Source: a virus
Reading direction: 5' to 3' (one strand)
Virus record (IMG/VR): IMGVR_UViG_3300005096_000014
Span: 1 to 42,443 of that record
Length of the DNA stretch: 42,443 nt
The notes beneath the pieces were generated by a model. The model was given only the letters and a program-made list of their open reading frames with translations. It was not told the DNA's origin and ran no database searches. Positions within the stretch are counted from its first letter, which is position 1. Each line of letters begins with the position of its first letter. Of the stretch, positions 1-42,443 are shown in pieces. The translations under genes were made by a program, and so were the position numbers.

Positions 1-1
1 G

Positions 2-139
2 GAAGCGTTCGCCATCTTCCGCGGGCAGTTAATGCCTGTGTCGATAGAGTTCGGGATGAAGAGAAACACACATATCCCCTGTCTTTGGCAGCAGGATGAA
101 GTCTATCCGCTCTCAGAACTAAGAGAGCAATTTGCATGA
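2..139 (+). CDS. 3' end of a small phage protein, cut by the window edge
   Basis: An open frame runs from base 2 to a TGA at 137-139 and gives 45 residues ending in LSELREQFA. The stop overlaps the ATG of the next gene (ATGA), the packing used throughout this gene cluster. The missing start is probably the gene that begins at 42374 at the other end of the window: adding one base at the junction would make one open frame of about 69 residues. The product is not recognised. Confidence 0.6.
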   Translation, partial: EAFAIFRGQLMPVSIEFGMKRNTHIPCLWQQDEVYPLSELREQFA

Positions 140-477
140 AAATGGGAGGCAAACAATTGAATAAAAAGAGCCCTAGGGTAAAGAGACTGGCAATTAAACG
201 CCAGCTCAAAAAGCACGGTGTCTACATCCCTGGTCAATGGCTATACAACCTACGCAGGTTGAGGCAATTGCTCAGGATGACGGTTAATAAGGAGGCCTTA
301 ATGATAATCCTGAAAATAGATCACACCGGGAAAGGCCGGGTGATAACCATGACTGACGGGACTGTCTGGTATCCTGACTACGACATCTCGGACCGGCAGG
401 TGATTACTGACGGGTTGGCGAATGGCAGCATTAGGGCGAACACCCCAGAGGGGATAAAAGGAGAAAAGGACGGATGA
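136..477 (+). CDS. hypothetical basic small protein (start ambiguous)
   Basis: The frame gives up to 113 residues. The N-terminal half is very basic (KKSPRVKRLAIKRQLKKHG); the C-terminal half (TDGTVWYPDYDISDRQVITD) looks like a small beta-rich domain. Three starts are possible. The ATG at 136 overlaps the upstream stop but has a weak ribosome site. The TTG at 157 lies 7 nt behind GGGAGG (144-149). An internal ATG at 301 lies just behind AAGGAGG and would give only the C-terminal 58 residues. The frame may therefore make a long and a short product. No family was recognised. Confidence 0.6.
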   Translation: MKMGGKQLNKKSPRVKRLAIKRQLKKHGVYIPGQWLYNLRRLRQLLRMTVNKEALMIILKIDHTGKGRVITMTDGTVWYPDYDISDRQVITDGLANGSIRANTPEGIKGEKDG

Positions 478-632
478 CATACGAAACTTTTAAATCTGCA
501 TACACTCAAGCATTTAAAAAGCTGATGTCGTATGGGCCTGACGAAATAGGCTCGGTTCTTTATGCAGGAAAAATGGGCGAGCTGGCAGAAGCTTACCCTG
601 AATACGCGGCTAGAGCCGAAGAGGAAATCTAG
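474..632 (+). CDS. hypothetical 52-residue protein
   Basis: An ATG at 474 overlaps the previous stop (ATGA), and the frame runs to TAG at 630-632. The product begins MTYETFKSAYTQAFKKLMSY and ends AARAEEEI. It looks like an amphipathic helical protein with no cysteines. An AAAAGGAGAAAAGG stretch just upstream serves as ribosome site. The tight overlap on one side and a 1-nt gap on the other support it as a real gene. Function unknown. Confidence 0.65.
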   Translation: MTYETFKSAYTQAFKKLMSYGPDEIGSVLYAGKMGELAEAYPEYAARAEEEI

Positions 633-633
633 C

Positions 634-858
634 GTGGAGGCTGAAGAGTTTTGCCCTGTTTGTGGGCTTGTGGGCAGTTGTTGGTGTTGCGAGATCTGCG
701 GGGCAGCAGAATTACAGGATTGCACATGTTGCAATGCTTGTGGGGGCCTTGGCTCACGCCCCTTGCTCTCAGGTCTTGAGTGGAATTATATCGGCCCCGA
801 TTATGGGGAGTGTCCAGATTGCGAAGGGACGGGAAAATCAACTAGGATGGAGGAATAA
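634..858 (+). CDS. small cysteine-rich zinc-ribbon protein
   Basis: The chosen start is GTG 634, one base after the preceding stop and about 9 nt behind GAGGAA; an in-frame ATG at 562 would sit inside the upstream gene. The 74-residue product has cysteine pairs FCPVCG, CWCCEICG, CTCCNACGG and ECPDCEGTGKS, the last like the DnaJ-type CxxCxGxG zinc motif. This predicts a small zinc-binding protein. Its target is unknown, but it is one of several such proteins in this cluster. Confidence 0.65.
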   Translation: MEAEEFCPVCGLVGSCWCCEICGAAELQDCTCCNACGGLGSRPLLSGLEWNYIGPDYGECPDCEGTGKSTRMEE

Positions 859-862
859 AAGG

Positions 863-1132
863 ATGAAACAACATGAAGACACGGCCCCGCTGCTAAAAAT
901 GGGGGCAACACGTACGCACCTGAAGCTCAATCAGTCGGGTAAATACAGTTACTACGGGATAATACCGCCGTCGTTAAATGCTAAGGAGTATGACACCCTG
1001 GAAGAGGGCTTAGATGATTTTGCCGCACACATAAAGGCTCTGCCACTTGCCAAACAGAAGGAGATCATCGGCGGCTTACGCCCTGATATTTTTGCAAAGG
1101 TGCTAACAAACTATAAGGAGGTATCTGAGTGA
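863..1132 (+). CDS. hypothetical 89-residue protein
   Basis: The start at ATG 863 (MKQHEDTAPLLKMG) is preferred because GGAGG lies 9 nt upstream; the frame is open further upstream, but that part is a shadow of the zinc-ribbon gene. Central residues (GKYSYYGIIPPSLNAKEYDTL) are followed by a helical tail with acidic and basic residues. The TGA overlaps the next start as GTGA. No family recognised. Confidence 0.65.
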   Translation: MKQHEDTAPLLKMGATRTHLKLNQSGKYSYYGIIPPSLNAKEYDTLEEGLDDFAAHIKALPLAKQKEIIGGLRPDIFAKVLTNYKEVSE

Positions 1133-1440
1133 AAGCTTACTTTATGTTGGGGCCAAAAGGGATACTGCCGCTCGAAAAGGTCTATGAACTTGAACATCGA
1201 GGAATAGAGTTCCTTGTGCATAAAAAAGATAGGGGGTGGTCCTGGTATGTCACAGAGCCTATCACTGGGCTATCCTTCGGCATCATTGATGACACCAAAA
1301 AGGAGGCTGAATCAAAGGCACGGGCAGTTATTAATTGTGAGATTGATCATCTGCCTCTAACGATAACAAATATTTACTTTAACAATAGGCTAACCATAGA
1401 CCTCTTTAACGAGGTCAACAACCCTAAGGAGACCAAATGA
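1129..1440 (+). CDS. hypothetical 103-residue protein
   Basis: It starts at GTG 1129, overlapping the previous stop by 4 nt and preceded by AAGGAGGT. Residues 1-60 look like an alpha/beta domain (ELEHRGIEFLVHKKDRGWSW), followed by a helix rich in Lys, Glu and Ala. No catalytic motif is visible. The 4-nt overlaps with both neighbours show that it is translated within the same early operon. Confidence 0.65.
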   Translation: MKAYFMLGPKGILPLEKVYELEHRGIEFLVHKKDRGWSWYVTEPITGLSFGIIDDTKKEAESKARAVINCEIDHLPLTITNIYFNNRLTIDLFNEVNNPKETK

Positions 1441-1667
1441 AAGCCATTACGACTAAATATTTACCAGCTACGCCGACAAAGCCATGCAGAATTAGCGCAT
1501 CTGACATGGACGGCAACAGGATAATCGTTAACGGGGCGGGGCTATCGGATTATACAATACACCTAAATGCTGCAAAGGCTTTGAGCATTAAGATGGAGTG
1601 GGGCGACGGACGCAATCTAATCGGAGGCGAGATCAAGGGCGGGTATGTATGGGTACGTCCGAGATGA
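1437..1667 (+). CDS. hypothetical 76-residue protein
   Basis: The ATG at 1437 overlaps the preceding TGA (ATGA) and AAGGAG lies just upstream. The product has short beta-like segments (RIIVNGAGLSDYTIHLNAA, GGEIKGGYVWVRPR) and no cysteine cluster or membrane segment. The stop overlaps the next gene start in the same way. Function unknown. Confidence 0.65.
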   Translation: MKAITTKYLPATPTKPCRISASDMDGNRIIVNGAGLSDYTIHLNAAKALSIKMEWGDGRNLIGGEIKGGYVWVRPR

Positions 1668-1867
1668 GTAATCCAGTCGCTATATGGGACATCTCTTTGG
1701 ACTGCACTTGCCCTAGGTGTGAAAAGGATATAGATCTGCTGGATGATTCCGATTTTCTCGACGGACGATTTTTTACTATTGGTGAATATGGCACTAACTG
1801 GACAAGCGGTGTTGATGTCGAATGCCCTGTATGTGGCCATGAATACAAAGTTGATTTTGAATATTAA
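1664..1867 (+). CDS. small zinc-ribbon protein
   Basis: The start at ATG 1664 (MSNPVAIWDISLDCTCP) overlaps the previous stop; an upstream in-frame ATG at 1598 lies within the preceding gene and gives an unlikely Arg-rich extension. The 67-residue product has two knuckles, CTCPRCEKD and ECPVCGHEY, separated by about 37 residues, the standard two-knuckle zinc-ribbon layout. It probably binds nucleic acid or protein; no partner can be named. Confidence 0.65.
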   Translation: MSNPVAIWDISLDCTCPRCEKDIDLLDDSDFLDGRFFTIGEYGTNWTSGVDVECPVCGHEYKVDFEY

Positions 1868-1882
1868 AAAGGAGGTCCAAAC

Positions 1883-2146
1883 ATGGACTTGATGGGATTA
1901 AGTACTGAAAGTTTGAATAAATTGAATCAGGGGTTGAACAAAGGGCAACATTATGACAATCACCTCGAAGTAGGAGACCTTGCTGAGTCGGTAGTAAGTT
2001 CAGGGGCTGAATGGTTTAGAGGTGCTGAAATCCCATTTCACCTTAACTTAGTTAGGATTTTTGTTAACAACTTGTCGAGAGAACAGCGCCAAGAATTGTT
2101 AACAGAGGCGATTGATTGTGTGTTTGCCTTTCGTAACGATGAATAA
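1883..2146 (+). CDS. hypothetical 87-residue helical protein
   Basis: A strong AAAAAGGAGGT precedes ATG 1883. The product (MDLMGLSTESLNKLNQGLNKG) appears mostly alpha-helical and ends in REQRQELLTEAIDCVFAFRNDE. Its last codons overlap the start of the next gene by 8 nt. No known domain is recognised. Confidence 0.65.
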   Translation: MDLMGLSTESLNKLNQGLNKGQHYDNHLEVGDLAESVVSSGAEWFRGAEIPFHLNLVRIFVNNLSREQRQELLTEAIDCVFAFRNDE

Positions 2147-2306
2147 TCTACTATTCCCGGATTCCGGCACCTGCCCTCAGTGCGGTGGAAGCCGCGTAAT
2201 CAAGATCGCTTGCCTGGTGTGTCCAGACGAGCGGTGTAAGACCAAGGCGGGCAAAAACAAGTGCCCGCAGATACCGTGCCCTAAGTGCACAAAGGAGGCA
2301 AAGTAA
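2139..2306 (+). CDS. small zinc-ribbon protein
   Basis: The ATG at 2139 overlaps the previous stop codon (ATGAATAA). The 55-residue product has CPQCGGSR, CLVCPDERC and CPQIPCPKC motifs, eight cysteines in all, and a Lys-rich tail. It should bind one or two zinc ions. It is the third cysteine-rich protein in this unit, which suggests a group of small nucleic-acid- or enzyme-binding factors. Confidence 0.6.
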   Translation: MNNLLFPDSGTCPQCGGSRVIKIACLVCPDERCKTKAGKNKCPQIPCPKCTKEAK

Positions 2307-2504
2307 ATGTACTGGGTAGCGTTTTTACTCGGAAGTGGGCTGTTACTAATTGCAAGTTTAGTCCCAAAAGGCAGGGGTAAAGGAGATAGTTTAATTTTGC
2401 CTACACTGTTATTTGGGGCAATCGTAATGGGGACAATGTTATTAGCAAGCTCAATGATTATGGTTGTCCCCCGGACATTAGAGTTGTTGATAAACTCTCT
2501 ATAA
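2307..2504 (+). CDS. small two-span membrane protein
   Basis: The ATG follows the upstream TAA directly, with AAGGAGG 8-14 nt before it. The 65-residue product has two hydrophobic segments, residues 2-19 (WVAFLLGSGLLLIASLV) and about 29-53, separated by a basic loop (PKGRGKGD). An inner-membrane location is predicted. Its place in an early operon, far from the lysis genes, argues against a holin role; superinfection exclusion or host takeover are possible but unproven. Confidence 0.6.
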   Translation: MYWVAFLLGSGLLLIASLVPKGRGKGDSLILPTLLFGAIVMGTMLLASSMIMVVPRTLELLINSL

Positions 2505-2517
2505 AGGGACTTAGATT

Positions 2518-2682
2518 ATGACAAAACTACAAAACTTATTAATGCACCCAGACCGGCATGCAATAACCCGCCGGGCGGAGCACCTTGAGAAAGTGTTGCT
2601 AGCCCGGAAGATGCCGGAGGATATAGCCGCCTTACGGGCGGTGCAATACAGGGAATATATGTGGAGGGAAAATAAATGTTAG
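2518..2682 (+). CDS. hypothetical 54-residue basic helical protein
   Basis: An ATG at 2518 with AAAGGGA upstream opens a frame ending at TAG 2680-2682. The product begins MTKLQNLLMHPDRHAITRRA and contains EHLEKVLLARKMPEDIAALR. It overlaps the next gene by 7 nt. It is basic and helical and could bind DNA, but no motif proves this. Confidence 0.6.
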   Translation: MTKLQNLLMHPDRHAITRRAEHLEKVLLARKMPEDIAALRAVQYREYMWRENKC

Positions 2683-2870
2683 TAAAAGAATTAAAAGGCT
2701 TGCTAGAAGGGGTTCGTGAGGACGGGAAAGTGTTGGTCTTTGTCGGTAGAACAGGCGCCTACAGTGGGTTGTTATATGAGGATCTGAATGTAACAGAGAA
2801 AGGGAACATTGTTATAGATGTCGAGCGGGTGGTTCCTACGGAGGACACTGACGATGGCACAGACAGGTAA
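2676..2870 (+). CDS. hypothetical 64-residue protein
   Basis: The start at ATG 2676 lies behind TGGAGGGAAAATAA. The N-terminal helix LLVKELKGLLEGVREDG-like region is followed by strands (VLVFVGRTGAY, NIVIDVERVVP) and an acidic tail. Small alpha/beta fold, no active-site motif. Overlaps the next gene by 17 nt. Confidence 0.6.
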   Translation: MLVKELKGLLEGVREDGKVLVFVGRTGAYSGLLYEDLNVTEKGNIVIDVERVVPTEDTDDGTDR

Positions 2871-3072
2871 TCAGAAGAAGTTAGGGGGCCAGTGCTTTTG
2901 CCCCGTAGGACACAAAGGAGTGCATTACCCTAATTGTCATAATCATATAGAACCTGAGCCGATCCCGGAGTGGGTAGATATCTGCAAGCAGCTCGCGCAC
3001 ATTGAGGACTTAGTAAACAAAGTCAAGCAGCAGATCATGCGGTCTGCTACCAATATAGATGGAGGCGTATAA
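2854..3072 (+). CDS. hypothetical protein with Cys/His pairs
   Basis: The ATG at 2854 (MAQTGNQKKLGG) with CGGAGGAC upstream is preferred to an in-frame ATG at 2818 inside the preceding gene. The 72-residue product has CFCPVGHKGVHYPNCHNH, a possible Cys/His metal site, and an amphipathic C-terminal helix (CKQLAHIEDLVNKVKQQI). Probably a small metal-binding protein; function unknown. Confidence 0.55.
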   Translation: MAQTGNQKKLGGQCFCPVGHKGVHYPNCHNHIEPEPIPEWVDICKQLAHIEDLVNKVKQQIMRSATNIDGGV

Positions 3073-3618
3073 ATGGAAATAGTTTCAGACGTACTTGGAG
3101 TCGAGGTCTACCACGAAGGGCTTAATATAGCTACTTTTAGAGTTAATGGGGGAGGTGGTCAGCCGACTGAAGTTAAAGCGAGGTGGTACGCTAAGCTACT
3201 TGAAAAAGCTATGGAGGCGAATGAAAGAGAAACAGCTATGCCTTCAAAGGTAAAAGAAAACAAACCAGAGAAGCCTGAAAAGTCAAAGCGGTCACCAATA
3301 AGAATAAAAGCAAGGAGAGTTAACTCCAATGACTGGGAAATAATGGAGATAGAAGCCTTACATCATAAGGAACTGCCGACAGCATACCTAACTAGCGAGG
3401 GTGCTATCGATCAAGGATGGGCCAATGGACATAAAGCGTTATATATCAGAGCTAAAACAGGTTGTGCTTTACTCCTCCGCGAAAGGCAAGTTATCCATCA
3501 CCAATATATGGAACTTGCATTGTCACGAATAAAAATAGCTGGCAAGCTGCTTACTAAAATCAAAAAAGAGGAAAAAGAAAACGCTGACTGGGTCGGCGTT
3601 AAGACTTTTGAAATATAA
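3073..3618 (+). CDS. hypothetical 181-residue protein, basic central linker
   Basis: The ATG 3073 follows the upstream TAA directly, with GGAGGCG before it. Residues 1-55 form a small alpha/beta region; residues about 58-80 are a Lys/Pro/Glu-rich linker (KVKENKPEKPEKSKRSP); the C-terminal half is alpha/beta with a basic helix near the end. It is the longest protein of this cluster. No family recognised. Confidence 0.65.
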   Translation: MEIVSDVLGVEVYHEGLNIATFRVNGGGGQPTEVKARWYAKLLEKAMEANERETAMPSKVKENKPEKPEKSKRSPIRIKARRVNSNDWEIMEIEALHHKELPTAYLTSEGAIDQGWANGHKALYIRAKTGCALLLRERQVIHHQYMELALSRIKIAGKLLTKIKKEEKENADWVGVKTFEI

Positions 3619-3630
3619 GGAGATAATAAA

Positions 3631-3897
3631 ATGCCACATATGCAAGAACATCAAACATCTCTGTTACTGTGTAGCAACGGAGATCAGTCCATAGGCTGGG
3701 TTGGCGACCAGCCCGCCGTATGGTTCGGCTCGGCAGAGATAATGCCGGGGATGGAGTACAGGGCGGCGAGAGATGGGGAAGTCTTTGAATGCCTCGACGG
3801 CGAAGACTTCATTAACACCGACGGGTGGAGCGAAATATCAAAGCATGTATCCATGCAAAATAGCTTGAATAATGAAAGAGAGGTGGTATTATGGTAA
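3631..3897 (+). CDS. hypothetical 88-residue acidic protein
   Basis: ATAAGGAGATAATAAA precedes ATG 3631. The product is acidic with many aromatic residues (GWVGDQPAVWFGSAEIMPG, FECLDGEDFINTDGW). It overlaps the next gene by 7 nt. Small acidic early phage proteins often inhibit host enzymes, but nothing here identifies a target. Confidence 0.6.
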   Translation: MPHMQEHQTSLLLCSNGDQSIGWVGDQPAVWFGSAEIMPGMEYRAARDGEVFECLDGEDFINTDGWSEISKHVSMQNSLNNEREVVLW

Positions 3898-4184
3898 CAA
3901 ATTTAGAATTGGATCAAGACCCGAAAAACTGTGGCAACTGCCAGAAGATGCGTGTGGTAGGAAAGCGTGTTAAAAACATCGTAGCTAAATGTGTTAGAGG
4001 GGTTTTGATGGAGCGAGCTTTCATTATTAATTCGCCCAACAAGAATAAATTACCGGGGTCTTGGCAAATGGCCAAGGGATGCGCGTTTTTTGATAGCATG
4101 ATAGACGTGAACTCTAATATTTATACGGCAGGATTGGAGCGTGTGTCGAAATGGGATCAAATCATCCAAAACCATCTAAATTAA
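3891..4184 (+). CDS. hypothetical 97-residue protein with CxxC motif
   Basis: GAGAGGTGGTATT precedes ATG 3891. The N-terminal part contains NCGNCQKMRVVGKRVKN, followed by CVRG and CAFFDS, so four cysteines could form a metal site. The central part is basic. A small zinc-binding protein is likely; the function is unknown. Confidence 0.6.
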   Translation: MVTNLELDQDPKNCGNCQKMRVVGKRVKNIVAKCVRGVLMERAFIINSPNKNKLPGSWQMAKGCAFFDSMIDVNSNIYTAGLERVSKWDQIIQNHLN

Positions 4185-4201
4185 GAGAGGAAAAACACCT
4201 T

Positions 4202-4336
4202 ATGCAGCTTAGAGCTGCATATCCAGGGACAAAAGACGAGCTACTACTCATTATTGGGGAGCTAAACTCTATAATTATGAGTTTAAATAACCGACTATCA
4301 AGTATAGGGAGAGGATTATACAATGGACGAACTTAA
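4202..4336 (+). CDS. hypothetical 44-residue helical protein
   Basis: The frame is open from an ATG at 4151, but that start lies well inside the upstream gene. The ATG at 4202 (MQLRAAYPGTKDEL) has AGAGAGGAA about 10 nt upstream and is preferred. The product is mostly a hydrophobic/amphipathic helix (ELLLIIGELNSIIMSLNNRL), which could form a coiled coil. Overlaps the next gene by 14 nt. Confidence 0.5.
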   Translation: MQLRAAYPGTKDELLLIIGELNSIIMSLNNRLSSIGRGLYNGRT

Positions 4337-4541
4337 GATAACTCCAGCGAAGGGCTGGTGTGCTGTACGCTTTAACCGTGAGGACCGGACGCGATGGATT
4401 GATACATCGACGTTCTCGGCAACTATTGACGAGTGCCGGAATAAGCTCTACACAAAGGACCTGATCAACGAAGCTGCGGGAGAGTTTGCAAAGAAAAACC
4501 CTGCCGTCATGATTCTTGAGGTTACTGTGAGGGCTGTATGA
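4323..4541 (+). CDS. hypothetical 72-residue protein
   Basis: GGGAGAGGATTATACA precedes ATG 4323. The product (MDELKITPAKGWCAVRFNRED) appears alpha/beta, with no cysteine cluster or membrane segment. Its stop overlaps the next start as ATGA. Not recognised. Confidence 0.6.
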   Translation: MDELKITPAKGWCAVRFNREDRTRWIDTSTFSATIDECRNKLYTKDLINEAAGEFAKKNPAVMILEVTVRAV

Positions 4542-4726
4542 CTACATTCAAACATTTACTGCCTTTCCTGTTAGGTCAGTCAATGCCAGGATGGACGCAA
4601 AAAACTACCGTTAAGGAAACTCGCCTCCCCAAAGACATCATAGCGACAGACAAGGCCCGAAGCCTGGCATTAGCTAAAGCCAAGCGAGACAGGAAGGCAG
4701 CTAAGAGGGAGATCGAAGCGAACTAG
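4538..4726 (+). CDS. hypothetical 62-residue basic protein, last of the cluster
   Basis: ATG 4538 overlaps the upstream stop. The N-terminus is hydrophobic (KHLLPFLLGQSMPGW) and the C-terminus is a long Lys/Arg/Ala-rich helix (ALAKAKRDRKAAKREIEAN). No motif is recognised. It is the last clear coding sequence before a structured noncoding stretch. Confidence 0.55.
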   Translation: MTTFKHLLPFLLGQSMPGWTQKTTVKETRLPKDIIATDKARSLALAKAKRDRKAAKREIEAN

Positions 4727-4740
4727 TAAGTGGATGAACA

Positions 4741-4832
4741 CTCAGGGTGGCGGCTAAGTAACAACTCGTCGGAGGATGACGGACACCTCATTAAAAACGG
4801 CTATCGATTTAGCCGCTTGAGTTGCCCCTGAG
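4741..4832 (+). ncRNA. structured RNA element with mutually exclusive pairings
   Basis: This noncoding stretch folds on inspection. P1 pairs CTCAGGG (4741-4747) with CCCTGAG (4826-4832). P2 pairs CAACTC (4762-4767) with GAGTTG (4819-4824). Inside P2, CGTC/GACG (4767-4770/4778-4781) shows GGAGGAT in its loop and CGGCTA (4798-4803) pairs with TAGCCG (4810-4815). The latter can instead be captured by GCGGCTAA (4750-4757) pairing TTAGCCGC (4809-4816), which would make a pseudoknot with P2. CTTTGTTT follows P1. It may be a terminator, a regulatory RNA or a small RNA. I could not match it to a known class. Confidence 0.5.
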
Positions 4833-4864
4833 CTTTGTTTAATCCTGATTTAAAAAATATGTTT

Positions 4865-4890
4865 AAGGAGGTGATGTAACTATGAGATAA
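4865..4890 (+). other. perfect Shine-Dalgarno followed by a Met-Arg minigene
   Basis: AAGGAGGTGAT (4865-4875) is complementary to the 3' end of 16S rRNA over 11 bases, the best ribosome site in the window. It precedes no gene. The only in-frame uses are ATG TAA at 4874-4879 (inside the site) and ATG AGA TAA at 4882-4890, a two-codon minigene. Minigenes of this kind, such as the lambda bar sequences, can tie up peptidyl-tRNA. This may also be a relic of a lost gene start. Confidence 0.4.
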
Positions 4891-4910
4891 GATTAATCCA
4901 AATTGCTAAC

Positions 4911-4944
4911 GCCCCTGGAGCCATTTCAACCCTGTTCCAGGGGC
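4911..4944. terminator. hairpin between convergent operons
   Basis: GCCCCTGGA (4911-4919) pairs perfectly with TCCAGGGGC (4936-4944) across a 16-nt loop. It lies between the rightward small-gene unit and the leftward replication unit, where a bidirectional terminator is expected. The T-run is weak on the + strand (TGTTTAG), so termination may be inefficient or factor-dependent. The remaining noncoding bases 4945-5011 hold nothing I recognise. Confidence 0.5.
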
Positions 4945-5011
4945 TGTTTAGTCTCATATGTCTCATAAATGTCCCATATCAACTACTTGGCTTTTTGGGG
5001 ATGATAACACC

Positions 5012-5197
5012 TTAGCTGCCAGCGTATCTGACAATATTCTCTACCCAAGCCTTAAGTTCTTCATGCCTTTTCTCAAACTGTGCTTTATTTCCATGATAAC
5101 AGCCTGAACGCCCATATTCATTTATGATGAAAAGCAACTGCTTAAAATGAGCTTCTCTCATACCTCTAATATCAACAAAATCAAAAAATATAGCCAC
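5012..5197 (-). CDS. hypothetical 61-residue protein
   Basis: The start is GTG 5197, directly after the TGA of the upstream gene and behind AAAGGAGGATT. The product (MAIFFDFVDIRGMREAHFKQ) is helical with aromatic residues and one Cys. It is the last gene of the leftward replication unit. No family recognised. Confidence 0.55.
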   Translation of the reverse strand: MAIFFDFVDIRGMREAHFKQLLFIINEYGRSGCYHGNKAQFEKRHEELKAWVENIVRYAGS

Positions 5198-5404
5198 TCA
5201 ATCCTCCTTTATCCTGTATTCAAAGTGTTTTAATCCGTACCACGTGGTTTTATTTAGCACTTTCAGCGCTTGTTCCATACTCTTCTTGGTCTTATACGCT
5301 TTCCACTTACGCCACCGGGACCATGAGCTACTTTCGTTCGCCCACATGCCCGGCAGCCCTCGGAACTCAAGGATGTAGTGTTGTTTCATAATAATCCCAT
5401 TCAA
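5198..5404 (-). CDS. hypothetical 68-residue basic protein
   Basis: A TTG start at 5404 overlaps the previous stop as TTGA; an ATG at 5389 (MKQHYILEFRGLPG) is the alternative. The product is rich in Trp, Lys and Arg (SSWSRWRKWKAYKTKKSMEQ), as in small phage proteins that bind DNA, but no fold is certain. Function unknown. Confidence 0.5.
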   Translation of the reverse strand: MNGIIMKQHYILEFRGLPGMWANESSSWSRWRKWKAYKTKKSMEQALKVLNKTTWYGLKHFEYRIKED

Positions 5405-5598
5405 AAATACATTTTATACTCAGAATACTTTTCCTTAAACGCCATTATCCCAACTTCAAGACATTCGGAAACATAATCCCACACTTCATCGGTTTTGTCT
5501 TCGTTGCCATACATGTAATCTGAGTAGTTCAGGGTTTCGTAGTCGAGCCTTTTTTCTACTACCACACTTGCAATCCAGATCATTTCTTCTTTATCCAT
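5401..5598 (-). CDS. hypothetical 65-residue acidic protein
   Basis: The ATG at 5598 follows AAAGGAGACTTAAAA, a good ribosome site. The product (MDKEEMIWIASVVVEKRLDY) is acidic and helical, with many Tyr residues near the end. It sits directly downstream of the replication genes and overlaps the next gene by 4 nt. Not recognised. Confidence 0.55.
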   Translation of the reverse strand: MDKEEMIWIASVVVEKRLDYETLNYSDYMYGNEDKTDEVWDYVSECLEVGIMAFKEKYSEYKMYF

Positions 5599-5611
5599 TT
5601 TTAAGTCTCCT

Positions 5612-6271
5612 TTACCCCTCTGGGTTAACTCCTATTAAGTTCTTAAGCATATCCCTTGCTTGAGCCTTAACCATGTCAGGGCTTGGCTGTTCGCGGTAAA
5701 CTTGCTTCGGCTTAGGCTTTGCTGTTGCAATAAATTCACCTGGTATCCGATGCATCCCCTTTTGTAAATATTCTACAAATTGATCCTCATCTAAAAACTG
5801 AGTATCGGGTATGTATCTAAGCGTTGTTAAATCTGCCTTAAACTTTTTACCTTCTCGACGTGTAGCATGAGCTACAGCATGATCAACTATGACCACTTGT
5901 GGATAGCTATGCAAAGGGAAACAATAAGCGCATGGGTTGCTTACATTTGTCCTTCTGTAATTTTTAAATCTATAAAAGCTCACAAACCCGTGGTTACACC
6001 CTATAGCATCACAACCATATGTTTTTGCCTTATTGCTTTTATCACCACGTCCGGCCACCTCCTTACACGCCACCAGTAGGGCTATAGGTGTGGGGAACTT
6101 GCTCAATAGTGGCGGGGCAGTGTCAACTAGCCCATTAACAGCATCAGACACCACATTAGGGGCGTAGTACTGGATTTTGTCATAGTAAACTTTCTTACTA
6201 AGGTTCTTGACTCCAAAATGTTCTTCGGCCTTCCTGAAGATACTGCAAAACTGGTCTAGTGTAGTTCTCAT
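5612..6271 (-). CDS. putative zinc-binding replication accessory protein (helicase-loader position)
   Basis: This 219-residue protein starts at ATG 6271, overlapping the end of the initiator-like gene by 4 nt. Residues 1-70 are helical (TLDQFCSIFRKAEEHFG, SKFPTPIALLVACKEV). Residues about 86-120 hold CDAIGCNHG and NPCAYCFP, a probable zinc ribbon. The C-terminus is basic. Gene pairs of an initiator and a loader (lambda O/P type) are common in phages, and this gene has the partner position, but I see no P-loop and no diagnostic loader motif. Assignment by context only. Confidence 0.45.
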   Translation of the reverse strand: MRTTLDQFCSIFRKAEEHFGVKNLSKKVYYDKIQYYAPNVVSDAVNGLVDTAPPLLSKFPTPIALLVACKEVAGRGDKSNKAKTYGCDAIGCNHGFVSFYRFKNYRRTNVSNPCAYCFPLHSYPQVVIVDHAVAHATRREGKKFKADLTTLRYIPDTQFLDEDQFVEYLQKGMHRIPGEFIATAKPKPKQVYREQPSPDMVKAQARDMLKNLIGVNPEG

Positions 6272-6993
6272 ACTTGTCCGTATTCCTCCTTAAGTTCTTG
6301 TAGCTCTCTAGCAGATCTTTCCTCATCTGTTTCTTTTTTTACTTTTGGTTCAAATAGCCCAGTATAGCCGTTGTCGGCAGACAGCTTAACAATTCCAGTT
6401 GCCACCTCAACGGAATACTTAGATAAAAACTTCATTTGCTTTTTAGCCACAGTTGGCTTAATGGCTTTGCGATCTTCCTTACGTACTTGTAGCCAGTCTT
6501 TCCACTCTTCTCTAAAAAGTTCAGAGGTTTGGAATTCTATTGGGAATAATTCTATAAATTCAATCTGACCATTCCCCTTTGGGGGTAAGGGGGATTCTTT
6601 ATTCTTATTCTTTATCTTACTCTTTACTCTTACTTCTTTATGGTTGGAAGGTTTCTTGCTAGCAACTTGCAAGTCTTTTGTGTAATTATCCTTTATTTCC
6701 AACATCTTATCAAACTTAAATACCCAGTTTTCTTTAGAAAAGGTTACTGAAAGTTTACCGGAAGTCTGACAAAACTCGAACACTTGTCTGAGTTTTGCTT
6801 GAGAACTTCGTAACTTTCGCCGGAGATAAGCAGGAGAGATGCTAAGGTTCCCGGTGATAGTTGTCCCGTTTTCCTTGCTGATAATTTCTATCAATCCGAA
6901 ATATGCTACATAACCTGAATGGGAGAATTTGTCGAGAAGTGCTTGAATAAAAGGATCTTCCAAGCTATCTGAATAATGTTTAAACCACTTCAA
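6268..6993 (-). CDS. replication initiator-like protein (winged-helix N-terminus)
   Basis: The 241-residue product starts at ATG 6993 behind GGAGGCCTCATTG. Residues 1-75 (MKWFKHYSDSLEDPFIQALL, YVAYFGLIEIISKENG) resemble the N-terminal domain found in many phage replisome organisers and Lin1244/Lin1753-type proteins, in which a winged helix is expected. A Lys-rich linker (residues about 115-140) leads to a helical C-terminal domain (FREEWKDWLQVRK). The product probably binds the phage origin and recruits host helicase. It is the first gene of a leftward unit whose promoter faces the HTH regulator. Confidence 0.6.
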   Translation of the reverse strand: MKWFKHYSDSLEDPFIQALLDKFSHSGYVAYFGLIEIISKENGTTITGNLSISPAYLRRKLRSSQAKLRQVFEFCQTSGKLSVTFSKENWVFKFDKMLEIKDNYTKDLQVASKKPSNHKEVRVKSKIKNKNKESPLPPKGNGQIEFIELFPIEFQTSELFREEWKDWLQVRKEDRKAIKPTVAKKQMKFLSKYSVEVATGIVKLSADNGYTGLFEPKVKKETDEERSARELQELKEEYGQV

Positions 6994-7100
6994 TGAGGCC
7001 TCCTGTCCGAGGGTTAGGTTTTGAGTAGAGGAAGTGGGACAGCACCTCCCCTACTCTCTACCTTGGGATTTGTACCGCTTGGCGCGGCGAAGATATTTTA

Positions 7101-7129
7101 GGGTAACACTTAATCCATCTTGATGTCAA
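7101..7129 (-). promoter_or_regulatory. candidate leftward promoter for the replication unit
   Basis: On the minus strand TTGACA (7129-7124) is followed after 17 nt by TTACCC (7106-7101). The -10 match is poor, but spacing and -35 match four other sites in the window. It would drive 6993-5012 with a leader of about 100 nt. It lies back to back with the rightward promoter at 7142, so one regulator could control both. Bases 6994-7100 otherwise show no gene. Confidence 0.4.
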
Positions 7130-7141
7130 TAGCAGATACAC

Positions 7142-7170
7142 TTGACATTTAGTCTTACACGTGGTAGTGT
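7142..7170 (+). promoter_or_regulatory. rightward promoter over the HTH gene
   Basis: TTGACA (7142-7147), 17 nt, TAGTGT (7165-7170). The start codon of the next gene (7176) lies where the transcript should begin, so the first mRNA may be leaderless. The spacer contains CACGTG (7158-7163), and ACAC/GTGT flank it, forming a possible operator. Confidence 0.5.
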
Positions 7171-7175
7171 TAGGT

Positions 7176-7409
7176 ATGAGAAAAAATAAGAAGATTACAC
7201 TTAACCAATACTTGAAGGATACAGAGCAAACATGTTATGCGTTCTCCAAGCTACACAAGCTTCCTCAGAGCACTTTATATCGGCACATGGCGAAAGGTAC
7301 TCCGCTGTTATGGCGGAACGCTAAGGGGGTGTCAAGGGCAACTAAGGGCATAGTAAGCACGGACACATTGCAAACTCCAAGGAGACACTTATGCTCTACC
7401 CTAAAGTAA
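7176..7409 (+). CDS. HTH transcription regulator (Cro/repressor-like)
   Basis: The 77-residue product begins MRKNKKITLNQYLKDTEQTC and contains YAFSKLHKLPQSTLYRHMAK, which fits a helix-turn-helix with recognition helix near residues 28-40. The tail is basic. A GTG at 7161 is in frame but lies upstream of the predicted -10 box; ATG 7176 is preferred although no Shine-Dalgarno precedes it, as in leaderless repressor mRNAs such as lambda cI from PRM. As first gene of the rightward unit, facing the replication genes, it probably regulates the divergent promoters. No peptidase or oligomerisation domain is seen. Confidence 0.55.
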   Translation: MRKNKKITLNQYLKDTEQTCYAFSKLHKLPQSTLYRHMAKGTPLLWRNAKGVSRATKGIVSTDTLQTPRRHLCSTLK

Positions 7410-7431
7410 ATACATCTGATTGGAGGTAAAT

Positions 7432-7788
7432 ATGGAAATAACTAAATATCAAAATGCGCTAATGCAACATTGCTGCGGACTAAATAAAGGTGAAAAGCGC
7501 AATTTTTTCGGAACAAGCAAAGGCTATAAAGATTCTGATGAATTTGAAAAGCTTGTTGATGCTGGATTAGCCGTTAGCCACACACCGCCTTCATGGAGTG
7601 GCGATACGGCACTATACACCTTGACTGATGAAGGAAAAAAAGTGGCGGCAGAGAATATGCCGGAGCCTGAACCAATTAAAAAAAGAACACGAAGCCAGCA
7701 AAATTATCGGGATTATTTAGATTCACCTTACTTTGATGCTGGAGATAGCTTTGCTGCTTACATGGGGTTTAGCCAGGCCACTGACTAG
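7432..7788 (+). CDS. hypothetical 118-residue protein, possible winged helix
   Basis: TTGGAGGTAAAT precedes ATG 7432. Residues 1-70 (TKYQNALMQHCCGLNKGEK, FEKLVDAGLAVSHTPPS, ALYTLTDEGKKVA) follow the pattern of a winged-helix or MarR-like fold in which DEGKKV is the end of the wing. The C-terminus (NYRDYLDSPYFDAGDSFAAY) is a separate acidic tail. Possibly a regulator; not certain. Confidence 0.55.
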   Translation: MEITKYQNALMQHCCGLNKGEKRNFFGTSKGYKDSDEFEKLVDAGLAVSHTPPSWSGDTALYTLTDEGKKVAAENMPEPEPIKKRTRSQQNYRDYLDSPYFDAGDSFAAYMGFSQATD

Positions 7789-7822
7789 CTTTACACTAAC
7801 GGATAATTACTATAGGGGCAAA

Positions 7823-8128
7823 ATGCACATAGAAAAAACTGACTCAGACGAAGCTATTTTAGATGGTGCCCTAGGTCTATGGGGGTTGCATCATCAGATA
7901 GGTAAGGTTTCTGAAGAGTGTGGCGAGCTACTAACTTCTCTAAATCAATTTAACGAGAATAGGGCTACTAAAGAGGCTGTTGCCGAAGAGGTAGCCGACG
8001 TAATCATCATGATGGCTCAGATGTCGAAAGCCTTCGGTGACGAACTCGTGCAATCTTTTATCGACAAAAAGCTTTCCAGGCTTTCAGTCCGTATAGCTTC
8101 TAGGTCAGAAACTATACAAGGTTGGTAA
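7823..8128 (+). CDS. MazG-like nucleotide pyrophosphohydrolase
   Basis: The preferred start is ATG 7823 (MHIEKTDSDEAILDGA) behind AGGGGCAAA; an open frame extends upstream only within the neighbour. The 101-residue product carries the all-alpha NTP pyrophosphohydrolase signature: EECGELL at residues 31-37 and EEVADVIIMM at 55-64, the acidic groups that hold Mg2+. Members hydrolyse NTP or dNTP to monophosphates; phage copies may balance nucleotide pools or lower (p)ppGpp. The length is that of a single-domain MazG. Confidence 0.75.
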   Translation: MHIEKTDSDEAILDGALGLWGLHHQIGKVSEECGELLTSLNQFNENRATKEAVAEEVADVIIMMAQMSKAFGDELVQSFIDKKLSRLSVRIASRSETIQGW

Positions 8129-8137
8129 GGTCGCATA

Positions 8138-8323
8138 ATGGCAACTAGAGCGCAATTACGAGAGTTCGCTAGTGGGATTGTTAGGGGAGAGCGTATCCGT
8201 ATCCTTAAAGAGCTAGAAAAGATGGAATGTCCACCAGCTATATTTAGGACTGGTGCAGAAGACTTCGCTTATGCTCGTGGGTTGCGTGACTTCTCCAAAA
8301 AAATCAAAGATAAAATGAAGTGA
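8138..8323 (+). CDS. hypothetical 61-residue basic helical protein
   Basis: ATG 8138 lies 9 nt after the upstream stop, with AAGGT nearby. The product (MATRAQLREFASGIVRGERI) is helical and basic and ends LRDFSKKIKDKMK. It lies just upstream of the tRNA gene. Not recognised. Confidence 0.5.
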   Translation: MATRAQLREFASGIVRGERIRILKELEKMECPPAIFRTGAEDFAYARGLRDFSKKIKDKMK

Positions 8324-8333
8324 TTAAAAACAT

Positions 8334-8419
8334 GGGGCGGTGCAGGAGCGGTAACTGGTCGGACTGTAAATCCGTAGCACCCGATGGGGTCGGAGGTTCA
8401 AATCCTTCTCGCCCCACCA
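8334..8419 (+). tRNA. tRNA-Tyr (anticodon GTA)
   Basis: The 86-nt sequence folds as a class II tRNA. The acceptor stem pairs GGGGCGG with TCGCCCC (one G-U), followed by A and an encoded CCA. The anticodon loop is CTGTAAA, giving GTA, closed by CGGA/TCCG. A long variable arm (CACCC/GGGGT-like) fits bacterial tRNA-Tyr. The T arm is GGAGG-TTCAAAT-CCTTC. It lies between two coding genes on the same strand, so it is probably cut from the operon transcript. Confidence 0.9.
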
Positions 8420-8453
8420 TTAGAAATTAGAAAGGTTAAAGGGTGAGAAGATA

Positions 8454-8978
8454 ATGAGCTGTACAACTGTTAAGGCATTATGGCCTGGAGAAAAACATAG
8501 CGATTTTGAAGAACTTGTAAATTCTCATGGTAGTGCGCCTGTTATATGGGATGCAATGTGTCGTAAATATTATGGGACTGATCCCTTTGCATTTTACGGG
8601 ATGGTAAATATACTCTGCACCCGCTGGAGGGATTTAAGTATACCAAAACATCACCGGGCAGTGTTGATGATGACTTTTGATAGGGCATATATTATAAGGG
8701 CTGACTATGCAAAAGCGGCAGTAGATATTAGAGCATGGCTTAAAGATTTTCCCCAGGGGATTGAATGTATAAACCATTGGCCGCGACTTGCTGAAATATT
8801 TGAAAGTGATCCAGAGATACCAGCTATTGGCTTATATTTAACCTCTGTCGGGGATGACCCATTCGAAGGTCAATGGGACGAAGAGAAAGAAGAGTATTCT
8901 CAGCCAGATTGGGAGCAGTGTTTCGATATTTATGAAGAAATGGAAATTTTTGAAGAGGCTGTAAAACAGTGTGGCTGA
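8454..8978 (+). CDS. hypothetical 174-residue acidic protein
   Basis: AAAGGGTGAGAAGATA precedes ATG 8454. The product is alpha-rich, with many Trp and Tyr residues and an acidic C-terminal third (WDEEKEEYSQPDWEQCFDIY). No catalytic motif or known domain is recognised. The high acidity might indicate a DNA mimic, but that is only a guess. Confidence 0.6.
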   Translation: MSCTTVKALWPGEKHSDFEELVNSHGSAPVIWDAMCRKYYGTDPFAFYGMVNILCTRWRDLSIPKHHRAVLMMTFDRAYIIRADYAKAAVDIRAWLKDFPQGIECINHWPRLAEIFESDPEIPAIGLYLTSVGDDPFEGQWDEEKEEYSQPDWEQCFDIYEEMEIFEEAVKQCG

Positions 8979-9021
8979 AAGGCTGGCCGCAAGACCGAGA
9001 GCTAAGTAAGGAATTTTTAGG

Positions 9022-9246
9022 ATGGATATTATTTCAGTAATATTATTTGCGGTTTTCTGGGTAGCCTGCGGAGTTCTGAGCTACGGTTTTAACTTTGCTT
9101 TTTATCAACGAAGGTTTTTTCGTATTGCTCAAGAGAACTACAGAAAAGACCAGTTTTTCTGTAGTTTGGCAAGTCTTTTTGGCCCGGTATCGTTAGCATC
9201 AATAGTGTTTCTGGGGCTACATGAGTACGGGATAAAGTTTAGGTAA
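9022..9246 (+). CDS. small two-span membrane protein
   Basis: AAGGAATTTTTAGG precedes ATG 9022. The 74-residue product has hydrophobic segments at residues about 3-25 (ISVILFAVFWVACGVLSYGF) and 48-66 (LASLFGPVSLASIVFLGL), linked by a basic loop (QRRFFRIAQENYRK). An inner-membrane location is predicted. It is far from the lysis genes; function unknown. Confidence 0.6.
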   Translation: MDIISVILFAVFWVACGVLSYGFNFAFYQRRFFRIAQENYRKDQFFCSLASLFGPVSLASIVFLGLHEYGIKFR

Positions 9247-9251
9247 AATAG

Positions 9252-9485
9252 ATGGGTGATCTTCTTAGGCTAGATTATATTAATAGTTTACCACAACCCT
9301 TTATTGCCACGTTTTGCGGCGGGGGAGAATGGCCTGTTTATGACATTGATGTTAAGACAGGGTTATTGAGAATAGATATCGTAGGGAAGTTGCAAGTTAC
9401 TGAAATAGGTGAAATAGACTTTTTCACTGATGAAGCTGGGAAGAAGCACGACACAGACAGTTTCTATTCTGATCATGAAGGGTAA
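9252..9485 (+). CDS. hypothetical 77-residue acidic protein
   Basis: The ATG at 9252 follows the upstream stop by 5 nt; the ribosome site is weak (AGGTAAAATAG). The product is beta-rich (WPVYDIDVKTGLLRIDIVGK) and acidic, ending in an Asp/Ser-rich tail. Not recognised. Confidence 0.55.
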   Translation: MGDLLRLDYINSLPQPFIATFCGGGEWPVYDIDVKTGLLRIDIVGKLQVTEIGEIDFFTDEAGKKHDTDSFYSDHEG

Positions 9486-9488
9486 AAT

Positions 9489-9725
9489 ATGAATATAACA
9501 GAACAAGTGTTGCTCAATCTATTAGGGTTGATAGAGTTTAAACACGATGACCATAGCGTGGCTACTGATGCGGCTAGGTTGATAATCAAGTTAGAGGGTG
9601 AGTTAGCAGTAACAAAAAACACTCTTGCACTTACGAAGGATGGGCTTGAGGAGGCTTTAGGTTGGAACTGGCTTGAAGATGACGTCCCAGTGCACATAGA
9701 AGTTAAGTTGAGGGATTTACTTTAG
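9489..9725 (+). CDS. hypothetical 78-residue helical protein
   Basis: GAAGGGTAAAAT precedes ATG 9489. The product (MNITEQVLLNLLGLIEFKHD) is helical, with the segment ARLIIKLEGELAVTKNTLAL probably a coiled coil. No domain recognised. Confidence 0.55.
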   Translation: MNITEQVLLNLLGLIEFKHDDHSVATDAARLIIKLEGELAVTKNTLALTKDGLEEALGWNWLEDDVPVHIEVKLRDLL

Positions 9726-9728
9726 GAT

Positions 9729-9748
9729 CGACCCAGCGCGTGGGGTCG
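9729..9748 (+). terminator. short hairpin after 9725
   Basis: CGACCC (9729-9734) pairs with GGGTCG (9743-9748) across an 8-nt loop, and TAGTTTG follows. It starts 4 nt after the stop of the previous gene. This fits a weak terminator or a processing hairpin; the U-run is too short for a confident call. Confidence 0.35.
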
Positions 9749-9777
9749 TAGTTTGTCCGCATCTTTTAGAGGGTTAA

Positions 9778-9984
9778 ATGGTTATCAAAACAGTCTTCAG
9801 GTACAGTAAAAGAGAAAAGGTTTTTAGGGTGTTTAGAGTGCTGTTTGCGAATAGAACACGCAAATTTTCAATTGCATTTGCTCTAAAGGTATTCGAGTAT
9901 AGTAAAGATATATCTGGAACCTATATTGTGTTCTGCTGTTTGAGACTTCACTTCGCTGTTACATATAGTGGTAAGTTTTGCTAA
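9778..9984 (+). CDS. possible small basic protein
   Basis: A frame of 68 residues starts at ATG 9778 behind AGAGGGTTAA. The product is very basic and aromatic (KTVFRYSKREKVFRVFRVLF) and ends with CCLRLHFAVTYSGKFC. The composition is odd compared with the neighbours and the flanking DNA is structured, so this may not be a real gene. Confidence 0.3.
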   Translation: MVIKTVFRYSKREKVFRVFRVLFANRTRKFSIAFALKVFEYSKDISGTYIVFCCLRLHFAVTYSGKFC

Positions 9985-9985
9985 C

Positions 9986-10093
9986 TACTGGTGAATCCAG
10001 TATCTTTGAAAAGGCGCAAGGGAAAATGGCCCCCTTGCAGAGGACACCTGAGAAAGATCAGGATGCCATGTCCACATAGGGTGAAAGTCCCTA
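9986..10093 (+). ncRNA. chain of four hairpins, candidate structured RNA or leader
   Basis: Four consecutive stems can be drawn: TACTGG/CCAGTA (9986-9991/9997-10002); GCAAGGG/CCCTTGC (10016-10022/10032-10038); GGACA/TGTCC (10042-10046/10069-10073) enclosing CCTGA/TCAGG (10047-10051/10058-10062); and TAGGG/CCCTA (10077-10081/10089-10093). The stretch has no convincing reading frame. It lies upstream of the 56-residue gene at 10142, so it may be a regulatory leader, an intron fragment or a small RNA. It does not match a class I know. Confidence 0.4.
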
Positions 10094-10141
10094 AATCTAG
10101 TGTCTGTTTCAGGGGTTTGTTAGCTGACTTGAGGTATTTTT

Positions 10142-10312
10142 ATGGAAAATAATTTCCCAGTTAAGTGTGTAGAACACATAGCCAAGCGTGGATGCCAATG
10201 CCAAGTGAGCGCCCTAGATGTTGACTTAAATCGGCATTACAGGTCTTGCATGGTCGGACAAGCGCAGAAGTATTTAGGTAAAAAAGTTACAGAGAAAAAG
10301 TTGTATGCTTGA
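10142..10312 (+). CDS. hypothetical 56-residue protein with Cys residues
   Basis: ATG 10142 lies behind CTTGAGGTATTTTT. The product reads MENNFPVKCVEHIAKRGCQC and continues with DLNRHYRSCMVGQAQKYLGK. The four cysteines and two histidines could bind a metal. It follows directly on a structured noncoding stretch. Not recognised. Confidence 0.55.
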   Translation: MENNFPVKCVEHIAKRGCQCQVSALDVDLNRHYRSCMVGQAQKYLGKKVTEKKLYA

Positions 10313-10330
10313 TAGCACATGGAGGGTTGC

Positions 10331-10597
10331 GTGACAAAATATAGATGTAGGTTAAATAACAGGTGGGGATGTGAAGCAAAGATTGAAGAAATTGAGGTCG
10401 AAAAGGAATCAGAGAAGTCAGTCTGGATAGAAGGCAACCGCAATGCAAAAATGTCGGATTATGCAAATTACTATAGCTCATGGGATGAAGCAAAAGCTGC
10501 GTTATATCGTTGTCAGAAAACATATGTTGACGGAGTTAGATCTAGCCTTGAAAGAGCAAAAGGAGTGTTAGGTAATATTAAGGGAATGAAGAGATAA
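10331..10597 (+). CDS. hypothetical 88-residue protein
   Basis: The frame opens at ATG 10319, but GGAGGG (10321-10326) overlaps that codon and lies 4 nt upstream of GTG 10331, which is therefore the likely start. The product contains RWGCEAKIEEIEVEKESEKS and a central NYYSSWDEAKAALYRCQKTY. This looks like a small alpha/beta domain that modifies nothing obvious. No family recognised. Confidence 0.55.
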   Translation: MTKYRCRLNNRWGCEAKIEEIEVEKESEKSVWIEGNRNAKMSDYANYYSSWDEAKAALYRCQKTYVDGVRSSLERAKGVLGNIKGMKR

Positions 10598-10606
10598 GCT
10601 GTGAAT

Positions 10607-10678
10607 ATGCACGTGAATATTACGGAGTGCCTGCCGGAATTGGCAGACGTATCATTATTAGAGCTGACGAACAATTAA
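10607..10678 (+). CDS. possible 23-residue peptide
   Basis: A short frame from ATG 10607 (or GTG 10601) gives MHVNITECLPELADVSLLEL followed by TNN and TAA. The amphipathic, leucine-rich composition is protein-like. The ribosome site is weak (AAGAGATAAG). The first part of the same DNA also resembles a tRNA-Leu D-arm, but the rest does not fold as a tRNA. Confidence 0.35.
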   Translation: MHVNITECLPELADVSLLELTNN

Positions 10679-10708
10679 GCCCACTAGTTACAGACGGCTA
10701 ACAGAGTG

Positions 10709-10732
10709 ATAAGTGGAAAACTTTCCGCTTAT
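10709..10732 (+). other. 11-bp hairpin
   Basis: ATAAGTGGAAA (10709-10719) pairs with TTTCCGCTTAT (10722-10732) with one G-T pair and almost no loop. No T-run follows, so it is not a standard terminator. It lies between the short peptide and the gene at 10772 and may protect or process the mRNA. Confidence 0.4.
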
Positions 10733-10754
10733 GGCGATATTAAATAGGAGATAG

Positions 10755-10772
10755 ATGAAAAATGGAGCCTAA
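10755..10772 (+). CDS. five-residue leader peptide (MKNGA) coupled to the next gene
   Basis: TAGGAGATAG stands just before ATG 10755, which opens a frame of five codons ending in TAA 10770-10772. The stop overlaps the next ATG (TAATG). The only ribosome site for the next gene (GGAG, 10764-10767) lies inside this frame. It may be a translational coupling device. Confidence 0.35.
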   Translation: MKNGA

Positions 10773-11074
10773 TGTTAAATTATGACGAAATAGGGAGTCC
10801 AAAAAATACGAGTTCTACTTTCGGTGTGCGATATACCGACAAATATAGATTTATATTTAGAGATGATAGTGGCAAAAAGATAGCTGAATTCGAGAGATAT
10901 AACCTTGAATGTTGTGCAGTGCATGGAAGGTTCTTTGTTGATTGCGATAAATGCCAACGCGTAGAGGTTAGAAAGATAATGGCAAAACCTGTAATTGAAG
11001 ATATAGAAAAATATCTCGATAGTATATACTCAACTGCTTTATACAAGACAATAAAATTAGGGGTTAGATGGTAA
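10772..11074 (+). CDS. hypothetical 100-residue protein with Cys motif
   Basis: ATG 10772 overlaps the stop of a five-codon leader. The product contains YNLECCAVHGRFFVDCDKCQ, five residues of which (Cys, Cys, His, Cys, Cys) could form a zinc site. It ends immediately before the RuvC-like gene. Not recognised. Confidence 0.55.
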   Translation: MLNYDEIGSPKNTSSTFGVRYTDKYRFIFRDDSGKKIAEFERYNLECCAVHGRFFVDCDKCQRVEVRKIMAKPVIEDIEKYLDSIYSTALYKTIKLGVRW

Positions 11075-11536
11075 ATGGGAAAGAATATTCTGGCTATAGA
11101 TCCTGGAACGGCTAAATCTGCGGTAGTCTTATTTAGACGTGGCATTGTGAGTTATGCTGAGATTGTAGATAATCACGATATCGTAGATACTATCTCGAAC
11201 GCTGCTGCGGATCATTTAGCGATAGAGATGATTGCAAGTTATGGAATGCCTGTAGGTAAAGAAGTCTTCGAGACATGTGTTTGGATAGGTAGAATGATTC
11301 AGCAGTGGGGTGAAAATTATTCCTATGTCTACCGCAAAGATGTCAAGATGCACTTATGTGGGAGTACTCGTGCTAAAGACTCTAATATTAGGCAAGCGTT
11401 AATCGATAGGTTTGGCCCCGGAAAGGATATCGCTATTGGGAAGAAAGCTTCTCCTGGTCCACTATACGGATTCAAAAAGGATCTATGGGCAGCCTTAGCC
11501 GTAGCAGTTACTTATGTTGACCTTAAGGCTAAATAA
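11075..11536 (+). CDS. RuvC-like Holliday junction resolvase
   Basis: The 153-residue product starts at ATG 11075, directly after the upstream stop. It has the RNase H-like pattern of RuvC: ILAIDPGTAKSAVV with Asp9, LAIEMIASYG with Glu51, and KKDLWAALAVAV with Asp136. KDSNIRQALIDRFG (102-115) matches the region before the last acidic pair. RuvC enzymes cut four-way junctions; in a phage such an enzyme would resolve recombination or branched DNA before packaging. It stands at the head of a recombination and ssDNA cassette. Confidence 0.7.
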   Translation: MGKNILAIDPGTAKSAVVLFRRGIVSYAEIVDNHDIVDTISNAAADHLAIEMIASYGMPVGKEVFETCVWIGRMIQQWGENYSYVYRKDVKMHLCGSTRAKDSNIRQALIDRFGPGKDIAIGKKASPGPLYGFKKDLWAALAVAVTYVDLKAK

Positions 11537-11541
11537 AACAC

Positions 11542-11570
11542 TTGACATTCTCACTCGTGAGATGTTATTG
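11542..11570 (+). promoter_or_regulatory. internal rightward promoter with dyad in the spacer
   Basis: TTGACA (11542-11547) is followed after 17 nt by TTATTG (11565-11570), or after 18 by TATTGT. ACACTTGACATT is identical with the site at 7142. The spacer holds CTCAC-TC-GTGAG (11550-11561), a probable operator. It would start transcription of the SSB and nuclease genes about 30 nt upstream of ATG 11603. Confidence 0.5.
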
Positions 11571-11602
11571 TAAGTTATCACATAAAAAAAGGAGATAAAC
11601 AA

Positions 11603-11803
11603 ATGACATCAGTAACTATTACAGGAAGTCAGGGCGAAAAAATATTAAAGGTAATCCATCGGAAAAACGGAAAAGTGGAGATATTACAAGGTGACTCTTC
11701 AGAGTTCATGACTGGGACAAAAATTTCAGAGTTTCTGTCTGGAACAAGAATTACCGTAAGAGGCGATGGCAGGGTAAAACTTCAAGAGCTGGTAACTGAG
11801 TAA
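11603..11803 (+). CDS. hypothetical 66-residue protein before SSB
   Basis: AAAAAAAGGAGATAAACAA precedes ATG 11603, a strong ribosome site. The product is beta-rich (VTITGSQGEKILKVIHRKNG, RITVRGDGRVKLQELV), with no cysteines. Its TAA overlaps the SSB start (TAATG). It is probably a partner in the DNA cassette; family unknown. Confidence 0.6.
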   Translation: MTSVTITGSQGEKILKVIHRKNGKVEILQGDSSEFMTGTKISEFLSGTRITVRGDGRVKLQELVTE

Positions 11804-12231
11804 TGTATAACAAAGTAATCTTACTCGGCAACCTCACCAGAGATCCTGAAATGAAGCCTCTGCCGAGCGGTACCTCAGTTTGTAACTTCTCTCTGGCCCT
11901 TAACAGAAAGTACAAGGTCGGAGACGAGCAGAAAGAAGAGGTCTCGTACTTTGACATTGTGGTGTTTGGCAGGCAGGCCGAAACGTCCAGTCAGTATCTG
12001 AGTAAGGGTAGCTCAGTACTGGTAGACGGACGGTTGCAGCAACGTAGGTGGGACGATAAAGACTCTGGGCAAAAGAGATCTAAGGTCGAGGTGGTTGCCG
12101 AGACTGTTAGATTTATGCCAAAGGCTGCTTCAAGTGGAAAAGAGGTCCCTGAAGCGCATCACGTCAGCTCCGAGCAGCCGCCCATTGATCCGCAGTTGCC
12201 ACAAAAAGGCTCGGGTTTCGTACCCTTTTAA
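11803..12231 (+). CDS. ssb: single-stranded DNA-binding protein
   Basis: The 142-residue product opens MYNKVILLGNLTRDPEMKPL and contains VSYFDIVVFGRQAETSSQYL and SSVLVDGRLQQRRWDDKDSG, the OB-fold landmarks of bacterial SSB. It coats ssDNA in replication and recombination. The tail ends GSGFVPF: the terminal Pro-Phe is kept but the acidic DDD of the usual DDDIPF tip is absent, so binding to host partner proteins may be changed. The gene overlaps its neighbour as TAATG and is followed by an exonuclease-like gene. Confidence 0.88.
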   Translation: MYNKVILLGNLTRDPEMKPLPSGTSVCNFSLALNRKYKVGDEQKEEVSYFDIVVFGRQAETSSQYLSKGSSVLVDGRLQQRRWDDKDSGQKRSKVEVVAETVRFMPKAASSGKEVPEAHHVSSEQPPIDPQLPQKGSGFVPF

Positions 12232-12241
12232 AGGAGATACT

Positions 12242-13450
12242 ATGACTTATAGTAGCACAGTTCTTAAATATTTTACCGACTATTGCCCTGCTGCACTTGG
12301 GTTCTATAAGGATGGAAGAGCTTATGATAAGGGGTTATTCCAAGGTGGAATTGCTGCGCATGCTGTCCTAGAGGAGATTGGTCGAAGAGGCATCGTTGGT
12401 GGTAAAGAGGCTAAAGCTGCTGCTGATGCAGTCGTCGAGGAATTGATAACTAAAGGCAGAGCTTATAATAAAGTTTTAGAGCCTCCAATACCTCCTGAAT
12501 CAGCATTTGAAGGGCGTGAGGTGGCACTGAAGTATCTAGAGTACCATCCGATGATGGAGGATGATACTCATCATGAAATCGGAATTGCTATGGATAGCAA
12601 CGGTATCCTGTGTGATTATTATTCAGATGAGGCCCGTTACAGGGCTATCATTGACAGGGTTTATAGCCTCCGTGAGGGCGACGAAGACTGGGCAGGGAAT
12701 CTTATCGTAGTGAGTGATTGGAAATCTGCGTGGCCGACTAATGCCTCAGAGCTTGAGACATTGCAGCGCAAAGGTCAAGCGGTCCTTGCCTATAAAAAGT
12801 ACGGTCAGGATAAAGAAATTCAGGGGTTGCGGATGGAGGTTGTAAATATACGGACTGGAAGATCGTATCATAAAGACCTCTGGTTTGACTCATCAACAAT
12901 TGATCTTCTCAAAAAATGGGAGGAGGACATTTTAATGATTTGCCGGGCTGCCGATAAAACGACCACGCCACGGCCTGGGGCTAATTGTATTGGCTGCCCT
13001 TATGTGAATGCATGTCCAGATGGCTTTGAGTATGAGGGCGGGGTAGAAGATAATGCTATTGCGCTCGCATCACTAGAAGAAAATAGGAAAGCACTGATTA
13101 AGGAGCTTAAGATAGAGCTACAAGATGTTTCCAGAATGGAAATACCTGGTGGTTATGTAGGATACAAAGAACAAAGCAAGACGGAACAAACGGATGATGC
13201 TATTTACAGAATAATTGCAGGCTGGTATTTCAGTAGTGGGGCCAAGGAGGTAGTCGAGGAGGTTAAGACCACTCATGCAATGGAAGTGGGATTACTAAAA
13301 GCTCTTGGAATCGGGTCAGGGCAGATAAACTCACTAGCTAAAGCATTATTTGACAGCGACAATATGGAGCTACGAGCTGATTTCCTTGCCAATTGTCTTA
13401 AAGATGTCGGCTCCGTAAGGTTTGGAGTCTGGAAGGAGAAGGTAAAGTGA
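12242..13450 (+). CDS. PD-(D/E)XK nuclease of the RecB/Cas4 type with Fe-S cysteines
   Basis: The start at ATG 12242 (MTYSSTVLKYFTDYCP) follows AAAGGAGATACT; the frame extends upstream only through the SSB gene. The 402-residue product has His40 in AAHAVLEE, Asp138 in IDRVY, and Asp159-Trp-Lys161 in VVSDWKS, followed by QAVLAYKKYG: the RecB-like nuclease series. Cys249, Cys252 and Cys258 (NCIGCPYVNACP) with Cys15 match the four-cysteine [4Fe-4S] arrangement of Cas4/AddB nucleases. It probably degrades DNA ends for recombination. The next gene starts within its stop. Confidence 0.7.
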   Translation: MTYSSTVLKYFTDYCPAALGFYKDGRAYDKGLFQGGIAAHAVLEEIGRRGIVGGKEAKAAADAVVEELITKGRAYNKVLEPPIPPESAFEGREVALKYLEYHPMMEDDTHHEIGIAMDSNGILCDYYSDEARYRAIIDRVYSLREGDEDWAGNLIVVSDWKSAWPTNASELETLQRKGQAVLAYKKYGQDKEIQGLRMEVVNIRTGRSYHKDLWFDSSTIDLLKKWEEDILMICRAADKTTTPRPGANCIGCPYVNACPDGFEYEGGVEDNAIALASLEENRKALIKELKIELQDVSRMEIPGGYVGYKEQSKTEQTDDAIYRIIAGWYFSSGAKEVVEEVKTTHAMEVGLLKALGIGSGQINSLAKALFDSDNMELRADFLANCLKDVGSVRFGVWKEKVK

Positions 13451-14280
13451 CTAAATACTCTGGGATCGAAGGACTTGAGGGGCGTGAACAGGTAGGAGCT
13501 GTCGTTACTGCTGGGAAAAAATCAGGGCGAGGGTTCCCAGAAGAAACAGACCGATATCATATAGTTCAGCCACGCGAAGAGAATGGGGTTCGCCATCCAC
13601 ACCCTGCCTTTAGTCAATTTAATTCTGCTGGGTCCGAGCGACGTAAAGTAATAAGAGGAAATCTAGTCCATGCATACAAGGACGATTGCTTTGAAAGTTT
13701 CTTAAAAGCTCAGTCAATAGGACGTAAAATGCATCCAAACAAAAAGCCTTACTGTCTAGGAGATGGGGCTTTAGCTACTCGCTGGTCAGGCGATGACCCT
13801 GAAAAGTTTGACGAGATGGTATGCCCGAATAGGAGGTGCGAGTTTAGGCTGACTAAACCTCCAGCCTGCAAGCCTTTCCTGCGACTTTTGTTCCGGGTGA
13901 GGTGGTCTGAAGAGTCACATATGCCTTCTTTTTTGGTTAAATTCACATCCGGGTCATGGAATACAGCCGGTAATTTTAAGGGTTTTTTCGATTACTGGGA
14001 GAACGTAGCTAAGGAACTCGATATGAAGGAGTTTAAATTATTCGGGCTTCCAATCACTTTAACTTTGGCATACCAAACAAAACCAAGTGACAAAACAAAG
14101 TTTCCAGTAACTACAATAAGTTCTGAGGCTGACCCTATAGACTTTTTCATGCGTCAACAGGCAAACATGAAGGAGCTTGCGGGGAGTGATCTAATAGCTA
14201 TAACTGATGCCCAGGAACAAACACCAGAAGTAGTTTACGAAGATGTTAAGGCTATTTCTAAGCCATCAACATTGTTCTAA
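13447..14280 (+). CDS. phiC31 gp3-like protein (recombination directionality factor family?)
   Basis: The 277-residue product starts at GTG 13447, overlapping the previous stop. It contains CLGDGALATRWSGDD, VCPNRRCEF, PPACKPFLRLLFRVRW and GSWNTAGNFKGFF. I recognise this pattern from proteins annotated as phiC31 gp3-like recombination directionality factors; four cysteines probably bind zinc. No integrase is present here, and homologues beside RecB-like nucleases may do another DNA-repair job. The family call is from memory and only moderately sure. Confidence 0.45.
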   Translation: MTKYSGIEGLEGREQVGAVVTAGKKSGRGFPEETDRYHIVQPREENGVRHPHPAFSQFNSAGSERRKVIRGNLVHAYKDDCFESFLKAQSIGRKMHPNKKPYCLGDGALATRWSGDDPEKFDEMVCPNRRCEFRLTKPPACKPFLRLLFRVRWSEESHMPSFLVKFTSGSWNTAGNFKGFFDYWENVAKELDMKEFKLFGLPITLTLAYQTKPSDKTKFPVTTISSEADPIDFFMRQQANMKELAGSDLIAITDAQEQTPEVVYEDVKAISKPSTLF

Positions 14281-14290
14281 GGTGAAGCAG

Positions 14291-14482
14291 ATGTCTGAGC
14301 TTGTGTTTAAACATCCTGTTATAGGGCAAGAAGCCATATGTAGAGACGGCCTTGGTAGAGTTATCGCATTTAAAGATGAATTCCCATTTCAGTGGATTCA
14401 GGTATCAACGTACTATAATGACCGACAGTGCAAGTGGTCCCCGTGTAATGTATCTCTAGTAGAGATTAAAAAGGAGTCATAG
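14291..14482 (+). CDS. hypothetical 63-residue protein
   Basis: AAGGTGAAGCAG precedes ATG 14291 (MSELVFKHPVIGQEAICRDG); an upstream in-frame ATG at 14243 lies inside the preceding gene. The product is beta-rich, with YYNDRQCKWSPCNVSLVEIK near its end. It resembles small SH3-like barrels found in phages, but this is weak. Function unknown. Confidence 0.55.
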   Translation: MSELVFKHPVIGQEAICRDGLGRVIAFKDEFPFQWIQVSTYYNDRQCKWSPCNVSLVEIKKES

Positions 14483-14484
14483 AA

Positions 14485-15687
14485 ATGACAGACGAATTAG
14501 TAGTTATAAACGAGGGGCAGCTTGAAGCTCTAATTGGCACAGAAGGAGGGACTGACCAGATCCTTGAGAAGCTAAGGAATAAAGCGGCCGCTTACGAAGC
14601 AGACATTTCGACAGAAAAAGGTCGAAAAGACTTAAAGAGCTTTGCATTTAAGTTTACCAAGACCAAGACTGGATTGGTAAAATCAGGTGAAGACTTAATA
14701 GCAAAAGATAAGCTGAGAATAAAAACTATTAGCAAGGAGATTAAGAGGTACGAGGATGAGGTTGATAAAATAAAAACAGAAGTTCTCTCCCCGTTGACTA
14801 AGTGGGAGGCAATAGATAAGGCGCGTGTTGATAAAATAGAGACTGAGATTAAAGCCTTGAGGGGTTTCGAGGTGAGGGATCATGAGACAAGCGAAAGCGC
14901 ATTAGAGGCTCTAGAATCTCTTGAGAAATATGTTATCGAAGGGCCTGTAGATAGGTTCTTTCAGGAGTTCACAGATAAGGCAATCAGTATCCATAAAAGG
15001 GGAATGACAATTCTTAAGTCTAAATATATAATCCTTAAAAAAGAAGAGGACGACGCTGCTGAGGCGGCTAAGGCAGAGGCTGACCGCGTAGAACAGGAAC
15101 GCATTGATAGAGAGGCTAAGGTTGCAGAGCAGGCCGCCGAGAAGGCCAGAGAGGAAGAGAAGGAAGCTGCCAGGCTTGAAACCGAGCGAAAGGACAAAAT
15201 AGCCAGGGATGCAATCAATAAAGTCTTGAGGGATGGCGCAGAGAAAGAACGTCTTGCAAAAGAGGCTGCGGATAAAGTGCTAGACGATAGCATTGCTATT
15301 GAGATCGATGCCGAGTGGAAACGTCAAGAGACCGAGCAGGTTGCTAAAGATGCTGTGGCTAAGGCAGAGTCTGAAAAGATTGCAGCGAAGCTTCTAGCTG
15401 CAAAAGCAATTAAGGACAAGAAGGATGCAGCCAAGGAGGCTGAACAAGATAAGGCTGATGCAATCCAGGCTGAAAAGGACCGGCAGGCTAAAGAAGTTGC
15501 CGATAAACAATATGCTGAAGAACAAAGGTCTAAGGATCTAATTGCCAGGAAAAACATGGTAGAGTCATTAGTCTCTGACATAAACAATGCCCTATTGGAC
15601 TCAAGGTATGAAGGGTTGCAGTCAACCGAGAAGATAGCTGAAGCTATTATTGCTGGAGACATCCGTCACGTCAAGGTTGCGTTTTGA
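14485..15687 (+). CDS. long coiled-coil protein (DUF1351/TolA-like)
   Basis: AAAAAGGAGTCATAGAA precedes ATG 14485. The 400-residue product has an N-terminal helical domain (residues 1-180) and a long Ala/Glu/Lys/Arg coiled coil (about 185-370) rich in AAKAEADRVEQER-type repeats, ending RHVKVAF. Such proteins are often annotated as TolA-like only because of the composition. Several phages carry similar proteins beside recombination genes. The role is probably as a DNA-metabolism scaffold, but no activity can be assigned. Confidence 0.6.
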   Translation: MTDELVVINEGQLEALIGTEGGTDQILEKLRNKAAAYEADISTEKGRKDLKSFAFKFTKTKTGLVKSGEDLIAKDKLRIKTISKEIKRYEDEVDKIKTEVLSPLTKWEAIDKARVDKIETEIKALRGFEVRDHETSESALEALESLEKYVIEGPVDRFFQEFTDKAISIHKRGMTILKSKYIILKKEEDDAAEAAKAEADRVEQERIDREAKVAEQAAEKAREEEKEAARLETERKDKIARDAINKVLRDGAEKERLAKEAADKVLDDSIAIEIDAEWKRQETEQVAKDAVAKAESEKIAAKLLAAKAIKDKKDAAKEAEQDKADAIQAEKDRQAKEVADKQYAEEQRSKDLIARKNMVESLVSDINNALLDSRYEGLQSTEKIAEAIIAGDIRHVKVAF

Positions 15688-15920
15688 CCAAAACGCAAAT
15701 GGGTGCACTCATCACCATCAATAGCGCAGGAGGGGTTGTTGATGCTACGATTTTTGATGCTACACTCGTAAGATGGCTAGTGAGTATAGGTTGTGGGTAT
15801 GAGGCTAAGGACGGCTGTGAGTGTCACCACACAGGATGCAGAAACCACGTCCTGCACCCTTGCGAGGAATGTGGAAGGGTTATGGCTCAAGGATCAGTTT
15901 TTGTAGCGAAATATGGCTGA
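15684..15920 (+). CDS. hypothetical zinc-binding 78-residue protein
   Basis: A TTG at 15684 overlaps the upstream stop (TTGA); ATG 15699 is the alternative. Residues about 37-66 hold GCGYEAKDGCECHHTGCRNH and PCEECGRV, seven cysteines and several histidines suited to two zinc ions. It is a further member of the small metal-binding proteins of this phage. Confidence 0.5.
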   Translation: MTKTQMGALITINSAGGVVDATIFDATLVRWLVSIGCGYEAKDGCECHHTGCRNHVLHPCEECGRVMAQGSVFVAKYG

Positions 15921-15954
15921 GAAGAAAAATAGCTACGTCAAGGTTGAGTTTTAA
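15913..15954 (+). CDS. possible 13-residue peptide repeating the upstream C-terminus
   Basis: ATG 15913 overlaps the previous stop and encodes MAEKKNSYVKVEF. Its last residues repeat the end of the 400-residue coiled-coil protein (HVKVAF), and the DNA keeps ACGTCAAGGTTG in both places. It may be a duplicated gene end rather than a functional peptide. Confidence 0.25.
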   Translation: MAEKKNSYVKVEF

Positions 15955-15961
15955 AACTTAT

Positions 15962-16085
15962 AATGGCGACCCTCCCAACCTGGTGTAGGGAGTCAAGAAC
16001 AGGCCGCATCTTAGCAGTTCGAGTCTGCAATCGCTGGGTAGGCGTGAAATGTGGCTGGAGCTAAGTTCGATTCTTAGCCGCCATT
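15962..16085 (+). ncRNA. tRNA-like RNA with two T-arms
   Basis: AATGGCG (15962-15968) pairs with CGCCATT (16079-16085) like an acceptor stem. CTCCC/GGGAG (15972-15976/15988-15992) encloses AACCTGGTGTA, like a D-arm. AAGA/TCTT (15995-15998/16009-16012) has a 10-nt loop in the anticodon position. GCAG-TTCGAGT-CTGC (16014-16028) and GCTAAG-TTCGATT-CTTAGC (16060-16078) are both T-arm-like; the second abuts the acceptor strand as in a real tRNA. The whole is 124 nt and has no CCA. It may be a tRNA mimic, or two decayed tRNA genes run together. Confidence 0.5.
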
Positions 16086-16109
16086 TAAAAAAATAAAGGA
16101 GAAGGTAAT

Positions 16110-16331
16110 ATGAAAGCAAAATTAATTAGGTATGAACGATTAGTAAATACTGGAAACTTCACCCATGAAAAATATGGCATAGATGTGGAGCTGGATAAGG
16201 GTGAAAGTGCTGACGAAGGAATCATAGCAGCTAAAGCATTTGTTGATAGACAGATTCATCAGCCAAATAGCCAAGAGCGTGCAATAGCTATGTCTGTAAT
16301 CCAGTTTGATAACGAAGAGCCTCCATTCTAA
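16110..16331 (+). CDS. hypothetical 73-residue protein
   Basis: AAAGGAGAAGGTAAT precedes ATG 16110. The product (MKAKLIRYERLVNTGNFTHE) reads KYGIDVELDKGESADEGIIA and is an alpha/beta protein ending in FDNEEPPF. Its layout resembles small phage proteins of unknown function that carry a VELDxGE motif. Not further assigned. Confidence 0.6.
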   Translation: MKAKLIRYERLVNTGNFTHEKYGIDVELDKGESADEGIIAAKAFVDRQIHQPNSQERAIAMSVIQFDNEEPPF

Positions 16332-16370
16332 CAGAGGCATATGCGTTAAAGTCTGAAGGATGATGAACAT

Positions 16371-16568
16371 ATGAACTTTGACAGAACAAGTTCTGAATAC
16401 CGTAAGGGCGTGGATAGAGAATTTGCAGATCAATATAAAATGGTGAGGTGTCCCACTTGCAAAGGTTCTGGTGATAACTCTAAATCAGAACTTGGTAGTT
16501 GGACTATAAGGAGAATTGTTGATTGCCCCAGGTGCTACGGCCGAGGGCAGGTTATGGTGGAACGATGA
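16371..16568 (+). CDS. DnaJ-type zinc-finger small protein
   Basis: GAAGGATGATGAACAT precedes ATG 16371. The 65-residue product has CPTCKGSG (residues about 27-34) and CPRCYGRG (53-60), two CxxCxGxG repeats as in the DnaJ zinc-binding region, but there is no J domain. It should bind one zinc ion. It ends as ATGA with the next frame. Confidence 0.6.
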   Translation: MNFDRTSSEYRKGVDREFADQYKMVRCPTCKGSGDNSKSELGSWTIRRIVDCPRCYGRGQVMVER

Positions 16569-16591
16569 TGGAGACTAAGGGAGAACACGTA

Positions 16592-16879
16592 ATGGAAATT
16601 AAAGTAGAGTCACAGAGACTGAAGGAATTAGAGCGCGCGGAGGCAAAATTATCGGCCCTTGAAGCCGGTGGCGTCGGTTATTGGGAGAATTATGACAACT
16701 CGTTATCTGAGTATTGGGATGAAATTGAGCGTGAAGACAAAATAGATCAATTATTAGATGGCCTGGAAGAAGTTTTTTGTGACAAAGCGTTTATTTTTGG
16801 AGAAGAAATGCGTGCGCCTGCAATTGCTCTATTTTACAGAATGGGTGTGACTTTCAACCCCGAAAAGGAGGTCCGATAA
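16592..16879 (+). CDS. hypothetical 95-residue acidic protein
   Basis: The start at ATG 16592 (MEIKVESQRLKELERAEAKL) is chosen for AAGGGAGAA 7 nt upstream; ATG 16565, overlapping the previous stop, is the alternative. The product begins with a short coiled coil and continues with an acidic helical part (EIEREDKIDQLLDGLEEVFC). Not recognised. Confidence 0.5.
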   Translation: MEIKVESQRLKELERAEAKLSALEAGGVGYWENYDNSLSEYWDEIEREDKIDQLLDGLEEVFCDKAFIFGEEMRAPAIALFYRMGVTFNPEKEVR

Positions 16880-17079
16880 TGCATATAATCTTATCAAAAA
16901 AAGAGTATGAAGAACTGTTGGCTTATAAAGCGAAGTTTTTGAATGATAAGCATAAACACATTAAGTATATTGAGGCAAATTACCTTTTTGGTAGTATCAA
17001 CACTTATGAGTCTGCTTCAGGTCTGAGTGTTACTGAAGAGTTTAGAGAAGGGTGGCAGGCAGCTAGGAGGCTTAAATGA
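16879..17079 (+). CDS. hypothetical 66-residue protein
   Basis: AAAAGGAGGTCCGATA precedes ATG 16879, and the codon shares its A with the upstream stop. The product begins MHIILSKKEYEELLAYKAKF, a coiled-coil-like helix, and ends EEFREGWQAARRLK. No motif recognised. Confidence 0.55.
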   Translation: MHIILSKKEYEELLAYKAKFLNDKHKHIKYIEANYLFGSINTYESASGLSVTEEFREGWQAARRLK

Positions 17080-17312
17080 CCAAAGTAACTTTCGCATTAA
17101 TAACCGGGTTATTCCTGATTTTAGGCATTCAGCTCTTTCACATACAAGATCTAAAGGTTGCTAACAATCTACTAGAGACCCAAAGGGACACCCTAGAGCC
17201 TGAACTCCCCTCAGGCGTAACCACCCCGCTGACACCTGAAACGGTGATGGTAGTAAATTTATTTTGTTCCTCCTGGGAGGAATTAATATCAGCAGAAGGA
17301 GAAACAAAATAA
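17076..17312 (+). CDS. single-span membrane protein
   Basis: ATG 17076 overlaps the previous stop (ATGA) behind GGAGG. The 78-residue product has one N-terminal membrane segment (residues 4-22, VTFALITGLFLILGIQLFHI) and a short acidic outer part. It resembles an inner-membrane spanin in layout, but it lies away from the lysis cassette and the outer part is short. Function open. Confidence 0.5.
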   Translation: MTKVTFALITGLFLILGIQLFHIQDLKVANNLLETQRDTLEPELPSGVTTPLTPETVMVVNLFCSSWEELISAEGETK

Positions 17313-17710
17313 TGAAAGTATATCTAGGTGGAACATGGAATAAGTCGACATGGCGAAACAGGATTATTCCAATGCTTAAAATTGACTTTTTCAACCCGGT
17401 TGTTGAAGATTGGACGCCAGATTGGATTGAAAAAGAGTTAAATCAGCGAGAAACCTGTGATTTTGTGTTGTACGTCATCACACCCAAGATGACTGAGACA
17501 TACTCAATAGCTGAAGTTGTTGACGATAGCAATAAGCGTCCTAAAGCAACTATTTTGGTTAGATTACGTCATGATGACACGGAAAGCTTTAACGAAGCAC
17601 AATGGAAATCACTCAATGCAGTAGCACAGCTAGTAGCTAACAATGGAGGCTCTGCTTTTACTAGCTTAGAATCAGCCTCAAGCTTCATAAATAAAATGGG
17701 TTTAAAGTGA
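17312..17710 (+). CDS. nucleoside 2-deoxyribosyltransferase-like protein
   Basis: AGAAGGAGAAACAAAATA precedes ATG 17312. The 132-residue product (MKVYLGGTWNKSTWRNRIIP) carries FFNPVVEDW (residues 26-34), CDFVLYVITPKMTETYSIAE (49-68) with the candidate catalytic Glu68, the pattern of the NDT-like Rossmann family. Such enzymes exchange bases between deoxynucleosides or cleave dNMP; in phages they may recycle host nucleotides or create modified ones. The fold is quite sure, the substrate is not. Confidence 0.65.
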   Translation: MKVYLGGTWNKSTWRNRIIPMLKIDFFNPVVEDWTPDWIEKELNQRETCDFVLYVITPKMTETYSIAEVVDDSNKRPKATILVRLRHDDTESFNEAQWKSLNAVAQLVANNGGSAFTSLESASSFINKMGLK

Positions 17711-17886
17711 TCAAATACAAAGTATTCAAAACCTCGGAAGAGTTCGAGGTTTGGCAAATGGGATGCTCTCCAAATATAATCCAAATATTCCCGCTGAGCT
17801 TATCAGCGTCGATCAAAGGGGAGGAGCAGTCCTTTGATATGGAAACACAGGTAGGCTGTTTTGTTACGTATAGTGATGTTGGATAA
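17707..17886 (+). CDS. hypothetical 59-residue protein
   Basis: GTG 17707 overlaps the previous stop (GTGA), and the frame ends at TAA 17884-17886, which shares its last A with the next ATG. The product reads MIKYKVFKTSEEFEVWQMGC followed by SPNIIQIFPLSLS and FVTYSDVG. Short beta-alpha-beta phage proteins of this look are common, but the function is unknown. Confidence 0.6.
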   Translation: MIKYKVFKTSEEFEVWQMGCSPNIIQIFPLSLSASIKGEEQSFDMETQVGCFVTYSDVG

Positions 17887-18335
17887 TGAATATCACGATC
17901 GTAACTCACAGGATAATTACAATCGAAGTTGATAGTAGCGAGCTTAGATTCACAGGCTTCATCTACAGGAAGCCTGTGTTAACTAAAATGCCGGTAGTCG
18001 ATTTTCAAGACAAAAGTCTTGAAGAGATTGAGAGTAATTACGGTAGAAACACAGCTCTATATGTGTACAATAAAGCTTGTGAAGGAAAGGACTTAACAGC
18101 GCCTCTCAACGTTCCTGATATCCAGACTCAATCTTTTATTGACTTCATGGTCATAGACGATCCTGGAAGCTCTCTTAGTATTTACTTGCACGCTAATAAA
18201 TATGTACAGGCCAAAGAAGACGTGCTGGTCTTAAAGGCTAGGACTGATGCTTATATTGAGCATGAAGCAAAGGAAGCTTGGGTGAAATTCAACATTAATA
18301 GATTCAGAGACGCTTATTTTAACAAAGGAGACTAA
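17886..18335 (+). CDS. hypothetical 149-residue protein
   Basis: ATG 17886 overlaps the previous TAA. The product is alpha/beta at the N-terminus (IITIEVDSSELRFTGFIYRK) with a helical, basic C-terminus (HEAKEAWVKFNINRFRDAYF). No motif recognised. Confidence 0.55.
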   Translation: MNITIVTHRIITIEVDSSELRFTGFIYRKPVLTKMPVVDFQDKSLEEIESNYGRNTALYVYNKACEGKDLTAPLNVPDIQTQSFIDFMVIDDPGSSLSIYLHANKYVQAKEDVLVLKARTDAYIEHEAKEAWVKFNINRFRDAYFNKGD

Positions 18336-18338
18336 ATT

Positions 18339-18749
18339 ATGAGAAAAAAGACATTGTGGTTAACCGTAGGATTACCACGAAGTGGTAAAACAACTTGGGC
18401 AAAAGAACAGGGGATGCCTATCGTAAATCCTGATTCAGTTAGGCTTGCGCTACATGGGCAAAGATATCAATCTTTAGCAGAGCCTTTTGTTTGGGCTATT
18501 GCAAAGTTAATGGTCAGAGCATTATTCCTTGCTGGTCATGATGCTGTTATTGTTGATGCTACAAACAATTCTATTAAGCGTCGAAAATTATGGAAGGGTT
18601 CATGGGAGCTGAAAAGTTTTACTCTTACAACGAGCAAACAAAAATGCATTGATAGAGCAAGAGCTATTGATGATGAAGAGATAATCCCCATTATCGAACG
18701 GATGGCGAAGGAACATCAACCGGTACAACCTAACGAATTCAGTTCATAA
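18339..18749 (+). CDS. P-loop kinase of the polynucleotide-kinase type
   Basis: AAAGGAGACTAAATT precedes ATG 18339. The 136-residue product has Walker A GLPRSGKTTW (residues 11-20), a helix with NPDSVRLALHG (30-40) and VIVDATNNSIKRR (70-82), as in the AAA_33/T4 PNK-like and zeta-toxin kinases, where the Asp near 73 helps catalysis. T4 PNK repairs RNA or DNA ends; here there is no phosphatase domain. It may act on RNA ends or nucleotides. It is the last gene of the rightward unit and converges with the lysis genes. Confidence 0.65.
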   Translation: MRKKTLWLTVGLPRSGKTTWAKEQGMPIVNPDSVRLALHGQRYQSLAEPFVWAIAKLMVRALFLAGHDAVIVDATNNSIKRRKLWKGSWELKSFTLTTSKQKCIDRARAIDDEEIIPIIERMAKEHQPVQPNEFSS

Positions 18750-18768
18750 AAAGTTATAAGCAGCCTAG

Positions 18769-19161
18769 CTAGTTTTTTGATAGTCGGCTTCCGAACCAGG
18801 ATGAAATAACCCCTTCCAGGAATAGCCTGGAGCCTTCATTAAGCTTCATCTCAGTAAACATCTCAGTCCCTATCAGCCCTAAGCCGATAATTACGGTAAG
18901 GGGCCTGATAGCAGCCCTAATATCAACTACCCATTGCCCCGGCTCACCAATCACGTCCCGGTTAAAGAACTTGGTCTGGGCTTCCTTAAGCTCTGACATC
19001 GACTTGACATAACCTGGGAGCACTTCAGGGTTTGTAGTTGCTAGAGATCCCATTGTCCGCTCCGGCGTGTCGGCCTCACCATTGATAAACTTTTTCTTAA
19101 CAAAGTCGAACGCCGGAGGGATTATCAGTGATCCAAGGCTTACGATGGCATCAAGGATCAT
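18769..19161 (-). CDS. holin-like membrane protein
   Basis: The 130-residue product starts at ATG 19161, overlapping the upstream stop by 4 nt. It has a hydrophobic N-terminus (MILDAIVSLGSLIIPPAFDF) and a clear membrane segment at residues about 86-104 (AIRPLTVIIGLGLIGTEMFT). IRAAIRPLTV resembles the GTA-type three-span holin family. Next to endolysin and other small membrane proteins, a holin or antiholin role is likely. It is the last gene of the late operon. Confidence 0.5.
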   Translation of the reverse strand: MILDAIVSLGSLIIPPAFDFVKKKFINGEADTPERTMGSLATTNPEVLPGYVKSMSELKEAQTKFFNRDVIGEPGQWVVDIRAAIRPLTVIIGLGLIGTEMFTEMKLNEGSRLFLEGVISSWFGSRLSKN

Positions 19162-19418
19162 TTTTTATTAATATACTTGTAGAAGGTCTTCAGGAGCTGG
19201 TCAAGGACTGCCGTGACCCCTGCACTTGCCATTGTGTAAATCGCAGGCGGAACACCTGAGCTGCCATCCCCAGAGGCTCCGATAAGGCCAAGTAGCGCGC
19301 CGATTACAACAGTTCGAGTAAACTTCCACCAGTTCCACTCTTCCCCGTTCTGAACTTTCGCAACATATGTCGATAAATTAACCGCTAATGCCCCTATCAA
19401 ACTTAAAAGTATTTCCAT
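19158..19418 (-). CDS. small membrane protein of the lysis cassette
   Basis: The 86-residue product begins MEILLSLIGALAVNLSTYVA, a membrane segment; a second lies at residues about 33-48 (TRTVVIGALLGLIGASG), and a weaker third may follow. It ends with a basic tail (LLKTFYKYINKK). ATG 19418 is behind AAGAGGTAGATT. It is directly downstream of the endolysin, which fits a holin. It may work with the gene at 18769. Confidence 0.5.
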   Translation of the reverse strand: MEILLSLIGALAVNLSTYVAKVQNGEEWNWWKFTRTVVIGALLGLIGASGDGSSGVPPAIYTMASAGVTAVLDQLLKTFYKYINKK

Positions 19419-19428
19419 AATCTACCTC

Positions 19429-19794
19429 TTAATAAAGCCATGCAACATCATTGGCTAAGTTTTTATCCACGTCAATGTGAATAAATGTTTTTGCAATTCC
19501 AATCCGGTTAACATTTTGCTTGATAGCGGCAGCAAGGATATTGTACCTACCGCGAGAACCGTTAATTTTGATATCAGCAGCAGTTCCCTTTAGATGAGCA
19601 GAGTTTTCGGCTCCACCCTGTTTTTTATTCCACTCCTTGCACCGGCATCCGCTTTCTATAGTGATTGGGCCTACTAGTTCGCGCATGTAGTCGAGCGTCG
19701 TCACAAGTTTAGGGGACACCTCATTAAAGCCACAGCCACATTTGCACTCAAATTCTTCAAGCTTAAAGTATTTGCCTATCTGCTCATTTGCCAT
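19429..19794 (-). CDS. endolysin, peptidase M15 (D-Ala-D-Ala carboxypeptidase type)
   Basis: The 121-residue product (MANEQIGKYFKLEEFECKCG) carries the M15 zinc site: SAHLKGTAAD gives His67 and Asp74, and FIHIDVD gives His106. The N-terminal ECKCGCG and ESGCRC pairs are usual in the M15A/Peptidase_M15_3 group. It would cut peptide crosslinks of host murein at the end of infection. There is no signal peptide, so a holin must release it; suitable small membrane proteins lie on both sides. Confidence 0.8.
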   Translation of the reverse strand: MANEQIGKYFKLEEFECKCGCGFNEVSPKLVTTLDYMRELVGPITIESGCRCKEWNKKQGGAENSAHLKGTAADIKINGSRGRYNILAAAIKQNVNRIGIAKTFIHIDVDKNLANDVAWLY

Positions 19795-19797
19795 AGT

Positions 19798-20058
19798 CTA
19801 CCCCTTTTTAAACAAAGCTACAAGTCCTAGTATCCCTGTAATCGCAGGGATTGCTACAAGACACCACTTACCAATAAGCGCGAAGGCTTTATCCGATGCC
19901 CTGTCAATCAAGAGATCCCTAATAAGATGGTTTAGCTCCTTAATCTCTGAGAATAAGGCATCCATTTTGCCCTCCACGTCCTCTTTGTGTGCATCGAATT
20001 CACGGTATGTTACATTCTCTCTTCTTTCTAACATTACATCTCCGGGTTGATCTGTCAT
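19798..20058 (-). CDS. tail-anchored coiled-coil membrane protein (XhlA-like)
   Basis: The 86-residue product has a coiled-coil region (residues about 20-55, HKEDVEGKMDALFSEIKELN) and one C-terminal membrane segment (61-82, LIGKWCLVAIPAITGILGLV) ending in KKG. This layout is that of haemolysin XhlA-like proteins in phage lysis cassettes. The start codon overlaps the stop of the ejection-protein gene by 1 nt and leads into the endolysin. Confidence 0.55.
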   Translation of the reverse strand: MTDQPGDVMLERRENVTYREFDAHKEDVEGKMDALFSEIKELNHLIRDLLIDRASDKAFALIGKWCLVAIPAITGILGLVALFKKG

Positions 20059-21656
20059 TATCGTAGCGTGCTTGTACCTCTGAGGCCCTGGAGTCCTATA
20101 GGTGGAGGTGTTGGACGTGCTTCTGGGGTTTGTTGTTGACGGGTACGCATAACAGGTGGCTGTGCACCACTTATGGTTTCTTCTGCCCTGCCTGCACGAA
20201 AAGCTGAAGGGGCAACCCCTCCAACTTTGAAAGCCTTTGTTCTGGCTTTGGCTAAGGCCTTGGCGAGAACAATCTGTATCCTCGGATCTGTAATCAACTT
20301 GTCTACAATAATTGCACCTGTTGCAAATTTCACCCCAGCCCCAAGCCCTGCTCCATAGCCACCAATCGCCCCAGCCAAACCACCTGCAACTAGCCCTCGC
20401 ACAGGAATCATAGGTTTCTTTTCAAAAGATATTATTCTGTCTTTTATTGCTTTAGTTAGCTCTATATTTATTCCTTCACTTTTATTTAGTAATTTTAGCT
20501 CTGGATGTAATTCTTCAAGTTTTGATTTAGCTGCATCTCTAAGAGTATTTCTAACCTTTGCCCTAACTTGACCAAACCTGCTTGATAGATCAGGTTTGAA
20601 TCCCTTGTTGAATCCCACTTTTATGTCTTGAATTTCTCTCGGAGTTAGCGTCTCACCGTGAAGGGATTTAAATTGTTGCCGCATTCTTTGAATCACCTTT
20701 ATATCTGGCAACTCTAATCCTTCTTTGGCAGCAGTATCTATAAGCCCATCCAAAGATTTAACAATATCATCAGTTTTTATCATGATTCCATCTTTTGTTT
20801 TTGTGTCGATAATGCTATTAACACTTTTTCTTATTTTTGAACTCTCTCTATCTAATTTAATTAAAGATTTTCGGTTTATATTTAACCCTTTATTTATAAA
20901 AGCCTCTGCAAGCTCATCGACCCGTTGTAATCCTTTTGCTCTTGGCAAATCTAGGGCTGTTTTAGCTAGGCTATTTATTCTCTCTTTTTTGGCAAGCAAC
21001 TTACTTCCACTAACCAGTAATGCCCTTGAAGGTTCAATCGATTTACCAAAAGCCTGCAATTCTTTCCCAAATGCAGTTACCTTAGTTAATTTCGTGGCGA
21101 AACCAGCTCCAGATAAAACAGCCGAAAAGTCAGAAAGAAATCCAATAGGATCATCTCTAAAAGTCTCTTTTATAGCATTTAAACTTCCATACCTATCTTT
21201 AAAGAATGAGCCAACAGACCTTGCCAGTCGCTCTTTCCCTTGTTCCCCTGGAACCATTAGCTGTGCCAGTCCAAGCCCCAAGTCTTTTAGGCTTGTTGCA
21301 GTGTCTATAGGATGCAGTATTGTTTGTGCAACATTTCCTACATATCCACGAAAGCTTTCTGGAACATTTTTTAATGTCTCACCTAAATAACTAAACGCAT
21401 CCCCATCAGGCTGACTGATTACTTCAGGCGTGTCTATACGTTGTTCTGGTAACACAGGAACGTCACCAACGCCTAAAGGCTGTGCATTTGCCCCTTTATC
21501 AACTGGAAAACCAGCTTCAGTTATTTGTGGGTTCACCTCGTTAAAGCTTGTAGGAACTTGGGCTTTAGCCTGTAATTGAGGTGTTGGCTGAGGCCCTTGC
21601 AACTCAAGCTCACGTTCACGAATCTGTATCAGACGTAATCTATCTTGATCATTCAC
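20058..21656 (-). CDS. putative ejection (internal virion) protein, 532 residues
   Basis: ATG 21656 opens MNDQDRLRLIQIRERELELQ. Residues 1-80 are Gln/Pro-rich. The centre is long and helical. Residues about 418-455 are Gly/Ala-rich and hydrophobic (GLVAGGLAGAIGGYGAGLGA), a membrane-insertion-like segment. The C-terminus is Pro/Arg-rich. This composition, and the place after the tail genes and before lysis, match P22 gp16/gp20-type proteins that are ejected ahead of DNA. Sequence similarity is too weak to name the one-to-one counterpart. Confidence 0.6.
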   Translation of the reverse strand: MNDQDRLRLIQIRERELELQGPQPTPQLQAKAQVPTSFNEVNPQITEAGFPVDKGANAQPLGVGDVPVLPEQRIDTPEVISQPDGDAFSYLGETLKNVPESFRGYVGNVAQTILHPIDTATSLKDLGLGLAQLMVPGEQGKERLARSVGSFFKDRYGSLNAIKETFRDDPIGFLSDFSAVLSGAGFATKLTKVTAFGKELQAFGKSIEPSRALLVSGSKLLAKKERINSLAKTALDLPRAKGLQRVDELAEAFINKGLNINRKSLIKLDRESSKIRKSVNSIIDTKTKDGIMIKTDDIVKSLDGLIDTAAKEGLELPDIKVIQRMRQQFKSLHGETLTPREIQDIKVGFNKGFKPDLSSRFGQVRAKVRNTLRDAAKSKLEELHPELKLLNKSEGINIELTKAIKDRIISFEKKPMIPVRGLVAGGLAGAIGGYGAGLGAGVKFATGAIIVDKLITDPRIQIVLAKALAKARTKAFKVGGVAPSAFRAGRAEETISGAQPPVMRTRQQQTPEARPTPPPIGLQGLRGTSTLR

Positions 21657-21668
21657 TGCTAGATTCCT

Positions 21669-23198
21669 TTATTGTGCTGGTTTCGACATTAATCGCTGCT
21701 TCTCTGCTGCAAGTTCTTCTCTAGTCATAGTATTTATGTCCATAGAGCTTGTATCTACTTGTTTTTGTATTTCTTGTTTCCCTCCAGTATCAATCCTTTT
21801 TCCACCTAATCCTATAGCATCTAACAAAACATTAAGTTCTTTTCTTATTTTTGGGTCTTTAGCCCTTCCTGTAATGGCTCTTTTTTGTGCATCTGTAGCA
21901 GTTTCAAATAAAAGCTGTATTACTCCCATCTTAAAATCTCTAATAGCTTTTGTATCACGAAACTTAGGCATCCCGTTGACAACTCTCCTGATGTCAGTAT
22001 CTGTTAATACACCTCGTTCTCCACCAAGTGCACGTGAAATAACTCCAGTGAACTGAGCAAGCTGGTCCTCATATGCAGCAGCAGCAGTATTTGTTTTAGC
22101 AAATGCGCCTGCTTTCAATGTTCCTCCTTGAATAAGCGCACTTGCAGCATCTGTTGCAGTAATAATCTGTTTGCTCAGTTCATCAAGCTGTGTAACTATA
22201 AACCCAGCATTATCAAGATCAGCTATTTTTTGTAACTGAGTCGGGGTAGCAGCAAATCCACCAGATTTACGAACCTCTCTCATAGTAGTTCCTGCTGGGA
22301 ATTTTGCTAATGTATCAGGATTAACAAACTTTGTTAAATCTGTAGAACTTAGCGGAGCATCAAGCCCTGCCTCGATCCTTCCCTTGACTTTCCCTGTTGA
22401 GACTTCAACAGCTCTGTCCTGTTTTGTTTGAAGAACATCTGCACGTTCATCTGGTGAAAGTTCAGTGAAGGATTTGTTGTAAAGTTCTAGTGAAATTTCT
22501 TCTGCAGTTTGAGTTATTTTTTGTTTAACTCCAGCCCCAGCCCCCGGCTTCTCCTGCCCGTAAGTAGTAAGAATGTCGTTAACCGACACGCCATTAGCGA
22601 GCATCCCGGCGATGTCGTTGGTAAGCTGCCCGACATCAGCCTGGACACCGTTAGATATTAGCTGAGCGGCTAGAGACTCTGCTTGTGGGGCAATGTTTTT
22701 TTCTGCCTCAAGTGAGGCGATTTTCTCTTTAGTCATATCCACTGCTTTGCTACTAGACTGAATGCCACCATACCTACTTAGTATTTCATTGAAATCTGAA
22801 GAGTAGTTATCAACGATGGTTTCACCCTTAATGCCAAGCTTACTGCTATTCTTTTCTATCTTGTCATATCTTGAATTTAAAGTGACAATTTCATCTTCCA
22901 ACTTTACAGCCTCTGCATCATCAACTTTTATTGGGTCAATACCGAAGATCTCCGCTTTTTGATTTATGAATTCTAATTTTTTACGTGCAGGTAATTGTCT
23001 AGTCTCAAGGTTTGTATCAATCCAGTCAATTTTATTTTTTATCTCACGTTGTTTCTGCTGTTGCTTAACTTGTTGTTCTTGAAAGGCCAATTTATCCCTT
23101 TCTACTCCAAGCTGTCCAATCTTAAGTCCAAGCTCTTCTACCTGGAGATTATATGGTTGTGGACCTACTGGGCCTATTAGCCCTACATTAACTGGCAT
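21669..23198 (-). CDS. putative ejection (internal virion) protein, 509 residues
   Basis: The start is set at ATG 23198 (MPVNVGLIGPVGPQPYNLQV) because AAAAGGAGGT lies at 23215-23206; an ATG 48 nt upstream would lie deeper in the neighbour. The protein is mostly helical and Gln/Lys-rich, with a coiled coil near residues 25-60 and a C-terminal helical domain. It has the position of a P22 gp20-like ejection protein. It overlaps the gene upstream by 11 nt. Confidence 0.6.
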   Translation of the reverse strand: MPVNVGLIGPVGPQPYNLQVEELGLKIGQLGVERDKLAFQEQQVKQQQKQREIKNKIDWIDTNLETRQLPARKKLEFINQKAEIFGIDPIKVDDAEAVKLEDEIVTLNSRYDKIEKNSSKLGIKGETIVDNYSSDFNEILSRYGGIQSSSKAVDMTKEKIASLEAEKNIAPQAESLAAQLISNGVQADVGQLTNDIAGMLANGVSVNDILTTYGQEKPGAGAGVKQKITQTAEEISLELYNKSFTELSPDERADVLQTKQDRAVEVSTGKVKGRIEAGLDAPLSSTDLTKFVNPDTLAKFPAGTTMREVRKSGGFAATPTQLQKIADLDNAGFIVTQLDELSKQIITATDAASALIQGGTLKAGAFAKTNTAAAAYEDQLAQFTGVISRALGGERGVLTDTDIRRVVNGMPKFRDTKAIRDFKMGVIQLLFETATDAQKRAITGRAKDPKIRKELNVLLDAIGLGGKRIDTGGKQEIQKQVDTSSMDINTMTREELAAEKQRLMSKPAQ

Positions 23199-23844
23199 TA
23201 GAGCTACCTCCTTTTGAGCTAAAGTTGTAACTGCCACCTGAGCCACCTAAACGATTAGCAATAATACCTTTTAGATAATTTTCGTTAGATACTGATTCTC
23301 CAAATTGTCCTATACTCCTGTATATCCCAGCATTAACAGATGCTTTTCCCAATGCAAGATTTGAGAGATCAGTTTGTGCTCCACCATACAAACCAAATGC
23401 GCCCAAGGCTGTTTCTGGAGAAGTTGCTGCTGGGCCTACACCTGCAAGATATCTACGTTCTGCTCTAATCCCTTCTATATCTCTAGCCAACAGACCTTCA
23501 GTTAGGTCTCCAGTTGCTCTTCCAAAAGCTGTCGATCCTCCTCCCCCAGAAACTAACCCAAGTGCTGAGTACTGCCGTGCTAATGCCTCAGTTCCACGCT
23601 TAAGCCCAACATTAAACAGCTTGCTGGTTCCAGGTCCACGTTGTACATCAGCCTCTATTTGTTTTATTGCAAGCTGCCTTGTAAGACTTGCAGCCTCTCT
23701 TTCAGATTTCCCTTCAGTAATCATTTGGTTATAGATAGCAAGAGATTTATCTCCAAACTCTTTTTGTATTGCGGTAGAATTTGCAATCCCTTTTTTCTGC
23801 TCTTTTGCAGCTAATAGATCAGATATAAGTGTTGATAAACCCAT
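23188..23844 (-). CDS. putative ejection protein, 218 residues (P22 gp7-like position)
   Basis: ATG 23844 overlaps the sulfotransferase-like stop by 1 nt. The N-terminal 85 residues are helical (KSEREAASLTRQLAIKQIEA); the rest is Gly/Ala-rich (LGLVSGGGGSTAFGRATGDL) and ends in a Gly/Ser-rich tail. P22 gp7 and similar small ejection proteins show such composition. No enzyme motif is seen. Confidence 0.55.
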   Translation of the reverse strand: MGLSTLISDLLAAKEQKKGIANSTAIQKEFGDKSLAIYNQMITEGKSEREAASLTRQLAIKQIEADVQRGPGTSKLFNVGLKRGTEALARQYSALGLVSGGGGSTAFGRATGDLTEGLLARDIEGIRAERRYLAGVGPAATSPETALGAFGLYGGAQTDLSNLALGKASVNAGIYRSIGQFGESVSNENYLKGIIANRLGGSGGSYNFSSKGGSSNAS

Positions 23845-24341
23845 TAAAATTCTCCCTTCTGAATATTCATTTCGATTAAATGCTCTGCACGGCTTCTGTC
23901 AAATCCGTCACCGATGCAGTGCTTCCATATATACTCAAGTTTATCATTAATGTGCTCATAGTCAACCTCAGCAACGTTATTGCAGTGCCTGACGGCATCT
24001 TTAATCTGCTGTTTACGGTCAAGTGCTATATCAAGCGCCTTGCCAGGCTCAACTCCAAGTAGGTCAATAAGAGAGTCGGCAGCTTCATGCGGGTCTCTTT
24101 TAACAACTAAAACTGGTGCATTAGGATAGAACTTCCCGATATCCATAGTAATAAGAGATGAGTCTGAATCGCCAACAAATGCATAGTTCAGTCCTTTCTC
24201 TGCAAGCTTAACCTGGAACGCATCAACGTTATCGCAGTCCTTCATTGCCTCGTGGAAGCAGAAGGTGTTGCCAGCAGTAAAAAACACGCTGAACCAGGCT
24301 GTCCGGCTGCGAGGGAGTCCAAGTATGAAGAAGTTGTTCAT
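23844..24341 (-). CDS. sulfotransferase-like P-loop protein
   Basis: The 165-residue product opens MNNFFILGLPRSRTAWFSVF; LPRSRTAWFS matches the 5'-phosphosulfate-binding loop of PAPS-dependent sulfotransferases (usually PRSGTT/SW). VVKRDPHEAADSLIDLL (about residues 79-95) matches the 3'-phosphate-binding stretch (R...S). Length is short for the family. It might sulfate a host surface glycan or a virion part. It lies inside the virion gene block, start and stop overlapping its neighbours by 1 nt, so it is expressed late. Confidence 0.6.
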   Translation of the reverse strand: MNNFFILGLPRSRTAWFSVFFTAGNTFCFHEAMKDCDNVDAFQVKLAEKGLNYAFVGDSDSSLITMDIGKFYPNAPVLVVKRDPHEAADSLIDLLGVEPGKALDIALDRKQQIKDAVRHCNNVAEVDYEHINDKLEYIWKHCIGDGFDRSRAEHLIEMNIQKGEF

Positions 24342-24706
24342 TAATTAATGATTAACCTTATGTTTGCCGGAATAGCCATGGGCATATCACCACAGACTAT
24401 GTTTGAGTATCCGCTTTCAAGTGTCCCTTTCCAGGCTGTTGCAACGAAGCAGTGGTTCCCTGGGGACATGTTTTGTGTGGTAAAGGTAGTTACGTTTGGG
24501 CCTCCTATTTCTGATGTCAACCGATCGTATGGAGGGCCTTGAGTAGTTGAAGTGTAAACATTGTACCCATCAACATTCTCTGCATTTGCATCCCATTCGA
24601 TAGTGAACGTACCACCAAAAGCTTGACACGCTGTCATAAAAATGACGCTAAGTATAATTATACAGTATTTCATGGTTAAATCTACTTTATGCATTATCAA
24701 TTCCAA
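24341..24706 (-). CDS. Fn3-like protein with lipoprotein signal
   Basis: TTG 24706 is 7 nt behind GGAGGG and is the best-supported start; ATG at 24694 and 24673 are alternatives. Residues about 12-27 (MKYCIIILSVIFMTAC) form a signal with a lipobox-like MTAC, so a lipid anchor is possible. The mature part has the Fn3 pattern (DGYNVYTSTTQGPPY, FVATAWKGTLESGYSNIV). A secreted lipoprotein in a tail gene block is unusual. It could block reinfection at the envelope; a virion role is the alternative. Confidence 0.55.
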   Translation of the reverse strand: MELIMHKVDLTMKYCIIILSVIFMTACQAFGGTFTIEWDANAENVDGYNVYTSTTQGPPYDRLTSEIGGPNVTTFTTQNMSPGNHCFVATAWKGTLESGYSNIVCGDMPMAIPANIRLIIN

Positions 24707-25091
24707 TTAATTGCCCTCCATATGTTTCTCCGGCATCACTTCCAGACTTACCGAATTGCAACCGATACAACTTTCCATCTGTCATAGTCAATGCAACAGT
24801 TCGCAGCCGTACAAACACTGCTGATGTCGTTGATAATCCTGAGTCTGTGACAACAACACTATCTGTCTCATTATAGAGCCGAAAATAAACAGTCCCGGTA
24901 GTAGCACGTAAATAAGCCTCTAAGTAAAATGTTATCTGCGCCCAGTTTGCCGCAGTATACAAAAACGGCAGGCCGTAGCTCGAATAAGCAACTCCAGTAA
25001 ATGCAGTAAACCAAGTTTCAAACACTCCACGTTGGTTAAACGATCTAATCGTATTAACATAGTCAGCTTTTCTTCCCCACCGAATAATCAT
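24687..25091 (-). CDS. tail-associated beta-sandwich protein, 134 residues
   Basis: ATG 25091 overlaps the previous stop by 1 nt. The product (MIIRWGRKADYVNTIRSFNQ) is beta-rich with segments such as ITFYLEAYLRATTGTVYFRL and VRLRTVALTMTDGKLYRLQF, like carbohydrate-binding beta-sandwiches in tail proteins. It overlaps the lipoprotein gene by 20 nt. Likely a tail fibre part; no known family. Confidence 0.5.
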   Translation of the reverse strand: MIIRWGRKADYVNTIRSFNQRGVFETWFTAFTGVAYSSYGLPFLYTAANWAQITFYLEAYLRATTGTVYFRLYNETDSVVVTDSGLSTTSAVFVRLRTVALTMTDGKLYRLQFGKSGSDAGETYGGQLIGIDNA

Positions 25092-26662
25092 TATACTTCC
25101 GTTTTAAATGAGATCTTCGTAGCATCTGCACCTGTTGCAGTAAATTTGTAAGTTATGCAATCTCCATTAGTATCAGCAGCAGCTAAGTCAATCGTATATG
25201 TGCCACTGCCAATTTCGACCACCGCATTAGTCATGTTCACATATGCAGCACTGTCAATCATCATCTGAGCTGTAACTGTTAAGCCTGTCCCTGGGGAGAC
25301 ATGATCAGTACTCAAAATCATCTCAAATGGGAAACCAGCAAGTGCAGTATTCTTTTGTATCCCTTCAGGTAGGTTGTCAGTGTTTGCTTTAATTAATGCA
25401 GTTTCACTCTTAATCGCAGCATTATCAGCAGACACTGATAAACCTGCTGGTGCACCAAGTCTACTATATGAATCCCCTGTTTGAGCCGATGTTGATTGTA
25501 ATGCTGCGTTATTGATATTGTCCATATATCCAGCACGAGTCGCTGTGTAATTAACTGCAAGAGCAGCTAGTTCAGTCCCCCTCATAGCAGTTCCTAATGG
25601 TTCAGTATCTCTAATTGCTTCATTAGAATCAGTTGTAGGATCAAAAGTGCCTGAGCCTGCTCCTGTTGCCTGTATTTCAGCTAATGCTGTTGCATCACCT
25701 GCTTGCTTACCTGCTACTAAACCTAACCATTCAGCAAGTGACGTTATACCAGAGAAAAGAGCTGATGTAATTCTTGCAAGCAAGGTATCAACATTCACAT
25801 CAACAATAGCAATGTCAGCACTGATTGAAGTACTCACAGGTGCTCCGATTCTTGCAAAGTTGTCACCTGTTTGAGCTGTGTGTCCTGTCAAGACACTGAC
25901 TTCTGGAATTACTGCTCCTGTGTGTGTTACTCCTGCCAATATTACGCTACTTCCATCAATATCATTCAAAACATCTAAAGTAGTTTTAGTTCCAGCAATC
26001 TCGTATCCTGTTTTATCATTATTAGTAGCTACAGTTACTTCACCTGTCGTTAATGTGATACTCATATCAGCAAAGTTACCTGGGAATACTTGAGTTAGGC
26101 TATAACCTGTTTTATCTAAGTTTGTAGTAATATTTTTTATTGTTGTCCCTGAGAAATCAACCACCGAAGTAGGACTACCAATATTTGCCCAATCCATACC
26201 AGCCTCACCAGTTAAAGATACATCAAGAGTATTTGCAGGAGTTGTTGAGCGTACTAACTGATCATTTCCATAACTTGCATGAGTGACTATGTCATAGATA
26301 TCTTTTTCAGTATTATCATTGAGTTGAATCTCAAGTGGTAAATAAGCCATGTTCGTAGCACCCTTCAAATCGATTCCAACTTGGTCAACACCAGTAGCTA
26401 ATGCAGCATCTGGGACACCAAGTTGATATCTACCAGGCATATTAGTTGCATCAAGTTCAATAAACCCTCCACTTACCCATGTCCCGAGGGTCATTGTTGC
26501 TAAAGTGATTGCAGTTGCACCAGCATCTCCACTCCTGTAATAGTATGCAGTTATATCGCTATACAGTACCCCAGCTAACCCAGCTCCTGTGGTTGAAGAT
26601 GAGTCACTGATAAAAATTTCAACCAGCTTTGATGTCGTTCCCTTTTTAATCTCTAGTTTCAT
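25091..26662 (-). CDS. tail fibre-like protein with internal repeats, 523 residues
   Basis: ATG 26662 starts MKLEIKKGTTSKLVEIFISD. Residues 1-110 look like a beta-sandwich attachment domain of the type seen in baseplate or fibre proteins. The middle has repeats: NLDKTGYSLT and NNDKTGYEIA, and TAQTGDNFARIGAP and SAQTGDSYSRLGAP, which suggests a fibrous stalk. The C-terminus is a second beta domain. It most likely forms part of the adhesin apparatus. Thr, Ala and Asp dominate, and cysteine is nearly absent. Confidence 0.55.
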   Translation of the reverse strand: MKLEIKKGTTSKLVEIFISDSSSTTGAGLAGVLYSDITAYYYRSGDAGATAITLATMTLGTWVSGGFIELDATNMPGRYQLGVPDAALATGVDQVGIDLKGATNMAYLPLEIQLNDNTEKDIYDIVTHASYGNDQLVRSTTPANTLDVSLTGEAGMDWANIGSPTSVVDFSGTTIKNITTNLDKTGYSLTQVFPGNFADMSITLTTGEVTVATNNDKTGYEIAGTKTTLDVLNDIDGSSVILAGVTHTGAVIPEVSVLTGHTAQTGDNFARIGAPVSTSISADIAIVDVNVDTLLARITSALFSGITSLAEWLGLVAGKQAGDATALAEIQATGAGSGTFDPTTDSNEAIRDTEPLGTAMRGTELAALAVNYTATRAGYMDNINNAALQSTSAQTGDSYSRLGAPAGLSVSADNAAIKSETALIKANTDNLPEGIQKNTALAGFPFEMILSTDHVSPGTGLTVTAQMMIDSAAYVNMTNAVVEIGSGTYTIDLAAADTNGDCITYKFTATGADATKISFKTEV

Positions 26663-26665
26663 ATT

Positions 26666-27493
26666 CTATCCTAATGGATTCCATGTCATTTGGCCTTGTC
26701 CGCCAAGGCCATTTAGATTGTGATAACGTGATATTCTTCCAGTTAATGTTGGTGCAACATAAAACCATGCAGGGCTAAATGTTTGCTCGAACATTGCGTA
26801 GGGGGTTAGGCAAACATCTTTCACTTCTGCACCATTTAGAGCTCTATCCCATACATATAAATATTCTATATCACCTTGAAGTACTTCGACCAGTCCAGTA
26901 AAGTCCGAGTAAGTAGCTCTCCCAGCAAGACACCATGCAGCTCCATCATTATCAACAACTCCTGTTGTGGTACTGGTTTCCTGTAAACCAGAGACATAAA
27001 CAGCACTAGTTACTCCATCAGTCACAGCCACAACATCCCACCAATCACCTGTAGTTAAAATAGTGCTAGAAGTCGTGGCTATCGGGCTTCCTGCCACAAA
27101 CACAGTAAATCTTAATTCACCAGCAGAAGCTACACGTTTAAACTGAAACGCTCTTAAAGATGAACTGTCACTATCAGCCGCGCAAATTTGACCATCCAAA
27201 CCTATAACGTCACTATATTTTACCCTTGCAGCAATAGTAAAAATACCACTAGGCATATTCCATGTTTTTAATTTTACAATGCTTTCTGTACCGTCAAAAG
27301 ATAAAACATACCCGGTCTTACCTGGAACCCACTGAACATTCCCATCAAAAGCACCTAAATATAATTTGTCATGTCCGCTTATGTCATAAATATGATTTCC
27401 TGTCCCTTCGTTGCATAGAAACCCACCAACAAGTCCCGTTGCAAGAGGATGAGTTAAATTTAATCGTGTACCTCTGATTGGTTTAATTTGCAT
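26666..27493 (-). CDS. LamG/concanavalin-like tail protein, 275 residues
   Basis: ATG 27493 opens MQIKPIRGTRLNLTHPLATG. The protein has GKTGYVLSFDGTESIVKL, FTIAARVKYSD, GDWWDVVAVTDG, and GDIEYLYVWDRALNGAEVKD, the usual order of a LamG-like jellyroll (laminin G superfamily). Such domains bind glycans; a receptor-binding or virion-decoration role is likely. It is one of several beta-sandwich proteins in this block. Confidence 0.65.
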   Translation of the reverse strand: MQIKPIRGTRLNLTHPLATGLVGGFLCNEGTGNHIYDISGHDKLYLGAFDGNVQWVPGKTGYVLSFDGTESIVKLKTWNMPSGIFTIAARVKYSDVIGLDGQICAADSDSSSLRAFQFKRVASAGELRFTVFVAGSPIATTSSTILTTGDWWDVVAVTDGVTSAVYVSGLQETSTTTGVVDNDGAAWCLAGRATYSDFTGLVEVLQGDIEYLYVWDRALNGAEVKDVCLTPYAMFEQTFSPAWFYVAPTLTGRISRYHNLNGLGGQGQMTWNPLG

Positions 27494-27502
27494 TACTAAA
27501 AC

Positions 27503-27904
27503 CTAAGTAATATCCCATCTGGATGCTTTATATGAGCATCTCACATCATGAGAGTCAGTTGATCCTGTTTGTACGAATCCAACTCTAATATGTGGGGGTG
27601 GATTTACTATTTCAATTTCCAATCGACTTGTATCAGTTGCGTTATCGATAGTGATTGGATATGCGGGTATGTTTGTCCAGCTCACCCCAGCGTCTGGTGA
27701 AGAGTACACCCTGAACTCAACATTATCTGTAGGGGTTAGATCAAAATCAACCTCTGGCCATAGAACAAGAAGGTCGTATCCATTGGTCTCAAGATCTACA
27801 GTCGAACTGTACTCCTCTGTAACCCCAGATAAGGTTGTATAAGTTGGTGTTCCATCTCCTTCAATCCATGTTTGTGCTGTCCAAACTCGCTTAGCTATAG
27901 CCAT
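27503..27904 (-). CDS. beta-rich virion protein, 133 residues
   Basis: AAGGGGACAAA precedes ATG 27904. The product (MAIAKRVWTAQTWIEGDGTP) is beta-rich (VEFRVYSSPDAGVSWTNIPA, RLEIEIVNPPPHIRVGFVQT) and looks like a small beta-sandwich. A structural role follows from context. It lies after a 112-nt noncoding gap. Family unknown. Confidence 0.5.
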   Translation of the reverse strand: MAIAKRVWTAQTWIEGDGTPTYTTLSGVTEEYSSTVDLETNGYDLLVLWPEVDFDLTPTDNVEFRVYSSPDAGVSWTNIPAYPITIDNATDTSRLEIEIVNPPPHIRVGFVQTGSTDSHDVRCSYKASRWDIT

Positions 27905-27930
27905 TTTGTCCCCTTAATTTTATCAAATAA

Positions 27931-28017
27931 ATCATGCGCGGAGGATCAGTCACCCCGATAACTCCATTACTAAAAATAGCTAATAGCTCGTATTTTCATT
28001 CTATTTTTACGCATGAT
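27931..28017 (-). ncRNA. three-way-junction RNA fold in the late operon gap
   Basis: Read on the minus strand, ATCATGCG at 28017-28010 pairs with CGCATGAT at 27938-27931. Inside, TAAAAATAG (28009-28001) pairs with CTATTTTTA (27979-27971), and GGAG pairs with CTCC near 27964-27940. The result is a three-way junction of 87 nt that starts at the stop codon of the gene upstream. It could adjust mRNA levels between tail genes, or be a ribozyme relic. The hammerhead CUGANGA core is absent. Confidence 0.4.
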
Positions 28018-28373
28018 TAAACAATATTCCTCTCAAATCCCCAACCCCAATAACGTTGACGAAGTGCATTTTGTTCTTTGATTACAGCTTTATTATATGC
28101 TGCATCAAGTCTATTCCTCTTCGTAATATTGGGAATATCCTTGTGAGTCCTAACCGATATCACATACTCGACTAATGTTCCAGCAGCGATGCCATTGATT
28201 TCTGCTGTTGTTACCGATGCCAAAATACTTGTTTTAACCTTGCTAGGATCTTCAATAATACAAGATGACAACGTTTTATTTGCAAGATTCGTTTGTACAG
28301 GAACAGCTATATGCATTACAACCCTTAGGCTGTTCCCTTTATCTGACGCCTCTAAAATATGATAATTTGACAT
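28017..28373 (-). CDS. hypothetical structural protein, 118 residues
   Basis: ATG 28373 is preceded by AGGAGGGAAATG, a strong ribosome site. The product (MSNYHILEASDKGNSLRVVM) has beta-like VVMHIAVPVQTN and a C-terminal helix (KRNRLDAAYNKAVIKEQNAL). It sits between gp10-like and tail proteins. Short alpha/beta virion protein of unknown role. Confidence 0.5.
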   Translation of the reverse strand: MSNYHILEASDKGNSLRVVMHIAVPVQTNLANKTLSSCIIEDPSKVKTSILASVTTAEINGIAAGTLVEYVISVRTHKDIPNITKRNRLDAAYNKAVIKEQNALRQRYWGWGFERNIV

Positions 28374-28380
28374 TTCCCTC

Positions 28381-28743
28381 CTATATAGTAACTAATGAAC
28401 TTAACATATTGATATGGTATTCACCTTTTGTCTTGGTGAAATGAATAGTGTCGTCTGCTAAATGAGTTTGAATAGCCGGATCAGCAGGTTCATATGATCC
28501 CAAATCACTAATCTGTGATTCTGTGATAGAAATAGCACCTTGTGTAAAGTGAATTGTAGTGTCTGATATGTGTGGAGCAATAGAAGTATCTCCAGCAAGC
28601 CCAGGGATATTTTCTGAGTCAAGGACGCCCTTTGTCCCTTCTCCAATCCCAAGTGATATATGATGGATATTAAACGCCCACATCATAAACCCTTCAGGGT
28701 CGGTTCTGAAATCAGGCGGCTCTAGGTATTTTATCTGAGGCAT
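28381..28743 (-). CDS. tail-fibre-like small protein with HxxDxTIHFT repeats
   Basis: ATG 28743 overlaps the gp10-like gene's stop by 1 nt. Residues about 58-105 contain HISDTTIHFTQ and HLADDTIHFTK, two copies of a repeat, flanking ITESQISDLGSY, a phrase common in phage tail fibres. These repeats are usual in fibre shafts. The protein probably belongs to the tail needle or fibre. Confidence 0.55.
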   Translation of the reverse strand: MPQIKYLEPPDFRTDPEGFMMWAFNIHHISLGIGEGTKGVLDSENIPGLAGDTSIAPHISDTTIHFTQGAISITESQISDLGSYEPADPAIQTHLADDTIHFTKTKGEYHINMLSSLVTI

Positions 28744-30173
28744 TACCTACGCATTTCCTCGAAAGTTGCATCCATATTGATTAGGGTGAAATCATTTGAA
28801 TCAGTTTGTACAATTTCAAAGCCCCAATCAACGCCTAGCGTTCCAGGGTAATCAATATAATGTCCAGTGCTATCAAACTGCCCAAGTGAAACTTCTTTGT
28901 AGTCAGTCCACAATCCATTGTCCGTTTTATATCTCCACATAAAAACAGGCACTGAGCCAGTAGAATATGCCTTGTCACCTCTGTCAAATGTGAACCCAAT
29001 CCGGTTAAGGCGAGTATTACGACCTGAGGCAGAAGGGCGAACGTTGAACTTCCTTACATTACGAATTGGCTTGCCATTATCAGTTTTGAAGTCGATTCCC
29101 CATTCAAAGACTTCTCCAGTTGGACTGTAATCTCCAACGTAAGTTTTGCCATTTAAAAACATGTACGAATTAATAGGCATCCGCTCCCACTGAGCATTCC
29201 CCCATGTATTATCTTCGTACATTATTTTGTGCTTGTAGTCTTCAATAAAACACTTTCCGTCATCAGGGGCAAACCACCTTATTACGTGCTCTTGTTCAAA
29301 GTTTATCCCGTAAATAGACTCAGGATGTAGCAACTCAAATACATATCTCTCGATCTTATCTGAAATAACCTTAGCCACTCCACCTTCAAGCATATAGAAG
29401 CGCCTGTCATCACCATACCAATATAGCGTATTGTTGGCCTTGACTACGCTATAATCAGCTCCAGTGCCCTTATCTACCCAGGCAGACTGTTGTGTGACGT
29501 AAGTTGCAGCATCAGACCCAACTTCAACCCATACTTCTATCCCGAAGTCTTTAAATACGTACGCTTTCTCTTTCAAAACTTTTAGGTTTCTAATTTTACT
29601 CCCATCCATTTTGATGTAAAACGAAAGCGAAAGTGTTGATGAGTAATCTTCCTCATTATTTGGAGCAGATGCTCGTACTTCCTGTAACGGGTTTGTACTT
29701 AAAGATGTATCAGTCTGCCCAGCCATCAACACCTTGTTTCCAAGGATGTCTATAAAACGCGCATTTGGTGGGGTTCCGCCAAGTAATGTAACTGCACCAT
29801 TAGAAATTTTTAGCGGTATACCACCATCACACAGAATATATTTACTATTTCTATTCACATATTGAGTCCGGTCTGTTTTACTACCCCTAAAGAAAGAATA
29901 AGTGATTTCAGCAGGAGTGTCCCCTAATGTAAAGACTCTTTCATCGTCAGTTATTGCATATCCGGTGTCTTCAGGTATAAGCAAGTCTACAGCGCTATTA
30001 GCACCAGTGCTTTTCCATGCGCCGAAGCCTTGACGCTTCTCCCAGTGCATAGCATCGGTAAGCCTACCATTCCTAAGCTCAATGCTCGTCGGAATATAGT
30101 TCTCTTTAGGATCTATATTCTTCTGCAACAAAGGTGTAGTTGCTATGTTTTTTGTTATCCCACGGATTGCCAT
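28743..30173 (-). CDS. P22 gp10-like packaged-DNA stabilisation protein (tail hub)
   Basis: The 476-residue product starts at ATG 30173 (MAIRGITKNIATTPLLQKNI). Its length (P22 gp10 is 472) and motifs (NGRLTDAMHWEKRQGFGAWK, RSFFRG-like YSFFRGSKTD, YWYGDDRRFYMLEGG, VRKFNVRPSASGRNTRLNRI) match the phage stabilisation protein family, whose hexamer closes the portal channel and holds the DNA in. Context fits: between tailspike and small fibre proteins. Confidence 0.7.
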   Translation of the reverse strand: MAIRGITKNIATTPLLQKNIDPKENYIPTSIELRNGRLTDAMHWEKRQGFGAWKSTGANSAVDLLIPEDTGYAITDDERVFTLGDTPAEITYSFFRGSKTDRTQYVNRNSKYILCDGGIPLKISNGAVTLLGGTPPNARFIDILGNKVLMAGQTDTSLSTNPLQEVRASAPNNEEDYSSTLSLSFYIKMDGSKIRNLKVLKEKAYVFKDFGIEVWVEVGSDAATYVTQQSAWVDKGTGADYSVVKANNTLYWYGDDRRFYMLEGGVAKVISDKIERYVFELLHPESIYGINFEQEHVIRWFAPDDGKCFIEDYKHKIMYEDNTWGNAQWERMPINSYMFLNGKTYVGDYSPTGEVFEWGIDFKTDNGKPIRNVRKFNVRPSASGRNTRLNRIGFTFDRGDKAYSTGSVPVFMWRYKTDNGLWTDYKEVSLGQFDSTGHYIDYPGTLGVDWGFEIVQTDSNDFTLINMDATFEEMRR

Positions 30174-30179
30174 TTTATA

Positions 30180-32138
30180 TTAATAAACCCCAATAGTTTC
30201 AGTATCAAGAACCCACTTACCACCGTTGTATCTAAATGTCCATGAAGAGTATGAGCTTAGGGCAGTTCCTGCTGCTGAGCCTCCAGCATAGTCAGTATCA
30301 AAATCTACTGTACTTGCAGTTACACCTGCTTGCTTTATTTGTATCGTGAGTGGTGTACCGTTTGGAATAAGCGAGCCATACAATCCTGACGTAGGGTTTG
30401 CAAATGTAATTGCTGCTGCATCATCCAAAACACCAAGATGAAAACCACCGTTGTCCATTTCAACTGCTACTGTCCCTGTTAATGCATTCCCAATATTGTT
30501 GCTTTTAGGGATATTATACGGAGTTCTAGTCACCCAGCCAGTGATAGCCTGCACACCAGCAGTCCCATCGTAAACCTGGTTTTGTTTCTGGCCTATTATA
30601 ACAGCTTTGCTTCCTGCTGTCGTTGTAAAATTACCATAGTAATATTTTTTGTCAGTCTTCCTCGTTAGATTAGCACCGCCTAAAACAGTTAATGTATTGC
30701 TAAAACCAGTAGCACCGACTAGAGCCACATCCATTACATAATATGCGTAGTATGAAGCAGTAACATCTCCTGTAGCTGAGTCAACTGTCTCAACAGTACT
30801 GCCAGTAATCCTTTTAAGAACTGCCTCACCACTACAAGCATTAATCCTTAAGTGTGCTCCAGTAGGAGTTGCTCCTGCTGACCTGAAGTTATTTTCCATA
30901 TGTGCACCATCAATGGTGCCACTGAAACCATTTGCAATCCGAATGCCATAATAATAGGCATTCCAAATTCCAAGCCCATAAAACATACAATCATTCTGAG
31001 CAGCAGGGACGTCTATTCCATACGCTCCACCATTTGTGCGTACTCCATGGAATGATAATGCATTTGTTACATATGCACTATTGGTGTCAGTGTTCGATAT
31101 TTTAATCCCGGTACCATAATAAACTATAGTAGTGTCAATATTGTATGGTCCATACGCAGATAAATGCGTGAAAGACGACTCACCAACATTGTCAATATGA
31201 ATTCCAATTCCATCACCAAAGCCACTCACAGTAATGTTATCCATAGATATATTATTCATCCAGCCGTCACCGCCAGCTACTCTGAAGCATGTTGATAAAT
31301 TAGTCGCATCACTTTGTATAAAATCTAAATCATTAAATTCAAATTTACTTACATATGTAGTCCCACCACTCATTTTAAACTCAAGTGCAATCTCTCCAGC
31401 AAGAGCTAACTCATTTCTAATACGACACCCATTTCCCTCAATGATCTTTTTCCTGCCGTCTGAAGCAGTAAAATTATAACTTACGGGGTTTGAAAGGGTA
31501 ATCTGCCGCCTATCAGGAAATCTAAGTACACCAGGATAAGCAAGTGCCAACCATGCAGTAATTCCCTGTTTTAAAGGAATTGAAGCGTCAGTACCATCAG
31601 TAGGAAGGCTAAAATCTCGCTCCAAATTAATATTAGTTGCGTCAAAACTTACCTGGTAAGTTGCAGGCGTGTATCCAGCGGCACCAACTAGATCAGTAAA
31701 AGATGTAGTGTCACCAAGCCCAGTTACAATAGCCTTCCATGTAGGTGTTGCACCCTGGTTGATGTACAGTCCAAGCAACACATTGTTTGCATCAAGCAGC
31801 GCAAAAAGCTGGTTACGGTTAGCCTCAGTGGCTGTCGGAAGAGCAGTCCCAGAGTTCCCTTCCCACATTGTTGCAGTGTCAGAGGTTATCTTGACGTTAG
31901 GCCAGGTGAAAAGCGTGCTACCAGTTGATGTGAGACCAACCATTTTATAGTCACCGTCACCATAAAATGTCGCTATACCAAGAGTATTTGCAGTTATCCT
32001 AAACGTAGCACCAGTTTTATCCTCTGCTGTCCAGACTTCTTTATCATCGCTAGTTCCAGCAGCATAGAAATCTATAGTATACCCTGCATACTCGCTGCCG
32101 AGAGGAATTGCTTGGAATTTTGCTCCGCCGTCGCTCAC
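30180..32138 (-). CDS. tailspike: head-binding domain plus beta-helix
   Basis: The 652-residue product begins with a podovirus head-binding type domain (residues 1-100: YTIDFYAAGTSDDKEVWTAE, ATFYGDGDYKMVGL). Residues about 200-480 read as right-handed beta-helix turns (LRFPDRRQITLSNPVSYNFT, FNDLDFIQSD, NISMDNITVSGFGDGIGIHI), the pectate-lyase-like fold. The C-terminus is a beta-rich trimerisation or binding domain. It should recognise and perhaps cut host surface polysaccharide. The gene is placed upstream of the gp10-like gene, unlike P22, where tailspike gene 9 lies apart. Confidence 0.7.
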   Translation of the reverse strand: MSDGGAKFQAIPLGSEYAGYTIDFYAAGTSDDKEVWTAEDKTGATFRITANTLGIATFYGDGDYKMVGLTSTGSTLFTWPNVKITSDTATMWEGNSGTALPTATEANRNQLFALLDANNVLLGLYINQGATPTWKAIVTGLGDTTSFTDLVGAAGYTPATYQVSFDATNINLERDFSLPTDGTDASIPLKQGITAWLALAYPGVLRFPDRRQITLSNPVSYNFTASDGRKKIIEGNGCRIRNELALAGEIALEFKMSGGTTYVSKFEFNDLDFIQSDATNLSTCFRVAGGDGWMNNISMDNITVSGFGDGIGIHIDNVGESSFTHLSAYGPYNIDTTIVYYGTGIKISNTDTNSAYVTNALSFHGVRTNGGAYGIDVPAAQNDCMFYGLGIWNAYYYGIRIANGFSGTIDGAHMENNFRSAGATPTGAHLRINACSGEAVLKRITGSTVETVDSATGDVTASYYAYYVMDVALVGATGFSNTLTVLGGANLTRKTDKKYYYGNFTTTAGSKAVIIGQKQNQVYDGTAGVQAITGWVTRTPYNIPKSNNIGNALTGTVAVEMDNGGFHLGVLDDAAAITFANPTSGLYGSLIPNGTPLTIQIKQAGVTASTVDFDTDYAGGSAAGTALSSYSSWTFRYNGGKWVLDTETIGVY

Positions 32139-32149
32139 TTTATTCTCCT

Positions 32150-32989
32150 TTAATAAGCTGATTCACTAAATGTATCACTAGAATCAGACCTAAAGTTTTG
32201 TCTGGCTAAATCTGAAATAGCAATCTCAAATAGTTTAAACTGTTTATTTGCTTGGTCATCACCAACCAAATCCAGCATCTTCCAGTAAATCCCTGCATCT
32301 AAAGCAGTTCTCCATTCTGAAAGTAAGGTTGAATATCTTGAATCAGTAAGATCAAGTTGCTGTATTTTAATCGTAAAGTCAATTGAAATAGCATATGTTG
32401 ATTTGTCAGGAATGCGATCTAAATAAAACTCACGATTATAGTATGCAATATGCCATGGATGTCCATTAGTTGATGTTTTCCAAATCTTTGATTTAGACAC
32501 ATATTCTAATTTGTGGTCATGATCAGCAATCATGTATGTTCCACTTGTTGGAGTAACAGTGAAATCAGGACTGATTTCAGCAATATCTCCTAATATACTT
32601 ACAATCCTCACCATTTCAGCTTTAGCATTACCAGATGTTATGAATAATAGCCTCCCAAGATGCGAATCATTTCCATCACCAACAGCCAGGGTAATATTGT
32701 TTGATGTTGCAGCCTGAAGTGTCCCTCTTGTCCCTCCATCATAAAACGTAACATCTTGTATGCTTTCAAAGTTTGTTGGCGCAGTTATCTTTTGCAAATA
32801 AATAGAAGGGATAATAACTTTTGTTGATTCAAGCACATCCCATTCAAGTTTACTTGCAATAGAGTTCTTAACTTCCTCTAACCAGAAATCAGTCGCTCGT
32901 GCTATTAAATCAACTGAAGGATTAGAATCAAACTTATGCAGTCCTTCTAGAACTATACTATTTGCTGTTGGTGCTACTGGTATTGCCAT
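32150..32989 (-). CDS. head-tail adaptor (connector), 279 residues
   Basis: ATG 32989 follows GTGAGGTTTCA. The product contains ANSIVLEGLHKFDSNPSVDL and RATDFWLEEVKNSIASKLEW near its N-terminus, typical of adaptor proteins in phages with an N4-gp56-like capsid. A beta insertion (residues about 75-150, TYMIADHDHKLEYV) follows, then a helical end. It would extend the portal in the position of P22 gp4. Assignment rests on similarity in memory and on gene order. Confidence 0.55.
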   Translation of the reverse strand: MAIPVAPTANSIVLEGLHKFDSNPSVDLIARATDFWLEEVKNSIASKLEWDVLESTKVIIPSIYLQKITAPTNFESIQDVTFYDGGTRGTLQAATSNNITLAVGDGNDSHLGRLLFITSGNAKAEMVRIVSILGDIAEISPDFTVTPTSGTYMIADHDHKLEYVSKSKIWKTSTNGHPWHIAYYNREFYLDRIPDKSTYAISIDFTIKIQQLDLTDSRYSTLLSEWRTALDAGIYWKMLDLVGDDQANKQFKLFEIAISDLARQNFRSDSSDTFSESAY

Positions 32990-33000
32990 TGAAACCTCAC

Positions 33001-33027
33001 AAGGCAGGAGGGACGACCTCCTGCCTT
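33001..33027 (-). terminator. strong hairpin after the capsid genes
   Basis: AAGGCAGGAGG (33001-33011) pairs perfectly with CCTCCTGCCTT (33017-33027) with a 5-nt loop. On the minus strand it follows the stop at 33034 and precedes the adaptor start. No U-run follows, so it probably acts as an attenuator or an mRNA-stabilising 3' end that raises capsid gene output over downstream genes. Confidence 0.5.
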
Positions 33028-33033
33028 ATTAAA

Positions 33034-33456
33034 TTACTGTGCCATTGTGTATAGAACCATCAAGTCAACATCTCCTGAGGTTGCACCTGTAGCCGGAGCA
33101 GCAGACACAAGGATGTCGATTGTATCATCAGCAGAGTAAGTATAGTTCAGACCGACTTGGTTGCTAAGCCTACCTACTCCACCTGTCTGCCCTATAGTAG
33201 AGCTGCTGATAAAACGGTTAGTATCACTACCGTCACCAACATCCAATGCAATTAGAGGCGTTGCATTAGAGTCAAGATCAGCCGAACCTAGAACTACGTC
33301 AAGCACTGTTGCCCCTGTCGGAACTTTTACCATTTCAATAACATCATTAAGGGCCAACGCTGCTGTTAAAGTGTATGTTGCATAAACGGCAGTGACATCA
33401 ATCCCAGCCCTAGGCTGAACAGTAGAAGCCACTTTAGATGCTGTAAGTGTAGCCAT
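33034..33456 (-). CDS. probable head decoration protein, 140 residues
   Basis: The ATG at 33456 follows AAGGAGATTGAAAT. The product (MATLTASKVASTVQPRAGID) is Ala/Thr/Asp-rich and beta-like (DVVLGSADLDSNATPLIALD, NQVGLNYTYSADDTIDILVS), without cysteine. Genes of this size and composition next to an N4-gp56-type capsid gene usually code for decoration or head-stabilising proteins. A strong hairpin follows the gene. No enzymatic motif. Confidence 0.5.
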   Translation of the reverse strand: MATLTASKVASTVQPRAGIDVTAVYATYTLTAALALNDVIEMVKVPTGATVLDVVLGSADLDSNATPLIALDVGDGSDTNRFISSSTIGQTGGVGRLSNQVGLNYTYSADDTIDILVSAAPATGATSGDVDLMVLYTMAQ

Positions 33457-33484
33457 ATTTCAATCTCCTTATATTAAGCATTTA

Positions 33485-34498
33485 CTACGCATCACTTATC
33501 TGTGTGCGTGCTGTATAGCAAGCAATACTACCAAAGTCCTTGCTATTAAAAACTGGTTTGCCTGCTTTTGATGTCATTCCCCATCCAAAACCATGTTCCT
33601 CTTCATAGTCAAAAGTTGCAGAGACGACTTTTGGACGTTCACCCCAGGCCCAAACAAGAGATTGTGCACCCATAAAGATTGATTTAGATCCAGCAACCGA
33701 AGCGCCTCCCCATGTAGTTGCAATCGGCACATTTTCATGTTCATGGATTACAACTCCATCCCAAATAGCTTCAGATCCGGTAAATATTGGGTTATCCTTA
33801 CTCCTTTCAAGAGCATCCCTTCTTGCCTGAGCAAAAGTTGAGTCAAGTTTTATATCAAACATTGAATCTGGATGCAGAAGAAGAATAAAGTAATTCTTCC
33901 CATTGATTCGTATTGGCCTTAGTGGCGTCTGAGTACGATTTCCACCAGTAAGGGCCCACGTTTTAACCTGGCTAATGAACTTTGGCGTAATTTTGTCAGA
34001 TGCAGTTACACTAGCAGACGGGTCTGTAGTTGAAGTGGTAACGGTTCCACTCTGAATAGAGAAGTACCGTGTTGGAGATGTAGTTAAAGCATCCATACAC
34101 AACTGATCGACTTTCTCACTTCCCCAGTCTTTAATAGCGTCAACAGCCTCTGTATCAATAGAAAACATTGTGCGTTGTCGATCCAAAGAGCCATTATCTC
34201 TTACTGCATGCCGATATCGCTCAAGAGATAACCCAAAGTCATGTGTAGTTAGCTTCTCTTCATTTCCCTCAAGAGTCTGTCCAGAGGTTACTCCAGCCCC
34301 TTTTAGCCTCATCCTGATGCCAAAGGTAATGTTATCCCCTTTTGATTTTGTTAATTCTTCCTTTGTCTGTATGATCGACCTATTAGAGTCAGACATAAAT
34401 CTTGCGAAATATGCTTCCTTAATAGTGTCTCGATATAGCTTCTCATCCCATGCCTTTTTAGTCAGGGCATTGTCTGTTGCGAAAGCTGTTTTAGCCAT
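33485..34498 (-). CDS. major capsid protein, N4-gp56 family
   Basis: The 337-residue product starts at ATG 34498 behind AGAAGGAGACTTAAG. MAKTAFATDNALTKKAWDEK, YFARFMSDSNRSIIQTKEEL, GDNITFGIRMRLKGAGVTSG and TLEGNEEKLTTHDFGLSLER are characteristic of the N4-gp56 major capsid family (HK97-like fold). RHAVRDNG and MFSIDTEAVDAIKDWGSEKV continue the match. It forms the icosahedral shell, using the scaffold gene upstream. The family differs from the P22 coat although the portal is P22-like. Confidence 0.85.
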   Translation of the reverse strand: MAKTAFATDNALTKKAWDEKLYRDTIKEAYFARFMSDSNRSIIQTKEELTKSKGDNITFGIRMRLKGAGVTSGQTLEGNEEKLTTHDFGLSLERYRHAVRDNGSLDRQRTMFSIDTEAVDAIKDWGSEKVDQLCMDALTTSPTRYFSIQSGTVTTSTTDPSASVTASDKITPKFISQVKTWALTGGNRTQTPLRPIRINGKNYFILLLHPDSMFDIKLDSTFAQARRDALERSKDNPIFTGSEAIWDGVVIHEHENVPIATTWGGASVAGSKSIFMGAQSLVWAWGERPKVVSATFDYEEEHGFGWGMTSKAGKPVFNSKDFGSIACYTARTQISDA

Positions 34499-34516
34499 AG
34501 TACTTAAGTCTCCTTC

Positions 34517-35371
34517 TTAGATTTTTTGTAATAGTTTATCAAGATCTTCATCTGATAAATTAGGTATTTGATCAGCAGAAATACTAACGGCTGAGTTATT
34601 ACCTGAAGAGGCAACTTTGCTTGTTAATCCACTAGGTGAACTTGAAGCCTCTTCGATCCTCTTTATTGTCCCTTCTTGTTTTTCTCTCAATTTCTCAAGT
34701 TCAGATTTTAAAGCATTTGTTTCTCTTGTGCTTTTAACTTGCCTTGCATATGAAAGGATTATAGCCGGGTCAGAAGTTGCAAATGGGTCAGCTTTAAATG
34801 CCACAATATTGGCATCATTAAATCCATCATTCTTTGCTAACTCTGCTATATCATCAAGCATATCTAAAACCCCAGGAATCTGTCCTAATACAATCCTCTC
34901 ATTTGACTCTCGTTGCTGTGTAAGATGGTCCTTCTCTAACTCACTTAACGCATTATCTCTATCGATCTGAGCCTTAGTAGCTATTGAGATTTCGTCTACA
35001 GTTTCTTCTCCATAAGTTTCTTTTAATGGATCTAACTGTGACGGCTGAGTTTCAAGTCGTTCTCTTTCTTTCTTACGAAGATCACCCAACTCATTTGCCT
35101 GCCTCTGCATCAGCAACTCTTTTTCATCCAACTGTTTTTGAAGCTTTTCAAGGTCTGTAGGTTCTTTGATAGTTTCCCCACCTTCATGAGTATCATTAAC
35201 ATTGCCTTGATTCTTACTTACACCATCATCTCCATCCTTACTTACACCTTCAGCACTGCCATCTTCCTCACTAGACTGTGTCCCTTCCTCTGATGAAGTT
35301 AGCAGCTCATCGAGGTCAGAGTCATTAAGTGTTGAAACGTCAGTGGTGTCCTGAGTTATGTCATCTTCCAT
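34517..35371 (-). CDS. scaffold protein
   Basis: The 284-residue product starts at ATG 35371 (MEDDITQDTTDVSTLNDSDL) behind GGAGAAGATGTA. Residues 1-70 are acidic and Ser-rich. Residues about 72-110 form a coiled coil (LEKLQKQLDEKELLMQRQAN). The central part is helical, and the C-terminus ends LSDEDLDKLLQKI. Length, acid content and the place between portal and coat genes are those of a scaffold. No protease motif is seen. It would direct prohead assembly and then leave. Confidence 0.75.
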   Translation of the reverse strand: MEDDITQDTTDVSTLNDSDLDELLTSSEEGTQSSEEDGSAEGVSKDGDDGVSKNQGNVNDTHEGGETIKEPTDLEKLQKQLDEKELLMQRQANELGDLRKKERERLETQPSQLDPLKETYGEETVDEISIATKAQIDRDNALSELEKDHLTQQRESNERIVLGQIPGVLDMLDDIAELAKNDGFNDANIVAFKADPFATSDPAIILSYARQVKSTRETNALKSELEKLREKQEGTIKRIEEASSSPSGLTSKVASSGNNSAVSISADQIPNLSDEDLDKLLQKI

Positions 35372-35438
35372 TACATCTTCTCCTTTGGTATCAATAATTG
35401 ATAGTGTCCCATTTTAGGTCTACACTTTAATATATCCA

Positions 35439-37631
35439 TTAATTACTTTTTGCAATTAAAGTCTTCTGTATTTCTGTCTTATTCTTATTCTCTTCAACTT
35501 GTGCCCGCTGTTGCATTGTCTTCTCAATTTCACCCTTCATTTTGTCTTTGTCTGGCAAGTCGGATAACTCTACAAGCATATTAGGAGGTATTGGTAACCC
35601 CTTTCCTGCCATCTCTGACCAAATAATGAAGTTAGCATGACGTGTAGTTGGGTTCAAGGCGCTTTCTCCAACAGCTACATCATATTTTGTCAAATCAGCA
35701 TTATTCAGCAATTCATATATCTCTTCCCTCAATATCAATTCTTCAGGTTTCTTTTGTTCCTGTTCTGCACCGGTTGAACCTTGGTCTTGCATCTGGACCG
35801 CTCCCTGCATTTGACTCTCCTGCTCCTGCTGCTGCTGTTGCTGCATTTGCTGTTGCATTTGAGACATCTGAGCCTGATCCATTTGTTTCTGTCCAACCAA
35901 CTGTCTACCACCTATTTCAATCTGTTCCCTTCCACTACGATTTTCTAAAATCCTTAGAATTCGATCTGTTGTATAGACTTTTTGTATCAATTTGACGATA
36001 ATTCGACCTAATAGCCTCTTAGATAATGACAAGTTATCAAAAACAAATTCATTACCTAAAAGTCCTTGCCTCTTTCTTTCAACAATCGCTATTCCAGACT
36101 GGGAATTACTTCCATTACCCTGCATTTCGAGATTGACGTTCATGATGTCCCTAACTTTTTGGGAATCAATAGTCATCATGTTTACTAGTTCAGAAGGGAA
36201 CCGGACGCCTTGAACTTGTACCGGAACTCTATCTACACTTGTAACCTTTGAATTGAAGCCTGGAGATGAAGAGTTTTTTCTAAAAGCTTCGGCATCTTTT
36301 TTAGTCGCAAATGTCTGGTCATCATAAAACCAACCATATGCTGCCACTTTATTAAGGATATCTACTGCCTGAGAGTGACGTTTATTTATTTCTTGCTGCG
36401 AGTCTTTTGCAGGTTCAATTTTACCCCAAACCTTATTTTTCCTCTTTTTAACATAAAATGGGATTATCGGAAACACTTCGTCGAAATATTTGTCGATCCT
36501 ACGGTCAAGCAAAACATTCCCGGCTGTAGTCATAACCTCCATTCTAGTCTTTACACGAGGGACAGCTTTAATTCCATCAATAGTTTTTAACCTGGATATT
36601 TCAGCTTGAGACCAACTATTAGCTTCAAAGAAGTCATCCTCAAGGTTAATAACTACATATTCTTTTCTGTAATCCTTTCTCCACAATTCTAAAACTCTAT
36701 ACTCTTTCTTCGCAATATCGACATATTCAGGATTCATGAAGACAGTTTCTTCATTATCTGCCTTTGCATATTGATTTTCAGCGTAGTTAACATATGAAGA
36801 TCCAATATCCTTGTAAAGACCGACCTCCTTTTCTATATCATCAGCGTTTTCAGGCCACATTTGCTTAATCTTAGCCCATGACAACCACTTTTCTTTAACA
36901 ATATATTCACAATCAGAAATATCCTTTTTACTGTGAGGTCCGTATCTAACTTCATCCCAGGCATATTGCTCAATGACAATATCTCCTTGCATGTTTTTAC
37001 TGAAATCTGGGTATATGTGAATATTTCCACGTCCACCAATTAACCCGTCTTCAAAAACATCAGTTTCTTCATATTCGTAATTATTTTGTTCTGTAATATT
37101 TTTCACTACGACATTAAGAATATCAGCAACCCTAGAATCACCATCCTCAAGTGGAAAAAACTTAAAGTCAGTTCTGTTTTGTCTTAAGTATCCTGACAAA
37201 AGGTCAATCTTAGGCTCAATTTCATTAATCGTAAGAGCTGCACGATCCTTTGACTCAAGAGCACTCTTCATCTCTCTATCAGTCTTATTTGTACGTCTAT
37301 TGGCCCATTGCCCGGTCCCATCATAAAACCCTTCAGACTCTTTAGCCATTTCATGGTAATCTTTTTCGTACTCTACGGCAGCCTCATAAAGGGCTCTTAC
37401 TTCTTTTACTGCATCCTCTTTATCAAGCTTTCTTTTCTTTACATCTGATTCAAATGACTCAAGGATTTTATGAGTGTGACCATTACTTGACAATGCAGTA
37501 AGTGTTGTAATGTCAACTTCATGGTAGTGGTCCTTGTCTTTAGAGGTTACGCCATCCCAATCCTGTCTGGCATAAACAAAATGATCATGAGAGGCTCTGC
37601 CTTTGCCACTTTTCGAGGTTTTAAGTATCAC
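35439..37631 (-). CDS. portal protein, P22 gp1-like
   Basis: The 730-residue product starts at GTG 37631, overlapping the preceding small gene. Features of the P22 gp1-type portal are seen: GQWANRRTNKTDREMKSALE, PKIDLLSGYLRQNRTDFKFF, EDGLIGGRGNIHIYPDFSKN, and KKRKNKVWGKIEPAKDSQQE followed by NKRHSQAVDILNKVA. It forms the dodecameric ring for DNA entry. The C-terminal third has a Gln/Met-rich insert (roughly residues 583-635, QMSQMQQQMQQQQQQEQESQ), with CAG-like codon runs at 35810-35880. Length is close to the P22 portal (725). Confidence 0.85.
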   Translation of the reverse strand: MILKTSKSGKGRASHDHFVYARQDWDGVTSKDKDHYHEVDITTLTALSSNGHTHKILESFESDVKKRKLDKEDAVKEVRALYEAAVEYEKDYHEMAKESEGFYDGTGQWANRRTNKTDREMKSALESKDRAALTINEIEPKIDLLSGYLRQNRTDFKFFPLEDGDSRVADILNVVVKNITEQNNYEYEETDVFEDGLIGGRGNIHIYPDFSKNMQGDIVIEQYAWDEVRYGPHSKKDISDCEYIVKEKWLSWAKIKQMWPENADDIEKEVGLYKDIGSSYVNYAENQYAKADNEETVFMNPEYVDIAKKEYRVLELWRKDYRKEYVVINLEDDFFEANSWSQAEISRLKTIDGIKAVPRVKTRMEVMTTAGNVLLDRRIDKYFDEVFPIIPFYVKKRKNKVWGKIEPAKDSQQEINKRHSQAVDILNKVAAYGWFYDDQTFATKKDAEAFRKNSSSPGFNSKVTSVDRVPVQVQGVRFPSELVNMMTIDSQKVRDIMNVNLEMQGNGSNSQSGIAIVERKRQGLLGNEFVFDNLSLSKRLLGRIIVKLIQKVYTTDRILRILENRSGREQIEIGGRQLVGQKQMDQAQMSQMQQQMQQQQQQEQESQMQGAVQMQDQGSTGAEQEQKKPEELILREEIYELLNNADLTKYDVAVGESALNPTTRHANFIIWSEMAGKGLPIPPNMLVELSDLPDKDKMKGEIEKTMQQRAQVEENKNKTEIQKTLIAKSN

Positions 37632-37890
37632 TATTTAATACCCTTATAATGTCAAATAAGTAAGAAATCATTTCACTTGAATTTTTAGTTTGACTATTTA
37701 AGATAATTTCATTAACAATGGATTTCAATTCATTTGTGTCAGAACCATCTAGTTTTACTTCATAATAAATATAATCTCCAGAAAACCCAATTATTTTTTC
37801 AATATCTTTTTCACTTGAGATTACATATTCTTCCTTAAACCACGTGTGCTTATTAAGTGGATTGTCGAGTTTATAAATTGTTACAATCAT
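37621..37890 (-). CDS. hypothetical protein between terminase and portal
   Basis: ATG 37890 overlaps the terminase stop as ATGA; a TTG 12 nt upstream is less likely. The 89-residue product (MIVTIYKLDNPLNKHTWFKE) is alpha/beta, with YEVKLDGSDTNELKSIVNEI. It is probably a packaging or portal accessory gene by position only. No family recognised. Confidence 0.5.
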   Translation of the reverse strand: MIVTIYKLDNPLNKHTWFKEEYVISSEKDIEKIIGFSGDYIYYEVKLDGSDTNELKSIVNEIILNSQTKNSSEMISYLFDIIRVLNSDT

Positions 37891-39398
37891 GCCGCCATCC
37901 AACCTACTGACTCGTGTTCAACTTCATTCGAAGAATACTTATCTCGTCTTTCAGGTCTAAAAACACTGTCCGGCATGTAATATGTCATCATTAATGCGTC
38001 AGCATTATTTGGTGAGGCAAGGCCCCTACGTTTAAGCTCCTGTTTACCTTCAACCTTGACCTTCCCGTCTGATTCACCTTCTCCAAACTTGATTGTAGAT
38101 AATTCACTGATAAGTTCGTCATCATTTGGGATCGAAATAACTCCACTTTCAAATTTCTCTCTAAGATTAAACCAAAGTTCATCACGCATCTTTTTGAACC
38201 TGTCAGGTTTCCTGGCACAGTTACGAACATCAACTGCATATACGTGTCTTCCAAGCTCTCTTAACCTGTAGTAAACACCGTTACCGAGGCCAATAACATC
38301 AATAAAAGTAGCTTTAGGTTCATGCTCTTCAATCTTCATGCTTACCCATCCAGCAACTTCCATCGTGTTTTTTGAGTTATTAAATAACAACTGCTCTAGT
38401 TTGCCACCTCTACGCATTGCAATTACACTTTTATCTCCACCGGCACCTATATCAACGCCAAAGACTAAAGGGTCATCTTCTGAAACATCAATATCTTTAT
38501 CAATAGCATCCATAACCCAATCCCACGGAATTAATGTATCAGAATCTGATATTGGTGGAAGCCCTCTAACACTAACTCTGAAAGCATTAGAATCACGACC
38601 GTACTTATTCTCCATACGCTTGATCTGAGCCTTAAACTGTGGCATCTCTGCCATTTCAGACTTCTCAGCATCCCAATGAAGACACACCCAGTCATCCCTA
38701 TATTTTGTCTGACTATCAATTGCATATCCCATATTTCTAGTAGGGTTAAATACCATAAAAATAAAGTTACAAAGTCCAGTTAACGTTGTTTCAAACGGCT
38801 TAAACACTGGATCTGGGACTCCAGATGCTTCATCTATGACAAACATTTGGTAGTCTTCATGAAACCCTTGCAAGGTCTCTGCCTGTTCATCAGCAGAAGC
38901 CTTAACGTTTACTGTCCTTGCTGTAGCGAACCAACGTTTCCCCCAGTCGTCCTTATTCGGTAACTTCATAAATATTTTTTCAGACTGAACCTTCAACCAT
39001 TCATCAACTGGTGTGTCTTTAAGCCACTTTTTAACTTCAGACCACAAGACTTCCTTTAATTGCTTGCCGCTGTTAGCCGTGCAAGGTATCTTCACATTAG
39101 GGAAACAGACCATAAACCAGGTAATGAGCAAGGCCAATATTGCATCTTTCCCGGTTCCCTTACCTGACTGAATAGATATCCCTATTTTACGAGCATAAAC
39201 CTCTTCTTCTTCAGTTAACTTATGCCCTTGCCCTGATTTAACCTTTGCATCAACCAGTTTTCTTATCTTTTCTACACAATCTTTCTGTTGAGAAGTTAAT
39301 TCAAACCCTTTCTCTTTAAATTTTAGTGCCTCATTTATAAAGGCTTCTGGGTCATTACGCCACCTTTTAAAAAGTTGTTGTTTTTTATTTAACTTCAC
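37887..39398 (-). CDS. terL: terminase large subunit
   Basis: The 503-residue product starts at GTG 39398, sharing 4 nt (GTGA) with the upstream stop. Walker A SGKGTGKD is at residues 78-85 and Walker B MFVIDEAS at 185-192. The nuclease part has VFGVDIGAGGDKS (Asp316), FIDVIGLG (Asp367) and NNADALMM (Asp467), the RuvC-like triad. It is the packaging motor that moves DNA into the prohead and cuts it. The gene opens the packaging and head block, as usual in P22-like phages. Confidence 0.92.
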   Translation of the reverse strand: MKLNKKQQLFKRWRNDPEAFINEALKFKEKGFELTSQQKDCVEKIRKLVDAKVKSGQGHKLTEEEEVYARKIGISIQSGKGTGKDAILALLITWFMVCFPNVKIPCTANSGKQLKEVLWSEVKKWLKDTPVDEWLKVQSEKIFMKLPNKDDWGKRWFATARTVNVKASADEQAETLQGFHEDYQMFVIDEASGVPDPVFKPFETTLTGLCNFIFMVFNPTRNMGYAIDSQTKYRDDWVCLHWDAEKSEMAEMPQFKAQIKRMENKYGRDSNAFRVSVRGLPPISDSDTLIPWDWVMDAIDKDIDVSEDDPLVFGVDIGAGGDKSVIAMRRGGKLEQLLFNNSKNTMEVAGWVSMKIEEHEPKATFIDVIGLGNGVYYRLRELGRHVYAVDVRNCARKPDRFKKMRDELWFNLREKFESGVISIPNDDELISELSTIKFGEGESDGKVKVEGKQELKRRGLASPNNADALMMTYYMPDSVFRPERRDKYSSNEVEHESVGWMAA

Positions 39399-39607
39399 AC
39401 AATCCTTTTACTCAGATGAGATCGCTTACGTTTTTTATCTTTTTTGATAGGAACGATCTTATAACCACCGGTATCAAGTCTGTCGCCATTAGTCATTTTA
39501 ACCAATGCTCCACCGGTATACGCGTTTCCAACAGATTCAATAACGCCTACACCATACTTTGTTATTCCATCAATACTTTCAACTTTTACGATCTCACCTA
39601 TATCCAT
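39395..39607 (-). CDS. hypothetical basic 70-residue protein, coupled to terL
   Basis: ATG 39607 (MDIGEIVKVESIDGITKYGV) is behind AGCAGGTGCTA; a GTG 9 nt upstream is in frame. The product is a small beta protein with a very basic C-terminus (KKDKKRKRSHLSKRIV). Its last codons overlap the terL start. It may be a nucleic-acid-binding packaging factor. Function inferred from position only. Confidence 0.55.
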   Translation of the reverse strand: MDIGEIVKVESIDGITKYGVGVIESVGNAYTGGALVKMTNGDRLDTGGYKIVPIKKDKKRKRSHLSKRIV

Positions 39608-39619
39608 AGTTAGCACCTG

Positions 39620-39682
39620 CTATTTCTTTGTTTTCTTACCTTTTTTTGACATTTTGCCTTTCATCTTGCCCTTACATCCCAT
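39620..39682 (-). CDS. 20-residue lysine-rich peptide
   Basis: ATG 39682, behind AGGCAGGGTCAGA, opens a frame of 20 residues, MGCKGKMKGKMSKKGKKTKK, ending at TAG 39622-39620. Ten of 20 residues are Lys. It lies 12 nt upstream of the next gene and would be the first gene of the late operon. A DNA-neutralising or packaging peptide is conceivable. The frame may be chance, but the ribosome site and the spacing are in its favour. Confidence 0.4.
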   Translation of the reverse strand: MGCKGKMKGKMSKKGKKTKK

Positions 39683-39716
39683 TCTGACCCTGCCTATATG
39701 TATATTTGATACTTTA

Positions 39717-39745
39717 TTTGTAACATATAAAAACATGTATGTCAA
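39717..39745 (-). promoter_or_regulatory. candidate late-operon promoter
   Basis: On the minus strand TTGACA (39745-39740) is followed after 17 nt by TACAAA (39722-39717). Transcription would start about 25 nt before the Lys-rich peptide and run through terL to the lysis genes. It stands back to back with the rightward promoter at 39797. Confidence 0.5.
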
Positions 39746-39758
39746 TATTATGCCACTA

Positions 39759-39810
39759 AGTGTAAATATAATGACACTGTGTATGCTACTTGACAGTTGA
39801 CATTTACACT
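39759..39810. repeat. inverted repeat AGTGTAAAT / ATTTACACT
   Basis: AGTGTAAAT (39759-39767) and ATTTACACT (39802-39810) form a perfect 9-bp inverted repeat with 34 nt between. It lies between the leftward late promoter and the rightward promoter, and the right arm is in the spacer of the rightward promoter. It is a likely operator pair for a dimeric repressor acting by looping or joint binding. Confidence 0.45.
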
Positions 39811-39825
39811 CATGTATGGTAATGT
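39797..39825 (+). promoter_or_regulatory. rightward promoter
   Basis: TTGACA (39797-39802), a spacer of 17 nt, TAATGT (39820-39825). A second TTGACA starts at 39790. The -10 hexamer is identical with that of the promoter at 42303. The next gene begins 20 nt after the -10 box with a good ribosome site. ACATT/AATGT (39800-39804/39821-39825) is a further inverted pair. Confidence 0.5.
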
Positions 39826-39844
39826 TTTAGCAAGGAGGAACAAT

Positions 39845-40375
39845 ATGAATATAAAATGCAATAAATGTGGATGGGAACCTTTGCCTGGAGAGTTTTTGGG
39901 AGTGGACACTATCGAGAAGAATACATTTACATGTACATGCCCTTGCTGTAGAGATATCCTTTTTGTCTATATGGATAGCTGGAAAGCCTGTGACCGTTCT
40001 TCAATAAGCCCACCTAAGATATCTGCTGGAACAACATATTTAAATCTTGATACAGGGCAAATATTCGGATACACCAAAGATCATGGATGGGAAGAGAGAG
40101 ACAACCATAATGATAAATCATTTTTCTTCGTAAATGGCGGAGATGGGTTCGCAAAGCTAAATCCAGACTGGACAGCTACAAAGCTTGATGATGAAAAGCC
40201 AAACAATATTTGCGTAGAATGTGAACATTGCAAGTTTCTTGAGATAGATAACCTTCAAATTCCTTTCTGCAAAGTTAGTACAAATCCAATATACGGCAAT
40301 ATTGTGACATGTGAGTCTATTCGACCTATAGGCAAATATGAGCCGTGTTATGAGTTCAAGAAGAAAGGAGAATGA
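39845..40375 (+). CDS. zinc-binding protein, 176 residues
   Basis: AAGGAGGAACAAT precedes ATG 39845 (MNIKCNKCGWEPLPGEFLGV); an upstream in-frame start overlaps the promoter and is rejected. The protein has CNKCGW, CTCPCCRD and CVECEHCKF/C, nearly three cysteine knuckles. The C-terminal third ends in a CYEFKKKGE tail. It is a multi-site zinc protein in a rightward unit opposite to the late operon. Function unknown. Confidence 0.6.
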   Translation: MNIKCNKCGWEPLPGEFLGVDTIEKNTFTCTCPCCRDILFVYMDSWKACDRSSISPPKISAGTTYLNLDTGQIFGYTKDHGWEERDNHNDKSFFFVNGGDGFAKLNPDWTATKLDDEKPNNICVECEHCKFLEIDNLQIPFCKVSTNPIYGNIVTCESIRPIGKYEPCYEFKKKGE

Positions 40376-40791
40376 TGTTTTTTCTACCAGAGAAATGCCC
40401 AAGAGGCTTAGGATGCCAGCCGTTGGCAATAATTGCATCTGATAAAGACGTGTCATACTACTGTTGCGGAGAGAATGATGGCTCGGATAGGTCAGTAGAT
40501 CAGGACAAGTACACTACGTGCTTTAAAAGTGCATCGATAGACCAACGCATACACAGTGACAAGAGAGACCTTACACACAACGCATCCGTCCTAATGCAGG
40601 CACTTGCAATTATAGAAGAACGCGACTCTGAGGCATATCACAAGGATGGATGCCCTTCTGATTATGACGAAGCCATAGCTGAGCTTGAAGAAGCAAGAAC
40701 GACTTTATATGAAATGATGATTGATGGAAAACTCGACCTCAAAATTATAAATCAGGTGTCAGATGCAATCTTTAGGGTTACTCATCCATGA
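40372..40791 (+). CDS. hypothetical 139-residue protein
   Basis: ATG 40372, or 40375 behind AAAGGAGAATG, overlaps the previous stop. The N-terminal part is Cys-rich (CPRGLGCQPLAIIASDKDVS, YYCCGEND); the C-terminal half is helical (YDEAIAELEEARTTLYEMMI). Not recognised. Confidence 0.55.
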   Translation: MMFFLPEKCPRGLGCQPLAIIASDKDVSYYCCGENDGSDRSVDQDKYTTCFKSASIDQRIHSDKRDLTHNASVLMQALAIIEERDSEAYHKDGCPSDYDEAIAELEEARTTLYEMMIDGKLDLKIINQVSDAIFRVTHP

Positions 40792-40919
40792 AAGAAGTAT
40801 TGACAAAAGAAATTCTTAATAATGCGGTTAAACTTATGAGAGAAGAAGCTGTTAAACCGATGACCGTTAAGAGCCATTGGAAAGCATTTAAAATGACGTG
40901 GAATGATCCGTTCGGCTAA
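40788..40919 (+). CDS. hypothetical 43-residue protein
   Basis: ATG 40788 overlaps the previous stop (ATGA), and TAA ends the frame at 40919. The product begins MKEVLTKEILNNAVKLMREE and ends KMTWNDPFG. Basic and helical. It may be a real early gene by packing; function unknown. Confidence 0.5.
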   Translation: MKEVLTKEILNNAVKLMREEAVKPMTVKSHWKAFKMTWNDPFG

Positions 40920-41013
40920 AGGTGGAGAAAAGGGGATAAGTATTATTTCATTATGATCAACAATAAAGCTGCTGGGCTTAAAATATGATAACAAGGAAAC
41001 TTATCACACAAAG

Positions 41014-41136
41014 ATGAAATTTGGCTGGTGTTTCTGGGATAGTTGTGGGTTCAATGGGCATGAATGGGAATTGGATTTTGAAGACGAGAACATAACTCAC
41101 TGGATGCCAATGACTGAACCTCCTGGAAAATTATGA
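41014..41136 (+). CDS. small DUF551-like protein
   Basis: ATG 41014 opens 40 residues, MKFGWCFWDSCGFNGHEWEL followed by DFEDENITHWMPMTEPPGKL. The end ITHWMPMTEPP strongly recalls the DUF551 C-terminus, often found in phages as THWMPLPEPP. The N-terminal half of DUF551 is shorter here. The ribosome site is not obvious. It overlaps the next gene as ATGA. Confidence 0.5.
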   Translation: MKFGWCFWDSCGFNGHEWELDFEDENITHWMPMTEPPGKL

Positions 41137-41285
41137 AGATCAAAATTGCTCTATACGACTGCTGTTCAGGCATTGGAATAGCATGGAATATTAATGGGAA
41201 AAGAAGTGCTATAGGATTAAGACTGCCTAAGTGCATCTATTGGGTAATGTCACGGTATATTCATCTGAGGCGGTTTATAAAGTAG
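41133..41285 (+). CDS. hypothetical 50-residue basic protein
   Basis: ATG 41133 overlaps the DUF551-like stop, and TAG ends the frame at 41285. The product begins MKIKIALYDCCSGIGIAWNI and ends YIHLRRFIK. Basic with a hydrophobic middle. TTGACA begins just after the stop. Not recognised. Confidence 0.4.
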   Translation: MKIKIALYDCCSGIGIAWNINGKRSAIGLRLPKCIYWVMSRYIHLRRFIK

Positions 41286-41386
41286 TTGACATGAAATATC
41301 AATCCTGCAGAACATCATCAATGAAGTAAAGAAACTAAACATATAGCAAACCCTTTTAGAATTACATAGGGGTCAAAGAGGGGGTG

Positions 41387-41437
41387 TATAATATTCTACG
41401 CCTCTCCTACATTACCCATACCCCCATACCCCCCCCC
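41387..41437. repeat. C-rich tract with C9 run beside a TATAAT
   Basis: TATAAT is at 41387-41392, next to GGGG and GGGGG runs. From 41415 there follow CCC, CCCCC (41421-41425) and C9 (41429-41437). The minus strand is G-rich and might form a G-quadruplex. The C9 run may also vary in length. It is the left part of a noncoding locus. Confidence 0.4.
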
Positions 41438-41448
41438 TACCTTATCGT

Positions 41449-41537
41449 TGTCAATCTATTGACATAATGCAAACCAAGTGTCAATAGTCACTGCTTTGAC
41501 GTGTCAACTACTCGCCTGAAGTGTCATGGACTTGACA
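41449..41537. repeat. cluster of TTGACA half-sites (iteron-like)
   Basis: Exact TTGACA/TGTCAA occur at 41449 (-), 41459 (+), 41479 (-), 41502 (-) and 41532 (+), with near copies at 41496 (+, TTGACG) and 41522 (-, ATGACA). ATTGACA/TGTCAAT (41458-41464/41479-41485) and TTGAC-GT-GTCAA (41496-41507) are inverted pairs. Five exact hexamers in 89 bp are far above chance. They may be protein-binding iterons at an origin, or stacked operators. The last copy also fits a promoter (TTGACA-N17-TTACCG). Confidence 0.5.
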
Positions 41538-41548
41538 AAAACACGTGC

Positions 41549-41612
41549 GGTCTGTTACCGTAACGGAGTGAGAGGCTAGCTAGCTCGCCAACACTCAGTG
41601 AGGTAACAGACC
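41549..41612. repeat. nested inverted repeat in the noncoding locus
   Basis: GGTCTGTTACC (41549-41559) and GGTAACAGACC (41602-41612) are perfect 11-bp arms. Inside, GAGTG (41566-41570) pairs with CACTC (41592-41596), and GCTAGCTAGC (41575-41584) is a palindrome. GTTAC-C-GTAAC (41554-41564) shows the arm motif again. The whole could fold as a cruciform or RNA stem-loop. It may be an origin, a packaging signal or a terminator-like element. Bases 41613-41690 show no gene. Confidence 0.55.
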
Positions 41613-41690
41613 TAGAGTGTGAGATTTTGGAGCACACCTCCCGGCAGTATCCGTAGTTAATCCAACAATAACAATGTATATGCACGCAAG

Positions 41691-41706
41691 TGTTCCACGT
41701 GGAACA
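41691..41706. promoter_or_regulatory. parS-like centromere site (TGTTCCACGTGGAACA)
   Basis: A perfect 16-bp palindrome stands at 41691-41706. It keeps the canonical chromosomal parS (TGTTTCACGTGAAACA) except for a symmetric T-to-C/A-to-G pair, and its GTTCCACGTGGAAC core is that of Pseudomonas-type parS as I recall it. Host ParB would be expected to load here. No parB is visible in the window. The site is noncoding, 42 bp from the HTH gene stop. Confidence 0.65.
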
Positions 41707-41747
41707 ATGTGGGGATACGTATGTGTAAGTGTTGGTGCTACAGGCTG

Positions 41748-42239
41748 CTACTGGTCGTCTGCTGGTGAGTCAGGTGTGATATCAATAGCCTCATCAGAAG
41801 CAACAGGGCTAGGCTTGACGGCCTTAATCACCTTGTCAACGAGCTCTACCATGGCAGATATGCTATCGGCTGTATCGTTCCCGGACTTGCCAAGAATTTG
41901 AAGCTCTTTGTCTTGAAGAATGCCTACTGCTGTGACTTTTTGGAGTAGAGAGGCGTTTTTGATATCGTCATCGGTGATAGCGTTAACTATCTTACGCTGT
42001 CCACTTGCAAGGATATCGGCCCTAAGGCCCTTATAGTCATCCACTGCCTCGAAGTCAATCCCAGCTCGCTGTAACCTCCTGGTAACATTTGATTTATCGC
42101 AACCGAGTATTTTACCTATCTGACTATGAGAGAGGCCCTTACGCTTGAGCTTGGCGATGTCCTCAATCGGTATAACGGCATGACTACCTACGTTGCCCTT
42201 GGTGTTGACTGTGACTGTATCCATAGTTATATATATCAT
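41748..42239 (-). CDS. HTH DNA-binding protein, candidate small terminase
   Basis: The 163-residue product starts at ATG 42239 or 42224. Residues about 26-52 (LKRKGLSHSQIGKILGCDKS, NVTRRLQRAGI) form a helix-turn-helix. The central part (ADILASGQRKIVNAITDDDI, LQKVTAVGILQDKELQILGK) matches a family common beside phage terminases, where TerS is the likely role. It lies away from terL, though near it on the circle, and beside the noncoding locus, so it may instead bind the origin or parS-like region. No CTPase motif, so not ParB. Acidic C-terminus. Confidence 0.55.
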   Translation of the reverse strand: MIYITMDTVTVNTKGNVGSHAVIPIEDIAKLKRKGLSHSQIGKILGCDKSNVTRRLQRAGIDFEAVDDYKGLRADILASGQRKIVNAITDDDIKNASLLQKVTAVGILQDKELQILGKSGNDTADSISAMVELVDKVIKAVKPSPVASDEAIDITPDSPADDQ

Positions 42240-42302
42240 AGGTGGGGATGATTGGGCAAGTGTGCTATTGGTTAATCTTATGGGGTTATTGTATCTTTGT
42301 AT

Positions 42303-42331
42303 TTGACTACTCTCACGGGTGATGGTAATGT
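42303..42331 (+). promoter_or_regulatory. rightward promoter of the small-gene cluster
   Basis: TTGACT (42303-42308), 17 nt, TAATGT (42326-42331). The spacer has TCAC-GG-GTGA (42313-42322), comparable to CTCAC-TC-GTGAG of the promoter at 11542. It faces away from the HTH gene and leads into ATG 42374 and, on a circle, into the cluster ending at 4726. Bases 42240-42302 show nothing else. Confidence 0.5.
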
Positions 42332-42373
42332 AGGTGTATAGGATGAGTTAACAACTAAGGTGGAGGCTAAATT

Positions 42374-42443
42374 ATGGCAGACGATAAGCTTAAGGATGTA
42401 GAGACTGCCGTCTGGTGGTTGGGCGACAATGCAGGGCAGATAA
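42374..42443 (+). CDS. 5' end of a small phage protein, cut by the window edge
   Basis: ATG 42374 lies 6 nt behind GGTGGAGG, a strong ribosome site. The frame gives MADDKLKDVETAVWWLGDNA and GQI to the edge. Joined directly to base 1 it would soon stop, but one added base would join it with the frame ending at 139. The full product would be about 69 residues. Not recognised. Confidence 0.55.
   Translation, partial: MADDKLKDVETAVWWLGDNAGQI

Follow-up and report, generated by a model that had tools for sequence, protein, structure and literature searches.

Segment 4741-4832 is most likely an ordinary structured mRNA end, and with a probability of about 0.42 we take it to be the structured 3' UTR of a tailed phage's rightward transcript, or a small RNA derived from it. 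The window, that is, the whole stretch of 42,443 bases that was analysed, is an IMG/VR record that carries portal, head-closure, capsid and large-terminase genes, and the nearest relatives found share just 40-53% identity with it, in the large terminase. Within it, the segment occupies the position of a 3' UTR or 3'-derived RNA, between the final gene of a rightward cluster and a terminator-like hairpin. In the arrangement that we propose, a domain closed by helix P1 would come first, then a strong but orphan ribosome-binding site, and finally an intrinsic-terminator-like hairpin. The likeliest role is passive or small-RNA-like, with the fold and the terminator hairpin shielding the 3' end from exonucleases, and processing may yield a stable RNA of about 120-230 nt from this end. 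We infer transcription through the region, stability of the RNA and any function that it may have.

Structured 3'-UTR elements and 3'-UTR-derived small RNAs are a known general kind in bacteria and phages. Like these, the segment is non-coding and folded, and it sits downstream of the final gene of a presumed transcript, with an intrinsic-terminator-like hairpin behind it; unlike them, it has no sequence or structural homologue in the collections searched. A stable RNA produced from this locus would add to the phage 3'-end RNAs to which no role has been assigned.

Position and coding content

The segment sits in 285 nt of non-coding sequence that separate a rightward from a leftward gene cluster (Table 1), and its GC content is 53% as compared to 42% genome-wide. 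The original prediction had placed it at the 3' end of the cluster of rightward genes, and this was borne out, as a non-coding, over-structured segment does follow the last ORF of the + strand. A 33-codon GTG ORF (4730-4831) was considered as a gene and rejected on its codon score, which is below that of nearly all real gene segments (0.5th percentile); this low score, the excess of folding stability described below, the location with the last + strand ORF on one side and convergent - strand ORFs on the other, and the terminator-like hairpin immediately 3' together favour the 3' UTR reading. No promoter-like site was found just upstream of the segment.

Table 1. Features in and around segment 4741-4832. 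P, probability in the ensemble.
Feature	Position	Strand	Sequence	Remarks
Last rightward ORF	4538-4726	+		5' border of the 285-nt gap
P1, 5' arm	4741-4747	+	CTCAGGG	7 bp with 4826-4832; P about 0.99
P2, 5' arm	4749-4759	+	GGCGGCTAAGT	11 bp including G-U with 4807-4817; P about 0.06
P3 (inner stem), 5' arm	4762-4768	+	CAACTCG	Pairs with 4818-4824; P about 0.001
GGAGGAT hairpin	4767-4781	+	CGTC-GGAGGAT-GACG	Ribosome-site-like loop; 4 bp, 4767-4770/4778-4781; P about 0.06
Anti-SD-like stretch	4784-4795	+	CACCTCATTAAA	11/12 complementary to 4862-4873
P4 hairpin	4798-4815	+	CGGCTA-TCGATT-TAGCCG	6 bp, 4798-4803/4810-4815; P about 0.95
P2, 3' arm	4807-4817	+	ATTTAGCCGCT	Partner of 4749-4759
P3, 3' arm	4818-4824	+	TGAGTTG	Partner of 4762-4768
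P1, 3' arm	4826-4832	+	CCCTGAG	Partner of 4741-4747
SD2	4864-4875	+	TAAGGAGGTGAT	Perfectly complementary over 12 nt to the 3' tail of bacterial 16S rRNA
Two-codon ORF	4882-4890	+	ATG AGA TAA	Behind SD2
Terminator-like hairpin	4911-4944	+	GCCCCTGGA ... TCCAGGGGC, then TGTTTAG	Directly downstream of SD2 and the minigene
Convergent leftward ORFs	5012 to 6993	-		3' border of the 285-nt gap

Helices and folding stability

Every helix proposed originally exists as base complementarity. The 7-bp closing stem, P1, was confirmed as common to all stable conformers. The inner stem P3 is present as 6 bp (4762-4767/4819-4824), or 7 counting one G-U, but is not favoured in the ensemble, and the 8-bp competing pairing exists as the core of the longer helix P2, which is really 11 bp, G-U pairs included. 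Both hairpins are complementary as described, yet only P4 dominates the ensemble whereas the GGAGGAT hairpin is rarely formed. P4 and P2 are mutually exclusive, and since C4767 is needed by each, the inner stem and the GGAGGAT hairpin cannot both form at full length.

The local excess of structure over shuffled sequence is real. The 92-mer of the + strand folds at -34.3 kcal/mol as compared to -23.6 kcal/mol for dinucleotide shuffles (z -3.4), none of 200 shuffles folded as well, and only 11 of 3684 equal-sized pieces of the contig are as stable. Likewise, none of 1000 shuffles reached the stacking score of its two helices that cross inside a third. These counts, and the placement of the segment exactly where a 3' RNA element would be, speak against the view that it is functionless, GC-richer intergenic DNA that merely caught the eye through the many stems one can draw in it. 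Nevertheless, this chance explanation is nearly as likely as the 3' UTR reading. The segment was picked from 42 kb and two strands; among the 120 most stable pieces of the contig for which z was calculated, other unselected places, several of them coding, have z as low as or below -3.4; and a coding-region segment (21529-21620) nearly equals it in the enclosed crossing-helix score. No conservation is detectable and, as described below, shuffles show alternative folds just as often, both of which also fit chance.

The - strand of the segment folds at least as well (z between -4.3 and -4.5), which weighs against the 3' UTR reading and would also fit a repeat acting at the DNA level or a transcript running leftward. 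Inverted repeats that bind a protein, or that form the 3' end of such a transcript, would suit a locus where convergent clusters meet. However, the arms of P2 and P3 are crossing and not nested, an order that a simple inverted duplication does not give, and the - strand has no T run, and we regard such a feature as rather improbable.

Pseudoknot geometry and alternative folds

In the MFE structure, 4750-4758 is paired with the 4815-4824 stretch and P4 is kept. The best fold containing P2 has -32.7 kcal/mol, 1.6 above the MFE, and the best fold containing the inner stem has -29.9 kcal/mol, 4.4 above it. The GGAGGAT motif is mostly paired in the ensemble, its first G excepted, and the idea that it is displayed in a loop was not supported, the hairpin having a probability of about 0.06.

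Formed jointly, P2 (11 bp) and P3 (7 bp) would be sterically strained. A standard H-type form of the pseudoknot originally proposed is unlikely unless P2 frays, because the linkers are 2 and 0 nt while a rough A-form model requires spans of about 33 Å for 11 bp and 25 Å for 8 bp. Even the version with 8 and 6 bp has just 2 nt for about 25 Å, and the segment thus lacks the linkers, long enough for the grooves, of an H-type pseudoknot. A frayed P2 or a side-by-side arrangement of the helices would be conceivable as other geometries.

The original prediction had also seen a switch in the mutually exclusive stems. A comparably different alternative fold within 2 kcal/mol was present in 95 of 200 shuffles and in 52 of 100 coding pieces, and near-equal exclusive folds are therefore not found here beyond chance. 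Since shuffles and coding sequence show them as often, such stems are no evidence for a switch, and this claim was not supported.

SD2, the minigene and the terminator-like hairpin

Downstream of the folded domain, SD2 has a duplex energy of -19.0 kcal/mol with the 16S tail, and none of the 60 start regions of the contig that were compared is as strong. Only ATG TAA or ATG AGA TAA follow, and no longer ORF was found behind it. The anti-SD-like stretch CACCTCATTAAA could pair with SD2 (4862-4873) in a duplex of -13 kcal/mol, a match reached by 10 of 20000 shuffles. This complementarity, together with the perfect 16S match of SD2, is consistent with ribosome-linked control, in which a freed SD2 would admit ribosomes to ATG AGA TAA; but the pairing was found post hoc, three further places of the contig match at 11/12, and SD2 has no gene to regulate, so that we consider such control unlikely. 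In this reading, ribosomes might also merely sit on the RNA end, and the element would act like a translational switch or a minigene of the lambda bar type.

In phage lambda, the bar minigenes consist of AUG AUA UAA behind a strong SD. The locus resembles them in that a two-codon ORF of a phage lies behind a strong SD, whereas AGA is the commonest arginine codon in the present phage, which argues against a rare-codon minigene, the site lies at a transcript end and no toxicity is known. Anti-SD/SD translational switches are known as riboswitch expression platforms; here too an anti-SD-like segment in a folded domain is able to pair with a downstream SD, but there is no gene after the SD for a switch to control and no riboswitch match in Rfam. 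A phage-encoded ribosome-sensing RNA, in which the anti-SD of the folded domain clamps a near-perfect geneless SD and competition by free 30S alters the fold, the terminator or the stability, would be quite a long shot. An orphan, very strong SD with an internal anti-SD pairing would be worth an experiment. A small RNA acting on phage translation starts was tried as another candidate and rejected, as pairing of the loop region averaged -12.7 kcal/mol as compared to -13.8 kcal/mol for shuffles.

The 3' UTR reading places a terminator directly after these elements, and the piece 4877-4968 has the lowest z (-7.2) among the 120 most stable pieces of the contig. On the other hand, the U-tract of the terminator-like hairpin is weak, which counts against this reading.

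Stretch 4745-4793 can be aligned to GGGUGAAGUCGUAACAAGG..GGAUCACCUCCUU of the 16S rRNA 3' end, a likeness that is suggestive by eye but statistically weak and dependent on the tail chosen. The Bacteroidota tail alignment was reached by 2 of 1000 shuffles and the cyanobacterial one by 12 of 1000, whereas the Proteobacterial, Deinococcus and Bacillota tails were reached by 4-9% of shuffles. As the best alignment came from seven tails tried, contains many gaps and has no counterpart in an Rfam 16S match, a decoy of the 16S 3' end appears highly improbable.

Homologue and family searches

No homologue was found in any of the searches, and the 3' UTR reading consequently lacks covariation. Distant-mode blastn against phages, plasmids and E. 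coli genomes gave nothing credible for the region. Viral contigs contained no relatives of the flanking proteins, and three that were tested had none in INPHARED phages. Exact-core and gapped-helix patterns identified no homologue in 2.9 million viral contigs, in scans that are weak for diverged RNA and whose negative outcome is no proof of absence: the exact-core patterns gave one chance match and then 53, none of the 53 with the fold, and the gapped P2 helix pattern gave at least 119. The large-terminase relatives are short fragments that do not contain the region, a search with the small-terminase-like gene led back only to one of them, and a scan of genome contigs returned one short metagenome-bin contig.

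Rfam 15 had no match for 4650-5000 at E up to 5, and at gathering score the only hit in the whole window was the tRNA at 8334. With the RF00177 (16S rRNA) covariance model also giving no match, the segment matches no Rfam family, riboswitches, ribozymes and 16S rRNA included, which fits the original description of a candidate new structured RNA. A literature search found no matching element. The segment is at present an unconserved single-sequence prediction, unable to anchor a new RNA class.

Other features of the contig

Upstream of the large terminase, region 41440-41710 contains a cluster of TTGACA/TGTCAA repeats (41456-41540). It also has a long imperfect palindrome, GGTCTGTTACC..GGTAACAGACC (41549-41612), in surroundings that fold at about -46 kcal/mol whichever strand is taken, and the perfect palindrome TGTTCCACGTGGAACA (41691-41706), which is two bases off the parS consensus of ParB sites. 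The region could serve in replication, packaging or partition. Beside the repeats, on the - strand, a small HTH DNA-binding protein is encoded (41748-42239) with weak ParB-like and sigma-like profile matches; synteny with L005 suggests that it is a small terminase subunit. The phage carries a tRNA-Tyr (GTA) gene (8334-8419). Two further hairpins are on the - strand. A long one, GAGTAGGGGAGGTG/CACTTCCTCTACTC (7001-7092), adjoins the start of the leftward cluster, and one of 13 bp, AAGGCAGGAGG..CCTCCTGCCTT (32965-33030), lies at the ribosome site of a gene whose start is at 32989, where it may hide the start of this gene or terminate the upstream transcript.
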